From the NCBI RefSeq assembly GCF_002160255.1, contig NZ_NFKF01000001.1, positions 496,001-560,000 of the forward strand: 64,000 nucleotides of DNA, written 5' to 3'. Below, piece by piece: positions 1 through 64,000 of this stretch. The position numbers were made by a program, and so were the translations under genes. Each line of letters opens with the position of its first letter. The stretch's first letter is position 1. The notes under the pieces were generated by a model, which did no database searches, was not told the DNA's origin, and worked only from the letters and a program-made list of their open reading frames with translations. The DNA comes from Olsenella sp. An188 (GTDB lineage: Bacteria; Actinomycetota; Coriobacteriia; Coriobacteriales; Atopobiaceae).

Positions 1-3000
1 CCGCGCGGGCTGGCCGTGCGCCGCACGTGCTCCTCGATGAGCGCGCGGATTTCCGCGAGCTCCTCGGCGCTCGGTGCCTCGAGGTCCACGAGCTCGGCGT
101 TGCAGCGCCGCGCGAGCGTGCCGAACTGGTCGTACACGTAGGCGACGCCCCCCGACATGCCCGCAGCGAAGTTTGGTCCCACCTCGCCGAGCACGAGCAC
201 GCGCCCTCCGGTCATGTACTCGCAGCCGTGGGCGCCCACGCCCTCCACGACCACCGTGGCCCCGGAGTTGCGCACGCAGAAGCGCTGGCCGGCGAGGCCG
301 TTGACGAACCCGCGCCCCCCCGTGGCGCCGTAGAAGGCCACGTTGCCCACGATGACGTTCTCGTCGAACTTGTACGTTGCCCCCTCGCGCGGGCGCACCG
401 AGACCACGCCCCCCGAGAGCCCCTTGCCAAAGTAGTCGTTGGCGTCGCCGGAGATGCTGAGCGTCACGCCCGCCGGCAGGAACGCGCCGAAGCTCTGGCC
501 GCCGGAGCCCTCGCAGTCCACCGTGATCGAGCCCTCGGGCAGCCCCTCGGGGTGCGCCTTGGTCACGCGGCTTCCCAGCAGCGTCCCCACGCAGCGGTTG
601 ACGTTGTCGATGTCGGCGTGGAAGCGGACGGGCGTGAGGTGCTCGCGGGCGGCCTCGGTGTAGGGCACGAAGAGCGTGGCGTCGAGGGTCTTCTCCAGCT
701 CAAGGTCGGGGCCCATCTCGGGGAGGAAGTGCCGCCCGTCGGCCCCGGGGATGGCCCGCCCGAACTCGCAGGTCGCGGGGGCGAGAAGGTCCGTGAGGTC
801 GAGCAGGTTGGCCTTCCAGTTGGCCTCCCCCTCCACGCGGACCTGCGTGAGGCAGTCGGAGCGGCCCACCATCTCGTCCACCGTGCGAAATCCCAGCGAC
901 GCCATGATCTCGCGCAGCTCCTCGGCGACGAAGGTCATGTAGTTGACCACGTGCTCGGGCCTGCCGGAGAAGCGCCCGCGCAGCGCGCAGTTCTGCGTGG
1001 CGATGCCGGCGGGGCAGGTGTCGCGCTGGCAGTCGCGCTGCATGAGGCAGCCGCAGGCGACGAGCGGCATCGTCGCAAAGCCGAACTCCTCGGCGCCGAG
1101 AAGCGCGGCGATTGCCACGTCGCGGCCGCTCATGAGCTTGCCGTCGGTCTCGAGCACCACGCGGGAGCGCAGGCCGTTGCGCACGAGCGTCTGCTGCGTC
1201 TCGGCGAGGCCGATCTCGAACGGGATGCCTGCGTGGTAGATGGAGTCGCGCGGGGCGGCGCCGGTGCCGCCGTTGTGCCCGGAGACGAGGATCTTGTCGG
1301 CCCCTCCCTTTGCCACGCCCGTGGCGATGGTGCCCACGCCCGCCAGCGCGCACAGCTTCACCGAGACGCGCGCGTCGGGGTTGGCGTTCTTGAGGTCGAA
1401 GATGAGCTCCGCCAGGTCCTCGATCGAGTAGATGTCGTGGTGCGGCGGTGGCGAGATGAGCCCGACGCCGGGCGTGGACTGGCGCACCTCCGCGATCCAC
1501 GGGTAGACCTTGCGCCCGGGCAGGTGGCCGCCCTCGCCGGGCTTGGCGCCCTGGGCCATCTTGATCTGGATCTCGACGGCGCTCGTGAGGTAGCGGCTCG
1601 TCACGCCGAAGCGCCCCGAGGCCACCTGCTTGATGGCCGAGCGTCGCGAGTCGCCGTTCGGCAGCGCGGTCTCGCGCGCCGGGTCCTCGCCGCCCTCGCC
1701 GGTGTTGGAGCGCCCGTGCAGGCGGTTCATGGCGATGGCCAGGCACTCGTGCTGCTCGCGGCTGATCGAGCCGTAGCTCATCGCGCCGGTGTTGAAGCGA
1801 CGCACGATCTGGCTCGCCGGCTCCACCTCCTCGAGCGGCACGGGCGCGCCGGCCGGCGAGAAGCCCATGAGGTCGCGCAGCGTCACGGCGCGCCCGCCGC
1901 GGTGCACCCACGCGGAGAACTCCCTGAAGAGGTCGTAGTCGCCCTCGCGGCAGGCGCGCTGCAGCAGGTAGATGGCCTTGGGGTCGATGAGGTGCTCCTC
2001 GCCGCCGACCGGGCGCCACTTGGTGAGGCCGAGGGTGGGGAGCTGCTCGGGCGCGGGGGACTTGGCGAGCGCGAGCGCGTCGTCGTAGCGCTGGTCGAGC
2101 TCGCGCTGGAGGTCTGCGACCGTGAGGCCGCCCACGCGCGTGGCCGTGAACGTGAAGTACCTGTCCACGAGCTCGTCGGAGAGGCCCAGAATCTCGAAGA
2201 TCTGCGCGGAGTGGTAGCCCTGCATCGTGGAGATGCCCATCTTGGACATGATCGAGACGATGCCGGCCGTGACTGCGCGGTCGTAGTTGGCGATCGCCTC
2301 ATCGGGCGCGAGCGACAGCTCGCCGCGCGCGCAGAGGTCGGCGATGCAGTCGTGGGCCATGTACGGGTAGATGCCGGAGGCCGAGAAGGACACGAGGCAC
2401 GCGAAGTCGTGCGCCGAGAACGCGTCGCCAGACTCCACCACGAGGTCGGCGCGGGTGCGCAGGCCGCAGCGGATGAGGTGGTTGTGCACGCAGCCCAGGG
2501 CCAGCAACGACGGGACGCTCACCTCGCCGGCCGCCGCGCGGTCCGAGATCACCACGATGTTGGCGCCGGCGCGCACGTCCTTCTCGACGCGCGCGGCAAG
2601 CTCGTCGAGGGCGTGCTCGAGGGCGCCCGGGCCTCCGGAGCGCGGGTAGGTGGCGCTCACGCGGGCAACGCCAAAGCCCACGCGGTCGATCGCGCAGACG
2701 CGGCGGAAGTCCGCCTCGGAGAGCATCGGGCCCGGCAGGAGCACGAGGCGGCAGGTGTCGCGGCAGTCCTCGAGGAGGTTGCCGTGGTTGCCGAGGTAGA
2801 GCACCGAGCTCGTGACGAGGCTCTCACGCAGCGCGTCGATCGGCGGGTTGGTGACCTGGGCGAAGAGCTGGTTGAAGTAGTCGAAGAACGAGCGGTGCCT
2901 CGTGGAGAGGCACGCGAGCGGGGCGTCGGTGCCCATGGAGGCCAGGGGCACGCCGCCCTTCTCGGCCATGGGGCGCACGACCTCGTCCACGTCGTCGAAG

Positions 3001-4433
3001 TGGTAGCCGAGGCGCGCCATGCGCGTCACGAGCGGCACGCCCGCGTCGCGCTCCGCCGGCAGGCCCGAGGCGTCCGGCTCGGCGAGGTCGGCGAGGTCGA
3101 TGGTCTCCTGGTCGAGCCAGTCGCGGTAGGGCTTCTCGGCCGCAAACCGGTCGCGGATCTCGTCGTTCCAGATGACGCGCCCCTGGTCGGGGTCGACCTC
3201 GAGCATCTCGCCGGGGCCGAGGCAGCCCGCGCGCAGGACGTTCTCGGGCTCCACGTCGATGGTGCCCACCTCGGAGGAGAGGATCAGGCGCTCGTCGCGA
3301 GTGACGTAGTAGCGCGCGGGGCGCAGGCCGTTTCTGTCGAGCGCGGCGCCCACGAGCCGCCCGTCGGTGAAGACGATCGCCGCCGGCCCGTCCCAGGGCT
3401 CCATGAGCATGGACTGGTAGGCGTCGTATGCGCGGCGCTTCTCGCTGAGCTCCGCGTTGTGGTCCCACGGCTCGGGCATCATGAGGGTCACGGCGCGGTC
3501 GATGGGCCGACCGTTCATCGTGAGAAACTCGAGCACGTTGTCCAGGATCGCGGAGTCCGAGCCCTCGCGGTTGATGATCGGCATGACGCGCTCGAGGTCG
3601 GCGCCGAGCTCCGGCGAGTAGAGCATGGGCTCGCGGGCGCGGATCCAGGAGACGTTGCCGCGCAGGGTGTTGATCTCGCCGTTGTGGATGATGAGGCGGT
3701 TGGGGTGCGCGCGCTCCCAGCTGGGGGTGGTGTTGGTGGAGTAGCGCGAGTGCACCAGGGCGAGCGCCGTCTCCACCGCGGCGTCGCCGAGGTCGAGGTA
3801 GAAGCGGCGCATCTGCGTTGCGACGAGCATGCCCTTGTAGACGATCGTGCGGCTGGACATGGAGCACACGTAGAAGATCTTGCCCGCGAGCGCCGGGGTC
3901 GCGTCGGCGGCGCGCTCGATGGTGCGGCGGGTGACGTAGAGGCGCCGCTCGAAGTCGCGACCGCGCGCGACGTCGTCCGGGCGGCGCAGGAACGCCTGAT
4001 AGATGGTCGGCATGCAGGCGCGCGCCGTGGAGCCGAGGTCGTGCGGGTCGACCGGCACCTCGCGCCAGAACAGCAGCGGCACGCCGCACTCCGCGCACCC
4101 GCGCTCGAAGACCTGGCGGGCCGCGGTGACGCCAGCCGGGTCCTCGTGCGGCAGGAAGAGCATGGCGACGCCGTAGTCGCCCTCGTCGGGAAGGAGCTGG
4201 CCCTCCTTCTGCGCCTCCTTGCGGAAGAAGCGGTGCGGGACCTGGAAGAGCACGCCCGCGCCGTCTCCGGTGTTCTTCTCGAGACCCTTGCCGCCGCGGT
4301 GCTCGAGGTTGACGAGCACCGAGAGCGCGTCGTCGAGCGTCTGGTGGCTGCGCCTGCCCTGCAGGTGCGCGATGGCGCCGATGCCGCAGGCGTCGTGCTC
4401 GTACTCGGCGCGGTAGAGGCCGTCTGTGCCCAT
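1..4433 (-). CDS. gltB: Glutamate synthase (GOGAT) large subunit, 3' end outside window
   Basis: Makes two glutamates from 2-oxoglutarate and glutamine in the cytoplasm. The ATG at 4433 follows the ribosome site AAGGGGG. About 1477 residues are present against roughly 1500 in the family, so only the last few tens are missing. The N-terminal class II amidotransferase nucleophile is Cys16 in EHDACGIG. The central and FMN-binding synthase domains follow, with GAMSYGSIS and GGHLPGRKV. The [3Fe-4S] cysteines lie near residues 1124-1143 (CGCLMQRDCQRDTCPAG). The C-terminal GXGXG-type glutamate synthase domain closes the visible part. The small subunit gltD is not in view and may lie past position 1. 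The upstream gap holds only repeats. Family assignment is secure. Confidence 0.96.
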   Translation of the reverse strand, partial: MGTDGLYRAEYEHDACGIGAIAHLQGRRSHQTLDDALSVLVNLEHRGGKGLEKNTGDGAGVLFQVPHRFFRKEAQKEGQLLPDEGDYGVAMLFLPHEDPAGVTAARQVFERGCAECGVPLLFWREVPVDPHDLGSTARACMPTIYQAFLRRPDDVARGRDFERRLYVTRRTIERAADATPALAGKIFYVCSMSSRTIVYKGMLVATQMRRFYLDLGDAAVETALALVHSRYSTNTTPSWERAHPNRLIIHNGEINTLRGNVSWIRAREPMLYSPELGADLERVMPIINREGSDSAILDNVLEFLTMNGRPIDRAVTLMMPEPWDHNAELSEKRRAYDAYQSMLMEPWDGPAAIVFTDGRLVGAALDRNGLRPARYYVTRDERLILSSEVGTIDVEPENVLRAGCLGPGEMLEVDPDQGRVIWNDEIRDRFAAEKPYRDWLDQETIDLADLAEPDASGLPAERDAGVPLVTRMARLGYHFDDVDEVVRPMAEKGGVPLASMGTDAPLACLSTRHRSFFDYFNQLFAQVTNPPIDALRESLVTSSVLYLGNHGNLLEDCRDTCRLVLLPGPMLSEADFRRVCAIDRVGFGVARVSATYPRSGGPGALEHALDELAARVEKDVRAGANIVVISDRAAAGEVSVPSLLALGCVHNHLIRCGLRTRADLVVESGDAFSAHDFACLVSFSASGIYPYMAHDCIADLCARGELSLAPDEAIANYDRAVTAGIVSIMSKMGISTMQGYHSAQIFEILGLSDELVDRYFTFTATRVGGLTVADLQRELDQRYDDALALAKSPAPEQLPTLGLTKWRPVGGEEHLIDPKAIYLLQRACREGDYDLFREFSAWVHRGGRAVTLRDLMGFSPAGAPVPLEEVEPASQIVRRFNTGAMSYGSISREQHECLAIAMNRLHGRSNTGEGGEDPARETALPNGDSRRSAIKQVASGRFGVTSRYLTSAVEIQIKMAQGAKPGEGGHLPGRKVYPWIAEVRQSTPGVGLISPPPHHDIYSIEDLAELIFDLKNANPDARVSVKLCALAGVGTIATGVAKGGADKILVSGHNGGTGAAPRDSIYHAGIPFEIGLAETQQTLVRNGLRSRVVLETDGKLMSGRDVAIAALLGAEEFGFATMPLVACGCLMQRDCQRDTCPAGIATQNCALRGRFSGRPEHVVNYMTFVAEELREIMASLGFRTVDEMVGRSDCLTQVRVEGEANWKANLLDLTDLLAPATCEFGRAIPGADGRHFLPEMGPDLELEKTLDATLFVPYTEAAREHLTPVRFHADIDNVNRCVGTLLGSRVTKAHPEGLPEGSITVDCEGSGGQSFGAFLPAGVTLSISGDANDYFGKGLSGGVVSVRPREGATYKFDENVIVGNVAFYGATGGRGFVNGLAGQRFCVRNSGATVVVEGVGAHGCEYMTGGRVLVLGEVGPNFAAGMSGGVAYVYDQFGTLARRCNAELVDLEAPSAEELAEIRALIEEHVRRTASPR

Positions 4434-4660
4434 GTGTCCCCCTTCGTCTGTGTTCAAGGGGCAGTCTACGGCGCGCCCGGGCACGGCGAGAAAAGCGAGA
4501 CGAACTTGCTACGCGCTCGCCACGAGCGCGTTTCCGAGACGCCATCTGCGCGACGCACGACGGAAACGGGCGGGAAACGTTGGGCCGCGCGCGGCTCCGG
4601 CAGTCGCGGGCCGGTGCCGCGCGCCCGGCGCCGTACGCCCGGTATACCCCCCCGCCCGCC

Positions 4661-4886
4661 GCACAATTCCGGAATTGTGCGCCCGCGGGCGGGCACTGGG
4701 GAGCAAAGCGCCTGTTGGGGCCCTTCTCGCGCTTAGAGAACCCGCGTCGTCCCGGGCGCTTTTCGCACAATTCCGGAATTGTGCGGGAGGGGCCCGCATG
4801 ACCCGGCCTCTCCAAGCGCGAGAAGAGCCTCAGCCGGGAAAACCCCTCCGCGCGCCCCGCCCGGCCGCACAGTTCCGGAACTGTGC
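4661..4886. repeat. Repeat family D: three 20-bp perfect palindromes in a larger inverted structure
   Basis: GCACAATTCCGGAATTGTGC occurs at 4661-4680 and 4765-4784. A variant with compensatory changes on both arms (GCACAGTTCCGGAACTGTGC) is at 4867-4886. Copy starts are 104 and 102 bp apart. The two spacers are themselves inverted relatives: CTTCTCGCGCTTAGAGA near 4720 faces TCTCCAAGCGCGAGAAG near 4811. The whole block is therefore roughly symmetrical about the middle copy. It lies upstream of gltB and contains no credible gene. Function is unknown; operator cluster or mobile palindromic repeat are both possible. Confidence 0.85.
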
Positions 4887-4926
4887 GAGGCGGACGGGGC
4901 GAGAGGGGCGGCGGGGAGGCGCGGAC

Positions 4927-5170
4927 GCTTAGGAGATCGGGGTTATGGCAGCCGCGGCCTCCGGGGCGCTTAGGAATCCGGGGTTGTCCCGGCCTCGGGA
5001 GGGCGAGAGGGACGGCGCGCCGTGCCATAACCCCGGATTGCTAAGCAAAGACACGGGTTCTTCTCGCCATAACGCGGTTTTCCTAAGCGCGCCGAAGGGG
5101 GCGGCTGCCATTACCCCGGATCTTTAAGCGCGCCGAGGGCCGCGGCTGCCATAACCCGGAATTCCTAAGC
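4927..5170. repeat. Repeat family A, cluster 1 (six copies)
   Basis: A unit of about 24 bp begins GCTTAG, has the centre AATCCGGGG and ends TTATGGCA. Forward copies are at 4927-4950 and 4968-4990. Inverted copies are at 5023-5046, 5066-5088, 5106-5129 and 5147-5170. Copies diverge by a few bases. The core between the two orientations is GC-rich, and a GGTTCTTCTCGCC motif lies at about 5056-5068. Together with family D it fills the 840-bp gap between gltB and the CAAX-type protease gene. No gene is supported here. Confidence 0.85.
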
Positions 5171-5274
5171 AGGCGAGGCAGTACGCGGGGCGAGGCGGCA
5201 CACGGTCCGAAGCGGCACGCCGGTCGAGGCGGCAACGCGCGGGGCGAGAAGAACCCCCCCCCCGCACGGAGGCG

Positions 5275-6228
5275 CTACAGCCCCTCGGGCGGAACGGGGC
5301 GTCCGTCGGACGAGCCGGGCGCGGGGACGTCGTCCCCGGCGTCCTCGCGGGCGTCCCAGGCGCCGCCGAAGGGGCCCGGCGCGGGAAGCGGCGCCGTCTC
5401 GAGCAGGCGCCAGCCGCGCACCGCGCAGGGCACGTAGAGCGCGGCCGCGATCGCGTACACGACCACGAGCGCAACCCCCATCACGACGGCGAGCGCGTCC
5501 CCGCCCTGGTAGACGTAGCTGCCGACGACCTGCTCGCCGCCGCCGAGCACCGCGAGCGGGGCCATGAGCAGAAAGTCCGTCAGCGCGTGCAGAACCGCCA
5601 CGCCAAGGACGCTGCGCGTCCGGACGTAGACCGCGCAGAGCAGCAGGCCGATGAAGCCGGCCTGCGCCGTCTTGAGGAGCATCTGGGCGACGGCGAGGGG
5701 GTCCGTGGAGCCGGCGGCGGAGCTCACGTGCACGGCCCCGAAGACGACCGACGAGACCACGGCGCTTGCGAGCAGGCCGTTTCTGGTGGCGCCGTGACGC
5801 GAGAGCATCCCGCCGAACAGGACCACCCTGAACAGGACCTCCTCGAAGACGCCCACGAAGGCACAGAGGAAGGCGACGCCGACAAGGTCGGACGCCCACG
5901 ACGCGGACAGCGCCGCCGCGCCGCCCGCGGCCGCGAGCTCGACGAGGCTGGAGAGCTCGACGGCGCACAGCGCGCCGGCCACGGCGAGCGGGTAGACGCC
6001 CAGCCGAAGCGACGAGCGCACCCCCGCGCCCGTGGGGGCGAGCGAGCGGGCGCCGCCGAGCAGCGCCGCGAAGGCGCAGACGAGCGCCGACAGCAGGACG
6101 CGCTGGAGGCCCTGGTCGTAGTAGAACGGCAGCGCCGGGAAGGACGGCACCGCCTCGAGCGCGATCAGGCCCGCGACGAAGAGCGCGAGCGAACAGACGA
6201 GCTTGTTGCTTCTCGTGACGTGCGTCAT
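5275..6228 (-). CDS. CPBP (CAAX/Abi type) intramembrane metalloprotease
   Basis: A polytopic membrane protein of 317 residues. The start at 6228 follows GAGGAGGTCCCC; an upstream in-frame start would add 42 non-hydrophobic residues without a ribosome site. It is built from about eight hydrophobic segments. The family motifs are visible: EEVLFR with Glu129-Glu130, FGAVH with His167, and HALTD with His213 and Asp218. These form the metal-binding active site of CPBP glutamic-type/metal proteases. Family members process prenylated proteins or bacteriocin-type peptides, and many act in self-immunity; the substrate here is unknown. It is divergent from the next gene. A GGCGAGAAGAAC motif follows its stop codon by about 20 bases. 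Confidence 0.88.
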   Translation of the reverse strand: MTHVTRSNKLVCSLALFVAGLIALEAVPSFPALPFYYDQGLQRVLLSALVCAFAALLGGARSLAPTGAGVRSSLRLGVYPLAVAGALCAVELSSLVELAAAGGAAALSASWASDLVGVAFLCAFVGVFEEVLFRVVLFGGMLSRHGATRNGLLASAVVSSVVFGAVHVSSAAGSTDPLAVAQMLLKTAQAGFIGLLLCAVYVRTRSVLGVAVLHALTDFLLMAPLAVLGGGEQVVGSYVYQGGDALAVVMGVALVVVYAIAAALYVPCAVRGWRLLETAPLPAPGPFGGAWDAREDAGDDVPAPGSSDGRPVPPEGL

Positions 6229-6352
6229 GGGGACCTCCTCGTTCTTCTCGCAGGATACCCGATGTCGACCACCGGCATACCGCACCACGGGGGCGTCCCA
6301 AACGCTACCATTGACGCAGGGGGAAACGTCCGCCGCAAGCGAAGGGAGCCTC

Positions 6353-8314
6353 ATGCTCGAGGACTACGCCAAGGCCCGCAAGCTTGGCCTCAAGCAGGTT
6401 GAGCGTGACGTCTCGGACGGCCACTACCCCTATCCCCCCGCGCTCGACGACATCCTCAAGAACCAGGGCTACCAGGGCGAGGTGCCCGTCGGCCTCACCG
6501 AGGTGGACCTGACGCTCATCGCCGGAACCAAGACGCGCGGGCGCCAGAACATGTTCTCGAGCGACTTCATGCCCATCGCGGAGGCGAGCTCGGAGTTTGC
6601 CGCCAAGTGGAGCGACCTCATCGACTCCCAGCGCGCCGAGGGCCTGCGCGACCCGATCGTCGTCTACGAGTACCTGCAGCGCTTCTACGTGCAGGAGGGC
6701 AACAAGCGCGTCTCGGTCTCGCGCTACCTCGGCATGCCCACCATCCTCGCCAACATCACGCGCGTGATCCCCATGCCGTCGGACGAGAAGGCCCTGCGCG
6801 TCTACCACGAGTTCACGCGCTTCTACCGCGTGGCGCCCATCTACGGCATCATCTCGTCGGAGGAGGGCTTCTACGCGCGGCTCGCGGCGCTGCTCGACCA
6901 GGACCTCGACACCCCCTGGCCCGAGGGCGTCGTGCGCGACCTGCGCTCGGTCTTCGACGCCTTCTCGTCGGCGTTTCGCGCGCGGGGCGGCGACTCGCTC
7001 AACCTGCAGGTCGGCGACGCACTGCTCACCTACGTGACGATCTTCGGCTTCGAGCACGTGCGCGCCCTCTCCCCCGCCCAGGTCGGCGAGGAGGTCGGCC
7101 GCATCTGGGGCGAGTTCGTGGTGACCCAGGGCGAGGGCGCGCGGGCCTACCTCGAGGACCCGAGCCTCGAGCGCACCGCGCCGCTGCCCAAGCTCAAGAA
7201 CCTCGCCAAGACGGCGGTTCTCGCCAAGCCCTTCCGCGTGGCCTTCGTCTACGACCGCAACCCGCTCTCCTCGGGCTGGATCGCGCTTCACGAGCGCGGC
7301 CGCGAGAAGCTCGAGCGGCGCCTCGGGGCGACCGTCTCGACGCTCTCCTTCACCGACCGAAGCTCCGACGCCGCCTTCGACCAGGCCATCGACGAGGCCG
7401 TCGAGCGCGGGACGGACCTCGTGATCACCTGCTCCCCCACCCAGATGCGCCAGACGCTGCGCGCCGCGGCCGAGCACCCGGGTCCGGCCTACCTCAACTG
7501 CTCGGTGAGCCTCTCGCACAGCGCCGTGCGCGGCTTCTACGGGCGCATGTACGAGGCGAAGTTCCTGCTCGGCGCGCTCGCGGCGAGCCTGGCGGGCCAC
7601 CACAAGGTGGGATACGTCGCCGAGTCCCCGGTCTTCTCGACCGTGGCGGAGATCAACGCCTTCGCCATCGGGGCCGCCATGGTCGACCCGTACGCGACCG
7701 TGCACCTCAAGTGGCTCTCGGCCAAGGACTACGACTGGCGCCGCGAGCTGCGCGAGGAGGGCGTGCACATCATCTCCGGGCGCGACTACGCCAACCCCCT
7801 CGCCCCGCGCGAGTCCTGGGGCCTGTACCGCGTGGGCGACAACGGCTCCGAGGAGCACCTCGCCGAGCCCGTCTGGAAGTGGGGCCGCTACTACGAGCTG
7901 CTCGTGCGCTCCATCAGAAACGACACCTGGAAGAAGGAGGGCGAGAAGATCCAGGGGCAGTCGCTCAACTACTGGTGGGGCATGTCCGCCGGCGTGCTCG
8001 ACGTGCGTCTCTCGCCCGAGCTACCGCGCGGCCAGCGCATGCTCGTCGACGTCCTGCGCCAGTCGGTCCTCTCGGGGCGCGTCCACCCGTTCACCGGCGA
8101 GCTCGTCGCCCAGGGTGGCGACGTGGTCCAGGGCCCGGACGCAGGGCGCCTCACGAGCGAGCAGATCGTGCGGATGCGCTGGCTCAACGAGAACGTGATC
8201 GGGCGCCTCCCGGAGCAGCGCGAGCTCTCCCGCGACGGCCTCGTGGAGGTCGAGGTGGCCGGGGTCATCCCCGTCGACCCCTCGACGGTCCTGCTCAAGG
8301 ACACGAGCCGCTAG
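6353..8314 (+). CDS. Cytosolic ParB/Srx-like domain fused to BMP-type nucleoside-binding domain
   Basis: 653 residues; the ATG at 6353 follows GAAGGGAG. Residues about 60-140 resemble the ParB/sulfiredoxin fold: DPIVVYEYLQRFYVQEGNKR has the PIxV strand and the G-N-K-R turn (116-119), followed by a helix and ANITRVIP. Residues about 293-560 match the basic membrane protein (BMP/Med) periplasmic-binding fold, beginning FRVAFVYDRNPLSSGW. There is no signal peptide or lipobox, although BMP proteins normally bind nucleosides outside the cell. It is followed after 9 bp by a phosphoesterase gene, so the two are probably co-transcribed. A cytosolic nucleoside sensor is an inference; the domain order is what the sequence shows. 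Confidence 0.75.
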   Translation: MLEDYAKARKLGLKQVERDVSDGHYPYPPALDDILKNQGYQGEVPVGLTEVDLTLIAGTKTRGRQNMFSSDFMPIAEASSEFAAKWSDLIDSQRAEGLRDPIVVYEYLQRFYVQEGNKRVSVSRYLGMPTILANITRVIPMPSDEKALRVYHEFTRFYRVAPIYGIISSEEGFYARLAALLDQDLDTPWPEGVVRDLRSVFDAFSSAFRARGGDSLNLQVGDALLTYVTIFGFEHVRALSPAQVGEEVGRIWGEFVVTQGEGARAYLEDPSLERTAPLPKLKNLAKTAVLAKPFRVAFVYDRNPLSSGWIALHERGREKLERRLGATVSTLSFTDRSSDAAFDQAIDEAVERGTDLVITCSPTQMRQTLRAAAEHPGPAYLNCSVSLSHSAVRGFYGRMYEAKFLLGALAASLAGHHKVGYVAESPVFSTVAEINAFAIGAAMVDPYATVHLKWLSAKDYDWRRELREEGVHIISGRDYANPLAPRESWGLYRVGDNGSEEHLAEPVWKWGRYYELLVRSIRNDTWKKEGEKIQGQSLNYWWGMSAGVLDVRLSPELPRGQRMLVDVLRQSVLSGRVHPFTGELVAQGGDVVQGPDAGRLTSEQIVRMRWLNENVIGRLPEQRELSRDGLVEVEVAGVIPVDPSTVLLKDTSR

Positions 8315-8323
8315 GGGGCGACC

Positions 8324-8965
8324 ATGAGGATCCTCGCCATATCGGACGTGCCGGAGGGCTGGCTCTGGGAGCGCTGGGACCGCGAGCGCGTGGCCGGGGT
8401 CGACCTCATCATCTCCTGCGGCGACCTGCCGGCCACCTACCTCGAGCACATCGTCACGCTCGCCAACGTGCCGCTGCTCTACGTCCAGGGCAACCACGAC
8501 ACCGCCTACGACGACCACGCGCCGGAGGGCTGCGTCTCCATAGACGGGCAGCTGCGCGACTTCTGCGGCTTGCGCATCATGGGCCTTGGCGGGTCGATCC
8601 GCTACAACGACGAGGTCCACGGCTTCACCGAGGCGGAGATGGCGAGAAAGGCCGCGCGCATGGCACTTCTCGCCAGCGCCACCGGCGGGGTCGACGTCAT
8701 CGTGACGCACGCGCCCCTGCGCGGCTACGGCGACCTCGACGACCTCCCCCACCGCGGCTTCGAGGCGCTCGGGCGGCTCATCGAGCGCACGCGGCCGCGC
8801 TACCTGCTGCACGGCCACGTGCACATGGAATACGGCCGCATCGAGCGCGTGCGCGAGCACCCCTGCGGGACCACGATCGTCAACGCCTGCGGCTCCTACG
8901 TGCTCGACATCCCCGACGAGTCGATCGGCGGCCGCAGCGGCCTGTTCGGCGTGGAGGGCGTCTAG
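8324..8965 (+). CDS. Metallophosphoesterase family protein
   Basis: 213 residues. The start at 8324 lies 9 bp after the previous stop. It has the calcineurin-like metal-ligand blocks in order: SCGDLP (about 27-32), GNHDT (about 56-60), THAPL (about 127-131) and LLHGHVH (about 166-172). The usual first block D-x-H appears as SDVPEG, so the first histidine is absent. This may be a family trait rather than decay, because similar ISDE/ISDV starts are common in Firmicutes relatives. It probably hydrolyses a phosphodiester or phosphomonoester in the cytosol; the substrate is unknown. Its pairing with a nucleoside-binding-like protein suggests a nucleotide, which is only an inference. Confidence 0.85.
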   Translation: MRILAISDVPEGWLWERWDRERVAGVDLIISCGDLPATYLEHIVTLANVPLLYVQGNHDTAYDDHAPEGCVSIDGQLRDFCGLRIMGLGGSIRYNDEVHGFTEAEMARKAARMALLASATGGVDVIVTHAPLRGYGDLDDLPHRGFEALGRLIERTRPRYLLHGHVHMEYGRIERVREHPCGTTIVNACGSYVLDIPDESIGGRSGLFGVEGV

Positions 8966-8993
8966 GGCCGCCGCGGACGGCTCGCGGCGGCCC
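8965..8993. terminator. Bidirectional hairpin between convergent genes
   Basis: GGGCCGCCGCG (8965-8975) pairs perfectly with CGCGGCGGCCC (8983-8993) around a 7-base loop. It sits between the phosphoesterase stop and the alpha-galactosidase stop. There is no U-tract, so termination strength is uncertain. Confidence 0.6.
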
Positions 8994-8999
8994 GCGCTC

Positions 9000-11192
9000 C
9001 TAGTCCACGCGCTCGAGGCGGTACATGAAGTTCTCGTAGGGCGAGTTCGGCACCGTGAGCGGCAGGCCCATGTCCATGAGGGCGTCGGCCGAGAACTCGG
9101 TCCCGTTGCTCACCATGCGATACGTGGCCCCCGGCGTGAGGCCACGCGGCACGACGTAGTTGGCCTTGGCATAGCCGTCCACGCGCGTGACCACGGCGCA
9201 CACGAGCGCCTCGGAGCCGTCCTCGCTCACGAACTCCCATGCCGCCACGTCGTCAGCCCTGGGATCGCTGAGGCGATAGAACAGCCCCTCGCGCACGAGG
9301 TGCTCGATGTCGCGATAGGTCTTGACCTGGGTGCGGATAATCTCGCAGGCGCGGTCGGGCAGGTCCATCAGATCAAGCTCGTAGCCAAAGGCGCCGCCCG
9401 CCATGGCCACCGTTCCGCGCGCGCCGAGCGGCACGGTGCGGCCCGTGATCTCGTTGGGGCAGGCCGAGACGTGCGCGCCCACCGCGGAGCACGGGTAGCC
9501 AAAGGAGGTGCCGTACTGGATCTCCAGGCGGTTGCGGGCGTCGGTGTTGTCCGACGTCCAGATCTGCGGCGTGTAGTAGAGCATGCCCGCGTCGAAGCGC
9601 CCGCCGCCCGCCGAGCACCCCTCGATGAGCAGGTCCGGGTAGCGCGTGCGCACGCGCTCGAGCAGGTCGTAGAGACCGAGCATGTAGTCGTAGAGGACCT
9701 TGCCCTGGTCGGTGGCCACGCGGGAGTACACGTCCACGATCGAGCGGTTGTAGTCCCACTTGACGTACTCGATGCCGCCCTGGTCAAGCACGGCGCTGAG
9801 CTGCTCGAAGAGGTTGTCGCGCACATCGGCGCGGGAGAGGTCCAGGACCAGCTGGTCGCGACCGAGCACGGGGTCCTTGCCCGGGATGGCAAGCGCCCAG
9901 TCTGGATGCTCGCGGAACAGGTCGGAGTCCTCGTTGACCATCTCGGGCTCGACCCAGATGCCGAAGCCCAGGCCGCACTCGTTCACGCGGCGCGCGAGGT
10001 CGGCCACGGTCCCCCCGAGCTTGGCCATGTTGGGCACCCAGTCGCCCAGGCCACGATGGTCGTCGGAGCGGGCCCCAAACCAGCCGTCGTCCATGACGAG
10101 CATGTCAAGGCCGAGGTCGGCGGCCTTCTTGGCCAGCTCCACGAGCCTGTCGCCCGTGAAGTCAAAGTAGCAGGCCTCCCAGCTGTTGATGAGCACGGGG
10201 CGCGGGCTGTCGCGCCAGGGGCCACGGCAGACGCGCTCGCGGATGCAGCGGTGCAGGTTGTGCGAGATGCGCTCGAGGCCGGCCGCCGAGTAGGTCATGA
10301 TGACCTCGGGCGCCACGATCTGCTCGCCGGGCTCGAGCGGGTAGGAGAAGAGGTCGGAGGCCAGGCCCATCTGCATGCGGGTCTGCTCAAACTGGTCGCG
10401 CTCCACCTCGGCAAGGAAGCTGCCGCTGTAGACAAAGCTCATGGACCAGGCGCGGCCGGAGGTCTCGGTGGCGTCGCCGTCACAGAGAACCATCACCGGG
10501 TTGTACTGGTTGGAGGACATACCGCGGCGGCTGCCCACGCTAAAGGAGCCGTTGCCCACGGCATGGCGAGAGAGACGGCGCTCCATCGCGTGGCGCCCGT
10601 CAAAGGTGATGACGTCAAAGTCACCGGTCACGAAGTCGAGGCAGGCGGTCTGCGCCTTCTCCACGGTGATGCGCCCGGTCCCGACGTTTTTGATGACGGC
10701 GGCACGAGTGATGACGTCGTAGGCGGGCATCAGTCCATAGAGGAGCTCCACCTCTAGGCCAAGGCGCTCGTCGGCGAGCGTGATCGAGAGGCTCTGAGCC
10801 GCGTCCTGCTGACCCTCGTCGTAGACGGCCGGCAGGCCCGGCAGGCCGTACTTACCGTCGCGCAGCTCGTGGGACTTGTAGCGCAGGTCGCACCCAAAGG
10901 TTCCGTCGTCACCGCGAACCATCAACAGGGGGCTCCTCATGTCGCCCTCGCCCTGGAAGGGATACTCCTGCGGAAGGACGTCGAGCGAGTAGGTGCGGTC
11001 CGCCACGTCATGCGGGCAGCCGCACATGCCGCTGCGGTCCGCGTAGGTGATGAGATAGGACGTGTTGGCAGACGTCCTGGCGCCATAGTAGAGATGGAGC
11101 AGATAGCCGTGCTCGTCGACCCGCATCTGATAGGTGGTCCGCTCGGTAGAGAGCGTGAAGATGCGCTCGGGGGCATCGTACGAAAGGGGCAT
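9000..11192 (-). CDS. aga: Alpha-galactosidase, GH36
   Basis: 730 residues, the usual length for bacterial tetrameric GH36 enzymes. The ATG at 11192 is preceded by AGGAG; a GTG four codons earlier overlaps that ribosome site and is less likely. The catalytic nucleophile is the Asp in YVKWDYN (about residue 479). The acid/base is the Asp in WTSDNTDARN (about residue 546). No signal peptide is present, so it cleaves imported melibiose, raffinose or stachyose in the cytosol. It is the last gene downstream of an MsmEFGK-type importer, from which a hairpin separates it. The match to GH36 rather than GH27 rests on length and the KWDxN/SDNTD motifs. Confidence 0.95.
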   Translation of the reverse strand: MPLSYDAPERIFTLSTERTTYQMRVDEHGYLLHLYYGARTSANTSYLITYADRSGMCGCPHDVADRTYSLDVLPQEYPFQGEGDMRSPLLMVRGDDGTFGCDLRYKSHELRDGKYGLPGLPAVYDEGQQDAAQSLSITLADERLGLEVELLYGLMPAYDVITRAAVIKNVGTGRITVEKAQTACLDFVTGDFDVITFDGRHAMERRLSRHAVGNGSFSVGSRRGMSSNQYNPVMVLCDGDATETSGRAWSMSFVYSGSFLAEVERDQFEQTRMQMGLASDLFSYPLEPGEQIVAPEVIMTYSAAGLERISHNLHRCIRERVCRGPWRDSPRPVLINSWEACYFDFTGDRLVELAKKAADLGLDMLVMDDGWFGARSDDHRGLGDWVPNMAKLGGTVADLARRVNECGLGFGIWVEPEMVNEDSDLFREHPDWALAIPGKDPVLGRDQLVLDLSRADVRDNLFEQLSAVLDQGGIEYVKWDYNRSIVDVYSRVATDQGKVLYDYMLGLYDLLERVRTRYPDLLIEGCSAGGGRFDAGMLYYTPQIWTSDNTDARNRLEIQYGTSFGYPCSAVGAHVSACPNEITGRTVPLGARGTVAMAGGAFGYELDLMDLPDRACEIIRTQVKTYRDIEHLVREGLFYRLSDPRADDVAAWEFVSEDGSEALVCAVVTRVDGYAKANYVVPRGLTPGATYRMVSNGTEFSADALMDMGLPLTVPNSPYENFMYRLERVD

Positions 11193-11276
11193 GTGGCTCC
11201 TCACTTTCCTCTCTTTGCCGGAAGTCCGGGCAGAGTGTAGCGCATGAGACGGAACGGTGGATCCAACGAGGGGGAC

Positions 11277-11312
11277 GCCCGGAACCCATCACAAAATGTA
11301 TGGATTCCGGGC
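11277..11312 (-). terminator. Intra-operon hairpin upstream of alpha-galactosidase gene
   Basis: GCCCGGAACCCAT (11277-11289) pairs with ATGGATTCCGGGC (11300-11312) with one mismatch around a 10-base loop. It lies between the last permease gene and the alpha-galactosidase gene, so it could reduce read-through or stabilise one end of a processed mRNA. Confidence 0.5.
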
Positions 11313-11353
11313 GCCAGGGGGAACGATGCGTTACCCGCTTGGATGTGCGGGGT

Positions 11354-12211
11354 CTACTTCACGGCACCGTTGGTGACGCCGCCGATGATCTGCTTCTGCG
11401 CCACGATGTAGAAGATGATCATCGGGAGCATGGCGAGCAGGTAGGAGGCGAAGGCCAGATTGTAGTTCGTGGCAAACGCCGTCTGGAAGTTCATCTGGGC
11501 GAGCGGCAGGGTGTTCACGCCGGTGCCGCCCATGATGACGAGCGGGGTCATGACGTCGTTCCACACGGCCAGGCCCGTGATGACGGCCACGGTGGCGTGC
11601 ATCGGCTTCATGAGCGGGAAGATGACCTTCCAGTAGGTGGTCCAGGTGGAGGCGCCGTCGACGCGCGCGGCCTCCTCGAGGGCGGTGGGGATGTTACGCA
11701 GGTAGCCCGTGTAGAGCATCATGTTCATGGGCATGTAGAAGACCACGTACAGGACCATGACGCCGACCATGTTGTCCAGGTGCAGGACGGCCGTCTGCTT
11801 GACGAGCGGCATCATCAGGATGGCGAAGGGCACGTACATGCCGGCCACGATGAAGTAGTAGGACCACTTGAACAGGCGCTTCTTGTCCATGTTGCGCCCG
11901 ATCGCGTAGGCGGCGAGGCTGTGGACGAGGATCGAGACCACGACCGCCACCACGGTGATGATGAGCGAGTTCATGAACGAGTTGAAGAAGTCGGTGACTT
12001 CCATGGCCTCGATGAAGTTGTCGAGGCTCCACGTGGACGGCAGCGACAGGATGCCCGCGATGTCGTTGGTCATCTCGGAGGGGTCCTTGAAGGCGATGAC
12101 CACGGCCATGTAGAGCGGGAAGATGATGGTGATGAGGCCGATGATGAGCAGGATGGTGATGGGCCAGTTGACCCGCTCCTTGACCTTGGCAGGAACAGTG
12201 TTGTTAGCCAT
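11354..12211 (-). CDS. msmG: Carbohydrate ABC transporter permease (MalG/MsmG family)
   Basis: 285 residues with six predicted membrane helices, the first being ITILLIIGLITIIFPLYMAV. The conserved cytoplasmic EAA loop is present as ALEEAARVDGASTWTTYWKV (about residues 177-196), which docks to the ATPase. Its ATG overlaps the stop of the preceding permease by one base (TAATG), indicating translational coupling. With the upstream permease, binding protein and ATPase it forms a CUT1-type importer. Substrate is inferred as an alpha-galactoside from the adjacent GH36 gene and AraC regulator. Confidence 0.92.
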   Translation of the reverse strand: MANNTVPAKVKERVNWPITILLIIGLITIIFPLYMAVVIAFKDPSEMTNDIAGILSLPSTWSLDNFIEAMEVTDFFNSFMNSLIITVVAVVVSILVHSLAAYAIGRNMDKKRLFKWSYYFIVAGMYVPFAILMMPLVKQTAVLHLDNMVGVMVLYVVFYMPMNMMLYTGYLRNIPTALEEAARVDGASTWTTYWKVIFPLMKPMHATVAVITGLAVWNDVMTPLVIMGGTGVNTLPLAQMNFQTAFATNYNLAFASYLLAMLPMIIFYIVAQKQIIGGVTNGAVK

Positions 12212-13080
12212 TAGAGCTGCTCCTCCTTACTGTTCAGGAACTTGGTCTGGGCGATGGAGATGACGGCGATCACGATGAAGAAGATCACCGCGTTGGCGCA
12301 CTGGAACCCGAACTGGCTGTTGTTGAGGCCGTTCTGGTAGATGAGGTAGGAGATGGACTCCGTGGACTGCGCCGGGCCGCCGGAGGTCATGGCCACGATC
12401 TGGTCGAAGGTCATGAGCATGTCCTTCATGACCAGCACCATGTTGGTGGTGATCGACGGCATGATCAGCGGGAACGTGAGGTAGCGGAACTTGTCCCAGC
12501 CGGTCGCGCCGTCGAGCGCGCCCGCCTCGTAGACGTCCTCGGGCACCGACGAGAGGCCGGTGATGTAGATGATCGTGGTCTGCGCGCAGGCCTGCCAGAC
12601 GAGCACCACCACGATGGCCACCCACGCCCACTCGGTGCTCGCGAGCATGGAGGTGGTCCCGGTGAGGGCCGGAACGATGTAGGTGAAGAAGTAGCTGAAC
12701 ACGTAGCCGACGACCAGGCCGCCGAGGATGCGGGGCACGAAGTAGATGCCGCGCAGCGCGCTCTTGAACTTGATCTTGCTCGAGAGCCCGATGGCCAGCA
12801 CGAGCGAGATCACGTTGACCAGGATCGTGGAGACCACGGAGATCTTGAACGTGAAGAGGTACGAGTTGCCCACGCGGGCGTCCTGGAACAGGTCGATGTA
12901 GTTCTGCAGGCCCACGATCTCGAAGGAGCCGTAGCCCTTGGAGTCGGTGAAGCTGTAGAAGAAGCCGGTGAGCAGCGGGATCGTGTTGAAGGCGATGAAC
13001 AGGATGAGCACCGGAATCAGGATTGCGAGGAAGGTGCGGTTCCTGTCAGATCCCGCCTTTGATGCGGCGATACTTGCCAT
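12211..13080 (-). CDS. msmF: Carbohydrate ABC transporter permease (MalF/MsmF family)
   Basis: 289 residues, six hydrophobic helices, first helix FLAILIPVLILFIAFNTIPL. The EAA motif is seen as VYEAGALDGATGWDKFRYLT (about residues 181-200). It lies 12 bp downstream of the binding-protein gene and overlaps the next permease start by one base. It forms the membrane channel together with the MsmG-like partner. Length and helix count are normal for the family. Confidence 0.92.
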   Translation of the reverse strand: MASIAASKAGSDRNRTFLAILIPVLILFIAFNTIPLLTGFFYSFTDSKGYGSFEIVGLQNYIDLFQDARVGNSYLFTFKISVVSTILVNVISLVLAIGLSSKIKFKSALRGIYFVPRILGGLVVGYVFSYFFTYIVPALTGTTSMLASTEWAWVAIVVVLVWQACAQTTIIYITGLSSVPEDVYEAGALDGATGWDKFRYLTFPLIMPSITTNMVLVMKDMLMTFDQIVAMTSGGPAQSTESISYLIYQNGLNNSQFGFQCANAVIFFIVIAVISIAQTKFLNSKEEQL

Positions 13081-13092
13081 GTGGTTCCCTCC

Positions 13093-14391
13093 TTATCCCT
13101 GATTCGCTTCGTACTCGGCGACCTTGCGGATGACGGTCTTGTTGTAGCGCTGCCACAGCTCGTCCCAGTTGGCGAGAAACGCGTCCACGTCCCCGTCCAT
13201 CAGGAACGCCTGGAGCTGGGCGTCGCAGGCCATGCCCGAGGGGTAGGAGTGGTCGGGGTAGTCGATGACCTTGCCCTCGTCGAGGAACTCCTGGATGTCG
13301 TCGAAGAGCGGGTCGAGCGTGAAGTCGCCCTCGATGCAGGGGATGGCCTTCTGGTCGTCGCAGTACATCTGGAGGTTGTCGGGCTCGTTGAGGAAGTCGA
13401 TGACCTCGTAGATCTGCTCGCGATGGTCCTCGTTGGCCGCGGTCATGTTCCAGCAGAGGTCCACGCCGGAGACCACGATGCGGTCGTCGGGGTTGCTGGA
13501 GGCGGGCATGGCAAACAGGCCGATGTTCATGTCGGGGTTGGCCGAGAGGATCTGCGGCACGGCGAACGAGCCGCAGGGGAACATCGCGGACTGCCCGCGC
13601 GCGAAGGCGGTGCAGGCGTCCTCGTAGCTGTAGGCCATCGGGCCGTCCTCGCCGTACTCGAGGAGCTTGAGGAGCTTCTCGGCAGGCTCGCGGTAGTAGT
13701 CGGCGAACTTTGCCTCGCCGGCGTTGACCTTGCGGATGTGGTCGGACGGCACGAGCTCCACGAGCATGGAGTTCCACGGCGAGAGGATCGTCCAGGTGTC
13801 AAGGAAGCCCAGGTAGAGCGGCAGGACCTCGCCCTCGGCCTTGATCTGGTCGCAGAGGTCGCAGAACTCCTCCCACGTGGTCGGGAGCTCCCAGCCCTTC
13901 TCGGCGAACATGTCCTTGTTGTAGAGCATGCCCGCGGCGTTGGCGATGTAGGGAACGCCGTAGATCCCGTCCATCGGGACGTAGGTCACGCTCTTCATGA
14001 TCTCCTGGTAGGCCGGCTGGACCTGCTCCATCCCGGGGTAGCCCGAGACGTCGGCCAGGATGTTGGAGTCGACGAAGTCCGCGTAGGAGGCGTCGCCGCC
14101 GATGGCCACGACGTCGGGGTAGTCCTCGCGCACGAAGCGCGTCTTCATGATGGTGACGGCGTCGTTGGGGCTCGTGAAGTTGAGGTAGATGTGGTCGTTG
14201 GTCTCGTTGAACTCGGCCATGAGGGCCTCGAAGATGCTCACGGCCTCGCGCTTGTACGAGACGAACTCGATCTCCGTCTTCCCGTCGCTGCGCTCCCCCT
14301 CACAGCCCGCGAGCGCGAGCCCCGCGCCCAGCGCCGCCGCGGCGCCGCCGAGGCTGAGGAACGAGCGGCGTGTCAGTGCTCTTTTCTGCAT
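13093..14391 (-). CDS. msmE: Sugar-binding lipoprotein of ABC importer
   Basis: 432 residues. The N-terminus carries both a twin-arginine-like motif (TRRSFLSLGG) and a lipobox (LALAGC, Cys about 29). It is therefore likely exported, perhaps by Tat, and anchored to the outer face of the membrane by lipid. The remainder is a family 1 extracellular solute-binding protein, with EFVSYKREAVSIFEALMAEF near the start and VPYIANAAGMLYNKDMFAEKG in the middle. It is the second gene of the operon, downstream of the ATPase. It should capture the oligosaccharide and deliver it to the two permeases. Confidence 0.92.
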   Translation of the reverse strand: MQKRALTRRSFLSLGGAAAALGAGLALAGCEGERSDGKTEIEFVSYKREAVSIFEALMAEFNETNDHIYLNFTSPNDAVTIMKTRFVREDYPDVVAIGGDASYADFVDSNILADVSGYPGMEQVQPAYQEIMKSVTYVPMDGIYGVPYIANAAGMLYNKDMFAEKGWELPTTWEEFCDLCDQIKAEGEVLPLYLGFLDTWTILSPWNSMLVELVPSDHIRKVNAGEAKFADYYREPAEKLLKLLEYGEDGPMAYSYEDACTAFARGQSAMFPCGSFAVPQILSANPDMNIGLFAMPASSNPDDRIVVSGVDLCWNMTAANEDHREQIYEVIDFLNEPDNLQMYCDDQKAIPCIEGDFTLDPLFDDIQEFLDEGKVIDYPDHSYPSGMACDAQLQAFLMDGDVDAFLANWDELWQRYNKTVIRKVAEYEANQG

Positions 14392-14409
14392 GTGCGGTGC
14401 CCCCCTTCC

Positions 14410-15525
<1,116 letters not shown>

Positions 15526-15940
15526 GTGCGCAACCTTTCTCCCTGCCGACCGCCGAGCGCGCGGCGGTGCGGCCCCACCTTACGTTGACCTTATTCTAAG
15601 CTTGCAAAATGCGCCTTATATATTGCTTAGGGGTATATTACATATCCTAATCTGTGTTTTTGCAGGTAATCGGCTTGATATTTGTTGTTTCAGCTATACC
15701 GCACTTTCGACGAGCGGTTTAGTTTTCAGGGCAAACGGTTTTTGCTGTTTCAATAAGCGCAGGTAGATAGGTATATCTGATTCGTATTCACATACGAAGA
15801 CCTACGAGGGTCAAATAATCGCATATACCGTAATGCGATTATTTGACGCTTTGCGTATATAATAAATAAGCTAAACTATGCCAAATGCGTCATGTCTCTC
15901 TAACGAGATACTATCGGCATCGTCGTCGGAAGGAGCCGCC
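15526..15940. promoter_or_regulatory. AT-rich divergent control region with two inverted repeats
   Basis: This spacer between the importer ATPase gene and the AraC gene is strikingly AT-rich from about 15590 to 15880 in an otherwise GC-rich window. TCAAATAATCGCAT (15811-15824) and ATGCGATTATTTGA (15833-15846) form a perfect 14-bp inverted repeat with an 8-base spacer. A second one, TTCGTAT/ATACGAA, lies at 15781-15798. TATAAT at 15858-15863 is a good -10 candidate for the AraC gene. The repeats are likely operators; the protein that binds them is not known. No gene is visible in the gap. Confidence 0.7.
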
Positions 15941-16798
15941 GTGCCAGCCCACGAGTTGGAGTTCTCCACCTTTCCCCACGCTCACTACGTCGACCTCATG
16001 CCCTACCAGTACGGGCGCGAGCAGTGCGAGCCCGGGCACGCCTTCGGGCCGGCGCGGCGCAGCCACTACCTGTTCCACTACATCATCTCGGGGCGCGGCC
16101 TGCTCATGACGACCGACGGCAGCGGCGCCAAGACCGACCACCGCCTCGGGGAGGGCGAGGGCTTCCTCATCTTCCCGAGCCAGGTCAACACCTACGTCGC
16201 CGATCTCGACGAGCCCTGGGAGTACATCTGGGTCGAGTTCGACGGGATCCGCGTCAAGGACGACCTCGAGCGCGCGGGCCTCACCCCCTCCTCCCCCATC
16301 TACCGCTCGCAGTCCAGCGAGCTGCGCGGCCGCATGGTCGACGAGATGCGCTACCTCATCTCCAACCGCGACGCCTCGCCGCTGCACCTCATCGGACACA
16401 CCTACCTCCTCTTTGACTACCTGCTCCGCTCGGCCGCCAACCCCGTGGAGCCCCAGGCCAACCGCCTCCAGGCCTTCTACATCAACGAGGCGCTCGCCTA
16501 CATCAGGGAGCACTACCAGGGCGACGTCTCGGTCGAGGACATCGCCCACCACGCCGGCCTCAACCGCAGCTACTTCGGCAAGGTCTTCAAGGCCGCCACC
16601 GGCAAGTCCCCGCAGCAGTACCTCATCGGCTACCGCATGTCCAAGGCGACCGAGCTGCTCAAGCTCACGGCCCTGCCGGTCAGCGAGGTGGGGCGCGCCG
16701 TGGGCTACCCCAACCAGCTGCACTTCTCGCGTGCCTTCAAGGGCGTCTACGGCGTGTCGCCGCGCGAGTGGCGCCGGCAGAACGCCCAGGGCCAGTGA
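15941..16798 (+). CDS. AraC family transcriptional regulator of the alpha-galactoside operon
   Basis: 285 residues from the GTG at 15941, which sits behind GGAAGGAG at ideal distance. An upstream ATG at 15878 lacks a ribosome site and adds a non-conserved extension. The N-terminal cupin-like AraC ligand domain (about 1-160) contains GHAFGPARRSHYLFHYIISG. The C-terminal double helix-turn-helix (about 185-283) contains EDIAHHAGLNRSYFGKVFKA and ends with GVSPREWRR. It resembles MsmR/RafR-type activators, and its position opposite the alpha-galactoside importer supports that role. Ligand is unproven. Confidence 0.92.
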   Translation: MPAHELEFSTFPHAHYVDLMPYQYGREQCEPGHAFGPARRSHYLFHYIISGRGLLMTTDGSGAKTDHRLGEGEGFLIFPSQVNTYVADLDEPWEYIWVEFDGIRVKDDLERAGLTPSSPIYRSQSSELRGRMVDEMRYLISNRDASPLHLIGHTYLLFDYLLRSAANPVEPQANRLQAFYINEALAYIREHYQGDVSVEDIAHHAGLNRSYFGKVFKAATGKSPQQYLIGYRMSKATELLKLTALPVSEVGRAVGYPNQLHFSRAFKGVYGVSPREWRRQNAQGQ

Positions 16799-16801
16799 CG
16801 G

Positions 16802-16828
16802 GGCGAGGGGGCGCGGCGCCCCCTCGCC
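16802..16828. terminator. Bidirectional hairpin between convergent genes
   Basis: GGCGAGGGGGCGC and GCGCCCCCTCGCC are perfect inverted arms separated by one base, so a hairpin with a small loop would form. It lies between the AraC stop (16798) and the GH13 stop (16836). Confidence 0.65.
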
Positions 16829-16835
16829 GCCTCCC

Positions 16836-18527
16836 CTAGCGGACCACCCAGGCGGTGGCGTCGGTGGCCAGCGTCCCGTCCTCGGTCGGCGCGCTGGCAA
16901 GGACGACCTCCCCGGCCGGCAGGGGCACTCCCTCCTGGCCGAAGTTGGTCACGCACGCGAGCGTGCGGCCGTCCGCGCAGGGGCGCTCGAAGGCGATGAC
17001 CTGATCGTCGTAGCCGTCTGCCCAGGAGAGCTCCGTGCTGCGCGCGGCCGTGAGCATCTCGGCGCGCAGGGCGAGCGCGCGGCGGTAGAACGAGAGCATC
17101 GAGTCGTCGTCCGCCTCCTCGACGTCGACGGCGTGCCCCGCGAACCAGGCAGGCTGCGGCAGGTGGGCCGGCGCGTGGTCGGCCGGGCCGGAGAAGCCGA
17201 AGGCACCCGTCTCGTCGAGGGCCTCCCAGGGCAGCGGCACGCGGCAGCCGTCGCGTCCCTTGATGGCGTCGCCGTGGGCGGACATGGCGGCCTCGGGGTC
17301 CTCGAGCGCACCCCAGGGGATGTCCGCCACCTCGAAGAGGCCGAGCTCCTCGCCCTGGTAGAGGTAGACTGACCCCGGCAGCGCGAGCTCCATGAGCAGC
17401 GCCGCGCGGGCGCGCCTCGTGCCGAGCGCGCGGTCCTCGCGGTAGGTGCGCCCGTCGCGCAGCAGCCAGTCGGTCACGAGCTGGTGGTGCGTCTCGGACT
17501 TGACCTGCGGCAGGCCGTAGCGTGTCGCGTGGCGCGGGACGTCGTGGTTGGAGAGCACCCACGTGGTGGTCGATCCGGAGCGCTCGGCGCTCGCGAGGCC
17601 GTCCTCGATGGCCAGGCGCAGCTCGTCGGCCATCCAGTTGGCCTTGGCAAGCTCGAAGTTGAAGACCTGCCCGAGCTCGTCGACGGAGGCGTAGCGCCAC
17701 TGGTGCTCGGGAACGACCCACGCCTCTCCCACCGCAAAGCGCGGCGGCTCGTACTCGTTGAAGACCTCGCGCCACTCGCGGTAGATCTCATGCACCTCCG
17801 GGCGGTCCCACAGGGGGTTCTCCTCGCCGGGGTGGCCCTGGTCGGGGTCGTCGGGCCACTCGTCGAGCGGGCGGCTGTCGAGGTCCTTGGCCAGCGCGTG
17901 CGCCACGTCGATGCGGAACCCGTCCGCCCCGCGGTCGCTCCAGAAGCGCAGCGTGCGCTTGAAGTCCTCGCGCACCTCGGGGTTCTTCCAGTTGAGGTCG
18001 GCCTGCTCGACGGCAAAGAGGTGCAGGTACCAGTCGCCGTCGCCCACCGGCTCCCAGCCGGGGCCGCCGAAGGTGGACTTCCAGCCGTTGGGGGGCAGCT
18101 CGCCCGCCTCGCCGCGCCCGCGGCGGAAGATGTAGCGGTCGCGCTCGGGCGAGCCGGGGCCGGCGGCGAGCGCCGCGCGGAACCACTCGTGCTCGGTCGA
18201 GGTGTGGTTGGGGACGATGTCCACCACGACCTTGATGCCCGCGCCGTGCGCGGCCGCGACCATGGCGTCGAAGTCCTCGAGCGTCCCGAGGCGCGGGTCG
18301 ACGTTGCGGTAGTCCGCCACGTCGTAGCCGCCGTCCACGAGCGGCGAGGGGTAGAACGGCGAGAGCCAGATGGCGTCCACGCCGAGCGCGGCGAGGTAGT
18401 CCATGCGCTCGGTCACGCCCCGGATGTCGCCCAGCCCGTCCCCGTTGGCGTCGTAGAAGCTCCTCGGGTACACCTGGTAGACGACCGCCTGCTTCCACCA
18501 GTCCGCGGCGGCGTTGTTCTTGGTCAT
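16836..18527 (-). CDS. GH13 alpha-glucosidase (oligo-1,6-glucosidase type)
   Basis: 563 residues, typical of GH13 exo-glucosidases. The family regions are present: region I VVDIVPNHT, region II GFRIDVAH with the nucleophile Asp (about 204), region III AVGEAW with the acid/base Glu (about 263) and region IV LSNHDVPR with Asp (about 322). No signal peptide, so it acts in the cytosol on maltose, isomaltose or short dextrins. It is the last gene of lacI-malQ-glgP-GH13 and starts 64 bp after glgP ends. It would release glucose from the short ends that phosphorylase and MalQ leave. Sub-specificity (alpha-1,4 or alpha-1,6) cannot be fixed by eye. Confidence 0.93.
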   Translation of the reverse strand: MTKNNAAADWWKQAVVYQVYPRSFYDANGDGLGDIRGVTERMDYLAALGVDAIWLSPFYPSPLVDGGYDVADYRNVDPRLGTLEDFDAMVAAAHGAGIKVVVDIVPNHTSTEHEWFRAALAAGPGSPERDRYIFRRGRGEAGELPPNGWKSTFGGPGWEPVGDGDWYLHLFAVEQADLNWKNPEVREDFKRTLRFWSDRGADGFRIDVAHALAKDLDSRPLDEWPDDPDQGHPGEENPLWDRPEVHEIYREWREVFNEYEPPRFAVGEAWVVPEHQWRYASVDELGQVFNFELAKANWMADELRLAIEDGLASAERSGSTTTWVLSNHDVPRHATRYGLPQVKSETHHQLVTDWLLRDGRTYREDRALGTRRARAALLMELALPGSVYLYQGEELGLFEVADIPWGALEDPEAAMSAHGDAIKGRDGCRVPLPWEALDETGAFGFSGPADHAPAHLPQPAWFAGHAVDVEEADDDSMLSFYRRALALRAEMLTAARSTELSWADGYDDQVIAFERPCADGRTLACVTNFGQEGVPLPAGEVVLASAPTEDGTLATDATAWVVR

Positions 18528-18590
18528 TGCTGTCTCCTTTCCCTGGGGCCGCGCGGAGACGGCCCTCGCCAGTCTTTCTGCGTCGCGCGC

Positions 18591-20852
18591 CTAGAGGTGC
18601 CAGACGTCGCGGTTGTACTCGAGGATGGTGCGGTCGGACGAGAAGAACCCCGACTTGGCCACGTTCACGAGCATCTTCTTGCCCCACGCGCCGCGGTCCT
18701 CGTAGTCGGCGAGGCAGCGCTCCTTGCACCCCACGTAGTCGCGCGTGTCGAGAAGCGCCATGAAGTAGTCCTTTGCGACGAAGTCCCGGTAGACGCGGGT
18801 GAGGCACTCCGCGTCGCCGCACGCCAGGAGCTCCGGCGAGACGATGAAGTCCAGCACCTCGGCAAGCTCGGCGTCGCACCCCCAGACGTCCCAGGGGCGG
18901 TAGTCACCGCGGTCGTAGAGGCCGATAACGTCCTCGGAGGAGCGCCCGAAGAGGTAGATGTTCTCGCGTCCCACGAGCTCGGCGATCTCCACGTTGGCGC
19001 CGTCGAGGGTGCCGAGCGTCACGGCCCCGTTGGCCATGAACTTCATGTTGGAGGTCCCGCTCGCCTCCTTGGAGGCCAGCGAGATCTGCTCGGAGACGTC
19101 CGCCGCGGGGATGAGGCGCTCGGCGGCCGTGACGTTGTAGTTCTCCACGAAGGCGAGCCTCAGCCACGGCGCGACCTGCACGTCGGACGAGACGAGGCGG
19201 CCGAGCGCGAGCAAAAGCGCGATGGTGTCCTTGGCGAGCGTGTAGGCCGGGGCGGCCTTGGCCCCGAAGATCATCGTGACCGGGCGGCTGGGAACGTTTC
19301 CACGCTTGATCTGGAGGTACTTCCAGATGGCGTAGAGGGCGTTCATCTGCTGGCGCTTGTACTGGTGCATGCGCTTGACCTGCACGTCGAAGACCGAGTC
19401 GGGGTCAACCTCGATGCCCTGGCTCGAGCGCAGCCACTCGGCGAGCGCCGCCTTGTTGGCCCGCTTGACGTCGAGCAGGCCGCCCACGAAGGCGTCGTCG
19501 TCGCGCAGGTCGAGAAGCCCCTCGAGCTCGCGGGCGTCGCGCTTCCAGCCGTCCCCGATCGCGGAGCTCACGAGCTCGGCGAGCGGGCGGTCGCAGCCCA
19601 TGAGCCAGCGGCGGAACGTGACGCCGTTGGTCTTGTTGGTGAACTTGTGCGGGTAGAGCTCGGCGAAGGGGCGCATCTCCGAGGTCACGAGGATCTGGGT
19701 GTGCAGCGCCGCGACGCCGTTCACCGCGTGGCTGAGGTGCACGTCCATGTTGGCCATGTGCGCCACGTCGGACGCGTCGATCACGGCGACGGCATCGTCC
19801 GCGCAGCGCGTGCGCGCGAGCGCGTCGAGGCGTCGGACGATCGGGGCCACGCCGGGGGCCACGCGCTCGATCGTGCCCATCGGCCAGGTCTCGAGGGCCT
19901 CGGCGAGGATGGTGTGGTTGGTGTAGGCGCAGGAGCGCTCCACCACGCCCGCCGCCTCCTCGAAGCCCAGGCCGCGCTCCATGAGCAGGCGCACCATCTC
20001 GGGGATCACGAGCGAGGGGTGCGTGTCGTTGATGTGGATGGCGACGTGGCGGTCGAGCTCGGCCGGCTCGAACCCGCGCTCGGCGAGCTCGGCCAGGATG
20101 AGCTGGGCGCCGGCCGACACCATGAAGTACTGCTGGTAGAGACGCAGGAGCCTCCCCGCCTCGTCGGAGTCGTCGGGGTAGAGGAAGGAGGTCAGGCTGT
20201 GGCGCACGTCGCCCTTGTCGAAGTCGATGCCGCGCTCGGGCGCCGGCGCCGGGTCCTCCACGTCAAAGAGGTGCAGCCGGTTGACCGTGCCGTTCTCGTA
20301 GCCGGGGACCTCGATGTCGTACATCCTCGCCGTGAGCTCGCCAAAGCCGAAGGGCACCGAGAAGGCGCGGCCGGTGTCGAGCAGCCAGGACTCGGGCTCG
20401 ATCCAGGGGTTGGGCTCCTCGCGCTGCACGCCCGCGGAGAGGTCCTGGCGGAAGAGCCCGTAGTGGTAGTTGAGGCCAACGCCGTCGCCGGGCAGTCCGA
20501 GCGAGGCGATCGAGTCGAGGAAGCACGCGGCGAGCCGGCCCAGCCCGCCGTTGCCGAGCGAGGGCTCGGGCTCGCAGTCCTCGACCTCGGCCAGCGAGGT
20601 CCCGTGCGCGGCGAGAAACGCCTCGACCTCGTCCACGAGCCCCAGGTTGATGAGGTTGGCGCGCAGGAGCCGCCCGACGAGGAACTCGGCGGAGAAGTAG
20701 TAGAGCTTGCGCTCGCCGGTGGCCGGCCTCATCCCGAGCTCGATGTCGCGCGTGGCGCGCAGCAGGGCGCAGAAGAGCTCGGGGCCGCTCGCGTCGTCGG
20801 CGGTGGTCCCGAGGGAGGCGAGCGCCTCGACCACCCGGTCTTCGAAGTTCAT
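18591..20852 (-). CDS. glgP: Glycogen/maltodextrin phosphorylase
   Basis: 753 residues, slightly short for the family (about 750-840), as in maltodextrin phosphorylases. It releases glucose-1-phosphate from alpha-1,4-glucan ends. The pyridoxal-phosphate lysine lies in EASGTSNMKFMANGAVTLGT (about residue 604). NGGLGRLAACFLDSIASLGL and HINDTHPSL are also family hallmarks. It lies between malQ and the GH13 glucosidase, all on the same strand and about 50-65 bp apart, consistent with one operon. A near-copy (13 of 14) of the LacI operator found upstream of lacI lies inside this gene at 19289-19302. Confidence 0.95.
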   Translation of the reverse strand: MNFEDRVVEALASLGTTADDASGPELFCALLRATRDIELGMRPATGERKLYYFSAEFLVGRLLRANLINLGLVDEVEAFLAAHGTSLAEVEDCEPEPSLGNGGLGRLAACFLDSIASLGLPGDGVGLNYHYGLFRQDLSAGVQREEPNPWIEPESWLLDTGRAFSVPFGFGELTARMYDIEVPGYENGTVNRLHLFDVEDPAPAPERGIDFDKGDVRHSLTSFLYPDDSDEAGRLLRLYQQYFMVSAGAQLILAELAERGFEPAELDRHVAIHINDTHPSLVIPEMVRLLMERGLGFEEAAGVVERSCAYTNHTILAEALETWPMGTIERVAPGVAPIVRRLDALARTRCADDAVAVIDASDVAHMANMDVHLSHAVNGVAALHTQILVTSEMRPFAELYPHKFTNKTNGVTFRRWLMGCDRPLAELVSSAIGDGWKRDARELEGLLDLRDDDAFVGGLLDVKRANKAALAEWLRSSQGIEVDPDSVFDVQVKRMHQYKRQQMNALYAIWKYLQIKRGNVPSRPVTMIFGAKAAPAYTLAKDTIALLLALGRLVSSDVQVAPWLRLAFVENYNVTAAERLIPAADVSEQISLASKEASGTSNMKFMANGAVTLGTLDGANVEIAELVGRENIYLFGRSSEDVIGLYDRGDYRPWDVWGCDAELAEVLDFIVSPELLACGDAECLTRVYRDFVAKDYFMALLDTRDYVGCKERCLADYEDRGAWGKKMLVNVAKSGFFSSDRTILEYNRDVWHL

Positions 20853-20903
20853 GGCACACTCCTTCCTGCGCGCCCGGCACGGGCGCGCGACGGCCGTCCG
20901 TAC

Positions 20904-22424
20904 CTACTCGACGTCCTTCTCGCCGTCTTTGCCCGCGGCGGGAAGGCGGTGGTAGAGCTCCATCTGGCGGTGGATCCGCGCGGCGAGCTCGTGAGTGGCA
21001 AACCCCGGCTCGGCGCGCCAGCACCAGTTGCCCCCGCCCAGCGTGGAGGGGGTGTTGATGCGGGCCTCGCTGCCGAGCCCCAGGAGGTCCTGCATCTGGA
21101 CGACGGCGAGGTCGGCCGGGCTCGCCCAGATGCCGCGCATCATGCCCCAGCCCTCCCCCTCCGCCGGGTCGAGGTGCAGGTACTCGCGGGCGAGCGCGAC
21201 GTCGCCGGCGGGCGCGGTCTCGAGCCAGCCGAGCGCGGTGTCGTTGTCGTGGGTGCCGACGTAGGCCACCGAGCCCGTGGGGTAGGCGAAGGGCAGGTAG
21301 GCCTCGCCCGTGCCGTCGCGGCTGTCGAAGGCGAACTCCAGCACGCGCATCCCCGGGAAGCCCGAGTCGGCGAGGAGCTGGCGGACCGAGGGCGTGAGGT
21401 AGCCCAGGTCCTCGGCCACGATCGGGCACGGCCCGAGGCGCTGCTCGAGCACGCGGAACAGCTCGATGCCCGGGCCCTTGCGCCAGCGCCCGCCCGCCGC
21501 CGTGGAGGCGCCCGCCGGGATGGCGAAGTAGGAGTCGAACCCGCGGAAGTGGTCGATGCGCAGGACGTCGTAGAGGCGCAGCTGGAAGGAGATGCGGTCG
21601 CACCACCAGTCGTAGCCGTCCGCCTTCATGCGGTCCCAGGCAAAGAGCGGGTTGCCCCAGAGCTGGCCGATCTCGGAGAAGCTGTCGGGCGGGACGCCGG
21701 CGATCTCGCGCGGGCGCAGGCCCTCGTCGAGCTGGAACTGCTCGGAGCGCGACCACACGTCGGCCGAGTCGAGCGCCACGTAGAAGGGCAGGTCGCCCAT
21801 GATCTTCACGCCGGCGGTGCTCGCGTAGGCGTGGAGGCGGTCCCACTGCCTGAAGAAGAGGCACTGCACGCCCTTCCAGAACAGGACCTCGTCGGCGAGC
21901 TCGGCGCGGGCCTCACGGAGCGCCTCGGGGAGCCTCAGGCGAAGGGGCTGCCCCCAGCCGCCCCACGACGCCCCGCCGTGGCTCTGCTTGAGCGCCATGA
22001 ACAGGGCGTAGTCCTCGAGCCAGGAGCGCTCGCTCGCGCAGAAGCGCTCGAGCTCGGCGGCGTAGTCGCGCGCCAGGCGACGCACGGCGAGTCGCAGGAC
22101 GTCCAGGCGCTCGCGGTAGAGGGCGCCGTAGTCCACGCGCGTGGGGTCGTCGCCCCAGGGGCGCGACGCGTACTCCTCGGGCTCGAGGAGGCCCTCGGCG
22201 GCCAGGTCGTCGAGGTCGATGAGGTAGGGGTTGCCCGCGAAGGTGGAGAAGGACTGGTACGGCGAGTCCCCGTAGCTCGTGGGGACGATCGGCAGGACCT
22301 GCCAGACGCACACGCCCGCGCGCACGAGGAAGTCGACGAACGAGCGCGCCGCGCCGCCCATGGTGCCCACGCCCCAGGGCGAGGGCAGCGAGGTGATGGG
22401 CATCAGGATGCCGGCACTTCTCAT
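20904..22424 (-). CDS. malQ: 4-alpha-glucanotransferase
   Basis: 506 residues from the ATG at 22424, behind AAGGACC. It disproportionates maltodextrins so that phosphorylase can use them. Family marks are SAGILMPITSLPSPWGVGTM at the N-terminus, LRIDHFRGFDSYFAIPAG around the catalytic Asp, and VAEDLGYLTPSVRQL with the catalytic Glu. THDNDTALGW supplies the late conserved Asp. No signal peptide. It starts 49 bp after the LacI-type regulator and precedes glgP by 51 bp. Length and motifs are complete. Confidence 0.95.
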   Translation of the reverse strand: MRSAGILMPITSLPSPWGVGTMGGAARSFVDFLVRAGVCVWQVLPIVPTSYGDSPYQSFSTFAGNPYLIDLDDLAAEGLLEPEEYASRPWGDDPTRVDYGALYRERLDVLRLAVRRLARDYAAELERFCASERSWLEDYALFMALKQSHGGASWGGWGQPLRLRLPEALREARAELADEVLFWKGVQCLFFRQWDRLHAYASTAGVKIMGDLPFYVALDSADVWSRSEQFQLDEGLRPREIAGVPPDSFSEIGQLWGNPLFAWDRMKADGYDWWCDRISFQLRLYDVLRIDHFRGFDSYFAIPAGASTAAGGRWRKGPGIELFRVLEQRLGPCPIVAEDLGYLTPSVRQLLADSGFPGMRVLEFAFDSRDGTGEAYLPFAYPTGSVAYVGTHDNDTALGWLETAPAGDVALAREYLHLDPAEGEGWGMMRGIWASPADLAVVQMQDLLGLGSEARINTPSTLGGGNWCWRAEPGFATHELAARIHRQMELYHRLPAAGKDGEKDVE

Positions 22425-22473
22425 GTGGTCCTTCTTTCTCTTGTCTGTCCGCGGGGCGCGCGGGCCGAGGGGG

Positions 22474-23478
22474 CTAGATGGTACGGACGCTCTCGCGCTC
22501 GACGAGCTCGAAGGGGACGACCTCGTGGGTCGCGGGCGCGCCCTCACGCATAGCGGCGAGCAGGGCGTGCGCGCTCCTGTCGGCGAGCAGGCTCGCGCCC
22601 TGGCGCACGGTGGTGATCCTTGGCACGGAGAACTGCGAGAGCGACGTGTCGTCAAAGCCCACGAGCGAGAGGTCGCCCGGGACGGAGAGCCCCTCGTCGG
22701 CCGCGGCGCGCAGGGCGCCGAAGGCGATGGCGTCGCCGAGCGCGAAGACGGCGGTGAGGTCGGAGGCGCGCGCGATCAGGCGGCGGGCCGCCTCGTAGCC
22801 CGAGGACTCGAGGAAGGGGCACGGCTCGTAGTCGCGCTCGAGGTCGAGCTCCACCCCGCGCTCGCGCAGGGCGCGCTCGGCGCCGCGCAGGCGCTCGGAG
22901 CTGATGCCGTTGCTGGCGCGGTTGCCGCCGAGGACGCCGATGCGCCGGTGACCGTGCTCCCAGAGGTGCTCCACGACGCGCGCGGCGGCGGACTCGTTGT
23001 CTATGGTCACGCTCGAGAGGTTGGGAAAGCCCAGCTCGGCGGCTGAGTTCGTCACCAGGACGCAGGGCACCTCGATCTCGTGGAAGGACTCGGCGAAGTA
23101 GCGCGGCTCGCCGCCGAGGAAGACCATCCCCTTGGGGTGGCGCGCCTGCTGGTAGTCGATCGCGGCGCGGACCTCGAGCGCGTCGTCGTCGAGGTAGGTC
23201 ACGACGACGTCCTCGCCGGCCTCGGCGAGCCTCGCCTGGAGGGGCCCGAGGATGTCGTCGAAGAGGCGGTTGCCCACGCCCATCACGAAGGCCGCGACGG
23301 AGGTCTGCGCGCGCATCTTGAGATAGCGCGCGTTGGAGTTGGGCTCGTAGCCGCACTCCTCCATCACCGCGAGGATGCGCTTGCGCGCGCGGTCGCTCAC
23401 GTTGGGCTGCCCGTTGATCACGCGGGAGACGGTTCCGACGCCGTACCCGGAGCGCGTCGCGATGTCGCGGATGTCCAT
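22474..23478 (-). CDS. LacI family transcriptional repressor of the maltodextrin operon
   Basis: 334 residues. The N-terminal helix-turn-helix is ATRSGYGVGTVSRVINGQP with the hinge helix NVSDRARKRILAVMEECGYE. The C-terminal ligand domain is of the periplasmic-binding type, with FALGDAIAFGALRAA and SLVGFDDTSL. It is the first gene of the lacI-malQ-glgP-GH13 run. Two identical palindromes upstream (23544-23557 and 23602-23615) match the usual LacI/CcpA/MalR half-site style, so autoregulation of the whole operon is likely. A MalR-like role is inferred from neighbours; the inducer is unknown. Confidence 0.93.
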   Translation of the reverse strand: MDIRDIATRSGYGVGTVSRVINGQPNVSDRARKRILAVMEECGYEPNSNARYLKMRAQTSVAAFVMGVGNRLFDDILGPLQARLAEAGEDVVVTYLDDDALEVRAAIDYQQARHPKGMVFLGGEPRYFAESFHEIEVPCVLVTNSAAELGFPNLSSVTIDNESAAARVVEHLWEHGHRRIGVLGGNRASNGISSERLRGAERALRERGVELDLERDYEPCPFLESSGYEAARRLIARASDLTAVFALGDAIAFGALRAAADEGLSVPGDLSLVGFDDTSLSQFSVPRITTVRQGASLLADRSAHALLAAMREGAPATHEVVPFELVERESVRTI

Positions 23479-23543
23479 GTGCGCCTCGCTTTCGTGTGGG
23501 TCCTATCTCGTCCGACGCCTGAGACGACGGTGGTCTTCCGTAG

Positions 23544-23615
23544 TGGAAACGTTTCCAAGAAGGGGAGGAGAACCAGGAGGGGAGAGCTTGGGACTGGTTG
23601 TTGGAAACGTTTCCA
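23544..23615. promoter_or_regulatory. Two identical LacI-type operators
   Basis: TGGAAACGTTTCCA, a perfect 14-bp palindrome, occurs at 23544-23557 and again at 23602-23615, 58 bp apart. The nearer copy is 66 bp upstream of the lacI start. Spacing near a whole number of helical turns would allow looping by a LacI dimer pair. Confidence 0.85.
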
Positions 23616-23796
23616 GAACGTTGGCATGGAGTATAGCGCGCCTCTCGCCACCGGGCGAGAAGAACCGCAAATTGCCGTCCGCCAGACGTGGACTACCGCT
23701 CGCCGGAGCGGGGCGCGACCCGGACCTGGCCCGGGCCCTACCCCGGCCTGGGTCCGCTCCGGCTTGGCCCCAACCCCGACCTGGCCCCAACCCGCT

Positions 23797-24061
23797 GCTT
23801 AACTTTTCCGGGTTATGGCAATCGCCGCCCGTTTCATGCTTAGGAATCCGGGGTTGTGTGGGGAACGCGTCCGCCACACGGCACACCTGGCGAGAAGAAC
23901 CCCAGCTCAGCGACACGCCCGAGGTTCTTCTCGCCCTGCCGGGACGCCCCGATGCTGCCATAACCCCGAAATCCTAAGCAACCGCGCGACCCGCGCTGCC
24001 ATAACCCCATTTCTTTAAGCGGCCACGCGTCCCATATTGCCATAACCCCGCATTGCTAAGC
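23797..24061. repeat. Repeat family A, cluster 2 (five copies) with internal 13-bp hairpin
   Basis: Forward copies of the GCTTAG...TTATGGCA unit are at 23797-23820 and about 23838-23857. Inverted copies are at 23956-23979, 23997-24020 and 24038-24061. The core between orientations is a perfect inverted repeat, GGCGAGAAGAACC (23889-23901) and GGTTCTTCTCGCC (23923-23935). The 5' part of this 760-bp gap (23660-23795) holds a run of short CCCCGACCTGGCC-like repeats. The 3' part (24062-24238) has further GAGAAG motifs and the ribosome site of the PHP gene. No gene is supported. Confidence 0.85.
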
Positions 24062-24238
24062 GGCCGGGAGTCGCGACCGGGCGAGAGGATCGCCCAAGCA
24101 GCCGGGAGCCGCGGCCGGGCGAGAGGTTCTTCTCGGCGCGAGGGCATGGGAGCGGGCGCGGCCGAGAAGAACGTCCGGCTTTGGCCCGCGGGCCCCTATG
24201 GGGCGCTACCCTTGGGCCAGCCGCGAGAAGGGACCGAC

Positions 24239-25087
24239 ATGCTGGCAGACTATCACGTCCACTCCGGGTTCTCGGACGACTCGAGCTACCCGCTCAGGCA
24301 GGTGGCGCTCGACGCCGAGCGCCTCAACCTCGACGAGGTGTGCTTCACCGAGCACGTCGACTACGGCGTCAAGCCCGAGTGGAACCAGCCCGACACGGCG
24401 CGCTTCGAGGACGGGAGGCCGGTCACGAACTGCCCCTACATCCCCTACCTCGACGAGCTCGGGCGCGTGCGCGACGAGCTGGAGGGGCGCGTGACGGTCC
24501 GTGCCGGGCTCGAGCTGGGCGTCCAGACCACGACGATCCGGGAGAACCACGCCCTGGCGTGCTGCCTCGGCGACAGGCTCGACTTCGTGATCTGCTCGGT
24601 CCACCAGGTGGGTGACCTCGAGTTCTGGAACGGGGCCTTCCAGGAGGGGCGCACGCAGGAGGAGATTCACCGCGCGTACTACGAGGAGCTGCTCGGCGTC
24701 GTGGAGTGCTTCCGTGACTACAGCGTCCTCGGGCACCTCGACCTCATCCGGCGCTACGACCCCTTTGCGCGCGAGACGGGCCCCTACCCCTTCGGGCGCG
24801 TGCGCGACCTCGTGGCGGAGATCCTGCGCCGCGTGATCGAGGACGGCAAGGGCATCGAGGTCAACACGTCCGGGATTCGCTACGGCCTCGGGGACTTCCA
24901 GCCCGCCCGCGAGGTGCTCGAGCTCTACCGCGACCTCGGGGGCACGGTGGTGACGGTGGGGTCGGACTCCCACAGGCCCGAGCACCTGGGATCCTACCTG
25001 CGGCGAGCCTACCGCGAGCTCGAGGGGCTGGGGTTTGCGGGGGTCTGGACGTTCAGCCGCGGCGCGGGCACGCTCGTCCGGTTCTAG
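24239..25087 (+). CDS. PHP-domain phosphatase, histidinol-phosphatase (HisJ/HisK) family
   Basis: 282 residues; the ATG at 24239 follows GAGAAGGGACC. PHP metal-ligand motifs are visible: DYHVHSGFSDD (about 4-14), FTEHVD (about 36-41), ENHALACCL, ICSVHQ and, at the end, SDSHRPEHLG. Members dephosphorylate histidinol phosphate, the eighth step of histidine synthesis, but the fold is also used by other phosphoesterases. No other his gene is in the window, so the substrate is not certain. It stands alone, flanked by repeat cluster A2 and a convergent RpiR remnant. Confidence 0.85.
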   Translation: MLADYHVHSGFSDDSSYPLRQVALDAERLNLDEVCFTEHVDYGVKPEWNQPDTARFEDGRPVTNCPYIPYLDELGRVRDELEGRVTVRAGLELGVQTTTIRENHALACCLGDRLDFVICSVHQVGDLEFWNGAFQEGRTQEEIHRAYYEELLGVVECFRDYSVLGHLDLIRRYDPFARETGPYPFGRVRDLVAEILRRVIEDGKGIEVNTSGIRYGLGDFQPAREVLELYRDLGGTVVTVGSDSHRPEHLGSYLRRAYRELEGLGFAGVWTFSRGAGTLVRF

Positions 25088-25109
25088 GGGGGCGCCGGGC
25101 GGCCGGGCG

Positions 25110-25520
25110 CTACCGTCCGCTGCCGGAGCAGCCGCCGAGCGCGACGATCCCCTCGTAGTAGGCGAGCCGGCGCGCGAGGTTGGCGTCGAAGTCCTCCACG
25201 AAGCAGCGGGCGAAGAGGGCGTCGAGCACGAAGAGCAGCGAGAGGCCCGTGGCGAACGGGGAGACCTTGCGCGCGTGGTCCTCCTGGGGCGAGAGCGCGA
25301 GCTTGACCGTGGCGAACTCGTCGAGCGGGGTGGGCTCGGCGGAGGCCACGAGCACGACCGGCACGCCGCGCTCCGCGAGCGAGCGGGCGGCGGGGCGGGC
25401 GAGCTGCTTGGCGCCCTCGCCGAGGCAGCGCTCGGGACCCGCAAGGATGACGTCGGCGAGCGAGCGCTCGGACTCGGTGAGGCCGTCGCGCTCGAGGCGC
25501 AGCCGGGTGAGGACGTTCAC
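25110..25520 (-). pseudogene. RpiR-family regulator with large internal deletion
   Basis: 136 residues remain of a family that is normally about 280. Residues 1-41 match the start of the RpiR helix-turn-helix domain (DGLTESERSLADVILAGPER). From residue 45 the sequence matches the second half of the SIS sugar-phosphate domain (RSLAERGVPVVLVASAEPTP, then a C-terminal helix with LLFVLDALFARCFVEDFDAN). The recognition helix and first half of SIS are missing, yet the reading frame stays open. The GTG start at 25520 is only 9 bp after ligA. It is probably non-functional as a repressor, though a dimerising fragment could still be made. Confidence 0.75.
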
Positions 25521-25528
25521 GGTCGCCC

Positions 25529-27936
<2,408 letters not shown>

Positions 27937-27949
27937 GCGCACCCCCCCG

Positions 27950-29416
27950 CTACGCCAGCGGCAGGCGCAGCGTGGCGACGGCGCCACCCGCCGGGGCGTT
28001 GGAGAGCTCGAGGGAGCCGCCGTGCGCGCGGGCGACCTCGTCGGCGATGGCGAGCCCGAGGCCGTAGTGCCCCCGCGCGCCGCCGCGGGAGACGTCGCCG
28101 CGCCAGAGCCGCTCGCGGGCGTGCTCGAGCGCCGCCGGCGAGAAGCCCGGCCCGTCGTCGCCCACGGCAACCACCAGCGCGCCGCCCTCCTCGCGAAGCG
28201 CGAGGGTGACGCGGCCCGCGGCGTGGTCGCAGGCGTTGCCCACGAGGTTGGAGACCGCGCGCTCGACCGCCGCGACGTCGGCGAGAAGAACCGCGCCCTC
28301 GGTCACGTCCCGCTCGACCGCAAGCGAGACGTCCCGGGCCGCGGCCAGCCTCCCGGCCGAGTCCGCAAGCCGCGCCGCGAGGTCGCGCGCGCCGGTACGG
28401 AGGCGCCGCACCTCACCCGCCTCGCCGTGCGAGGCCTCCACGAGCAGGCCCACGTAGCCGTCGAGCTGGGCCGCGCCCTCGGCGACGGCACGGGCGGACT
28501 CGGCAAGCCCCTCCCCCGCCGCACCGAGCTCGGCGGCCTCCTCGGACAGAAGGTCGGCGTTGGCGCGCACCACCGTGAGCGGCGTCTTGAGGTCGTGCGC
28601 GAGCGAGGCCACCTGCTCGCGGGCCGCGCGCTCGGAGCGCCAGCGCGCCTCGAGTGACTCGGCGAGCGAGGCGCGCATCCGCTCCATGGCGGAAAGCACG
28701 TCGTCGACCTCGCGCACGTTGCTCCCCTCCACCGCAAAGTCCAGCTCCTCGCGCGCAATCCGCTCGGCCGCCTCGGTGAGCGGGGCCATCTTGCGAGAGA
28801 TCACGCGGGCGGCGCGGCGCGCCACCAGCGCCACGGCGCCCACGCTGAGCGCGCAGCCCGCAACGAGCATGAGGTCCTGCGGGTTGGGCAGGGCGTCGCG
28901 CAGGCCGCGCGTGACGTACTGGGGCATGTACGTGCTCGTGAGCACGCACACGCTGCCGTCCTCCAGCGCAAACACGGAGTAGGTGGTGCCGTCGCGACCG
29001 ATGGAGCGCACCTCGTCCGTGGCCGCGAGCGAGCCCTCGCCACCCAGCTCCTCGACGGCGTCGATCGCCGCCACGACGCCGTGCTCGTCGCCGTCCGTGG
29101 CGATGAGGCTGCCGTCGTCCAGCCAGACGTAGCGGTAGGCGGCCGGCACCAGGCCGTCGTCGACGCGGCCCGCCTCGCGCACGGCGGCGGCCACCTCGTC
29201 GTCGTGCGATGGGCCGTAGTTGGCCGGGTAGACGAGCCCCGCGTTCATGGTCATCGAGAAGGCCGTGAACGCCACCACCCACACAAAGGCGAGGGCGACG
29301 ATCACATAGGCGAAGTAGCGCGCGATGACGAGGGAGAGCGGGGTGGCGCGGCGCCGCTGCGCGCTTCCGGTCCGCGGGCCGAGGTTCTTCTCGCCCCTCT
29401 GCGCTAGGCCTGCCAC
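27950..29416 (-). CDS. Sensor histidine kinase
   Basis: 488 residues. A first membrane helix (about 29-52, VIARYFAYVIVALAFVWVVA), an extracytoplasmic domain of about 130 residues and a second helix (about 187-206) are followed by a HAMP-like linker. The HisKA box is SLAHDLKTPLTVV with the phosphorylated His near 272. The ATPase domain has the N box NLVGNACDHA and the G box GDDGPGFSP. Its start overlaps the response-regulator stop by 13 bp, so the pair is coupled. The N-terminus contains RGEKNLGP, encoded by the recurring GGCGAGAAGAAC motif. The nearby LanFEG-type transporter suggests that it senses an antimicrobial peptide. Confidence 0.93.
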   Translation of the reverse strand: MAGLAQRGEKNLGPRTGSAQRRRATPLSLVIARYFAYVIVALAFVWVVAFTAFSMTMNAGLVYPANYGPSHDDEVAAAVREAGRVDDGLVPAAYRYVWLDDGSLIATDGDEHGVVAAIDAVEELGGEGSLAATDEVRSIGRDGTTYSVFALEDGSVCVLTSTYMPQYVTRGLRDALPNPQDLMLVAGCALSVGAVALVARRAARVISRKMAPLTEAAERIAREELDFAVEGSNVREVDDVLSAMERMRASLAESLEARWRSERAAREQVASLAHDLKTPLTVVRANADLLSEEAAELGAAGEGLAESARAVAEGAAQLDGYVGLLVEASHGEAGEVRRLRTGARDLAARLADSAGRLAAARDVSLAVERDVTEGAVLLADVAAVERAVSNLVGNACDHAAGRVTLALREEGGALVVAVGDDGPGFSPAALEHARERLWRGDVSRGGARGHYGLGLAIADEVARAHGGSLELSNAPAGGAVATLRLPLA

Positions 29417-30066
29417 TTGTACCCCATCCCCCAGACGGTGGCTATCGGGTCGGCGCCCGCCGCGGCGAGCTTCCGCCGCGCGCGGCTCACGTGCATGGAG
29501 ATGGCGGCGTCGTCCGCGGCGCTGCCCCAGCCGAGCACCGACTCGCGGATCTGCTCGCGGCTGAAGACCTGGCCGGGGTGGCGCGCGAGGAACTCGCAGA
29601 TCTCGTACTCGGTGGGCGTGAGCGGCACGACCTCGCCCGAGACGCTGACCTCGCAGGAGGTGAGGCTGACCCGCACCGCGCCGAAGTCGAGGGCGTGGGT
29701 GCGCTCGCGGCGCTCGCGGCGCAGGTGCGCGGCCACCTTGGCGCGCAGCTCGGCGGCCCCGAAGGGCTTGCGCACGTAGTCGTCCGCGCCGAGGCCGTAG
29801 CCGGTCACGGCGTCGTCCTCGGCCACGCGCGCGGTCAGGAAGACGATTGGGCCGTCGAAGCGCGGGCGAATCCCGCGAACCAGCTCGAAGCCGTCGGCGC
29901 CCGGCATCATGACGTCGCAGAGCACGAGGTCAAAGCCGTCGAGGTCGAGGTCGGGCACCAGAGCAGGGTCGTCGACGCACGTGAGCTCGTGGCCGTCGCG
30001 CGCGAGGATGCGCGCGAGCACGTCAAGGATGGCCCGCTCGTCGTCTATGGCCAGGATGTGCGCCGT
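29404..30066 (-). CDS. OmpR/PhoB-family response regulator with no standard start codon
   Basis: About 220 residues. The receiver domain has HILAIDDE, the phospho-acceptor Asp in LVLCDVMMPGADG and the conserved Lys in DDYVRKPFG. The C-terminal winged helix contains LTPTEYEICEFLARHPGQVF and VWGMGYKW. The frame is open back to a stop near 30130, but no ATG, GTG or TTG precedes the essential IDDE motif. The first standard start (GTG, 30021) would delete it. The best fit is ACG at 30066, nine bases after AAAGGGGG. Either translation starts at ACG or another rare codon, or the base has mutated. Direct repeats at 30114-30139 upstream are its likely target. Confidence 0.85.
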   Translation of the reverse strand, partial: TAHILAIDDERAILDVLARILARDGHELTCVDDPALVPDLDLDGFDLVLCDVMMPGADGFELVRGIRPRFDGPIVFLTARVAEDDAVTGYGLGADDYVRKPFGAAELRAKVAAHLRRERRERTHALDFGAVRVSLTSCEVSVSGEVVPLTPTEYEICEFLARHPGQVFSREQIRESVLGWGSAADDAAISMHVSRARRKLAAAGADPIATVWGMGYKWQA

Positions 30067-30113
30067 TTTTCTCGCCCCCTTTGGTTGGCTGCCTTCATTG
30101 TGCGGGTCAATTC

Positions 30114-30139
30114 TAACGAAGCGCTAACGGTCGCCCGCG
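30114..30139 (-). promoter_or_regulatory. Predicted response-regulator box upstream of two-component genes
   Basis: On the plus strand TAACGAAGCGCTAACGG continues TCGCCCGCG. TAACG repeats 11 bp apart, the spacing of OmpR/PhoB-type direct repeats. Read in the gene direction it overlaps TAGAAT, a good -10. The same 26-bp sequence with four changes occurs at 33087-33112 upstream of the transporter operon. Confidence 0.75.
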
Positions 30140-30149
30140 CGGGCGGCTC

Positions 30150-30244
30150 CCGGACGGTTTCGCGGCACAGACCGTCCGGAAGTCGCACGTACGGGAAAAG
30201 CGGGCGGCGAGAAGAACGTCCGCAAGCCGCAGGTCCTTCTCGCC
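30150..30244. terminator. Two hairpins downstream of the transporter operon
   Basis: CCGGACGGT (30150-30158) pairs with ACCGTCCGG (30171-30179). GGCGAGAAG (30206-30214) pairs with CTTCTCGCC (30236-30244). Both lie between the yxeA-like stop and the response-regulator promoter and may insulate the two transcription units. Confidence 0.55.
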
Positions 30245-30252
30245 AAGCGTGG

Positions 30253-30663
30253 CTAGGGCGCCAGCGCCGCGACGGCCGCATCGGGAACCTCGGCCGCGTC
30301 CGCCGGCCAGTAGTGCACCGCCGAGCCGCCGCGCGCCTCGATGCGCAGCCAGCCCTCGCCGCCGGAGCGCGCCCCGAAGCTGATGAGCGTGAGCTCGCGA
30401 ACCGTCCCGTCGGCCGCGGCCGCCCTGACGCGGTAGACGTAGTTCTCCCCCGCGCCCGTGGCGTCCGCGTAGGACCCGTCGAAGGAGTCCGGCTCGGGCG
30501 CGCTCGCCCACATCTGCACGGACGGGATGGGCAGCACGCGGTCCAGCACGGACTGCAGGGCCGGGCCCCAGCCGGAACGCGCGAGCGCACCGGCACACAG
30601 GGCCGCCACCACGGCGACCGTGGCGAGAAGTACCGCGACCGCGAGCCTCGGGCTCCTACGCAT
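30253..30663 (-). CDS. YxeA family membrane-anchored protein
   Basis: 136 residues with one N-terminal hydrophobic helix (about 7-27). The body fits the YxeA (DUF1093) pattern: NYVYRVRAAAADGTVRELTL, then a lysine/arginine-poor GWLRIEARGG strand and EVPDAAVAAL at the end. Such proteins accompany bacitracin/lantibiotic-type ABC transporters in Gram-positive bacteria; their action is unknown. The start (ATG 30663 behind GGAGGGG) overlaps the preceding permease stop by 8 bp. It is the last gene of the four-gene transporter operon. Confidence 0.72.
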   Translation of the reverse strand: MRRSPRLAVAVLLATVAVVAALCAGALARSGWGPALQSVLDRVLPIPSVQMWASAPEPDSFDGSYADATGAGENYVYRVRAAAADGTVRELTLISFGARSGGEGWLRIEARGGSAVHYWPADAAEVPDAAVAALAP

Positions 30664-31492
30664 CGGCCCTCCCCTCCTCGAAGCCGCGAAACCACAGCGC
30701 GAGCGCGCACGCGCCGGCCGCGCACAGAAGCGCGCTCGCGGTACCCGTGACCAGCGTCGCGTTGGCAACCTGCGCCGCAAGCCCGGACCGCGGCGCCGCG
30801 ATCGCCGCCTCCACGCCCAGAGACGCCAGGCGGGCGGGCCACGCAAACGGCACGAGCGCGAAGACGCCTCCCGGCGCGGCCCCGGTGAGCTCGCCGGTCA
30901 TGAGGCCGTGCGCGAGCCCTCCCACCGAGAAGAACGCGCACAGCAGGCCGACGGCGCCCACCCCGATGGCGGCGTTGCGCCCGAGGCGCAGCGCGAGCGC
31001 GAGCAGAAGCGCGTAGAGCGGCGCGCTTGCGAGCACGCAGAGCGCCCAGGACAGCGCGAGCGGGCCCGCGCCCAGCGTGAGGCGCCCCGCGAGCGCAAGG
31101 AGCGCGGCGAAGGTGCCCACCGCCAGCGCGAGCGCCGCCGCGCCCATGGCCACGAGCGCGGCCCACTTGGCCAGGATCGCCGAGCCACGCGCCGGGGCGC
31201 CCGTGAGGTTGGCCATCCGCCCGGCGCGGCGCTCCTCGTCGACGGCGAGGCCGCACGAGATCCCCGCCATGAGTGGCATCATCGCGCCGAGCAGCTGGAC
31301 GTAGGCGTCGGCACCGAGCGCGGGGTCCCACGCAGACACCGAGAAGTACGCCCCGCAGACGAAGCCCCCCGCGAGTCCGCAGGCCGCGTGCAGCGCCACG
31401 AGCGGCGAGCGACGCAGCCGCAGCGCCTCCGAGCGCAGGGCGCGGCCGAGGCCCATGCGCGGCTCGACGCCGCGCCCGCCCGCGGACCTCAC
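30656..31492 (-). CDS. LanG/MutG-like ABC permease
   Basis: 278 residues, six hydrophobic helices. The GTG start at 31492 overlaps the stop of the previous permease (GTGA) and has the strong site GGAGGAG. A start at ATG 31456 would give a shorter protein. It begins MGLGRALRSEALRLRRSPLV after a short leader and contains the ABC-2 type permease helices (LLGAMMPLMAGISCGLAVDE). It pairs with the upstream permease as the E/G subunits of a LanFEG exporter that expels lantibiotics or bacitracin-like peptides from the membrane. No lanthipeptide synthesis gene is in the window, so a resistance role is more likely than producer immunity. Confidence 0.8.
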   Translation of the reverse strand: MRSAGGRGVEPRMGLGRALRSEALRLRRSPLVALHAACGLAGGFVCGAYFSVSAWDPALGADAYVQLLGAMMPLMAGISCGLAVDEERRAGRMANLTGAPARGSAILAKWAALVAMGAAALALAVGTFAALLALAGRLTLGAGPLALSWALCVLASAPLYALLLALALRLGRNAAIGVGAVGLLCAFFSVGGLAHGLMTGELTGAAPGGVFALVPFAWPARLASLGVEAAIAAPRSGLAAQVANATLVTGTASALLCAAGACALALWFRGFEEGRADA

Positions 31493-32319
31493 AGCTCCTC
31501 CGACCGGTCGAACCACGCGGCCGTCACGGCCGCGAGCAGCACGAACGCGAGCGCCCCCACGGCGATTCCCGCCCAGGCGAGCGTCCCGTCCGACGCGAGC
31601 GCGCCTCCGAGCACGGTGTCCGCGGCGAGCGGCTCGCCGCTCGGCAGCACCGGGATGAACGACGTGGGGACCACCACCGTGGCAGACGGCGGGAAGAGCT
31701 GCGGCAGCGGGATGAGCGACCACGCAAAGGCGCCGGCAACCTGCACGGCAAGCGGGAGGAAGATCCCGGCGAGAAGACCGGCGCGCGCCGTGAGGAAGAG
31801 CCCCGCGGGAATCATCCACGCGCTCGTCAGCGTGACGGCGAGCGCGGCGCAAAGCATCGTGGCGAGCCCCGCGGGCGTGAGCCCTCCCGGCGCGAGGCAG
31901 GCGCCGAGGGCGTAGATGGCGCACACGATGAGGTTGGAGAGCGCCGAGAGCCCCAGGCACACGAGCGCCTTGGCCCACCACGCCCGCGAAAGCGACGCGC
32001 CCGCGCCCAGAAGCGCCCGGTTTCGCGTGCGCGCGTCCGCCTGCGCCACGCAGCCTGCAACGAGCGCCAGCGTCACCGGCAAAAACAGCGTGTACCAGTA
32101 GTTCCACGCCGAGAAGGACTGCCCGTAGGGCCCGGGCATGGCGCCAAGGAGCGGCATCGGCAGCGCCATGACGACGGCCAGGCGCAGCGGCGCGGCGTGG
32201 CGGTGCTTGAGCGCCTCCGCGGCGAGCGCCGAGCGCAGGGTCGCGGCGCGCGGGCTCTTCTCGACTGCGGGCGCGGCGCCGGGCGCCCCGGCCGCCCCGA
32301 GGTTCTTCTCGCCGGTCAT
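31489..32319 (-). CDS. LanE/MutE-like ABC permease
   Basis: 276 residues with six membrane helices. The ATG at 32319 overlaps the ATPase stop (ATGA), the usual coupling in this operon. The N-terminus reads MTGEKNLGAAGAPGAAP; the GEKNLG part is encoded by the recurring GGCGAGAAGAACC motif and looks like a non-conserved extension. True family similarity begins around SALAAEALKHRHAAPLRLAV. Together with the next permease and the ATPase it forms a LanFEG/BcrAB-type exporter. The end of the gene, LGALAFVLLAAVTAAWFDR, is the last helix. Confidence 0.82.
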   Translation of the reverse strand: MTGEKNLGAAGAPGAAPAVEKSPRAATLRSALAAEALKHRHAAPLRLAVVMALPMPLLGAMPGPYGQSFSAWNYWYTLFLPVTLALVAGCVAQADARTRNRALLGAGASLSRAWWAKALVCLGLSALSNLIVCAIYALGACLAPGGLTPAGLATMLCAALAVTLTSAWMIPAGLFLTARAGLLAGIFLPLAVQVAGAFAWSLIPLPQLFPPSATVVVPTSFIPVLPSGEPLAADTVLGGALASDGTLAWAGIAVGALAFVLLAAVTAAWFDRSEEL

Positions 32320-33026
32320 GCCGCACGCCCCTGACGGCACACGTCCATGAAGAGGGACTCGAGGTCCTGACCCTCGGCGAGGGGCGCCTCGTAGGCAAGG
32401 CGCCCGCCGTAGATGATGCCCACGGCGTCGGCCATCTGCTGGACCTCGGAGAGGATGTGGCTGGAGACGAGGACCGTCACGCCGCGGGCGGCGAGGCCAC
32501 GCACGAGCTCGCGCAGCTCCTCGATCCCGAGCGGGTCGAGACCGTTGGTGGGCTCATCGAGGACGAGGAGCTCGGGACGGGCGAGAAGCGCGCACGCGAT
32601 CCCCAGGCGCTGCTTCATGCCCATCGAGAAGCGCCCGGCGCGCTTGCTGCCGGTGTCGGTGAGGCCGACGACCTCGAGCGCCTCGTCGACGCGGCGCTCG
32701 GGCAGCCCCAGCAGCGTGGTGCGCACGCGCAGGTTCTCGCGCGCGGTGAGGTTGGGGTAGAGCGGCGCCTCCTCGATGAGGCTGCCGATCCGGTAGAGGT
32801 CCTCGCGGCGCCAGGGCATGCCGTCGAACAGGATCTGCCCGGACGTCGGGCGCAGCATTCCGCAGACCATCTTGAGGAGTGTGGACTTGCCCGCGCCGTT
32901 GGGGCCCAGCAGGCCGTACACGGCGCCGCGGCGCAGGTGGACGCTCACGTCGCGGACGGCGTCCTGGGCCTGGGCGCCGCGCCCGAAGCGCCGGGTGAGG
33001 TCGCGGGTTTCAAGCAGGTTTGACAT
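32316..33026 (-). CDS. LanF/BcrA-like ABC transporter ATPase
   Basis: 236 residues. Walker A is GPNGAGKST (about 41-49), signature FSMGMKQRLGIA, Walker B LLVLDEPTNGLDP and switch His in VSSHILSEV. The signature SMGMKQR and the overall length are typical of the lantibiotic/bacitracin exporter ATPases (NisF, MutF, BcrA). It is the first gene of ATPase-permease-permease-YxeA, with overlapping starts and stops. The box at 33087-33112, about 60 bp upstream, matches that of the two-component system downstream, so induction by that system is likely. Confidence 0.93.
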   Translation of the reverse strand: MSNLLETRDLTRRFGRGAQAQDAVRDVSVHLRRGAVYGLLGPNGAGKSTLLKMVCGMLRPTSGQILFDGMPWRREDLYRIGSLIEEAPLYPNLTARENLRVRTTLLGLPERRVDEALEVVGLTDTGSKRAGRFSMGMKQRLGIACALLARPELLVLDEPTNGLDPLGIEELRELVRGLAARGVTVLVSSHILSEVQQMADAVGIIYGGRLAYEAPLAEGQDLESLFMDVCRQGRAA

Positions 33027-33086
33027 TTGGGGCTCGCCTTCCCTTCTCGCTGGGTTGCTGACAGCTCCAAGGATGGCGGCAAGGTG

Positions 33087-33112
33087 TAACGGAGCCCTAA
33101 CGGTCGTCCGCG
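33087..33112 (-). promoter_or_regulatory. Predicted response-regulator box upstream of LanFEG operon
   Basis: TAACGGAGCCCTAACGG followed by TCGTCCGCG on the plus strand matches the 30114-30139 site at 22 of 26 positions, with TAACG repeats 11 bp apart. It lies 60 bp upstream of the ATPase start, the same relative place as in the two-component operon. Confidence 0.78.
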
Positions 33113-33166
33113 GCGAGAAGGGCGGCGGCTTTGGGGCGGCTGTTGGACCGCGTGACGCGACTCGAC

Positions 33167-33216
33167 GTAGGCGCGAAACGACACTTTTCTCCGCGGAAGT
33201 GTCGGTTGGCGCCTAC
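33167..33216. repeat. Repeat family B hairpin overlapping the MFS stop codon
   Basis: GTAGGCGCGAAACGACACTT at 33167 faces GTGTCGGTTGGCGCCTAC ending at 33216, almost identical to the 27865-27914 hairpin 5 kb away. The TAG stop of the MFS gene (33213-33215) is part of the repeat arm. Confidence 0.85.
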
Positions 33217-34439
33217 ACGTGCCCACAGCTGCGCCGGGCCAGCGCCGCCAGCGCGCGGCCACCCACGACGAGCTGGCACGCCAGCAGCGCCGCCGCGGCA
33301 ACCCAGAGCGCCTGGTAGCCCGTCGCCGAGAGCAGCCAGCCGCCCACGGCCGACCCCACGCCGCCGCCCGCAAAGACCCCGAGCCCGATGAGCCCGGTGC
33401 AGAGCCCCGTCTGCGTGGAGTCCGCGTCCATGGAGAGCGAGACGAGCGTGGGCTGCACGAGGATGTAGCCAAACCCGAGCGCGCCAGCAGCGAGAAGCGC
33501 CGGCGGCCAGGCGCCCGTCAGCGTCACGGCAACGAGCGCGACCACGGCGAGAAGCCCGGAGACCTCGCCCACCAGGATGACGGAGCGCGGTCCGCGGGCG
33601 GCGCCGATCCTGCCGGAGACCATGCCGCCCACGAGGCACATCACGCCGTAGAGCATCATGATGAGGCCGGCCTGCGTCGAAGTGAGCCCGCAGCGCTCGG
33701 AGAGAAACGTCCCCATGAAGCCGTAGACGCCGAGAAACGCGACGCCCGTCGTGCAGGCAACAAAGAAGATGGCGCGGTGGCTTCCGAAGAAGATGCGCGC
33801 GGCACGGACGAGGAAGGGGGCGGACGTGCCGGCGGCGGACGGGGCGGCCGGCGCGTGGTCCTTCTCGCCCGGGGCGACCTCGGGCTCGCGCAGGCGCCAC
33901 AGGAGGACGAGCGCGACCACGGCGAGCGCGCCGAAGCACGCGAAGGCGGCGCGCCAGCTCATGAGGTCGCAGATGATGCCGCCGAGGCCCGACGAGAGGC
34001 CCTGCCCAGTGAAGGTGATGCCCATGAGCACGCCCACCGCGGCCCCACGGCGCTCCTGGCCCACCACGTCGCCGACGAAGGCCTGCGACACGGCGATGAT
34101 GCCCGCCGCAAAGCAGCCCGTCAGCACGCGCGCCGCGACGAGAAGCTCCAGCGTGGGGGCTACGGCGCACAGGAAGGTCCCCACGGCGAGCCCCGTCACG
34201 ATCACGCGGAGCACGCGCAGCCTGCCGAAGCGGTCCCCGAGCGTCCCGCAGACGGGCTGGAGGAGGCCGTACGGGACGAGGTAGGCCGTGAGCACGATGG
34301 CCGTGGCCGAGGCGGCCACGCCGAGGGCGTTGGCGATGGCGGGGAGCGCCGGCGAGACGAACCAGTTGTCGGCCGCGGAGACGAGGCCGCAGAAGCCGAG
34401 GGTGTACACGACGCGACGCTGTGCTGGGGTGAGATCCAT
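33213..34439 (-). CDS. Major facilitator superfamily transporter
   Basis: 408 residues, twelve hydrophobic helices, in the drug/sugar efflux style of MFS. The start at ATG 34439 follows GGAGGGA; longer starts lack a ribosome site. The loop 2-3 motif is GTLGDRFGRLRVL and the helix 4-5 region contains ARVLTGCFAAGIIAVSQAFV. The central loop between helices 6 and 7 includes APGEKDHAPAAPS, again encoded by the GGCGAGAAGGAC motif. The stop codon belongs to a family B repeat. Substrate cannot be told; no regulator is adjacent. Confidence 0.88.
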   Translation of the reverse strand: MDLTPAQRRVVYTLGFCGLVSAADNWFVSPALPAIANALGVAASATAIVLTAYLVPYGLLQPVCGTLGDRFGRLRVLRVIVTGLAVGTFLCAVAPTLELLVAARVLTGCFAAGIIAVSQAFVGDVVGQERRGAAVGVLMGITFTGQGLSSGLGGIICDLMSWRAAFACFGALAVVALVLLWRLREPEVAPGEKDHAPAAPSAAGTSAPFLVRAARIFFGSHRAIFFVACTTGVAFLGVYGFMGTFLSERCGLTSTQAGLIMMLYGVMCLVGGMVSGRIGAARGPRSVILVGEVSGLLAVVALVAVTLTGAWPPALLAAGALGFGYILVQPTLVSLSMDADSTQTGLCTGLIGLGVFAGGGVGSAVGGWLLSATGYQALWVAAAALLACQLVVGGRALAALARRSCGHV

Positions 34440-34510
34440 GCCAGTCCCTCCTTCGAACGTGAAGCCGAACCATTGTAGTTCCGCGGCGGTGCGACGCATC
34501 CGACACAAAA

Positions 34511-34542
34511 CGCCCCCGGTCCCGTTGGGTGGACCGGGGGCG
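34511..34542 (-). terminator. Rho-independent terminator
   Basis: CGCCCCCGGTCC (34511-34522) and GGACCGGGGGCG (34531-34542) make a 12-bp stem; read on the minus strand the stem is followed by TTTTG. It ends the wall-protein gene at 34571. Confidence 0.8.
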
Positions 34543-34570
34543 CTGCCAAGAGCCTGGCGAGAAGAACGGG

Positions 34571-35707
34571 CTAGCTGCGACGCCTCAGGAAGACGCCGAG
34601 GCCAGCGACGGCCGTGCCGAGCGCGGCGATGCCGGAGACCGCGACGGTGGCGTCACCAGTGTTGGGGATGGCATCCTCGTCTGCGTCGTCGTCGTTGGAG
34701 CCGTCGTCGGTGGAGGTGGCGTCACCGGCGGGCTTGGTGGTGTCGTTGCCCTGGTCGGTGGTGTTGTCGCCGGGGTTGGTCGTGTCACCCTGGTCGGTGT
34801 TGCCGCCCTGGTCGCCGGAGCCGTCGCCGGGATTCTCCGTGTCGGTGCCGGGCTCCTCGGGGTCAGTGCCGGGGTCGGTCGGATCGGTCGGGTCAGTCGG
34901 CTCCTCGTCCTCGACCCACTTGGCGTAGAGCGTGATGTCCTGGGTCACGGGCGTGTCAAAGTCGTAGGCGTTCACGCACTCCGGCTCAGTGTACCAGCCT
35001 TCAAAGGTGTAGCCGTCGCACGTGGGTTCAGTGGGCTCGGCAACCGTCTCACCGTCCTCAACCACAACGACAGAGTTTTCGGTGCCATCAACCTGATCGT
35101 CAAAGGTGACCTTGTGGGTCTCGGGCACGGGATCATCCGCCTTGTGCTCATAGACGTGAACCAAGTGGTGGCCGTCACCACCAAGCAAGTTTTCCGCATC
35201 CACCTCCGGGGCGCCATCGTATGCAGCCCAATACCAAGTGATGCCGTTGCCTGCCTCGCCAAGCTTTTCGACGAACTCGCTAAAGGCAACCTGCTCGCCC
35301 ACGGGCGTCTCAATCTCAACGCTCTTCTCAGTCCCATCGGCAAAGACGAAGACAACTGTCAGGACCTCCTGCTGCTGCTCGGGCTTGTCGTCACCGCCGG
35401 GCTTGCAGTCGTCCTTAATAGGAGCAAGGCAAAGGTCACAGCGGCCGTCGGGCCAGAAAAAGTCAACCTCTGGATGCCAAACTCCCCATGGCCACCAGTT
35501 GCCAAGATGCCACTCCTTCGTCCACCAGCTCCATTTCTCTGCAGAGAAGGACTGGGGGTCCACACCCTCGACGGACTGGGTGCTGACGGCCTCAGGAGCG
35601 GTCTCGTCGGCGTGAGCGGTGGTCAGCGCGCCGGTAACGGGGCTCAGGGCCAGCACGGCCGTGAGGCCAGCAACCACCGCTATGCTCCTCCTGGTCTTAC
35701 GATTCAT
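34571..35707 (-). CDS. Cell-wall anchored InlB-repeat (Listeria-Bacteroides repeat) protein
   Basis: 378 residues. A signal peptide (MNRKTRRSIAVVAGLTAVLA... ending near ALTTAHA) starts it at 35707, behind GGAAGGA. The middle carries one clear InlB B-repeat near residues 215-265 (YTFEGWYTEPECVNAYDFDT, then ITLYAKW). A Pro/Thr/Gly/Asp-rich wall-spanning stretch follows. The C-terminus has the sorting signal IPNTGD, a hydrophobic helix and RRR. The signal is a variant of LPXTG with Ile first and Asp after Gly. It is paralogous to the next gene upstream. Codon use is less GC-biased than in neighbours. Likely a surface adhesin or wall protein; ligand unknown. Confidence 0.85.
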   Translation of the reverse strand: MNRKTRRSIAVVAGLTAVLALSPVTGALTTAHADETAPEAVSTQSVEGVDPQSFSAEKWSWWTKEWHLGNWWPWGVWHPEVDFFWPDGRCDLCLAPIKDDCKPGGDDKPEQQQEVLTVVFVFADGTEKSVEIETPVGEQVAFSEFVEKLGEAGNGITWYWAAYDGAPEVDAENLLGGDGHHLVHVYEHKADDPVPETHKVTFDDQVDGTENSVVVVEDGETVAEPTEPTCDGYTFEGWYTEPECVNAYDFDTPVTQDITLYAKWVEDEEPTDPTDPTDPGTDPEEPGTDTENPGDGSGDQGGNTDQGDTTNPGDNTTDQGNDTTKPAGDATSTDDGSNDDDADEDAIPNTGDATVAVSGIAALGTAVAGLGVFLRRRS

Positions 35708-35794
35708 TTCAGTGAATCCTTCCTTCATTATGAGGAGAGTCAACTCATAAATGGATAATTTTTTGTATTAGGAATTGTGTTCTCGGTTGGGTCG

Positions 35795-35823
35795 GTCCCC
35801 GGTCCCGCAAAGGGACCGGGGAC
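35795..35823 (-). terminator. Hairpin downstream of second wall-protein gene
   Basis: GTCCCCGGTCCC (35795-35806) pairs perfectly with GGGACCGGGGAC (35812-35823) around GCAAA. It follows the stop at 35849 but lacks a U-tract. Confidence 0.6.
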
Positions 35824-35848
35824 AAGGCATCTGACAGACTCAGAGCGC

Positions 35849-37405
35849 CTAGCGACGACGCCTGATCAGGACGCCAGCACCAGTGAGGGCAGCTCCGACG
35901 GCAGCGATGCCGGACACGGCGACGGTGGCATCCCCGGTGTCGGGAACGGCCGAATCGTTGTCCTTCTCGGCCTTGTTGGCGTCCTTCTCGACGTCATCGG
36001 TCGTAGTCTCGGTGTCGTCCGTGACGCCGGAGCCGTCAACGTCGTTCCTCAGCCAGCCGGCCCAGAGGGTCATGTCAGAGGTCACGGGCGTGGAGAAGTC
36101 CCACTCCTGGGTGAGGTCGGAATCCGTGAACCAGCCGACGAAGGTCCAGCCGTCGTAGGTCGGGGCCTTGATTGCGGAGGAGTCAATCGTCTCGCCCTCG
36201 GCGATGGTGATGACCTGGTCCTCCGTGCCCGCGAGACCGTCGTTGAGGGTCACGTTGAAGGTCTTGGTCTCGGGCTCCGGGTCGGGCGTGGGGTCGACGA
36301 CCGGGGTCCACTTGGCGTAGAGGGTCATGTTGTCCGTCACGGGAGTGGTGAAGTCATAGGCCTTGGTGCAGTCCTTGTCTGTGTACCAGCCGGCGAAGTC
36401 GTAGCCCTCGCGGGTCGGATTGGTGGGCTCATCGACCTTCTCGCCATAGCTGACCGTAGAGGAGACGACGTCGTTGCCCTCGACCCCGTCCTCGAAGGTG
36501 ACGGTGAACTGCTTGGGAGTCCACTTGGCGTAGAGGGTCCTGTGTCCAGCAATCTGAGTTGAGAAGTCGAATGCGTTTGTGCAAGCGGAATCCGTATACC
36601 AACCGTCAAAGGTATAGCCATCGCGCTGCGGAACATCAGGCTCGGAAACGGTCTTGCCGACCGCGACCTGTTGCTCGACGTCATCGACGCCCGGCGTGTT
36701 GTAGTCGAACGTCACCGTGGCAACGTTGCCCAGGAAGTCAAAGTGCGCAAGAATCGTCGTCTGCAAGGGTGAGGCGTACGTAGTTTTGCCAAACTCGTTA
36801 TCGGGGTACTCACCCCACGAGTAGTGAGAGAACGTGAAGCCATCCTTGGCGGGGTTCTTGAAGTCGGCCATCGCCTCGAACATGTTGGCGCCCACGACCG
36901 TGTTAACGGTGCCGTACACGATGGAGGTGTTGTCCTCGTCCACGACGGTGTAGGAAATCTGCTCCTCCTTGTACGGGTGCAGGTTGTACTCTCTGTCCCC
37001 CGCACCATAGCTCGCCTTGTCACCGAGAAGACGGCCGGGATCGTCCCACAGCTGGCTAAGGTCATAGGAGTTGTTGCCCTGCCACGCCTCGACCGTCTGG
37101 TAGTCGGGGTGCTCGGTGTAGAGCGCGTCAAGTGCCTCCTGGAAGGTCGGCCTCCCGTCTGGGGTGCCGCCGGAAAGCCAGTTGTTGTCGTACGTATCGG
37201 TATAGGTGAAGAACGGCTTGTCCGCGTCATCAGACGCATAGAAGTTCACAGTGACCTTGAGCTCGTTAGCGATTCTAGCTGACGCCTCGGAGCCGCTCGT
37301 CTCCTGCGCCAGCGCCGTCACGGCGGGCGCCACGACGGGGCTCAGCGCCAGCACTGCAGCGAGGCCGGCGGTTACCGCCACGCTCCTTCTGCTCTTGCGA
37401 TCCAT
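35849..37405 (-). CDS. Cell-wall anchored protein with three InlB repeats
   Basis: 518 residues; the start at 37405 follows AAGGGAACG. The signal peptide (MDRKSRRSVAVTAGLAAVLA...) ends near VTALAQE. After a unique domain of about 200 residues come three InlB B-repeats: DGYTFDGWYTDSACTNAFDF, EGYDFAGWYTDKDCTKAYDF and DGWTFVGWFTDSDLTQEWDF, each ending in LYAKW or LWAGW. The sorting signal is VPDTGD, then a helix and RRRR. The last 30 residues are nearly the same as in the paralogue downstream, which suggests gene duplication and use of the same sortase. No sortase gene is in the window. Confidence 0.88.
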   Translation of the reverse strand: MDRKSRRSVAVTAGLAAVLALSPVVAPAVTALAQETSGSEASARIANELKVTVNFYASDDADKPFFTYTDTYDNNWLSGGTPDGRPTFQEALDALYTEHPDYQTVEAWQGNNSYDLSQLWDDPGRLLGDKASYGAGDREYNLHPYKEEQISYTVVDEDNTSIVYGTVNTVVGANMFEAMADFKNPAKDGFTFSHYSWGEYPDNEFGKTTYASPLQTTILAHFDFLGNVATVTFDYNTPGVDDVEQQVAVGKTVSEPDVPQRDGYTFDGWYTDSACTNAFDFSTQIAGHRTLYAKWTPKQFTVTFEDGVEGNDVVSSTVSYGEKVDEPTNPTREGYDFAGWYTDKDCTKAYDFTTPVTDNMTLYAKWTPVVDPTPDPEPETKTFNVTLNDGLAGTEDQVITIAEGETIDSSAIKAPTYDGWTFVGWFTDSDLTQEWDFSTPVTSDMTLWAGWLRNDVDGSGVTDDTETTTDDVEKDANKAEKDNDSAVPDTGDATVAVSGIAAVGAALTGAGVLIRRRR

Positions 37406-37838
37406 CCCAACGTTCCCTTCTCTTGGCAGCATGGAACTCCAGGCGCACCTGCAAAAGGCAGACCAGTGGCCCGGCTACGCGCGATGCTATTTCAGCAAGG
37501 AGGGGGGATAGGTTTTTTAATCTAACATGAGGGGGTGCCAAATTCGCAGATAGCACACCATTTTATTGGGAGGGGGTCTGTGGCCCAGCTCTGACCTGCG
37601 CGCCCAACCCACCTGCGGCGACTTCGTTCTTCTCGCCAGATTAGGGGCAGGAGGCAGGGGTGGGCCTACAATTTAAGACGACGTCAAGTTTTCGGTAAGC
37701 GGCGTTCAGGAGCGGGCGCGACCACAGACGGCGGCCGTAGCCGGCCACGAAGCCTAGCTTGACAAAGGAGGCCCCGCAGGTCAACCGCGGGGCCTCCCGG
37801 CCAGTCGCGCGGGGCCGCCGGCCCCGGGTTCTTCTCGC
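37406..37838. other. Intergenic gap with promoter-like AT-rich stretch and a terminator
   Basis: No gene is supported. Around 37500-37560 is an AT-richer stretch (including GGTTTTTTAATCTAAC) likely to hold the promoter of the wall-protein gene. A GTTCTTCTCGCC motif lies at about 37623-37634 and another at about 37828-37839. The part 37767-37797 is a hairpin described separately. Confidence 0.5.
37767..37797 (-). terminator. Rho-independent-like terminator after copA
   Basis: GGAGGCCCCGC (37767-37777) and GCGGGGCCTCC (37787-37797) form an 11-bp stem; on the minus strand it is followed by TTTGTC. It lies 42 bases past the copA stop. Confidence 0.7.
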
Positions 37839-38045
37839 CTACGCGACCTCTGCCTCGTAGCCGGCGTCGACGACGGCCGCCACGAGCACCTCGTCGGTGA
37901 CATCCTCGGCCGCCTCCACCGTGGCGGTCCCGTCCTCGAGGGAGACGCTCACCGAGCTCACGCCCGCGACGCCCTCGAGCGCCTTGGTCACGTGGGCGAC
38001 GCAGTGCTGGCACATCATTCCGGTCACGTTGAGGGTCCTGGTCAT
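37839..38045 (-). CDS. Possible internal translation product: CopZ-like copper chaperone
   Basis: 68 residues, identical to the C-terminal domain of the copper ATPase. The ATG at 38045 is preceded by AGAAAGGAT at six bases, a better ribosome site than most in this window, although it lies inside the copA frame. The product would be a complete ferredoxin-fold heavy-metal domain (MTRTLNVTGMMCQHC...). E. coli makes a chaperone from copA by frameshifting; here an internal start would give the same result. Whether it is used is not shown. Confidence 0.5.
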   Translation of the reverse strand: MTRTLNVTGMMCQHCVAHVTKALEGVAGVSSVSVSLEDGTATVEAAEDVTDEVLVAAVVDAGYEAEVA

Positions 38046-40391
38046 GGCTGTATCCTTTCTCGCGGACTCTATGTGCACGTCGGCGGGCGCCGGCGCGGAC
38101 TGCGGCTTGGCGGGCTTCCAGGTGCGCAGGCGAAGGGCGTTGGTCACCACGAAGACCGAGCTGAAGCCCATCGCCGCGGCGCCGATCATCGGGTTCAGGG
38201 TCACGCCCCACGGCGAGAGCGCGCCGGCCGCCACGGGGATGCAGATGGCGTTGTAGAAGAGCGCCCAGAAGAGGTTCTGGCGGATGTTTCGCATCGTTGC
38301 GCGGGAGAGCTCCATGGCCGTGGCGACGTCGGCGGGGTCAGAGTGCATGAGCACCACGTCGGCCGAGCCGATGGCCACGTCCGTGCCGGCGCCGATGGCA
38401 ACGCCCACGTCGGCGCGCGCGAGCGCAGGGGCGTCGTTGATGCCGTCGCCGACCATGGCGACCACGTGGCCGGAGCGCTGCAGCTCGCGGACCTTCTCCT
38501 CCTTCTGCGCGGGCAGCACGCCTGCGATGACCTCGTCCACGCCAACCTTTCGCGCCACCGCGGCCGCCGTCGCCTCCTGGTCGCCGGTGAGAAGCACGGT
38601 GCGCACGCCCATCGCGCGCAGCCGGGAGACGGCAGCCGCGCTCGTGGGCTTGACGGGGTCGGCCACGGCGACCATCCCGAGGGCGCGGCCGTCCAGCGAG
38701 AAGAACAGCGCGGTCTTGCCCTCGGCGGCCAGCGCCTCGGCGGAGCCCGCCAGCTCTTCGAGCCTCACGCCGTGCACGGCCATGAGCCGGGCGTTTCCGG
38801 CGAGGGCGGGGACGCCGTCGACGGTCGCAGAAAGGCCGCCGCCCGGGACCTGCGCGAAGTCCGCGACCCGCGCCGGGGCGTCCGCGCCGGGATGCCTCTC
38901 GTCCACGTAGGCGCAGACGGCCGCGGCAAGCGGGTGCTCGCTCTTGCGCTCGAGGGCGCCAGCCACGCGCGCGAGGTCCTTCTCGCCCACCCCGGACGCG
39001 AGGCGCACGTCGGTCACCACGGGCGAGCCGGCCGTCACGGTGCCGGTCTTGTCGAGCACCACGGCGTCCACGCGGCAGGCGGTCTCGAGCGCCTCGGCGG
39101 ACTTGATGAGGATGCCGTTGGCCGCGCCGCGACCGGTGCCCACCATGATGGCCGTGGGCGTGGCGAGGCCGAGCGCGCACGGGCAGCTGATCACGAGGAT
39201 GGAGATGGCGTGCGTGAGGGCCGTGGCAAAGTCGCCGGCGACGACCGTCCACGCGACGAGCGTGACGGCCGCGATGGCGATCACCACCGGCACGAAGACT
39301 CCGGCGATCCTGTCCGCCGTGCGCTCGATGGGGGCCTTTGAGCTCGTTGCCTCGTCCACGAGGCGGATGATGCCGGCGAGCGTGGTGTCGTCGCCCACGG
39401 CGCGCGCCTCCATGACGAACCAGCCGCTGGTGGAGACCGTGGCCCCGGTCACGCGCGCCCCCACGCCCTTCTCGGCGGGCACGCTCTCCCCCGTGATGGC
39501 GGACTCGTCCACGGCGGCGGAGCCTTCGACGACCACGCCGTCCACGGGCACCGCCTCCCCGGCGCGCACGACCACCCGCTCGCCGACCGCGACGTCCTCC
39601 ACGGGGACCACGACCTCTGAGCCGTCGCGCAGGACCGTGGCCGTCTTGGGGGCGAGGTCCATGAGCGCGGTGATGGCGTCGGTCGTGCGCCCCTTGGCGC
39701 GCGCCTCGAAGTACTTGCCGAGCGTGATGAGGGTGAGGATCATGCCGGCCGAGTCGAAGTAGAGGTTGTGCGCGGCGGCGTGCACCGCGGCAAGGTCGCC
39801 GGAGCCGTAGCCGAGCGCCATGCGGTAGAGCTGCGCCACGCTCCAGACAGCCGAGGCCGCGGACCCCAGCGCGATGAGCGAGTCCATGTTGGGCGCGCGG
39901 TGCGCGAGCGTCCTGAAGCCCGTGACGAAGTAGTGGCGGTTTGCCACGAGGATGGGCGCACAGAGCAGGAGCTGCGTGAGCGCGGCGGCCATCATCCCTT
40001 GCTCGCCCGCGAGCGCGGGCGGCTGCGGCCAGCCGAACATCGGGCCCATGGCAACGTAAAAGAGTGGCACGGAGAAGATCGCTGAGACGACGAGCTGGTT
40101 GCGCTTCTCGGTGATGGCGCGCTCGGCCGCCGCGCCGGGCCGCTCGGCGGGCTCAGCCGCGCGGGTCCCGGACGTGCGCGGCGCGCGGCGACGCGCCCCG
40201 TAGCCGGACTTCTCGATGGCCTCGACCACGGCGGCGGCCGTCTCGGGCGCGCCGTCGTAGTCGAGCTCCATCGAGTTCTTGAGCAGGTTGACGTTCGCGC
40301 AGGCCACGCCATCTACTCCGGACGCGGCCTTCTGAACGCGCGCGGAACACGCCGCGCAGGTCATGCCCTCTATGTCAAAGGTCTCCTTCAT
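37839..40391 (-). CDS. copA: Copper-exporting P1B-type ATPase with N- and C-terminal metal-binding domains
   Basis: 850 residues from ATG 40391. Exports Cu(I) across the membrane. The N-terminal heavy-metal domain has MTCAACS (Cys12, Cys15). The membrane metal site is SCPCAL (about 404), the phosphorylated Asp is in DKTGTVTAG (about 447) and the hinge is GDGINDAPALARADVGVAIG. Unusually, a second heavy-metal domain follows the last helices at the C-terminus (NVTGMMCQHCVAHV, about 785-850). That domain has its own in-frame ATG at 38045, behind AGAAAGGAT, so a free chaperone could also be made. A CsoR gene lies 83 bp upstream, giving copper control. Confidence 0.95.
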   Translation of the reverse strand: MKETFDIEGMTCAACSARVQKAASGVDGVACANVNLLKNSMELDYDGAPETAAAVVEAIEKSGYGARRRAPRTSGTRAAEPAERPGAAAERAITEKRNQLVVSAIFSVPLFYVAMGPMFGWPQPPALAGEQGMMAAALTQLLLCAPILVANRHYFVTGFRTLAHRAPNMDSLIALGSAASAVWSVAQLYRMALGYGSGDLAAVHAAAHNLYFDSAGMILTLITLGKYFEARAKGRTTDAITALMDLAPKTATVLRDGSEVVVPVEDVAVGERVVVRAGEAVPVDGVVVEGSAAVDESAITGESVPAEKGVGARVTGATVSTSGWFVMEARAVGDDTTLAGIIRLVDEATSSKAPIERTADRIAGVFVPVVIAIAAVTLVAWTVVAGDFATALTHAISILVISCPCALGLATPTAIMVGTGRGAANGILIKSAEALETACRVDAVVLDKTGTVTAGSPVVTDVRLASGVGEKDLARVAGALERKSEHPLAAAVCAYVDERHPGADAPARVADFAQVPGGGLSATVDGVPALAGNARLMAVHGVRLEELAGSAEALAAEGKTALFFSLDGRALGMVAVADPVKPTSAAAVSRLRAMGVRTVLLTGDQEATAAAVARKVGVDEVIAGVLPAQKEEKVRELQRSGHVVAMVGDGINDAPALARADVGVAIGAGTDVAIGSADVVLMHSDPADVATAMELSRATMRNIRQNLFWALFYNAICIPVAAGALSPWGVTLNPMIGAAAMGFSSVFVVTNALRLRTWKPAKPQSAPAPADVHIESARKDTAMTRTLNVTGMMCQHCVAHVTKALEGVAGVSSVSVSLEDGTATVEAAEDVTDEVLVAAVVDAGYEAEVA

Positions 40392-40473
40392 CAGAGCCCC
40401 CTCCCGTGACTCGAGGGGCAGTCCCCTCGTGTCGTCGATCGCCGCGTGAGGCAAAGGGACCGTCCCTTTCGTC

Positions 40474-40779
40474 TCACATGAACTTCTTGAAGAGGTCCAT
40501 GACCTCGCCGGTGACCTCGGTGTCCCCGGCCTGGATACGCTCGACCACGCAGGTTTCGAGGTGGTCGCGCATGACCTCGCGCGAGATGGCCTTCACGGCG
40601 GACTCCACGGCGGCGAGCTGCGTGAGCACGTCCCCGCAGTAGCGGTCCTCCTCCACCATCTGGCGGATGCCGTTGAGCTGACCCACCGCGCGGTTGATGC
40701 GCCGCGTGACGTCACGCTTGAGCTCGGGCGAGCGCGGCGTGTGCTTGTGTGCCGCGCGGCAGCAGTCCCTCTCGACCAT
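40474..40779 (-). CDS. csoR: CsoR-type copper-sensing repressor
   Basis: 101 residues, all helical. The Cu(I) ligands of the family are in place: Cys48 (RYCGD), His73 and Cys77 (RDHLETC). The N-terminal region (CCRAAHKH) is cysteine- and histidine-rich, which is extra. LKRDVTRRINRAVGQLNGIR matches the DNA-binding face. It precedes copA on the same strand by about 80 bp, with a likely joint transcript from the promoter at 40835-40861. Two G-tract palindromes there are its expected operators; copper binding should release it. Confidence 0.93.
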   Translation of the reverse strand: MVERDCCRAAHKHTPRSPELKRDVTRRINRAVGQLNGIRQMVEEDRYCGDVLTQLAAVESAVKAISREVMRDHLETCVVERIQAGDTEVTGEVMDLFKKFM

Positions 40780-40802
40780 GTCCCTCCCCTTCGACGGTAG
40801 AC

Positions 40803-40861
40803 ATACCCCCAGGGGGTGTCGTCTCTGACAGGAGAGTATACCCCTTGGGGGTACCCGTCAA
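40803..40861 (-). promoter_or_regulatory. csoR-copA promoter with two CsoR operators
   Basis: ATACCCCCAGGGGGTGT (40803-40819) and GTATACCCCTTGGGGGTAC (40836-40854) are G-tract palindromes of the CsoR type. On the minus strand TTGACG (40861-40856) and TATACT or TACTCT (near 40840-40833) make a promoter whose spacer is the second operator, so bound repressor would block RNA polymerase. Confidence 0.85.
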
Positions 40862-40902
40862 CTCGGACGCGTCACTTTTCCACCCAGGAGAGCCTCTGCG
40901 CC

Positions 40903-41237
40903 GCGCAATTTGGCCCTTCAGTCCATGAAATCGCCGACGCAGTGTGCAGTTTGGCCTCTCGGTCCATGACTTTTTGGGGTTCGGCGAGACCGGCGAGAAC
41001 GTTTGCCCAGTTGGGATGATAAGTAATTGAATCTGTTTGCGTAAACTGGGCCAATAAGCCTGGACTGAGGGGCCAAACTGCACACGCGACCCCCGTTTTC
41101 ATGGATCGAAGGCGCGAATTGCACGCGGAGCGGACTTCGCGCCCGCCGCGGGACGGCGAGGGGCGGGCGGGCGGCGCGAGTATGCTACGTTTCATGCACC
41201 GGGAAAGGCCCTCGACGCGCAGTTTGGAGTCCCATGA
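40903..41237. repeat. Repeat family C, cluster 1
   Basis: A unit of about 26 bp runs GTGCAATTTGGCCCTTCAGT then CCATGA. Forward copies: 40903-40928 and 40944-40969. Inverted copies: 41061-41083 and 41099-41124. A shortened forward copy at 41217-41237 supplies the start codon of the next gene. The core at 40980-41060 is AT-richer (GATAAGTAATTGAATCTG). There is no gene between csoR and the acetyltransferase. Confidence 0.85.
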
Positions 41238-41803
41238 AGCCGAAAACGCTTGGCACCGACCGCCTCACCCTGCGCCCCTGGCGCGACGACGACGCGCCTG
41301 CGCTCTACCTGCTCGCCCGAGACCCTGAGGTGGGCCCGCGCGCCGGATGGCCCGCCCACGTTGACGAAGCGGACAGCCTGCGCGTCATCCGCGAGGTGCT
41401 GAGCATGCCAGAGACCTACGCCCTCGTGCTGCGCAACGGCGACGAGCCCGATGCGCCCGTCGGGGCGATCAGCCTCATGTTCGGGTCCGCCTCCACCCTG
41501 GCAAGGGACGCGCGGGAAGCGGAGCTGGGTTACTGGATCGGAAGGCCCTTCTGGGGCCGGGGTCTCGTGCCCGAGGCCGCGCGCGAGCTCATCCGCCACG
41601 GCTTCGAGGAGCTGGCGCTGCAGACCATCTGGTGCGGATACTACGAGGGCAACGAGCAGAGCAGGCGCGTGCAGGAGAAGCTCGGCTTTGTTCCCGACCA
41701 CGTCATCGACTGCGAGCCGCGCCCGCTGCTCGGCGACACGGCACGCACCCACGTGAACGCGCTCACGCGCGAGCGCTGGGAGAGGATGTCTTGGTCGAGC
41801 TAG
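41234..41803 (+). CDS. GNAT family N-acetyltransferase (RimJ/RimL type)
   Basis: 189 residues. It starts TDRLTLRPWRDDDAPALYLL, the usual RimJ/RimL opening. The acetyl-CoA loop is YWIGRPFWGRGLVPEAARE (about 94-112), followed by IWCGYYEGNEQSRRVQEKLG, where Asn and the GF motif are conserved. The acceptor is unknown: ribosomal protein N-terminus or small molecule are both possible. Its ATG (41234) and the GGAG before it lie inside a degenerate family C repeat. The stop overlaps that of the convergent small membrane protein by four bases. Confidence 0.88.
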   Translation: MKPKTLGTDRLTLRPWRDDDAPALYLLARDPEVGPRAGWPAHVDEADSLRVIREVLSMPETYALVLRNGDEPDAPVGAISLMFGSASTLARDAREAELGYWIGRPFWGRGLVPEAARELIRHGFEELALQTIWCGYYEGNEQSRRVQEKLGFVPDHVIDCEPRPLLGDTARTHVNALTRERWERMSWSS

Positions 41804-41997
41804 CCGCGACGCGCGACGCACGCGCCGGCGACCGCAACGACGAGGCAGGTCGCCAGTGCGAGCGCGTTACCAAGGGCGGGCTCGAGGGCGAGAAGCGCCG
41901 CCGCCGGCAGCGTGCACGCGCCGCAGAGCAAGGCGCTGAGCGCACCCAGCCTACCTAGATACGAGGCCTGCGAGCCGAGAACCCTCTCGCCGAGCAT
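41800..41997 (-). CDS. Small two-helix membrane protein
   Basis: 65 residues starting MLGERVLGSQASYLGRLGAL at ATG 41997, behind GGGAGGTGCGTC. Two hydrophobic segments (about 15-33 and 42-61) suggest an integral membrane hairpin. The C-terminus is basic (ARRG). No family is recognised. It is convergent with the acetyltransferase and overlaps its stop. A well-placed ribosome site and clean helices support a real gene, but it is small. Confidence 0.55.
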   Translation of the reverse strand: MLGERVLGSQASYLGRLGALSALLCGACTLPAAALLALEPALGNALALATCLVVAVAGACVARRG

Positions 41998-42110
41998 GAC
42001 GCACCTCCCGCAACGGCTTACCCTACCCTCACGATAGGGCGCCGATGTAAGCTTGACGTAATAGCTGGTAAAGGGTGCTGCAAAGGACACGGCTGCGGCT
42101 AGGGGCCAGC

Positions 42111-42157
42111 GGGTGTGCGAGAAGGGCCGCCAAGCGCTAAGCTCTTCTCGCACACCC
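42111..42157 (+). promoter_or_regulatory. 14-bp perfect inverted repeat directly before the alcohol dehydrogenase gene
   Basis: GGGTGTGCGAGAAG (42111-42124) and CTTCTCGCACACCC (42144-42157) flank a 19-base loop and end 15 bases before the ATG. The GAAAGGA ribosome site follows at once. It could be an mRNA hairpin controlling translation, a terminator for upstream transcription, or an operator. Confidence 0.75.
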
Positions 42158-42172
42158 GTCGAAAGGACCCCC

Positions 42173-43408
42173 ATGAACGACTTCACGTTCTTCTCCCCCA
42201 CCCGCTTCGTCTTTGGCCGCGGCGTCACCGACCGCGTGGGAGACGAGCTCGCCTCAGCGGGCTACGCGCACGCGCTCGTGGTCTACGGCCAGGGCTCGGT
42301 CGTGCGCACCGGGACCCTCGGCCGCGTGCTCGCCTCGCTTGACGCCGCCGGGATCGCCCACACCGAGCTCGCGGGCGTCCGCCCCAACCCCGAGGTCGGC
42401 CTCGTCCGCGAGGGCGTGACGCTCGCCCGGGAGTGCGGCGCTGACCTCGTGCTGGGCGTGGGCGGCGGCTCGGTCATCGACACCGCCAAGGCCATCGCCC
42501 TCGGCGTCCCCTACGAGGGCGACGTCTGGGACCTCTTCGTGGGAGCCGCGAGCCCCGTCGCCGAGGGCAAGCTCGACGTGGCGAGCGTGCTCACCATCCC
42601 CGCGGCGGGCTCCGAGGCGAGCGCCTCGGCCGTCATCACCAACGACGCGTGTCAGCTCAAGCGCGGCCTCTCGAGCGAGCTGCACCGACCGGTCATTGCC
42701 TTCATGGACCCGGAGCTCACCTTCACCCTGCCCCCGTACCAGACCGCCGCGGGCGTCACCGACATGATCGCCCACGTCATGGAGCGCTACTTCTCGAGCG
42801 TGGGCCCCGTCCCCGTGACCGACAACATCGCCTGTGCCCTGGTCCGCGCGCTCATGCAGGAGGCGCCGCGGGCACTCGCCGACCCCGAGGACTACGACGC
42901 CCGCGCCAACGTCATGTGGGCCGGCACCCTCGCCCACAACGACCTCGCCGGGCTCGGGCGCAACGCCAGCCCCGCCGGTCGAGCAGGCGGCTGGGAGAGC
43001 CACGCCCTCGAGCACGAGCTCTCCGCGCACGACGCCTCAATCACGCACGGTGCCGGCCTCGCCGTCATCTTCCCCGCCTGGCTGCGCTACGTCTGGGCCG
43101 ACCGCCCCGAGCGCATCCTCTCCTTCGGGCGCGACGTCTTTGGCATCGAGCCTGTGGACGCCGAGGCGGACGGCGTCGACGTGACCCCCGAGGAGGCCGT
43201 GCGCGACGCCGCGGAGGCCACGATCGACGCCCTCCAGGACTTCTTCGTCTCCATGGGGATGCCGCGCACCCTGGGCGAGCTCGGCGTCACGGCCGAGCAG
43301 ATCCCGGCGCTTCTCGCCACGCTCGAGCAGAACAAGGGCGCGGAGTTCGGCGACCTCAGGCGCATCACGCTCGACGACGCGCGCGCGATCTACGAGTCCG
43401 CACTGTAG
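42173..43408 (+). CDS. Iron-containing alcohol dehydrogenase (BdhA/YqdH type)
   Basis: 411 residues from ATG 42173. Reduces aldehydes, probably butyraldehyde or similar, with NAD(P)H during fermentation. It opens with DFTFFSPTRFVFGRGVTDRV. The nucleotide motif is GVGGGSVIDTAKAIA (about 97-111). Metal-binding residues lie in TDMIAHVMERYF, HALEHELSAHDASITHGAGL. The length fits the family. It stands alone behind the 14-bp hairpin. Repeat cluster A3 follows. Confidence 0.93.
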   Translation: MNDFTFFSPTRFVFGRGVTDRVGDELASAGYAHALVVYGQGSVVRTGTLGRVLASLDAAGIAHTELAGVRPNPEVGLVREGVTLARECGADLVLGVGGGSVIDTAKAIALGVPYEGDVWDLFVGAASPVAEGKLDVASVLTIPAAGSEASASAVITNDACQLKRGLSSELHRPVIAFMDPELTFTLPPYQTAAGVTDMIAHVMERYFSSVGPVPVTDNIACALVRALMQEAPRALADPEDYDARANVMWAGTLAHNDLAGLGRNASPAGRAGGWESHALEHELSAHDASITHGAGLAVIFPAWLRYVWADRPERILSFGRDVFGIEPVDAEADGVDVTPEEAVRDAAEATIDALQDFFVSMGMPRTLGELGVTAEQIPALLATLEQNKGAEFGDLRRITLDDARAIYESAL

Positions 43409-43432
43409 CCGCCGGCTGGGGTCCGCCGGAGC

Positions 43433-43658
43433 GCTTAGCGATCCGGGGTTATGGCAATCGGCGGCGCAGGGCTGCTTAGCAATCCGGGGTTGTGGCAGGC
43501 ACGACCCCGCCCGCGGCCGACCGGGCGAGAAGAACCACGGCCCTCAACTGGGCTTTCTCTCCGGTCAACGCGGCCGGGGAGCCCTCGGGCCGCCACAACC
43601 CCGGATTGCTAAGCAGCCCTGCGCCGCCGATTGCTGCCACAACCCCAAAAACCTAAGC
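43433..43658. repeat. Repeat family A, cluster 3 (four copies)
   Basis: Forward copies at 43433-43456 and 43474-43497, inverted copies at 43592-43614 and 43635-43658. The core holds GGGCGAGAAGAACC at about 43526. In two copies TTATGG is TTGTGG, with the matching change in the inverted partners. The rest of the 559-bp gap (43659-43967) has the direct repeats at 43870-43908 and the ribosome site of the adhesin gene; no gene is supported. Confidence 0.87.
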
Positions 43659-43869
43659 GCCCTGAGTGGCCCGCACGCCGCGTCTGCCTTTCGTGTTGAC
43701 CGCACCCACGTCGACGCAACCCCCCCCCTCGTGCGAAAAATCACGTCCGGTCACCCTCGGTACCCATCAGACTCTTAACTTGGTCCCCAACGCGCCCGAT
43801 GGCCGGCTCACCTGTGCCGCTCGCCGGGCGCACACGGAGCCTCCATACCGGGTTTTGCCCCTTGACCTG

Positions 43870-43908
43870 CACGTGGAAGACACCCGACAGCCACGTGGAA
43901 GTCTCCCG
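43870..43908 (+). promoter_or_regulatory. Tandem 17-bp direct repeat upstream of adhesin gene
   Basis: CACGTGGAAGACACCCG (43870-43886) is repeated as CACGTGGAAGTCTCCCG (43892-43908), 15 of 17 identical with a 22-bp period, two helical turns. It lies 60-98 bp upstream of the start, just after TTGACC at 43862, and is a likely binding site for a tandem-binding regulator. Confidence 0.7.
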
Positions 43909-43967
43909 GAAGGCTCGTCCTGATACGCTCCCTCCCCCAATCCGCAGCCAGACAGGAGGGAGAGGAC

Positions 43968-46900
43968 ATGAGAGAGACACGACCAGCGAGGCCCCGGAGG
44001 AGGGCGGGCACGGCGAGAAGGGCCTGGGCCGTGCTGCTCGCCCTAGCGCTTGCGCTCGGGCAGGCACTCGGAGTCGCGGGCAGGGCCGGAGCCGCGGCGG
44101 CGAGCCAGGGCACCATGACCGTCACGAGGGTGACCGACATCCAGGACTGGCCCGACATCAACGCACCGTTCAGGAACTTCCACTCCTTCGAGGCCTCCGG
44201 AGCGGGCGTCGTCGAGGCGACGGCCTACTGCGGGGACAAGACGATGGCGACGCCGGGGGCGGGCACGACCTTCTCGGGAGGCTACGCGCTGGGCAGCCCC
44301 CTGGTCGACTACATCCTCTACCACGGCTACTCCTCGACGCGCACCGAGGGGTACGGCTGCACGCCGGGCAAGTTCTACGTGGCGACGCAGTACGCGCTCT
44401 GGCTCGCGCTCCCCGACAAGGCGGGCAGCCACGCCGAGGTGCACGACGAGCTCACGAGGACCTACGCCGCGGTGCGCGACGCCGTCTCACAGATGCTCTC
44501 CGAGGCGCAGGCGTACGCCGACGCCGGGGGCGGCGGGCCCGAGGCCGGATGCGCCGTGTACTGGCCGAGCCCGGACGGCGTCCTGCAGGGCATGGTGACC
44601 AGGACCAACCCGACCGGCACGCTCGAGCTCGCCAAGACGAGCGCGCGGCCGGCGCTCTCGGGCGGAAACGACCTCTACGACCTCGCGGGCGCCGTCTACG
44701 GCGTCTACTCGAGCCCTGAGTGCGACGCAGCCTCCGAGGTGGTGCGCCTCACGACCGACGCGACGGGCCGCGCGGTCGCCGCGGGGCTCCCCGTGGGCAC
44801 CTACCACGTGCGCGAGATCACCCCCGCGAGCGGCTTTGCGCTCGACTCCCAGACCCACGAGGTCCGCGTGGAGAGCGCCTCGACGACGCGCCTCGACGTG
44901 AGCGACGCCCCGCAGGCCGACCCCGTCACCGTGGTCATTGCCAAGGTCGACGCGGAGACCTCGGCCGGCACCGCCCAGGGCGACGCCACGCTCGCGGGCG
45001 CCGAGTTCACGGTCCGCTACTACGCGGGCTCCTACGGCTCCGCAGACGAGCTGCCCGGGCAGGCCACGCGCACCTGGGTCGTCGCCACAGGCGCGGACGG
45101 GACCGCCTCGCTTGACGCCAACCACCTCGTGAGCGGGGACGCCCTCTACACCAACTCGGCCGGTGACGTGGTCCTGCCGCTCGGCACCGTGACCGTCCAG
45201 GAGACCCGTGCGCCGCGCGGCTACCTCGTCACGGACACGTCGCTTCACCTGCAGCGGGTCACGTCCTCCGGCACGCTTGAGACCGTGGAGGCCTTTGTCG
45301 CGCCGGCCGTTGCCGACGAGGTGGTCCGCGGAGGCGTCTCCGTGCCCAAGATAGACCACGAGCTCGAGGAGGGCGTCGCCCAGGGAGACGCCACGCTCGC
45401 GGGCGCCGCCATCTCGATCGTGAACGCCTCGGCCGCCCCCGTGCTCGTGGACGGCGCCGAGCACGCCCCCGGCGAGGAGGTCATGACCATCGTGACCGGC
45501 GCTGACGGCACCGCCTCCACGGGGGCGGACGCCCTGCCCTATGGCACCTATCGACTCGGCGAGAAGAGCGCGCCCGAGGGCTACCGGCTCAACGCCACGT
45601 GGTCCGTCACCGTCTCCGTCCAGCAGGACGGCCAGGTGGTCCAGGCGCAGACGCTCGCCGACGAGGTCGTCCGCGGGGCGGCTCAGGTCGCCAAGGCAGA
45701 CGCTGATCTGGGGGAGAGCAGCGCGCAGGGCGACGCCACGCTCTCCGGGGCAGAGATCTCCATCTACAACCGCTCCGAGTCCGCGGTACTCGTGAACGGC
45801 GTGCTCTACCAGCCCGGCGACGTCGTCGCGCGCATCGTGACGGACGCCTCCGGGCAGGCCGCGACCGAGCCGCGGGCGCTCCCCTTTGGCACCTACCAGG
45901 CACGCGAGACGGCCGCCCCGGCGGGCTACCTCGTGAACGAGGGCTGGTCCCAGACCTTCCAGGTCCGCGAGGACGGCCAGGTGGTTCGTCTTGAGGGGCT
46001 CTCCAACGCCGTGGCGCGGGGCGGGGTCGTGGCGCGCAAGGCAGACCTCGACTGGGGCGCCTCGAGCCCGCAGGGAGACGCCACGCTCGCGGGCGCCGAG
46101 CTCACGATCTACAACCAGAGCGCGGCTGCCGTCGTGGTGGGCGGCCACACCTACCAGGTGGGCGAGGCCGTGGCAACCGTCGCCACGGACGAGTCCGGCG
46201 AGGCGAGAAGCGCCGCGGACGCCCTGCCCTTTGGCACCTACGAGATTCGCGAGACCGCCGCGCCCGAGGGCTACCTCGTGAACGAGGGGTGGAGCCGCAC
46301 CTTTGAGATCCGCTCCCACGGGCAGGTGGCCGACCTCACCTCCGAGACCGACGCCGTGGCCGACGACGTCATCCGCGGCGGGGCGGAGCTGCGCAAGGTA
46401 GACCGCGAGCTTCTGGGCGCGGGCGCCGAGGACGCCTCCCTGCCGCTGGGGGCGGCCACGCTCGCGGGCGCGCGCATCGAGATCGCCAACGCGTCCGAGC
46501 ACGCCGTCGTGGTAGACGACGCCACCTTCGAGCCGGGCGAGGTCGTCCTCACGCTCGTGACCGACGAGCGGGGCTCCTGCGCCACCGAGGCAGACGCCCT
46601 GCCCTTTGGCACCTACGTGGCGCGCGAGACCGCAGCGCCCGAGGGCTACCTCGTGAACGACGGCTGGTCCCAGACCTTCCAGATTCGCGAGGACGGAGCC
46701 GTGACGGACCTCACGGCAGACAAGGACGCGGTCGACGACCAGGTCGTGCGCGGAGACCTCAGCTTCACCAAGGCCGAGGAGGGCACGCAGCGCCGCATGG
46801 CCAACGTGGCCTTCCGCCTGACGAGCCAGACGACCGGGGAGTGGCACCTGCTCGTCTCGGACGAGAACGGCATGGTGGACACGAGCGCTTCCTGGAACGG

Positions 46901-48497
46901 TCGCGAGAGCGGCGTCAACGAGAGCGACGCCGCCCTGCGCGAGGACGGAACCGTCGACGAGACGCTGCTCAGGGCAGCCTCCGGCATATGGTTCTCCGGC
47001 CGCACGGACACACGGACCAGCCCCGCGGACAACCTGGGCGCCCTCCCCTACGACACCTACCTCCTCGAGGAGCTCCCCTGCGCCGCCAACGAGGGACACC
47101 GCCTCGTCTCGACGCTCGTGACCATAAGCCGCGACGGCGTGAACCTCGACCTGGGAACCCTGGACGACGAGACCCTCCCCGAGCCCGAGCCCCCGGCCGC
47201 GGCCACGACCCAGCTCTCCGACGCGACGGCCGACCACGACGCCCCGAGCTACGCCGACTCGACCGTCACCGACACGGTCAGCCTGACGAACCTCTCCGTC
47301 GGGGAATCCTACGAGGTGCGCGGGACCCTACGCACCGTGGAGGGCGGCGAGGACGGCGAGAAGGTCGTCGGGCAGGTGCGTGACACCGGGCAGACCTCGT
47401 TCGTCGCGGACAATACGAGCATGGAGGTCCAGATCTCCTTTGACCTCGACGCCGACGCCCTCGCCGGGAAGACCGTGAACGCGGCAGAGGAGCTGCTGTG
47501 CGAAGGCGAGGTCGTGGCGTCCCACGACGACCTCTCAGACGAGGGCCAGTCCGTGCATCTGCCGAGCGTCACGACTTCGGCTCACGACGACGAGACCGGC
47601 AGCCGCGCGAGCGCGGAGACGGGGGCGCGGACCCTGGTCGACACCGTCCGCCTCGAGAACCTCCTCGTGGGAGAGACCTACGTGCTGCGCTCTTCCGCGC
47701 ACGCGCGGAACGTGGCCGAGGACGGCAGCACCTCCGACGGCGGCGTGCTTCCCTCCCCGGGAGGCGGCGAGGCGACGGCGGAGCGCGAGTTCGTGGCCAA
47801 CGCGCAGAACATGGAGGTGACGGTGGAGATAGACTACGACGCCTCCGCGCTCGAGGGGCGAGACGTCGTGGCCTTTGAGGAGCTCAGGCGCTCGGGCGTT
47901 CTTCTCGCCGTGCACGCGGACGTGGACGACGCCGAGCAGACGCTGCGCGTGCCCTCGGTGGAGACGCAGGCCACGGCCGACGCGACCGGGACGCGGGAGC
48001 TGCCCGCCGAGGCGGGCCAGGTCGTGACCGACCTGGCGCACGTGGCGAACCTCGTTGAGGGCGAGACCTACGAGCTCACCGCCACGCTGCACCTCAAGGG
48101 GCGCGACGAGGGCGGCCGCGTCGTCGACCTGGGCGAGCTGACGGACGCCGCAGGCGAGCCGCTCACGGCCACCACGACCTTCGTGGCGCAGGCGGGAGAG
48201 GCGGACGTCGAGCTCTCCCTGCCCGTGGACGCCGAGGCCCTGGCCGGGGAGGAGGTCGTCTTCTTCGAGCGGCTCTCCTCGCGCGGCGTGACGCTCGCCC
48301 TCCACGCGGACATAAACGACGCCGACCAGACGCTCGCCGTGCCCGCACCGGACGAGCCGGCCGCACCCGAGGAGCCTGCGGCCCCCACCGGAGGCGTGCC
48401 GGCCACGGGCGAGGCGGCAGGGATCGCGGCTTCGGTTGCCCTCGCGGGACTCGCGGTCGCGGGCGTGGGCGCGCTGCTCGCGGCCAGGCGCCGCTAG
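43968..48497 (+). CDS. Large thioester/isopeptide cell-wall adhesin (TED, SpaA/Cna-B and VaFE repeats)
   Basis: 1509 residues behind GGAGGGAG. A signal peptide ends near residue 45. An N-terminal thioester domain follows: Cys88 (ATAYCGDKT) and Gln141 in the TQYALW motif would form an internal thioester for covalent attachment to host surfaces. From about residue 220 to 930 come six or more SpaA/Cna-B-like beta domains, several near-identical (EGYLVNEGWSQTFQIREDG). Three VaFE repeats (about 1080-1455) contain VVAFEELRR and VVFFERLSS. The end is a Pro-rich linker, VPATGE sorting signal, helix and RRR. It fits the TIE-protein class of stress-resistant adhesins. No pilin partner or sortase is in the window. 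Confidence 0.93.
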   Translation: MRETRPARPRRRAGTARRAWAVLLALALALGQALGVAGRAGAAAASQGTMTVTRVTDIQDWPDINAPFRNFHSFEASGAGVVEATAYCGDKTMATPGAGTTFSGGYALGSPLVDYILYHGYSSTRTEGYGCTPGKFYVATQYALWLALPDKAGSHAEVHDELTRTYAAVRDAVSQMLSEAQAYADAGGGGPEAGCAVYWPSPDGVLQGMVTRTNPTGTLELAKTSARPALSGGNDLYDLAGAVYGVYSSPECDAASEVVRLTTDATGRAVAAGLPVGTYHVREITPASGFALDSQTHEVRVESASTTRLDVSDAPQADPVTVVIAKVDAETSAGTAQGDATLAGAEFTVRYYAGSYGSADELPGQATRTWVVATGADGTASLDANHLVSGDALYTNSAGDVVLPLGTVTVQETRAPRGYLVTDTSLHLQRVTSSGTLETVEAFVAPAVADEVVRGGVSVPKIDHELEEGVAQGDATLAGAAISIVNASAAPVLVDGAEHAPGEEVMTIVTGADGTASTGADALPYGTYRLGEKSAPEGYRLNATWSVTVSVQQDGQVVQAQTLADEVVRGAAQVAKADADLGESSAQGDATLSGAEISIYNRSESAVLVNGVLYQPGDVVARIVTDASGQAATEPRALPFGTYQARETAAPAGYLVNEGWSQTFQVREDGQVVRLEGLSNAVARGGVVARKADLDWGASSPQGDATLAGAELTIYNQSAAAVVVGGHTYQVGEAVATVATDESGEARSAADALPFGTYEIRETAAPEGYLVNEGWSRTFEIRSHGQVADLTSETDAVADDVIRGGAELRKVDRELLGAGAEDASLPLGAATLAGARIEIANASEHAVVVDDATFEPGEVVLTLVTDERGSCATEADALPFGTYVARETAAPEGYLVNDGWSQTFQIREDGAVTDLTADKDAVDDQVVRGDLSFTKAEEGTQRRMANVAFRLTSQTTGEWHLLVSDENGMVDTSASWNGRESGVNESDAALREDGTVDETLLRAASGIWFSGRTDTRTSPADNLGALPYDTYLLEELPCAANEGHRLVSTLVTISRDGVNLDLGTLDDETLPEPEPPAAATTQLSDATADHDAPSYADSTVTDTVSLTNLSVGESYEVRGTLRTVEGGEDGEKVVGQVRDTGQTSFVADNTSMEVQISFDLDADALAGKTVNAAEELLCEGEVVASHDDLSDEGQSVHLPSVTTSAHDDETGSRASAETGARTLVDTVRLENLLVGETYVLRSSAHARNVAEDGSTSDGGVLPSPGGGEATAEREFVANAQNMEVTVEIDYDASALEGRDVVAFEELRRSGVLLAVHADVDDAEQTLRVPSVETQATADATGTRELPAEAGQVVTDLAHVANLVEGETYELTATLHLKGRDEGGRVVDLGELTDAAGEPLTATTTFVAQAGEADVELSLPVDAEALAGEEVVFFERLSSRGVTLALHADINDADQTLAVPAPDEPAAPEEPAAPTGGVPATGEAAGIAASVALAGLAVAGVGALLAARRR
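44976..46740 (+). repeat. In-frame tandem repeats inside the adhesin gene
   Basis: The segment encoding QGDATLAGAE recurs at about 44976, 45381, 45726, 46071 and (as LGAATLAGAR) 46446. Periods are 405, 345, 345 and 375 bp, all multiples of three. Neighbouring units share long identical stretches and could recombine to change repeat number. Confidence 0.8.
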
Positions 48498-48506
48498 CCG
48501 GCCTGG

Positions 48507-48545
48507 CGCGGGGTCGGGACGCCCTCGGGGGCGCCCGGCCCCGCG
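48507..48545 (+). terminator. Hairpin after the adhesin gene
   Basis: CGCGGGG (48507-48513) pairs with CCCCGCG (48539-48545), with an inner stem CGGGACGCCC/GGGCGCCCG containing a bulged A. No U-tract. Confidence 0.5.
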
Positions 48546-48599
48546 GGCCAACATCACACGCGCAGCCGGCTGGCTGAGCGCACGCAGAGAGGGGCGGCG

Positions 48600-48907
48600 A
48601 TGAAGGGGTTCATGTACCAGGTCGTGCTCTCGCCTGACGAGGGGGTGCCTGGCAGGTCAGCGTCCCCGATCTGCCAGGCTGCTTAACCTGCGGAGACTCC
48701 CGCGAGGAGGCCCTGCTCATGGCTGCGGACGCCATGCGGACCTACGTGGCAGCGCTTCTCGCCGACAAGCGGCCCATCCCGGAGAGCACCACGAGACCCT
48801 GCCCGCCTGGCGCACAGGACTGCATGGTCTTCTTTGAGACGAACGCGGAGTACCTCACGGAGAACGCTCCCGCGGGGGCAGCCCAGCAGCAAAGCGCACT
48901 GGCGTAG
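48600..48907 (+). pseudogene. Frameshifted HicB-family antitoxin gene
   Basis: The first 16 codons (MKGFMYQVVLSPDEGV) and, in a second frame from 48650, WQVSVPDLPGCLTCGDSREE through to the stop at 48905-48907 join into one HicB-like protein of about 100 residues. A single missing base near 48648, beside a run of five Gs, breaks the frame and leads to TAA. The HicB core (YxV.L.pDegg.W.v.vPDLPGC.t.GdsreEAl) is clear. No hicA toxin is adjacent. Probably an orphan antitoxin in decay, unless the shift is a sequencing error. Confidence 0.7.
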
Positions 48908-49314
48908 CCCCACGGGCCGCCGAGCTCGAGGGCGCCGACAAGTTCCGCGCGGAGGACATCGACGACGGCCACCCCGGCCCCTACAACGACTTCAACGGCA
49001 TCACCTCCAAGTACGGAGCTCACTTCATCCTGCGCATCGACAAGATCCTCATGAAGGAGCGCTACTACGACGCCGTCGTGAACGGCGTCACCAAGTCGAG
49101 CTTCCCGCCCGTGCCGGTTGACTACGGCTACCGCGACTCCACCAACTTCTGGTACACGCGCTTCCCGCGCCTCGCCAAGCCCATCGCCGAGCCCATCCCC
49201 GCGGCCAAGGAGGTGGACATCGACTCCATCCGCTACGCCGCCAACCGCGCGGACGACACGGTCAAGTTCATCGACGACGCGCTCAAGAACTTCGTCAAGG
49301 TGCCGCAAACTTCT
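48907..49314 (+). pseudogene. Unidentified gene remnant
   Basis: This stretch has clear coding character (strong third-position GC and an unbroken frame) but no proper start and no matching stop. It reads AAELEGADKFRAEDIDDGHP..., then DYGYRDSTNFWYTRFPRLAK and DDTVKFIDDALKNFVKVP. After that the frame runs into non-coding sequence and the DedA start. An ATG at 49051 exists but lies mid-domain. It looks like the 3' part of a gene joined to the HicB remnant, truncated at both ends. I do not recognise the family. Confidence 0.5.
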
Positions 49315-49394
49315 GTGCAATCGCTGGTTTTTGTCGCCCGCCGCCCCGGGACGGCGATAATTGACGGGCCCCGCTGCCAAGACGAAGGAGCCCC

Positions 49395-50033
49395 ATGGAG
49401 GCTGCGTTCTTTGACTTCATCAACCAGTTTGGCTACCTCGCGGTAGCCGGCCTCATCCTCTTCGAGAACATCTTCCCGCCCATCCCGAGCGAGCTCATCC
49501 TGCCCCTCTCGGGCTTCTTCACCACCACGACGGACATGACGCTGCCGATCACCATCGTCGCGGCCACCGTCGGCTCGGTCGTCGGCGCCTTCCTCCTCTA
49601 CGGCATCGGGCGCCTGCTCTCGCGCGAGCGCCTCATGCGCTTCTTCGCCACGCGCCCGATGCGCCTGCTCGGCTTCAAGCCCGACGACGTCGCGAGCGCC
49701 GTGGACTGGTTCGACCGCAAGGGTCAGATCACCGTCCTCATCTGCCGCTGCGTCCCCATCGTGCGCAGCCTCATCTCCATCCCCGCCGGAACGGCCAAGA
49801 TGAACCCCGCTCGCTTCGCGCTCTACACCCTCGTCGGCTCCGCCGTCTGGAACACGGTGCTCGTGTCCCTCGGCGCGGCCGCCGGCAGCGCCTGGGCCAC
49901 CGTCTCCGCCCAGGCCGAGTGGATCTCCGACGTGGTGAAGTACGTCATCTACGCGATCATCGCCGTCATCGTCATCTTCTGGGTCGTCAAGCGCATCGTC
50001 CCCGCGATCAGGGAGCAGCGCGCCGAGCACTAG
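49395..50033 (+). CDS. DedA family membrane protein
   Basis: 212 residues; ATG 49395 behind GAAGGAGCCCC. Family marks: the re-entrant region GYLAVAGLILFENIFPPIPSE with the conserved Glu and PPIPSE, then GRLLSRERLM and CRCVPIVRSLISIPAGTAKM, the G/F-x-R-x-x-P-x-x-R-x-x-x-x-x-x-AG motif. DedA proteins are proton-coupled phospholipid or undecaprenyl-phosphate flippases needed for envelope stability. It ends in a membrane helix and a basic tail. It lies between the remnants and the GH3 gene, with a 218-bp gap to the latter. Confidence 0.93.
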   Translation: MEAAFFDFINQFGYLAVAGLILFENIFPPIPSELILPLSGFFTTTTDMTLPITIVAATVGSVVGAFLLYGIGRLLSRERLMRFFATRPMRLLGFKPDDVASAVDWFDRKGQITVLICRCVPIVRSLISIPAGTAKMNPARFALYTLVGSAVWNTVLVSLGAAAGSAWATVSAQAEWISDVVKYVIYAIIAVIVIFWVVKRIVPAIREQRAEH

Positions 50034-50150
50034 CCCCTCGGGCGACCCCCGCGCAGCTTGCGCCGCATAACCGACCGCTCGTGCCACGCAGGCACCACTC
50101 GGCGCCCCCCGGGCTATTCTCGGAGCCGGGGCGCTCCCCCTGCGCGCGTG

Positions 50151-50182
50151 CCAATCGTGTCCGCATACGGGCCGATTGTGTC
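50151..50182 (+). promoter_or_regulatory. Direct repeats upstream of beta-glucosidase gene
   Basis: CCAATCGTGTC (50151-50161) and CCGATTGTGTC (50172-50182) are 9 of 11 identical with a period of 21 bp, two helical turns. They lie 70-101 bp before the GH3 start and may bind an AraC-type or similar activator. Confidence 0.55.
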
Positions 50183-50251
50183 AGCGTCGCCGGGGCCTGC
50201 CGCCCGCACCGTATCATCAGGGCGAAGACAAGGCCCCAAGAAGGAGCGCAG

Positions 50252-52738
50252 ATGAGACACGCCGACCTTATTGAGAAGATGTCGCTCGCGGAGAAGTGCG
50301 CCATGCTCCAGGGAGCGACCACCTTCGGAACCCAGCCCATCGAGCGGCTGGGCATCCCGTCCGTCGAGTTCTCCGACGGACCCTCCGGCGTCCGCCACCA
50401 GGCGGGCGCGGCGGACCACCTCGGGCTCAACGCCTCCGAGCCCGCCACCTGCTTCCCCACCGCGGTCACGATGGCGAGCAGCTGGGACGTCGAGCTCGAG
50501 GAGCGCGTCGGCGCCGCCATGGGCGAGGAGGCCGTCTCGCAGGGCGTGGGCACGCTGCTCGGCCCCGGCCTGTGCATCAAGCGCAACCCGCTGTGCGGGC
50601 GCAACTTCGAGTACTTCTCGGAGGACCCGTACCTCACGGGCAAGATGGCCGCGGCCGCCGTGCGCGGCATCCAGTCCGCGGGCATCGGCGCCTGCCCCAA
50701 GCACTTTGCCGTCAACAGCCAGGAGATGCGCCGCCAGGCCTCCGACTCCGTCCTCGACGAGCGCACCCTGCGCGAGATCTACCTCACGGGCTTCGAGGAG
50801 GTCGTGCGCGAGTCCGCGCCCAAGACCATCATGACCTCCTACAACCTCGTGAACGGCACCTACGCCAACGAGAACCCCCACCTGCTCAAGGACATCCTGC
50901 GCGACGAGTGGGGCTTCGACGGCGCCGTCGTGACCGACTGGGGCGGTTCCAACGACCACGTCGCCGGCGTGGCGTCCGGCTCCACCTACGAGATGCCCAA
51001 CCCCGGCCTCGGCTCGGCGCGCGAGCTCATGGACGCCGTCGCCGCGGGCACGCTCTCCGAGCACGACATCGACGAGCGCGTCGACGAGGCCATCGAGCTC
51101 GCCCTCTCCGTGGGCCCGGCCGTCGCCGCCGCCCCGAGCATCTTCGACGTCGACGCCCACCACGCGCTGGCCCGCGAGGCCGCAGCCGCGGGATGCGTGC
51201 TGCTCAAGAACGAGGACTCGCTGCTGCCGCTGCCGGCGCACGCCAAGGTCGCCCTCATCGGTGACTTCGCCAAGACCCCGCGCTACCAGGGCGCGGGCTC
51301 CTCCGCCGTCAACTGCACGCGCGTCGACAGCCTGCTCGACCTCATCGGCGAGACGGACCTCGACCTCGTGGGCTACGAGCCCGGCTTCGACCGCAACGGC
51401 GGCGAGAACGCCTCCCGCCGCTCCGCCGCGCTCGACCTCGCCCGCCGCGCCGACGTGATCCTGCTCTGCCTCGGCCTCACCGAGATCCAGGAGTCCGAGG
51501 GTGCCGACCGGCTCACCATGCGCCTGAACGACAACCAGGTCGAGCTCGCCCACGCCGTCGCCGAGGTCAACCCCAACGTCGTGGTCCTTCTCTCCGCCGG
51601 CTCGTGCGTCGAGACCGACTGGATGGCCGACGCCCGCGCCGTGCTCTACTGCGCGCTCGGGGGCCAGGCCGGCGCCGGCGCCGCCCTCGACGTGGTGCGC
51701 GGCCTCGTCTGCCCCTCCGGCAAGCTGACCGAGACCTGGCCGGTGCGCCTCTCCGACGTGCCCTCCTCGGCCAACTTCCCCTCCGAGGACAGGAACGCCG
51801 AGTACCGCGAGGGAATCTACGTCGGCTACCGCTACTTCCAGACCGCGCACGTCCCCGTTGCCCTGCCGTTTGGCTTTGGCCTCTCCTACACGAGCTTCTC
51901 CTACTCCGAGCTCGAGGCGTCGGCCGAGGGCGTCACCTTCACGCTCACCAACGAGGGCACCTGCGCCGGCGCCGAGGTCGCCCAGCTCTACGTGGCCAAG
52001 CCCGACCACGAGGTCTTCCGCTCCGAGCAGGAGCTCAAGGGCTTCGCCAAGGTCTACCTCGAGCCCGGCGAGAGCCGTCGCGTGAGCATCCCGCTCGACG
52101 AGTCCTCCTTCCGCTACTTCAACGTCAAGACCAACTCCTGGGAGGTCGAGGGCGGCACCTACGAGCTGCGCGTCGGCGCCTCCTCCGAGGACGTCCGCCT
52201 CACCGCCTCCGTCACGCTCGACGGCACCGGCGCCCCCAACCCCTACGAGGGCGTCGACGTGGCCCCGTACGAGGTCGCCAACGTCCTCAAGGTCGACGAC
52301 GGGCACTTCTCGGCGCTTCTCGGCCACCCCATCCCCGACGGCCGCGCGCGGATCGAGCGCAACGTGTGCTTCCGCGACCTCAACCACGGGCGCTCGCTCA
52401 TCTTCTGGATCGTCTGGGTGGTCCTGCGCACGCTCAAGAACTCCGCCGACCGCAAGGGCCAGCCCAACCTCAACGTCCTGTTCATCTGGAACATGCCGCT
52501 GCGCGCCATCGGCAAGATGACCAACGGCATGGCGGACATGGGCGTCGTCGACGCGCTCGTCCGCGAGGTCAAGGGCTTTGGCTGGGGAGGCGTCGTCCTG
52601 TTCGCGCTCGCGCTGCTGCTGAACTGTGGCGTCGGGATCGCCATCCTGCTCTGGGTGCTGTGGATCCTCGTCCCCATCCTGCTCGCCTTCGTCATGAACC
52701 TCGTCAAGAACGGGCAGACCCGGCGCCTGCTGGGCTAG
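50252..52738 (+). CDS. GH3 beta-glucosidase with C-terminal membrane anchor
   Basis: 828 residues from ATG 50252 behind AAGGAGCGCAG. The N-terminal GH3 barrel has LGPGLCIKRNPLCGRNFEYF and the nucleophile Asp in VVTDWGGSNDH (about 230). The C-terminal GH3 domain (ALIGDFAKTPRYQGAGSS) and a fibronectin-III-like domain (about 570-660) follow. Unlike ordinary GH3 enzymes it continues for about 150 residues. This tail has LIFWIVWVVLRTLKN and two clear membrane helices near the end (VVLFALALLLNCGVGIAILL, VLWILVPILLAFVMNL). No signal peptide, so the enzyme probably faces the cytosol while tethered. It is followed after 33 bp by a GtrA-like gene. Confidence 0.9.
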   Translation: MRHADLIEKMSLAEKCAMLQGATTFGTQPIERLGIPSVEFSDGPSGVRHQAGAADHLGLNASEPATCFPTAVTMASSWDVELEERVGAAMGEEAVSQGVGTLLGPGLCIKRNPLCGRNFEYFSEDPYLTGKMAAAAVRGIQSAGIGACPKHFAVNSQEMRRQASDSVLDERTLREIYLTGFEEVVRESAPKTIMTSYNLVNGTYANENPHLLKDILRDEWGFDGAVVTDWGGSNDHVAGVASGSTYEMPNPGLGSARELMDAVAAGTLSEHDIDERVDEAIELALSVGPAVAAAPSIFDVDAHHALAREAAAAGCVLLKNEDSLLPLPAHAKVALIGDFAKTPRYQGAGSSAVNCTRVDSLLDLIGETDLDLVGYEPGFDRNGGENASRRSAALDLARRADVILLCLGLTEIQESEGADRLTMRLNDNQVELAHAVAEVNPNVVVLLSAGSCVETDWMADARAVLYCALGGQAGAGAALDVVRGLVCPSGKLTETWPVRLSDVPSSANFPSEDRNAEYREGIYVGYRYFQTAHVPVALPFGFGLSYTSFSYSELEASAEGVTFTLTNEGTCAGAEVAQLYVAKPDHEVFRSEQELKGFAKVYLEPGESRRVSIPLDESSFRYFNVKTNSWEVEGGTYELRVGASSEDVRLTASVTLDGTGAPNPYEGVDVAPYEVANVLKVDDGHFSALLGHPIPDGRARIERNVCFRDLNHGRSLIFWIVWVVLRTLKNSADRKGQPNLNVLFIWNMPLRAIGKMTNGMADMGVVDALVREVKGFGWGGVVLFALALLLNCGVGIAILLWVLWILVPILLAFVMNLVKNGQTRRLLG

Positions 52739-52771
52739 GCCGTCCCCGCACACGAACCAAGGAGCAAGCAC

Positions 52772-53332
52772 ATGAACTTCTGGAACAACTTCGCCGAGAA
52801 GCACCCCAAGGCAGCCACGTGGATCCGTGAGGGCGGCCTGTTCGTCATCGTCTCCAACGTGATCACCGTCTTCAAGTACCTCATGCTCACGTTCCTGCCG
52901 GCGGCCTTCGCCTTCCTCGGCGACGCCTCCTTCGGCTGGCCGGGCATCCCGGTGACGCTGTTCGGGGAGACCTTCCAGTGGAACATCCTGGGCTACGACC
53001 AGGCGCACGGCGGACTCGCCTACTTCTGCGCCTACATGGTCGCCATGGTGATCGGCGAGTGCATCAACTTCCCGATCCAACGCAGCTTCGTCTTCCGCTC
53101 CAAGGGCAAGGTCGGCCCGCAGATTGCCTGGTACCTGGTGGCGTTCATCATCATCACCTGCATCGTGAACTCCATCAACTGCGTGTGGGTCGCCGTCGCC
53201 GGCATGTTCGTCCCCGACTGGATCTACAACATCGGCACGACGGTCCTGAACGGCGGCATCTCGATGGTCGTCTTCTTCTTCGTGAACAAGAAGATCTTCC
53301 CCGAGGGCGAGGCCAAGGCGGCCGAGAAGTAG
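52772..53332 (+). CDS. GtrA-like membrane protein
   Basis: 186 residues with four hydrophobic helices (about 22-47, 84-98, 112-132 and 150-172). The family box NFPIQRSFVFRSKGKVGPQI lies between helices 2 and 3. GtrA proteins are thought to flip lipid-linked sugars or assist glycosyltransferases. It lies 33 bp after the membrane-tailed GH3 gene with its own site AAGGAGC, so joint function at the membrane is plausible. An 80-residue first half is less conserved. A 16-bp hairpin follows. Confidence 0.75.
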   Translation: MNFWNNFAEKHPKAATWIREGGLFVIVSNVITVFKYLMLTFLPAAFAFLGDASFGWPGIPVTLFGETFQWNILGYDQAHGGLAYFCAYMVAMVIGECINFPIQRSFVFRSKGKVGPQIAWYLVAFIIITCIVNSINCVWVAVAGMFVPDWIYNIGTTVLNGGISMVVFFFVNKKIFPEGEAKAAEK

Positions 53333-53361
53333 CGCCCGGACCTCAAGCGAGAAGCGCCTCT

Positions 53362-53400
53362 CGAGGGGGCGGGCCGGCGGCTGTCCGGCCCGCCCCCTCG
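53362..53400 (+). terminator. Strong hairpin after GH3-GtrA operon
   Basis: CGAGGGGGCGGGCCGG (53362-53377) pairs perfectly with CCGGCCCGCCCCCTCG (53385-53400) around a 7-base loop. It is followed by CCTTGTG, only a weak U-tract. Confidence 0.7.
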
Positions 53401-53658
53401 CCTTGTGCGCGCCTCCTCCCCAGCCGCCGCGAGCGGTCGGGTTTTCTCGGTGAACGGTCATCCATTTTGCTCGAGAAAAAAGCATCAACCACAAGGAGTA
53501 TGTCATGTGGTCGTGATGCGACACAATATGTTGTGTTGTTTGCATTACGACAACGTAAGTTAACTTTTCAGCCTCACGAAGGGGCCGAAACTCTGGTACG
53601 TTGGAGCGTGCCGTTACCCTACGGCCAACATAACGACGAGCAACAAGGAGCGTGACCA
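53401..53658 (+). promoter_or_regulatory. AT-rich control region upstream of pflB
   Basis: This gap is AT-rich and holds nested inverted repeats. ACACAATATGTTGTGT (53521-53536) has perfect 6-bp arms. ACCACA at about 53489 faces TGTGGT at about 53507, and GTCG faces CGAC near 53511-53520. The string TTGTGTTGTTTGCATTACGACAA (53531-53553 region) has Rex-like TTGTG/ACAA ends. Control by a redox or oxygen sensor is expected for pfl but not proven. The ribosome site AAGGAG is at 53645. Confidence 0.55.
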
Positions 53659-55752
53659 GTGAGTCAGGAAGCATGGCAGGGATTCGTCGGCGGTAACTGG
53701 GAGCACGAGATCGACGTCCGCGACTTCATCCAGAAGAACTACACCCCCTATGACGGCGACGAGTCCTTCCTCGCCGGCCCCACCGAGAGCACCAAGACGC
53801 TCTGGGACGAGGTCATGGGCCTCTTTGCCAAGGAGCGCGAGGCCGGCGGCGTCCTGGACATGGACACCGACCTCGTCTCCACGATCGTCTCCCACCCCGC
53901 CGGCTACATCGACCAGCCGCTCGAGAAGATCGTGGGCCTGCAGACCGAGAAGCCCCTCAAGCGCGCCCTCATGGTCAACGGCGGCATCCGCATGGCCGTG
54001 GCCGCCTGCAAGCAGAACGGCTACGAGGTCGACCCCGAGATCGTCAACATCTACACCAACTACCGCAAGACGCACAACGCCGGCGTCTTTGACGTCTACA
54101 CGCCCGAGATGCGCGCGTGCCGTCACAGCCACATCATCACCGGCCTGCCCGACGCCTACGGCCGTGGCCGCATCATCGGCGACTACCGCCGCGTGGCCCT
54201 CTACGGCGTCGACCGCCTCATCGAGGAGAAGAAGGCCGAGCACGCTGGCACCCAGAAGACCATGAACGAGGCCACGATCCGTCACCGCGAGGAGCTCGCG
54301 GAGCAGATCCGCGCCCTCCAGGAGCTCAAGCAGCTCGGCAAGATCTACGGCATCGACATCTCCGGCCCGGCCAAGACCTTCCAGGAGGCCGTGCAGTGGC
54401 TCTACTTCGGCTACCTCGCCGCGGTCAAGGAGCAGAACGGCGCCGCCATGTCCATCGGCCGCAACTCCACCTTCCTGGACATCTACGCCGAGCGCGACCT
54501 CAAGGCCGGCATCATCACCGAGGCCGAGGCGCAGGAGATCATCGACCACCTGGTCATGAAGCTGCGCATGGTCAAGTTCGCCCGCACCCCCGAGTACAAC
54601 GAGCTGTTCTCCGGCGACCCGCAGTGGGTCACCGAGTCGCTCGGCGGCATGGGCGTCGACGGCCGCTCCATGGTCACCAAGACCGCCTTCCGCTACCTGC
54701 ACACCCTCGAGAACATGGGCACCAGCCCCGAGCCCAACCTCACGGTGCTCTGGTCCACGCGCCTTCCCGAGGCCTTCAAGCGCTACTGCGCCAAGATCTC
54801 CATCACCACGAGCTCCATCCAGTACGAGAACGACGACCTCATGCGCGTCTACCACGGCGACGACTACGCCATCGCGTGCTGCGTCTCCTCGATGCGCATC
54901 GGCAAGGAGATGCAGTTCTTCGGCGCCCGCGCCAACCTCGCCAAGTGCCTGCTCTACGCCATCAACGGCGGCCGTGACGAGAAGACCGGAGAGCAGGTCG
55001 GCCCGAAGTTCCGCCCGGTCGAGGGCGACTACCTCGACTACGACGACGTGGTCGAGAAGTTCCGTGACATGATGGGCTGGCTCGCCGGCGTCTATGTCAA
55101 CGCGCTCAACATCATCCACTACATGCACGACAAGTACTGCTACGAGCGCCTGCAGATGGCCCTGCACGACGAGCACGTGCACCGCTGGTTCGCCACGGGC
55201 ATCGCCGGCCTCTCCGTCGTGGCCGACTCGCTCTCCGCGATCAAGTACGCCAAGGTCAAGGTCGTCCGCGACGAGACCGGCCTCGTGACCGACTACCAGG
55301 TCGAGGGCGACTTCCCCAAGTACGGCAACGACGACGACCGCGTCGACCAGATCGCCCACGACGTCGTCGAGGTCTTCATGAAGTTCGTGCGCGAGACCGA
55401 CACCTACCGCAACTCGGTGCCCACGACCTCCATCCTCACGATCACCTCGAACGTGGTCTACGGCAACGCCACCGGCAACACGCCCGACGGCCGTCGCGCC
55501 GGCGAGCCCTTCGCCCCCGGCGCCAACCCGATGCACCGCCGCGACACCCACGGCGCCGTGGCGTCGCTCGCCTCCGTCGCCAAGCTCCCGTTCAAGGACG
55601 CCCAGGACGGCATCTCCAACACGTTCTCCATCGTGCCCAACGCGCTCGGCAAGGAGGGCGAGGTCATGTTCGGCGAGCTCGACCTCGACGCCCTGGGCGT
55701 TGACGTGGACATCCAGATCGAGAACCCCGCGCCCGACTGCGGCTGCTGCTAG
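53659..55752 (+). CDS. pflB: Pyruvate formate-lyase, catalytic part without the glycyl-radical domain
   Basis: 697 residues from GTG 53659. Converts pyruvate and CoA to acetyl-CoA and formate. The catalytic cysteine pair is Cys407-Cys408 ([11 protein letters not shown]), as in E. coli 418-419. The similarity runs through [16 protein letters not shown], then stops. Standard PFL continues with a glycyl-radical domain ending RVSGYAVRF, but here the protein ends in a new tail [13 protein letters not shown] with three cysteines. The missing domain is encoded by the next gene. Sum of both products (780) equals a full PFL. Two hairpins separate the genes. Confidence 0.95.
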
Positions 55753-55762
55753 CGACCCCAAG

Positions 55763-55830
55763 TGACTCAGAGGGGGCCGTCCCCTTCTGAGTCAGACGAC
55801 CCAAGCGCGGGGAGGGACGCCCCTCCCCGC
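55763..55830 (+). promoter_or_regulatory. Two consecutive strong hairpins between the halves of pyruvate formate-lyase
   Basis: TGACTCAGAGGGGG (55763-55776) pairs with CCCCTTCTGAGTCA (55781-55794), with one G-U pair and the 4-base loop CCGT. GCGGGGAGGG (55807-55816) pairs with CCCTCCCCGC (55821-55830) around ACGC. Neither has a U-tract. The second ends just before the GAGAAAGGA ribosome site. They may set the ratio of the two proteins by mRNA processing or partial termination. Confidence 0.8.
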
Positions 55831-55848
55831 ATCGAGAAAGGAACCGAC

Positions 55849-56100
55849 ATGACCACCGCCACCGTTGCTCCCGAGCAGGTCGACAACCTCGTCAACATGA
55901 TCGACGGCTACGTCGAGGAGGGCGGCCACCACCTCAACGTCAACGTCTTCACCAAGGAGACGCTGCTTGACGCCCAGGCCCACCCCGAGAAGTACCCGCA
56001 GCTCACCATCCGCGTCTCCGGCTACGCCGTGAAGTTCAACTCCCTCACCAAGAAGCAGCAGGACGACGTCATCTCCCGCACGTTCCACGAGTCGATGTAG
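55849..56100 (+). CDS. Stand-alone glycyl-radical domain of pyruvate formate-lyase
   Basis: 83 residues, ATG 55849 behind GAGAAAGGA. It is the C-terminal domain of [23 protein letters not shown], then [20 protein letters not shown] with the radical Gly58. E. coli GrcA (YfiD) is a spare domain that repairs oxygen-cut PFL, but there the enzyme still has its own domain. Here the upstream enzyme has none, so this small protein appears obligatory. It lies 96 bp after pflB and about 137 bp before the activase gene. Confidence 0.93.
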
Positions 56101-56123
56101 CGTCAACCTGACCTGTTAGTCGG

Positions 56124-56198
56124 GCCCGCCCGGCGTTCGCACGCAAAGTGCTTCGCGCGTAGCGCTCAGAAACTTTGCTTAGCGAATGCCGGGTGGGC
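56124..56198 (+). promoter_or_regulatory. Long G-U containing hairpin upstream of the activase gene
   Basis: GCCCGCCCGGCGTTCGC (56124-56140) pairs with GCGAATGCCGGGTGGGC (56182-56198) in RNA through 17 base pairs, two of them G-U. Inside the loop GCAAAG pairs with CTTTGC. TGTTTC follows, so it could terminate or attenuate between the radical-domain gene and the activase gene. Confidence 0.75.
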
Positions 56199-56237
56199 TG
56201 TTTCAGCCGAGGGGTCGTTACAGGACGGGAGTGGAAC

Positions 56238-57062
56238 GTGGCGGATGTGACGATGGGTACCGAGGGAGTGGCCCGTGACGGGGACGTCGTGGGGAGGGTG
56301 CACTCGATCGAGACGTTCGGGACGGTGGACGGCCCCGGGACGCGCCTGGTGGTCTTCTGCCAGGGCTGCCCGATGCGCTGCCTCTACTGCCACAACCCCG
56401 ACACCTGGGAGTTCTGCCGCGCAGACGGCTCCGGCCCCGGCACGAGCGTGAGCGTCGCCGAGATTCTCGAGAAGTTCGAGCGCAACCGCCCCTTCTACCG
56501 GCGAGGTGGCATCACGGTCACGGGTGGCGAGCCGATGGCGCAGCCCGACTTCGTGGCCGCGCTCTTCCGCGCCGCACACGCCGCGCCCGCCGGGCGCATC
56601 CACACCTGCCTGGACACGAGCGGCGCCACGTTCTCCGCCGCCGGAGCCGCGCGCTTCTCGGCGCTGCTCGACGAGTGCGACCTCGTGCTTCTCGACATCA
56701 AGACGTCGGACGCGGAGGGGCATGAGCGGCTCTGCGGGCTGCCCGCGAGCCACGCCCGCGAGCTCGGGGACGAGCTGGCGCGCCGGAACGTCCCCACGGT
56801 GATCCGCCACGTCGTGGTCCCCGGGATCACGGACGGCGAGGATGAGGTCGCCGAGGTGGGCCGCATCATCGGCGACTGGGACAACGTCGTGGGGCTCGAC
56901 CTGCTCCCCTACCACACGCTCGGCCGCGCCAAGTACCAGAACCTCGGCATCGAGTACCCCCTCGAGGGGGTGAAGGCGATGGAGCCCGCGCGCGCCAAGG
57001 AGCTGCGGCGCGTGGCGCTTCTCGCCCGTGCGAAAAGGCGGGCGGAGCGCGGGGCCAGATAG
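56238..57062 (+). CDS. pflA: Pyruvate formate-lyase activating enzyme
   Basis: 274 residues. The GTG at 56238 follows GGGAGTGGAAC and keeps the family start VGRVHSIETFGTVDGPGTRL close to the N-terminus; a longer start exists at 56175 with no clear ribosome site. Radical SAM cysteines are Cys44, Cys48 and Cys51 (CPMRCLYC), with an extra Cys41. GGITVTGGEPMAQPDF binds S-adenosylmethionine. It abstracts hydrogen from the glycine of PFL, here on a separate protein. The C-terminus reads DLLPYHTLGRAKYQNLGIEY, typical of PflA. Clustering with pflB and the radical domain gives a complete system. Confidence 0.95.
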   Translation: MADVTMGTEGVARDGDVVGRVHSIETFGTVDGPGTRLVVFCQGCPMRCLYCHNPDTWEFCRADGSGPGTSVSVAEILEKFERNRPFYRRGGITVTGGEPMAQPDFVAALFRAAHAAPAGRIHTCLDTSGATFSAAGAARFSALLDECDLVLLDIKTSDAEGHERLCGLPASHARELGDELARRNVPTVIRHVVVPGITDGEDEVAEVGRIIGDWDNVVGLDLLPYHTLGRAKYQNLGIEYPLEGVKAMEPARAKELRRVALLARAKRRAERGAR

Positions 57063-57068
57063 ACGGCG

Positions 57069-57105
57069 GAGGGGCCGGACAGCCAGCGCGGCTGCCCGGC
57101 CCCTC
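57069..57105. terminator. Bidirectional hairpin between convergent genes
   Basis: GAGGGGCCGG (57069-57078) pairs with CCGGCCCCTC (57096-57105), with inner CAGCC/GGCTG and one mismatch. On the plus strand TCCTTCTCT follows. It separates pflA from the lipoprotein gene. Confidence 0.7.
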
Positions 57106-57124
57106 GTCCTTCTCTGCCGCCCTG

Positions 57125-58081
57125 CTAGGCGGCGGGCGTGAAGGTGTAGCTCGCGGCCTCCTCGCCGCTCGTGGAGAGCTGGCGGCCCTCGAGCGTGATG
57201 CTGCTCACCGAGAGCACGTCCACGCCCTCCGGGAGCGCGTAGGACGTCGAGCCGTCCGTGCGCGCGCTCTGCATCAGGCTCGAGCCGGCGGAGGGGTCGC
57301 TCGCGTCAAAGACGACCATGTCGGTCCCGTCTGCGAGATGCAGGGTCACGAGGTCGTCGACGAACTGGCCGGACTCCGTGTCGACGCTCGTGCTGAGCGC
57401 GAGCCCGAGCGGGCCGAGCGTCGCCGTGGCGGCGTCACCGTCCGTGAAGTGGCGAGCCCCGAGGACCTTGGACGGCACCACGAGCTCGGTCGAGGCCGTG
57501 CCGGAGCCGCCTCCCGTGGCGTTCTCGTCATGCCAGAGCAGCTGCCAGCTGAGTCCGCCGACGACCTCGTCGGTCGAGCGGGCGTCGAAGTAGATGGTCC
57601 CGGTGAGCGCGTCATCCGTGGAGGCGTCGGCGTCGTAGGTGCAGACCAGGTTGGGACGCCCGTCGGTCGCGGTGCGCATCTGCAGGTCGTCGAGGCCCGC
57701 GTCCGTGCCGAGCGCAAGCCTGCCGTCATCTCCGCGCAGGGCGGCGACGGGCCCGCGCAGCGTGTACGCGGCCCTGCCGAAGCCGCCCTCGTCCACGACC
57801 AGCGTGTCAATCGTCAGCGTGTAGCCGTCAGCACCCACCGCCGTGCCCACCTCCTCGGTCGCCGCGGAAACGTCGGTCGGGTCGACGAGCTCGGGGGCGG
57901 AGGCCGGCGCGTCGCCCTGCTGGCCCACGGCGTCGTCGGCCGGCTGCTCGGCCGCCGGCTGGTCAGCGCCCTCCTGCTGCACGCCGCACCCCGTGAGCGC
58001 AACCGTCGCGCCTGACGTGGCGATCAGCGCCGTTGCGGCGAGCGCCCCGAACCGGAGCCATCCCCTAGATGCCCTTGCCAC
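57125..58081 (-). CDS. Secreted lipoprotein of unknown function
   Basis: 318 residues from GTG 58081, behind GGGAGGGTGCG. The signal helix is followed by the lipobox ALTGC (Cys32), so it is exported and lipid-anchored. A low-complexity Gln/Ala/Asp linker (about 34-65) follows. The rest is beta-rich, with TLTIDTLVVDEGGFGRAAYT near the start and ITLEGRQLSTSGEEAASYTF at the end; it looks like an immunoglobulin-like or DUF4179-type domain. I do not recognise the family. It lies 106 bp downstream of the DAHP synthase gene on the same strand, but no functional link is evident. Confidence 0.75.
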   Translation of the reverse strand: MARASRGWLRFGALAATALIATSGATVALTGCGVQQEGADQPAAEQPADDAVGQQGDAPASAPELVDPTDVSAATEEVGTAVGADGYTLTIDTLVVDEGGFGRAAYTLRGPVAALRGDDGRLALGTDAGLDDLQMRTATDGRPNLVCTYDADASTDDALTGTIYFDARSTDEVVGGLSWQLLWHDENATGGGSGTASTELVVPSKVLGARHFTDGDAATATLGPLGLALSTSVDTESGQFVDDLVTLHLADGTDMVVFDASDPSAGSSLMQSARTDGSTSYALPEGVDVLSVSSITLEGRQLSTSGEEAASYTFTPAA

Positions 58082-58187
58082 CGCACCCTCCCTCGGACGG
58101 GGCCCGCGGCCCGACTTCCCGGACACCCCTATCGTACCCCTTGCGGACACGGCCCGAGGATCTTCTCGCCAGGCGTGCGTGCGCCGC

Positions 58188-59216
58188 CTACGAGCGCTCC
58201 GCGATCTCCAGCACCAGACGCTCGGTCTTCTCCCAGCCGATGCAGGCGTCGGTGATGGACTGGCCGTACGTTCCGCCGCCCACGGGCTGGTTGCCGTCCA
58301 CGAGGTAGGACTCGACCATGAAGCCGCGCACGAGGCGCCCGATGGCGTCCGAGCGGCGCACCGAGTCCATGACCTCGTGGCAGATCCTGATCTGCTGGAA
58401 CGGGCGCTTGCCGGAGTTGTCGTGGTTGCAGTCGATGACGACGGCGGGGTTCTCGAAGCTCGCCAAGGTGTACTTCTCTGCCAGGCGCTCAAGGTACTCG
58501 TAGTGGTAGTTGGGGTAGTTGATGCCGTCCAGGCCCACGTAGCCGCGCAGCACCGCGTGCGCGAGCGGATTGCCCGTCGTCGAGACCTCCCAGTTGCGGA
58601 AGATGAAGGTCTGCGGCTGCTGGGCGGCGTAGATCGAGTTGAGCATGACGTCGGTCGAGCCGCCCGTTGGGTTCTTCATGCCCACCGGCATGGGCACGCC
58701 GGAGGCGACGAGGCGGTGCTCCTGGTTCTCGACGGAGCGCGCGCCGACCGCGATGTAGGCCAGCAGGTCGATGAGGTACTGGTAGTTGGTGGGGTAGAGC
58801 ATCTCGTCGGCGGTGAAGAGGCCCGTCTCCTCCACCACGCGCAGGTGCATGTGGCGAATTGCCTTGACGCCCTCGAGCAGGTCGTCGCCGGCCTCGGGGT
58901 TGGGGTTGTGCAGCAGGCCCTTGTAGCCGATGCCCTTGGTGCGCGGCTTGTTGGTGTAGACTCGCGGAACCACGACGAGCTTGTCCGAGACCCGCTCGGC
59001 CAGGGCGGCGAGGCGCGTCGCGTAGTCAAGCACGGAGTCCTCGCGGTCGGCGGAGCATGGGCCGATGATGAGCAGGCGCCGGGGGTCCTCGCCGGAGAGC
59101 ACCGCGGCCACGCGCGCGTCAAACTCCTCCTTGCGCCGAGCCATCTCGTCCGAGAGCGGCATCTCGGCACGGATGTCCTTGGGGATGGGCAGAAGGCGCT
59201 TGAACTTCATTGACAT
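58188..59216 (-). CDS. aroF: 3-deoxy-7-phosphoheptulonate (DAHP) synthase, class I
   Basis: 342 residues, ATG 59216 behind GGAGGAAACC. First step of aromatic amino-acid synthesis from phosphoenolpyruvate and erythrose-4-phosphate. Family motifs: LLIIGPCSADREDSVLDYA, PRVYTNKPRTKGIGYKGL, GARSVENQEHRLVASG, PVGMKNPTGG and VIDCNHDNSGK with metal-binding residues. It ends with SITDACIGWEKTERLV. It belongs to the AroF/AroG/AroH group; which feedback type cannot be told. The upstream gap holds repeat cluster C2 and no leader peptide was seen. Confidence 0.95.
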   Translation of the reverse strand: MSMKFKRLLPIPKDIRAEMPLSDEMARRKEEFDARVAAVLSGEDPRRLLIIGPCSADREDSVLDYATRLAALAERVSDKLVVVPRVYTNKPRTKGIGYKGLLHNPNPEAGDDLLEGVKAIRHMHLRVVEETGLFTADEMLYPTNYQYLIDLLAYIAVGARSVENQEHRLVASGVPMPVGMKNPTGGSTDVMLNSIYAAQQPQTFIFRNWEVSTTGNPLAHAVLRGYVGLDGINYPNYHYEYLERLAEKYTLASFENPAVVIDCNHDNSGKRPFQQIRICHEVMDSVRRSDAIGRLVRGFMVESYLVDGNQPVGGGTYGQSITDACIGWEKTERLVLEIAERS

Positions 59217-59360
59217 GCAGGTTTCCTCCGTCTTACTCGCTGGCGTGCCCGTATAGTATCGCGCGGGGCCGGCCGGGACAACGTCGTGGGTTGGTAGGAC
59301 TTATTCACGTAACGCAGGGACGACGGACCCCGCGCCCGCGTCACCGACGCATGGCCTCGC

Positions 59361-59447
59361 GTGCAATTTGCGCCTTCAGTCCATGAGAGCGCGGTGCGCG
59401 TGCGCAGTTTGGCCCCTCGTTTCATGGATCGAAGGGGCCAATTGCAC
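59361..59447. repeat. Repeat family C, cluster 2
   Basis: Forward copies at 59361-59386 and 59402-59426, inverted copy at 59422-59447. The last two overlap and create a long hairpin, GCAGTTTGGCCCCTCG facing CGAAGGGGCCAATTGC. It lies in the 310-bp divergent gap between DAHP synthase and the dipeptidase. The rest of the gap (59217-59360) has GGTAGGACTTATTCACGTAA near 59295, which recalls the AT-richer core of cluster C1. No gene is supported. Confidence 0.85.
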
Positions 59448-59526
59448 AGCGGGGGCACCCGGGTCTGCGCGGCAAGCGGCCGCAAGCGCTACCATGGGAC
59501 GGACCGGCAACGCACAAGGAGGCACC

Positions 59527-60984
59527 ATGCCCTGCACAACCATTCTCGTAGGCAAGAAGGCGAGCTACGACGGCTCCACGATCGTGGCTCGCAACGAGGA
59601 CTCGTCCAACGGGGAGTTCTGCCCCAAGCGCTTCGCGGCGCGCCCCGCGCCCGCGGCGGGCTCCGTGTACCGCAGCGTGATCTCCCACCTCGAGATTGAG
59701 CTCCCGGATGGTGGCGTCCGCTACACCGCCATGCCCAACGCGGACCTCAAGGAGGGGCTCTGGGAGGAGGCGGGCTTCTCCGCGCACAACGTCGGGATGA
59801 GCGCCACGGAGACCATCACCTCCAACGAGCGCGTGCTCGCCGCCGACCCGCTCGTGCGCTACGACGAGAAGACCGGCACGCCCGGAGGCATCGGCGAGGA
59901 GGACATGGTCACGCTCGTGCTGCCGTACATGACGAGCGCCCGCGACGGAGTGCTGCGCCTCGGTGCGCTGCTCGAGCGCTACGGCACCTACGAGATGAAC
60001 GGCATCGCCTTCTCGGACGCGGACGAGATCTGGTGGATGGAGACCGTCGGCGGTCACCACTGGATCGCGCGCCGCGTGCCCGACGACTGCTACGTCACGA
60101 TGCCCAACCAGCTCGGCATCGACGACTTCGACCTTGACGACGCCTTCGGCGAGCAGGAGGAGAGCCTCTGCTCGGCCGACCTGCGCGAGTGGATGGCCGC
60201 TCACCACCTCGACCTGACGATCGGCGTCCGCGGCGGCCACTTCAACCCACGCGAGGCCTTCGGCAGCCACTCGGACTCCGACCACGTCTACAACACGCCG
60301 CGCGCCTGGGCCATGCAGCGCTTCCTCAACCCGCACGCGGGCCCCTGGGACAGCGCCGCGCCGGCTGACGACTTTGGCCCCGAGAGCGACTTCCTCCCCT
60401 GGTGTCGCGAGCCGGAGCGCAAGGTCACGATCGAGGACGTCAAGTACGCGCTCTCCCTGCACTACCAGGGTACGCCCTACGACCCCTACGGGACGGCCGG
60501 CAGCGAGTCGACCCGCGGAAGGTACCGCCCCATCGGCATCAACCGCAACAGCCAGCTCGCCGTGCTGCAGCTGCGGCCCGACGTCGCTCCCGAGCGCGCA
60601 GCACTGCAGTGGGTTGCCTACGGCTCCAACGCCTTCAACGCGCTCGTGCCCCTCTATGCCAACGTCGAGCAGACGCCGGCCTACCTCGAGGACACGACCA
60701 CCCGCGTGACCAGCGAGAACTTCTACTGGGCCAACCGCCTCGTCGCCGCGCTCGCAGACGCCGCCTACGGCGCGTGCCTGCCGCACGTGGAGCGCTACCA
60801 GGAGGCGCTCACGAGCCGCTGCGTCGCGCTGGTGCTTGAGTGCGACGAGAAGAACGGCGACCTCGCAGCCTGCAACCAGGCGATCGCCGACGAGTGCCGC
60901 CGCCAGACGGACGAGCTGCTCGACAAGGTCCTCTACGAGGCGAGCATGCGCATGAGAAACGGCTTCTCCCGCAGCGACAACTAG
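59527..60984 (+). CDS. pepD: C69 family dipeptidase
   Basis: 485 residues, ATG 59527 behind AAGGAGGCACC. An N-terminal-nucleophile hydrolase: MPCTTILVGKKASYDGSTIV places the catalytic cysteine at position 3, so removal of Met-Pro or activity without trimming must be assumed. ARNEDSSNGEF and GIAFSDADEIWWMETVGGHH are family marks. No signal peptide. It hydrolyses dipeptides in the cytosol, supporting amino-acid fermentation. It stands alone with a terminator at 61011-61052. Length fits Lactobacillus PepD. Confidence 0.93.
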   Translation: MPCTTILVGKKASYDGSTIVARNEDSSNGEFCPKRFAARPAPAAGSVYRSVISHLEIELPDGGVRYTAMPNADLKEGLWEEAGFSAHNVGMSATETITSNERVLAADPLVRYDEKTGTPGGIGEEDMVTLVLPYMTSARDGVLRLGALLERYGTYEMNGIAFSDADEIWWMETVGGHHWIARRVPDDCYVTMPNQLGIDDFDLDDAFGEQEESLCSADLREWMAAHHLDLTIGVRGGHFNPREAFGSHSDSDHVYNTPRAWAMQRFLNPHAGPWDSAAPADDFGPESDFLPWCREPERKVTIEDVKYALSLHYQGTPYDPYGTAGSESTRGRYRPIGINRNSQLAVLQLRPDVAPERAALQWVAYGSNAFNALVPLYANVEQTPAYLEDTTTRVTSENFYWANRLVAALADAAYGACLPHVERYQEALTSRCVALVLECDEKNGDLAACNQAIADECRRQTDELLDKVLYEASMRMRNGFSRSDN

Positions 60985-61010
60985 CGGGGGCGCGATTCCA
61001 TCGCACGAGG

Positions 61011-61052
61011 AGGCGTCCCGTCGGCCCGACACACCGGACCGACGGGACGCCT
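61011..61052 (+). terminator. Rho-independent-like terminator after dipeptidase gene
   Basis: AGGCGTCCCGTCGG and CCGACGGGACGCCT form a 14-bp perfect stem; TCTCT follows. Confidence 0.75.
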
Positions 61053-61078
61053 TCTCTGCAGGCTCTTCTCGGCCGGTG

Positions 61079-61130
61079 CTAGACCGTCATGCCGCCGTCG
61101 ACGGCCAGGACCTCGCCGGTCAACGTGATT
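61079..61130 (-). pseudogene. Remnant of a short-chain dehydrogenase gene
   Basis: The minus strand reads RITLTGEVLAVDGGMTV then TAG. This is the standard C-terminus of FabG-like short-chain dehydrogenases (TGxxLxVDGGxxx). Upstream of it the family match ends abruptly near 61130 and the sequence passes into the 3' end of the acetyltransferase gene. Only about 16 residues survive, so this is a deletion scar. Confidence 0.6.
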
Positions 61131-61169
61131 CGGCAGGCGCATGCAGGCTGACAGGGGCATCCGCGGCTG

Positions 61170-61784
61170 CTACCGGCCCTCGGCGGCGGCGCGCTCCACC
61201 TGTGCGAGCCGCTTCACGAGGTCGTCCTCCCCCACCTCGCGAATCACCCGGCACGGAACGCCCGCCGCGATCACGCCCGCGGGGACGTCCCGCGTGACGA
61301 CGCTCCCCGCGCCTATCACGCTCCCGTCGCCGATGGTGACGCCGCCGCAGACGGTCACGTTGGCCCCCAGCCAGACGTTGTCGCCGAGCGTGATGGGCGC
61401 GGAGGTCTGGATCCCCTCCGAGCGCTGGGCGGGGTGCACGGCATGTCCGGCGCAGGCGAGCACGCACCCCGGGGCGATGAAGGTGCCCACGCCCACGTGG
61501 ATGGGCGAGGTGTCCAGGAACGCGCAGTTGTAGTTGACGAGCGCGAATCCGTGAAAGTGGATGTTGAAGCCGTAGTCGCAGCGAAACGTCGGCTTGACCG
61601 TGGCGCGCGGGTGCCACGTCCCGAAGAGCTCCCCCAGGATGGCGGCGCGCCCCTCGAGGTCGGTCGGGTCGAGCTGGTTGAAGCGCCAGCACAGCCTCTG
61701 GGCGCGCGGCTGCAGGTCATTGGGCATGTCGAGGTAGCTCACGGCGTAGGGTGCGTCGGAGCGCATGAGGTCGAGCGCGGTCAT
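61170..61784 (-). CDS. Sugar O-acetyltransferase (maltose/galactoside acetyltransferase family)
   Basis: 204 residues from ATG 61784 (weak site GGACC; no better start). The left-handed beta-helix of hexapeptide repeats runs from about residue 70: FHGFALVNYNCAFLDTSPIH, then ITLGDNVWLGANVTVCGGVT. The catalytic His is in ACAGHAVHPAQR. N-terminal MRSDAPYAVSYLDMPNDLQP matches the Maa domain. It transfers acetyl from acetyl-CoA to sugars. It is followed by a dehydrogenase scar and preceded by the ADP-ribosylglycohydrolase gene on the same strand. Confidence 0.9.
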   Translation of the reverse strand: MTALDLMRSDAPYAVSYLDMPNDLQPRAQRLCWRFNQLDPTDLEGRAAILGELFGTWHPRATVKPTFRCDYGFNIHFHGFALVNYNCAFLDTSPIHVGVGTFIAPGCVLACAGHAVHPAQRSEGIQTSAPITLGDNVWLGANVTVCGGVTIGDGSVIGAGSVVTRDVPAGVIAAGVPCRVIREVGEDDLVKRLAQVERAAAEGR

Positions 61785-61863
61785 ACGGGTCCAATCGTCG
61801 GGCTCGGGCGGGGTGCCGGGTAGTCGGGCATGATTGTCGCACGTCAGAACGGCCGCGACCGCC

Positions 61864-62652
61864 CTAGAAAAGGCAGCGCTCGATGATGTCCCTGCCACGC
61901 AGGGCCCCCATCCATGCGGCCGGGATGGCGTCCGCCCCGTACACGATGCCGGCGAGCGCCCCGGCCACCGCCGCCGTGGTGTCCGTGTCGTCCCCGAGGT
62001 TGACCGCGCGCAGCACGCACTCCTCGTAGGACTCCGAGACCGCAAGGCACCAGAGCGCGGCGCAGTACGTGTCCCGCACGAAGCCCCCGGAGCGGATATC
62101 CTTCTCGCTAGCGGCGAGAAGGACCTCGTGGTCCGGGATGGCCTCCTCCGGCGAGGCGCCGGCCGCGAGCGCGCGCATCACGCGCACCATCTCCACGCAG
62201 GTCTCGGTTGAGACGGGGTGCGCGTGCGTGACGGCCGAGACCGCGCGGACCTCGTCGTCCGTGGCGTCCGTGAAGGCGAGCGGCGCGATGCGCATGAGCG
62301 AGCCGTTGCCGTTGTCGCGCTCGCCCGCGCAGCCCGTGCCGGCGGCGAGCGCGCGGGCCGTGGTGTTGCCGTAGTCAAAGACCACGCCGTCGATGGCGTA
62401 GGCGCCGTCGTCGATCCAGGCGCGAAACCGGGAGAGCATATCCGCCGTGTCCACGCGCCCGCAGGCGCGAATGCTGTCGCAGGTGGCGAGCGTCATGCTC
62501 GTGTCGTCCGACCAGGTTCCGGCCGGCTGGTCGTGCGTGCCGTGGCCGACCATCCCCGTGCAGGCGAGGCTCCCCCGCGGGCGAAACTCGTACGGCACGC
62601 CAAGCGCGTCACCCACAGCAAGGCCGTAGATTGCGTCACGAAGCGTTGGCAT
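61864..62652 (-). CDS. ADP-ribosylglycohydrolase family protein
   Basis: 262 residues, ATG 62652 behind GGAGGGAGGAG. Family metal-binding motifs are GDALGVPYEF (about 13-22), WSDDTSMTLA (about 48-57) and GDDTDTTAAVAGALAG near the end. Members remove ADP-ribose from proteins or related substrates (DraG, ARH3-like) with two Mg ions. It is all-helical with no signal peptide. Its start overlaps the end of the MBL hydrolase gene by 17 bp, so they are coupled. The substrate is not known; no ADP-ribosyltransferase is in the window. Confidence 0.92.
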   Translation of the reverse strand: MPTLRDAIYGLAVGDALGVPYEFRPRGSLACTGMVGHGTHDQPAGTWSDDTSMTLATCDSIRACGRVDTADMLSRFRAWIDDGAYAIDGVVFDYGNTTARALAAGTGCAGERDNGNGSLMRIAPLAFTDATDDEVRAVSAVTHAHPVSTETCVEMVRVMRALAAGASPEEAIPDHEVLLAASEKDIRSGGFVRDTYCAALWCLAVSESYEECVLRAVNLGDDTDTTAAVAGALAGIVYGADAIPAAWMGALRGRDIIERCLF

Positions 62653-63391
62653 GCGCTCCTCCCTCCCCCGGGGCCACCTGCAGCAGCTCGCGTAGGTATC
62701 CGACGAACTCGTCCGGACCCTCCGGCGGGCAGTGGCCGATGACGAAGGTCTCTGGTGTCGGGTCCAGGCCCTCTATCGTGGCGAGAAGTGCACGCAGCCG
62801 CGCGGGGTCGAGGTAGCAGACGGACGGGTCGTCGCCGGAGTCGTAGTCCTCGCAGAAGCAGTCGCCCACGAAGAGGATGCGCTCCTCGGGGACGTAGACG
62901 AGCGTAGAGTCGTTGGTGTGGGGCGCGTCCGTGGCGATCAGGCGGGCCGTCACGCCGCCGAGGTCGATCGCGAGCTCGCCCTCAAACTCTATGTCGGCGG
63001 TCACGACGACGGGGTCCTCCCCGGGCGGGAACTCCTCGGCAAAGCCCTGGGCCGAGCGGATGTCAGCGCGGCGCGGGTCATCCGGGTCCGAGAGGATCCC
63101 GCGCGCCTCGAGCAGGTGCTCGTTCGTCTCTTTCCGGGCGACCGTGAGGCCGGCGACGGCGCTCATGCCAAAGCTGTGGTCCCAGTGCCAGTGCGTGAGC
63201 GCGGTGAGGTCGGGCAGCGGGAGGCCCGCCGAGACGAGCCCGCGGTAGAGGTCCGCGACGTGGCGCGGCGAGTAGCCCGCGTCGACGGCGAGCGCGAGGC
63301 GGTCCCCACGCACGAGCGCCAGCACGGGACGGTCAAGCTCCTCGACGTGCGGGAGATAGGATATGCGCTCCGACAGGCGAACGAGCGGCAT
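62636..63391 (-). CDS. MBL-fold metallo-hydrolase
   Basis: 251 residues, ATG 63391 behind AAGGAGGCGCC. The metallo-beta-lactamase motif THWHWDHSFGM (about 64-74) supplies the HxHxDH zinc ligands. Further ligands are in TDAPHTNDS and FVGDCFCED, with a late IGHCPPEG. Substrate unknown. The group includes many soluble thioesterases and lactonases. It is translated together with the ADP-ribosylglycohydrolase through a 17-bp overlap. It begins a run of minus-strand genes downstream of a small unknown gene. Confidence 0.9.
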   Translation of the reverse strand: MPLVRLSERISYLPHVEELDRPVLALVRGDRLALAVDAGYSPRHVADLYRGLVSAGLPLPDLTALTHWHWDHSFGMSAVAGLTVARKETNEHLLEARGILSDPDDPRRADIRSAQGFAEEFPPGEDPVVVTADIEFEGELAIDLGGVTARLIATDAPHTNDSTLVYVPEERILFVGDCFCEDYDSGDDPSVCYLDPARLRALLATIEGLDPTPETFVIGHCPPEGPDEFVGYLRELLQVAPGEGGAHANAS

Positions 63392-63440
63392 GGCGCCTCC
63401 TTGCGTACTTGCCCGAAGTGGCAGAAACCCCGGGGCGGCT

Positions 63441-63668
63441 CTAAAGAAGCAGGTCGTAGCTTCCCTGGTCGATGTTGAACCTCATGTTGCCGACGGTCTG
63501 CTCAAGACCGAACGAGCCGTTGGGCCGGATGACGCTTTGTATGCCGCCGGGCGAGGGAAGGATCTGCGTCATCTGCCCCGTCGCGAGGTCAAAGCGCATG
63601 GTGCCGATCTGATGCTCGAGGTGCGTCGCGCCGTCGGAGCCGATCACGCAGCGAAAGCCGGTGTCCAT
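63441..63668 (-). CDS. Small conserved-looking hypothetical protein
   Basis: 75 residues, ATG 63668 behind GGGAGGGTCCC. No membrane segment. It contains two similar halves: GATHLEHQIGTMRFDLATGQ and GSFGLEQTVGNMRFNIDQGS, i.e. an internal duplication with the pattern G-x-x-x-L-E-x-x-x-G-x-M-R-F. I do not recognise a family. It lies 48 bp downstream of the HIRAN gene on the same strand. A GTTCTTCTCGCC motif lies just upstream. Confidence 0.65.
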   Translation of the reverse strand: MDTGFRCVIGSDGATHLEHQIGTMRFDLATGQMTQILPSPGGIQSVIRPNGSFGLEQTVGNMRFNIDQGSYDLLL

Positions 63669-63716
63669 GGGACCCTCCCGTTCTTCTCGCCTTCCCAGCC
63701 GTACGCCGACCGGGCC

Positions 63717-64000
63717 TCAGCGAGCGTCCGTCACGAAGACGCCGACGCGCACCTGCTTCCAGGGCGCGGCCTCCGGGTCCACCTGCAGCACACGCACCTC
63801 GAACGCCGCGGCGTGCCCGTAGAAGCACATCACCGAGAGCACGGCGTTCTCGTCCGATGGAACGTAACCGAGCTTGGTCCCATGGTAGCGCAGCGCAACT
63901 GCCTCGGAATCGTGCGGGTTGTCCGGCTCCGGGACAAGCTCGAGCAGCGTGCCCGCCTTGAGCTCCCCGAGCACCAGCGCACCATCCCAGAACTGGAACC
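63717..64000 (-). CDS. HIRAN-domain protein, 5' end outside window
   Basis: The visible 94 residues end at a TGA (63717). The sequence ALVLGELKAGTLLELVPEPD, then NPHDSEAVALRYHGTKLGYV and PSDENAV, is the HIRAN pattern (EPxNPxDxxAVxV...GxxLGYVP). HIRAN domains bind 3' DNA ends or stalled forks, either alone or fused to helicases; here it is the last domain. The frame is still open at 64000, so the size and the rest of the protein are unknown. It may be followed on the same transcript by the 75-residue gene. Confidence 0.8.
   Translation of the reverse strand, partial: FQFWDGALVLGELKAGTLLELVPEPDNPHDSEAVALRYHGTKLGYVPSDENAVLSVMCFYGHAAAFEVRVLQVDPEAAPWKQVRVGVFVTDAR

Follow-up and report, generated by a model that had tools for sequence, protein, structure and literature searches.

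A predicted cytosolic ParB-like/BMP fusion protein encoded next to a metallophosphoesterase in Olsenella sp. An188

Organization of the locus

The window, i.e. the whole stretch of 64,000 nucleotides from Olsenella sp. An188 that was analyzed (contig NZ_NFKF01000001.1, positions 496,001 to 560,000), carries on its forward strand a gene for a protein in which a ParB-like half is fused to a BMP domain (gene 1), followed after 9 bp by a gene for a calcineurin-like metallophosphoesterase (gene 2). The coordinates of both genes confirmed the 9-bp coupling that the original prediction had claimed. The features of the locus are given below with their positions in the window.

6303..6311, +, CGCTACCAT box, possible -10 region, 41 bases upstream of the gene 1 start codon
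6342..6348, +, AAGGGAG, likely ribosome-binding site of gene 1, read from the sequence
6353..8314, +, gene 1, ParB-like/BMP fusion of 653 amino acids, predicted cytosolic; ATG at 6353, stop codon ending at 8314
6470..6772, +, ParB/sulfiredoxin-like domain, residues ~40-140
6698..6709, +, G116-N-K-R119, the G-x-x-R P motif of the ParB fold
6788..7162, +, helical middle domain, residues ~146-270, from the model
7220..8212, +, BMP (PnrA/AtzT-like) ligand-binding domain, residues 290-620
8324..8965, +, gene 2, calcineurin-like metallophosphoesterase of 213 amino acids with an MPPED2-like fold
8345..8356, +, gene 2 motif I, D8-V-P-E11
8489..8500, +, gene 2 motif III, G56-N-H-D59, invariant in 55/55 proteins
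8813..8824, +, gene 2 motif V, G164-H-V-H167, with G, H, and H invariant in 55/55 proteins

The CGCTACCAT box was unchanged in the window and in all nine aligned close relatives, and an alignment of seven close relatives began at the same position as the start residue of gene 1. Rfam models yielded two matches around both genes, far below the gathering score, and zero matches above the gathering score at nine loci. Conservation was assessed in an alignment of the window fusion with 57 of 80 fetched fusions and in one of the window phosphoesterase with 54 proteins from the same loci, both sets being hand-picked for spread. Sequences with a stop in the end-extended reading were set aside (the fusion of L078 and the phosphoesterases of L050, L061, and L102).

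The N-terminal half of the fusion protein

Residues 1-270 of the gene 1 protein were homologous to an uncharacterized stand-alone ParB/sulfiredoxin/SerK-like family (hhalign 98.9%, E = 1e-17), and the middle domain was common to both up to about residue 226. The Pfam model PF02195 scored 13.4 bits, below its cut-off of 26.3, leaving this half with no Pfam match above the cut-off; its assignment as ParB-like has several weaker but agreeing lines besides this score. In the model, strands 40-52 and 56-59 are followed by a helix (81-95), strands 102-107 and 110-115, a second helix (117-125), and a strand (130-140), an order that fits the ParB/sulfiredoxin-like fold and corresponds to that of ParB itself. 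Among the entries listed by fold searches with the whole model, all were of the BMP or PBP type and none of the ParB type, since the list is taken up by matches to the BMP domain. Aligning the sequence with sulfiredoxin and ParB located the G-x-x-R P motif behind the third strand; in the fusions, G116, N117, and R119 were present in 58/58 and K118 in 57/58. The original claim of a ParB/sulfiredoxin-like N terminus with GNKR (residues 116-119) thus held at the level of sequence, where homology to the stand-alone family and the G-x-x-R conserved in every fusion point to such a fold.

Among 14 stand-alone proteins, four matched the model for SerK (best E = 1.7e-4), two that for Noc, and two that for ParB. 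The NCBIfam SerK model was matched by none of 24 fusion halves at E ≤ 0.5, and the stand-alone profile retrieved only sulfiredoxins, not SerK, from PDB sequences at E ≤ 5. An invariant histidine (DG[HN]HR, 14/14) marks the stand-alone proteins, the SerK-matching relatives included, whereas lysine occupies the same place in 57/58 fusions; phosphotransfer may therefore have been lost in the fusions, and only switching may remain. Weak similarity to DUF4032 was observed for 8/14 stand-alone members, a term for which no paper was found in the literature searched.

According to Kaljevic et al. (2025, PMC12704722), ParB-fold proteins act as CTP switches, relatives bind ATP or GTP, and those binders that were examined lost NTP binding upon an R-to-A exchange in the G-x-x-R motif; nucleotide preference, as stated there, cannot be deduced from sequence. 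The fusion resembles the ParB-CTPase fold proteins treated in that paper (ParB, Noc, SerK, and sulfiredoxin) in strand/helix order, in the G-x-x-R P motif, and in the tendency to fuse with other domains. It differs in that it reads EGNKR instead of the letters of ParB and sulfiredoxin and scores under the cut-off of PF02195, the model used in the search of that survey. The words "bmp" and "phosphoesterase" are absent from the main text of PMC12704722. SerK, earlier annotated as ParB, is described as an ADP-dependent free serine kinase (PMC5120207).

The BMP domain and its pocket

PF02608 matched gene 1 with 49.1 bits (cut-off 24.1). Residues 290-620 were closest to AtzT and to Brucella 3s99 (profile E = 2e-54; Z = 32), BMP-type purine-binding proteins with which the fusion shares its fold; with AtzT (PDB 6pi5/6pi6), the gene 1 model aligned to 6pi5 over 306 residues (Z = 32.2, rmsd 2.8, 26% identity in the fold search). 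AtzT has a TAT signal and the fusion has none. A lipobox was absent from the first 45 residues in all 58 aligned fusions, the window protein included, and none of the 58 had a hydrophobic N-terminal stretch (highest 15-residue hydropathy within the first 70 residues, 1.85). This check combined a lipobox search with simple hydropathy and took protein starts at the aligned start codons. The fusion family is thus predicted from its sequences to be cytosolic and without an export signal, in agreement with the original description of a cytosolic BMP fusion.

The pocket departs from that of purine binders. In the AtzT paper, which describes a BMP-type relative binding purine bases, Glu165 holds the purine. 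At this position the fusions had Gly (49), Ser (8), or Asn (1), whereas 44/49 matches from other BMP proteins kept the purine-gripping glutamate. Phe98 of AtzT was replaced by Pro in 49/58 fusions, and no clear counterpart of AtzT Trp194 was found in the alignment. Other features are alike: the stacking position of AtzT Tyr45 was Trp in 57/58 fusions (Trp309 in the window protein), Ser97 was Ser in 41/58, and the Asn220 position carried Asp or Glu in 58/58. Unlike AtzT and 3s99, the fusion also carries a ParB-like half. The PDB titles of BMP relatives name purine and nucleoside binders, and the original prediction had proposed nucleoside sensing; because Glu165 was lost in 58/58 fusions, we rejected nucleoside binding as an established reading. 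Another protein with a BMP domain, the Bacillus halodurans Med-type ComK activator (2hqb), is entitled in the PDB a transcriptional activator rather than a transporter part. Its chain of 283 residues consists of the BMP domain alone, unlike the fusion, and we know of no phosphoesterase partner for it.

The phosphoesterase

Gene 2 matched PF12850 with 45.5 bits (cut-off 27). In a fold search, its model was closest to MPPED2 (Z = 19.2); lower-scoring matches included TT1561 (17.1), Mre11 (15.2), Rv0805 (15.0), and Dbr1 (14.8). It shares the fold and the GD, GNHD, and GHxH motifs with MPPED2 (3rl3/3rl4/3rl5) and Thermus TT1561 (1uf3), from which its family differs by the absence of the motif-I histidine, by the additional invariant residues D137, D140, H143, and G145, and by its ParB-like partner. 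The aspartate of motif I was present in 55/55 proteins and the histidine of D-x-H in 0/55, its position being taken by E (51), P (2), V (1), or R (1); motifs II-V (GD, GNHD, H, GHxH) were invariant in 55/55. The missing first histidine (D8-V9-P10-E11), already remarked upon in the original prediction, is thus a loss shared by the whole family and not decay of one copy. A degenerate phosphoesterase was considered and rejected, as the remaining motifs are invariant.

Co-occurrence and age of the partnership

The original prediction had suggested a search for the pair in other genomes. One Lachnospiraceae-type family was sampled with 200 genomes: both proteins were encoded in 76, a truncated phosphoesterase only in one, and neither in 123. 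Co-occurrence was 76/76 (Fisher p = 3e-55, relatedness not being corrected for). The genes were adjacent in 69 of the 76 genomes and on separate contigs in three, in which both lay inside their contigs and not at the ends. In 79 of the 80 fetched loci, the phosphoesterase gene was located 3' of the fusion gene, and it was the only constant neighbor. The pair is real and beyond chance. In public genomes, relatives of the fusion are encoded at no fewer than 565 sites; none were found in viral contigs.

In genomes without the fusion but with the phosphoesterase, 68/71 matched the ParB-like profile, 66 of them within 3 kb; the phosphoesterase and a ParB-like protein therefore constitute the older unit. 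In a control, the profile was matched in 1 of 75 Actinomycetota genomes lacking the phosphoesterase. This control comprised 80 of 234 such genomes, of which 75 were taken in listing order up to G096, minus G091 and G095; the other five had been chosen for an earlier N-domain match, all matched, and they were excluded from the 1/75. A ParB-like gene without the phosphoesterase occurred in at least 6 of the 234 genomes, which counts against our preferred explanation given below. Actinomycetota have the same two partners in a different gene order. The partnership thus looks older than the fusion and spans two phyla, Actinomycetota and Bacillota, and the BMP domain apparently joined later in a single event; judged by sequence, BMP-carrying ParB-like proteins belong to Coriobacteriales and some Bacillota.

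Nine loci were removed before the phosphoesterase tree was built: seven same-genome duplicates, the truncated row L180, and L198, a phosphoesterase of another kind with a D-x-H motif. Of the 23 "standalone" rows in the tree, two (L178 and L197) lacked a ParB-like neighbor. A phosphoesterase-ParB fusion hinted at by a long frame in G157 was rejected, the two sitting in different frames.

Gene neighborhood

At least one of galK, galT, galE, or an alpha-galactosidase gene flanked the fusion at 30/80 loci and in the window (galK and galT assigned by Pfam, galE and alpha-galactosidase by eye). These loci comprised 27/44 in L032-L075 and 3/36 in L076-L111; the 27 are not independent because related loci share synteny. 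Several arrangements and two kinds of galK were seen. Galactose genes recurred around the fusion only, mostly in Coriobacteriales. In the 76 Lachnospiraceae-type genomes, galK lay less than 10 kb from the fusion in two (G614 and G789), and three had no galK match; such a match was also absent from 29/70 genomes with the older pair (G666 left out). A MalK-type ABC ATPase gene flanked the fusion at 13/80 loci and in the window, at varied distances; MalK-type ATPases are parts of sugar uptake systems. For the older pair, no common neighborhood was found by eye among the neighbors listed. Adenine deaminase (G304), purD (G319), nagA (G495), and Sir2 were seen there, with no shared theme. Neither DNA-repair or RNA-processing genes nor a cyclase were recognized among the identified recurrent neighbors.

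Discussion

We tentatively propose, with somewhat less than even confidence, that the two proteins form one cytosolic unit, in which a kinase or switch and a phosphoesterase act on one phospho-metabolite under the control of the BMP domain. The ParB-like domain would bind a nucleotide via G-x-x-R and then either phosphorylate a small molecule, as SerK does serine, or switch state with the nucleotide. The BMP domain would close on a cytosolic small molecule and so gate the ParB-like half, and the phosphoesterase would remove or cleave the phosphate ester made or presented by the gene 1 protein. The form in which kinase and phosphoesterase make and unmake one phospho-metabolite appears the most likely. 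We favor this explanation because unlinked pairs are kept, an older BMP-free pairing exists, and the fusion half is homologous to a stand-alone family; because G-x-x-R and phosphoesterase motifs II-V are invariant and the BMP fold is clear; because the pocket retains Trp at the stacking site (57/58) and an acid at the Asn220 site (58/58); and because stand-alone members match SerK, Noc, and ParB models. It is weakened by the absence of SerK matches in the fusions, by the lack of a neighborhood common to the older pair, and by the recurrence of galactose genes only around the fusion and mainly in one order.

An NTP-dependent switch rather than a kinase, in which the ParB-like domain would toggle with nucleotide binding or hydrolysis and so turn on and off a phosphoesterase acting on RNA or DNA ends, with the BMP domain as metabolite input, is unlikely but deserves consideration. 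The CTP switches among ParB-fold proteins and their ATP- or GTP-binding relatives (PMC12704722), the exchange of the stand-alone histidine for lysine, and the resemblance of the phosphoesterase to the nucleic-acid enzymes Mre11 and Dbr1 are consistent with it; MPPED2, however, which it also resembles, scored 4 Z units above both, the enzyme has just 213 residues and no added domain in the model, and the recurrent neighbors identified include no recognized gene of DNA repair or RNA processing. Control of galactose or sugar phosphates, in which the unit would act on or answer to a Leloir-pathway sugar phosphate or nucleotide sugar, seems improbable: the gal-type neighbors and one stand-alone phosphoesterase gene located after nagA speak for it, but the neighbors are concentrated in non-independent loci, and galK is near the fusion in 2/76 Lachnospiraceae-type genomes and missing altogether from 29/70 genomes with the older pair.

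Hardly more probable is nucleotide signaling, in which the phosphoesterase would hydrolyze cyclic nucleotides or dinucleotides as a phosphodiesterase and its nucleoside or purine product would be sensed by the fusion. MPPED2 as closest structure, the listing of Rv0805, and the purines and nucleosides bound by BMP relatives point that way; yet a substrate cannot be deduced from the fold alone, the glutamate that grips the purine is gone in 58/58 fusions, the older pair has no BMP domain, and no cyclase was recognized among the recurrent neighbors identified. An ordinary ABC-transporter substrate-binding protein for purines or nucleosides, as the fusion of Collinsella aerofaciens, the named example checked, is publicly annotated, is very improbable and was rejected. 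The PF02608 score and the MalK-type ATPases agree with that annotation, but neither a lipobox nor a hydrophobic N terminus was found in 58/58 fusions, the N-terminal 280 residues are another fold, other BMP proteins have a different pocket, the partner that stays constant is a phosphoesterase, and the ATPases are sugar-uptake parts at varied distances. Equally remote are chance neighborhood or co-inheritance without function: neither gene carries a named function, but the 76/76 co-occurrence, the unlinked pairs, and the other gene order in Actinomycetota argue against it.

The first interpretation of the locus therefore stands as to the fusion, its ParB-like N terminus, the missing histidine, and the co-occurring pair; nucleoside sensing is not established. 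The parts are known folds. Neither the regular association of ParB-like proteins with one phosphoesterase in two phyla nor their fusion to a BMP domain lacking an export signal was found in the literature searched, which included the main text of PMC12704722. Because the partner enzyme offers a second handle on the substrate, the nucleotide choice and the role of orphan ParB-fold proteins become testable. The locus may even represent a new metabolite-control module, a suggestion we regard as doubtful at present, in which a kinase or switch of the ParB/SerK fold and an antagonist phosphoesterase would jointly determine how much of a single phosphorylated small molecule is present. Such a module would be ancient in both Actinomycetota and Bacillota, and its versions in Coriobacteriales and part of the Bacillota would have recruited a binding domain of the transport type to the cytosol to serve as sensor.

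Results

Gene pair and export status

The original prediction had described a ParB-like/BMP fusion gene followed after 9 bp by a phosphoesterase gene, and its coordinates for both proved exact.

6353-8314, plus strand: gene 1, the ParB-like/BMP fusion, 653 amino acids, ATG start at 6353, AAGGGAG upstream
8324-8965, plus strand: gene 2, the phosphoesterase, 213 amino acids
9000-11204, minus strand: alpha-galactosidase-like gene (named by eye), converging on gene 2

Among the matches listed, the nearest relatives in named records were from Olsenella and Thermophilibacter strains (loci L032-L044, 86-89% identical), which makes the host probably a bacterium of Atopobiaceae type. The BMP model PF02608 had one match in the host genome, which was gene 1, and the BMP domain predicted there was upheld by a score of 49.1 bits (cut-off 24.1). 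The fusion had also been predicted to have no export signal. In agreement with this, no lipobox was seen in the first 45 residues of any of the 58 fusions compared, the window's own and those of 57 loci, and the maximum 15-residue hydropathy within their first 70 residues was 1.85. The RefSeq name of a Collinsella member, BMP-family ABC transporter substrate-binding protein, is not supported by these results.

Upstream of gene 1, CGCTACCAT at window 6303-6311 was identical in the window and in 9 of 9 close relatives and was kept although the majority of bases farther upstream varied between them; it is possibly the -10 region of a common promoter. A 10.3-kb 'Bacteriophage sp.' record from human faeces (MT836456.1, 1630-3489, match H11) encoded a near-full-length fusion covering 96% of the query; its contig, although labelled as phage, may consist of bacterial DNA. 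Locus L204 (NZ_OY725717.1, 564269-576152), by title 'plasmid 6' of Collinsella aerofaciens, looks chromosomal because rplA, rplK, nusG, secE, and tuf adjoin the pair.

Co-occurrence of fusion and phosphoesterase

The phosphoesterase followed the fusion in 79 of the 80 fetched fusion loci; in the exception, L088, the contig stops 80 bases past the fusion. Co-occurrence in other genomes, named as a check of the original prediction, was borne out in a 200-genome sample from a single family, the one to which the Lachnospiraceae bacterium of locus L077 belongs: 76 had both genes and 123 neither, versus 1 with the phosphoesterase only, a fragment at a contig end (genome G666). The genes were same-direction neighbours in 69 of the 76, where the matched stretches were separated by a median of 17 bases. 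In genomes G614, G645, and G710, both were full-length and inside different contigs; the pair lay on contig fragments in G693, ~3.6 kb apart on opposite strands in G631, divergently in G776, and in reversed order in G729. Linkage can thus go while both genes remain. The full fusion was present in 8 of 296 Actinomycetota genomes (own genome counted), all belonging to the taxonomic order of the window's organism, and the phosphoesterase lay beside it in the same 8; the 18 other genomes of its class in this sample had neither gene. Two of 299 evenly drawn Bacillota genomes, one being the centre of the draw, had a full fusion. Thus, the two genes go together.

The phosphoesterase without the fusion was found in 54 genomes of Actinomycetota and 16 of Bacillota. 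With G666 counted, 68 of these 71 genomes matched the ParB-like profile at E ≤ 0.001, in open frames mainly too short to encode the fusion, and some matches covered the first domain only (e.g. G065 and G578). The two genes were ≤3 kb apart in 66 of the 71, ≤251 bases apart in 63 of those 66, and in the order phosphoesterase, ParB-like gene in 65 of them. They lay on separate contigs, not within 3 kb, in G104; G319 had a partial ParB-like match only, on another contig, and G304 had none; in G666 the phosphoesterase is at a contig end; the phosphoesterase of G418 carried D-x-H, a different kind. When phosphoesterase-less Actinomycetota genomes were taken in handle order, 1 of 75 held a ParB-like gene; 5 more were chosen for a known ParB-like match and all were positive. 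Among the 234 genomes of this kind, at least 6 therefore held the gene, which thus occurs without the phosphoesterase, but rarely. Because of the 68 matches, the linkage in 66 genomes, and this rarity, we deduced that the old partnership appears to be that of the phosphoesterase with the ParB-like half. In a tree built from 100 phosphoesterases and rooted at the midpoint for drawing only, a branch with support 99/92 separated the 77 fusion-linked ones from the rest, which fits a single fusion event.

Phosphoesterase

PF12850 matched gene 2 with 45.5 bits (cut-off 27). The best structures for its model (pLDDT 95.4, pTM 0.93) were MPPED2 (Z 19.2), aq_1956 (18.1), TT1561 (17.1), Mre11 (15.2), Rv0805 (15.0), and Dbr1 (14.8). 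Residues D8, D34, N57, H58, D59, H129, H165, and H167 were invariant in 55 phosphoesterases. Position 10, the His of D-x-H, was Glu in 51, Pro in 2, Val in 1, and Arg in 1, and His was likewise absent there from 23 rows outside the fusion clade of the tree set, as read by eye from the N-termini; the lack of the first histidine, already predicted, is thus general. Judged from these residues, the active site is intact except at one position of motif I. Each of 8 genomes tested contained a single match to this phosphoesterase family. The window's own copy reads D-V-P-E (8345-8356), with Pro where 51 of the 55 carry Glu; loci L055, L210, and L214 also have Pro at this position.

ParB-like half

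Taken alone, similarity of gene 1 to PF02195 was weak (13.4 bits, cut-off 26.3). A profile of residues 1-150 (38 sequences) was compared with 177,635 PDB sequences. The top two matches, sulfiredoxin (E 0.025) and ParB (E 0.71), were not significant by themselves, and both aligned on the GNKR motif; glutathione transferase was third (E 1.8). A profile of residues 1-278 (24 sequences) matched the family of stand-alone ParB-like proteins (roughly 300 amino acids, 14 sequences) with 98.9% probability and E 1.1e-17 over 194 columns. Members of that family matched SerK (4 of 14, best E 1.7e-4), Noc (2 of 14), and ParB (2 of 14) in NCBIfam, PF02195 (1 of 14, E 0.0061), and six sulfiredoxin sequences in the PDB (E 0.73-1.9). 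The ParB fold runs strand, strand, helix, strand, strand, helix, strand, and the elements predicted for residues 40-140 in the AlphaFold model have this very order. Gly116 and Arg119 were invariant in all 58 fusions. The fusion motif is E-G-N-K-R, with Lys in 57 of 58, whereas the SerK-touching stand-alone family has His at that position in D-G-[HN]-H-R, its D, G, H, and R being invariant in 14 of 14. The N-terminal half is here classed by descent as ParB/SerK-like. The invariant residues, the homology to the stand-alone family, and the element order fit the predicted ParB/sulfiredoxin-like fold with GNKR; the PF02195 score did not reach its cut-off. Membership in PF02195 or SerK is not claimed.

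Several Actinomycetota genomes with the long form carried, as extra genes, short versions (~150 amino acids) of the ParB-like domain that lacked the middle domain (L031, 1405-1860; L161, 1497-1961).

BMP half and its pocket

Searched against PDB sequences, the fusion-family profile matched the purine-binding proteins AtzT (E 2.2e-54) and Brucella 3s99 (E 5.9e-52). The AlphaFold model of the fusion (58 sequences; mean pLDDT 89.4, pTM 0.82) superimposed on AtzT (6pi5) across 306 residues (Z 32.2, rmsd 2.8). Guanine is contacted in AtzT by Ser97, Glu165, Asn218, Asn220, the Phe98 backbone, Tyr45, and Trp194 (PMC6834077). These sites were placed on the fusions by profile alignment (paper number = chain index + 5, by our own count). 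The Tyr45 site was Trp in 57 of 58 fusions, the Ser97 site Ser in 41, the Asn220 site Asp or Glu in all 58, and the Phe98 site Pro in 49. Glu165 was kept by none (Gly 49, Ser 8, Asn 1) but by 44 of 49 matches in 48 BMP proteins encoded at other loci, presumably exported forms; Phe98 was Phe or Tyr in 47 of the 49. Judged from these residue counts, the fusions have retained the pocket, with the purine-gripping site changed in the same way in all of them.

Neighbouring genes

Near the fusion, galK was found in 23, galT in 18 (both named by Pfam), alpha-galactosidase in 12, and galE in 5 (both by eye) of the 80 loci. At least one galactose gene occurred in 30 of the 80, namely 27 of the 44 loci from L032 to L075 and 3 of the 36 from L076 to L111; these loci are related and non-independent. 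The galactose genes lay upstream or downstream in either orientation, and galK fell into two kinds by identity to the L032 copy (65-100% and 36-38%), with one more (25%) in L072. Because positions, directions, and galK kinds vary, the association does not reflect a single fixed gene layout. A galK gene lay ≤10 kb from the fusion in 2 of the 76 Lachnospiraceae-type genomes (G614 and G789), and 29 of 70 older-pair genomes had no galK match. The association is mainly one of Coriobacteriales and fades elsewhere; in that order it may be a clue to the ligand, but not to the core function.

In some Bacillota, the phosphoesterase and ParB-like genes were followed by a Sir2/CobB deacetylase gene (L186, 5310-7797, by NCBIfam; L188, L190, and L192, by eye). 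The phosphoesterase gene directly followed adenine deaminase in L197 (11118-13046, G304), purD in L178 (1-336, G319), and nagA in L194 (5947-7122, G495), which are too few to name a pathway.

Discussion

ParB-fold proteins bind CTP, ATP, or GTP via the P motif, and Arg-to-Ala replacement in it abolished nucleotide binding in the binders tested (PMC12704722). SerK, formerly listed as a ParB, is an ADP-dependent kinase whose substrate is free serine (PMC5120207). The fusion might be a ligand-gated kinase or switch that would act on the same phosphate ester as the phosphoesterase. Given Lys for His, the fusions may switch instead of transferring phosphate.

The 2025 ParB-fold survey was based on searches with PF02195, a model for which the window protein scores below the cut-off; the survey's main text mentions neither BMP nor phosphoesterase (PMC12704722). 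No account of a ParB-like protein/BMP fusion paired with a metallophosphoesterase was found in the literature searched. We rate the parts as of known kinds and the conserved module of fusion and phosphoesterase as new in that literature, and this module merits biochemistry.
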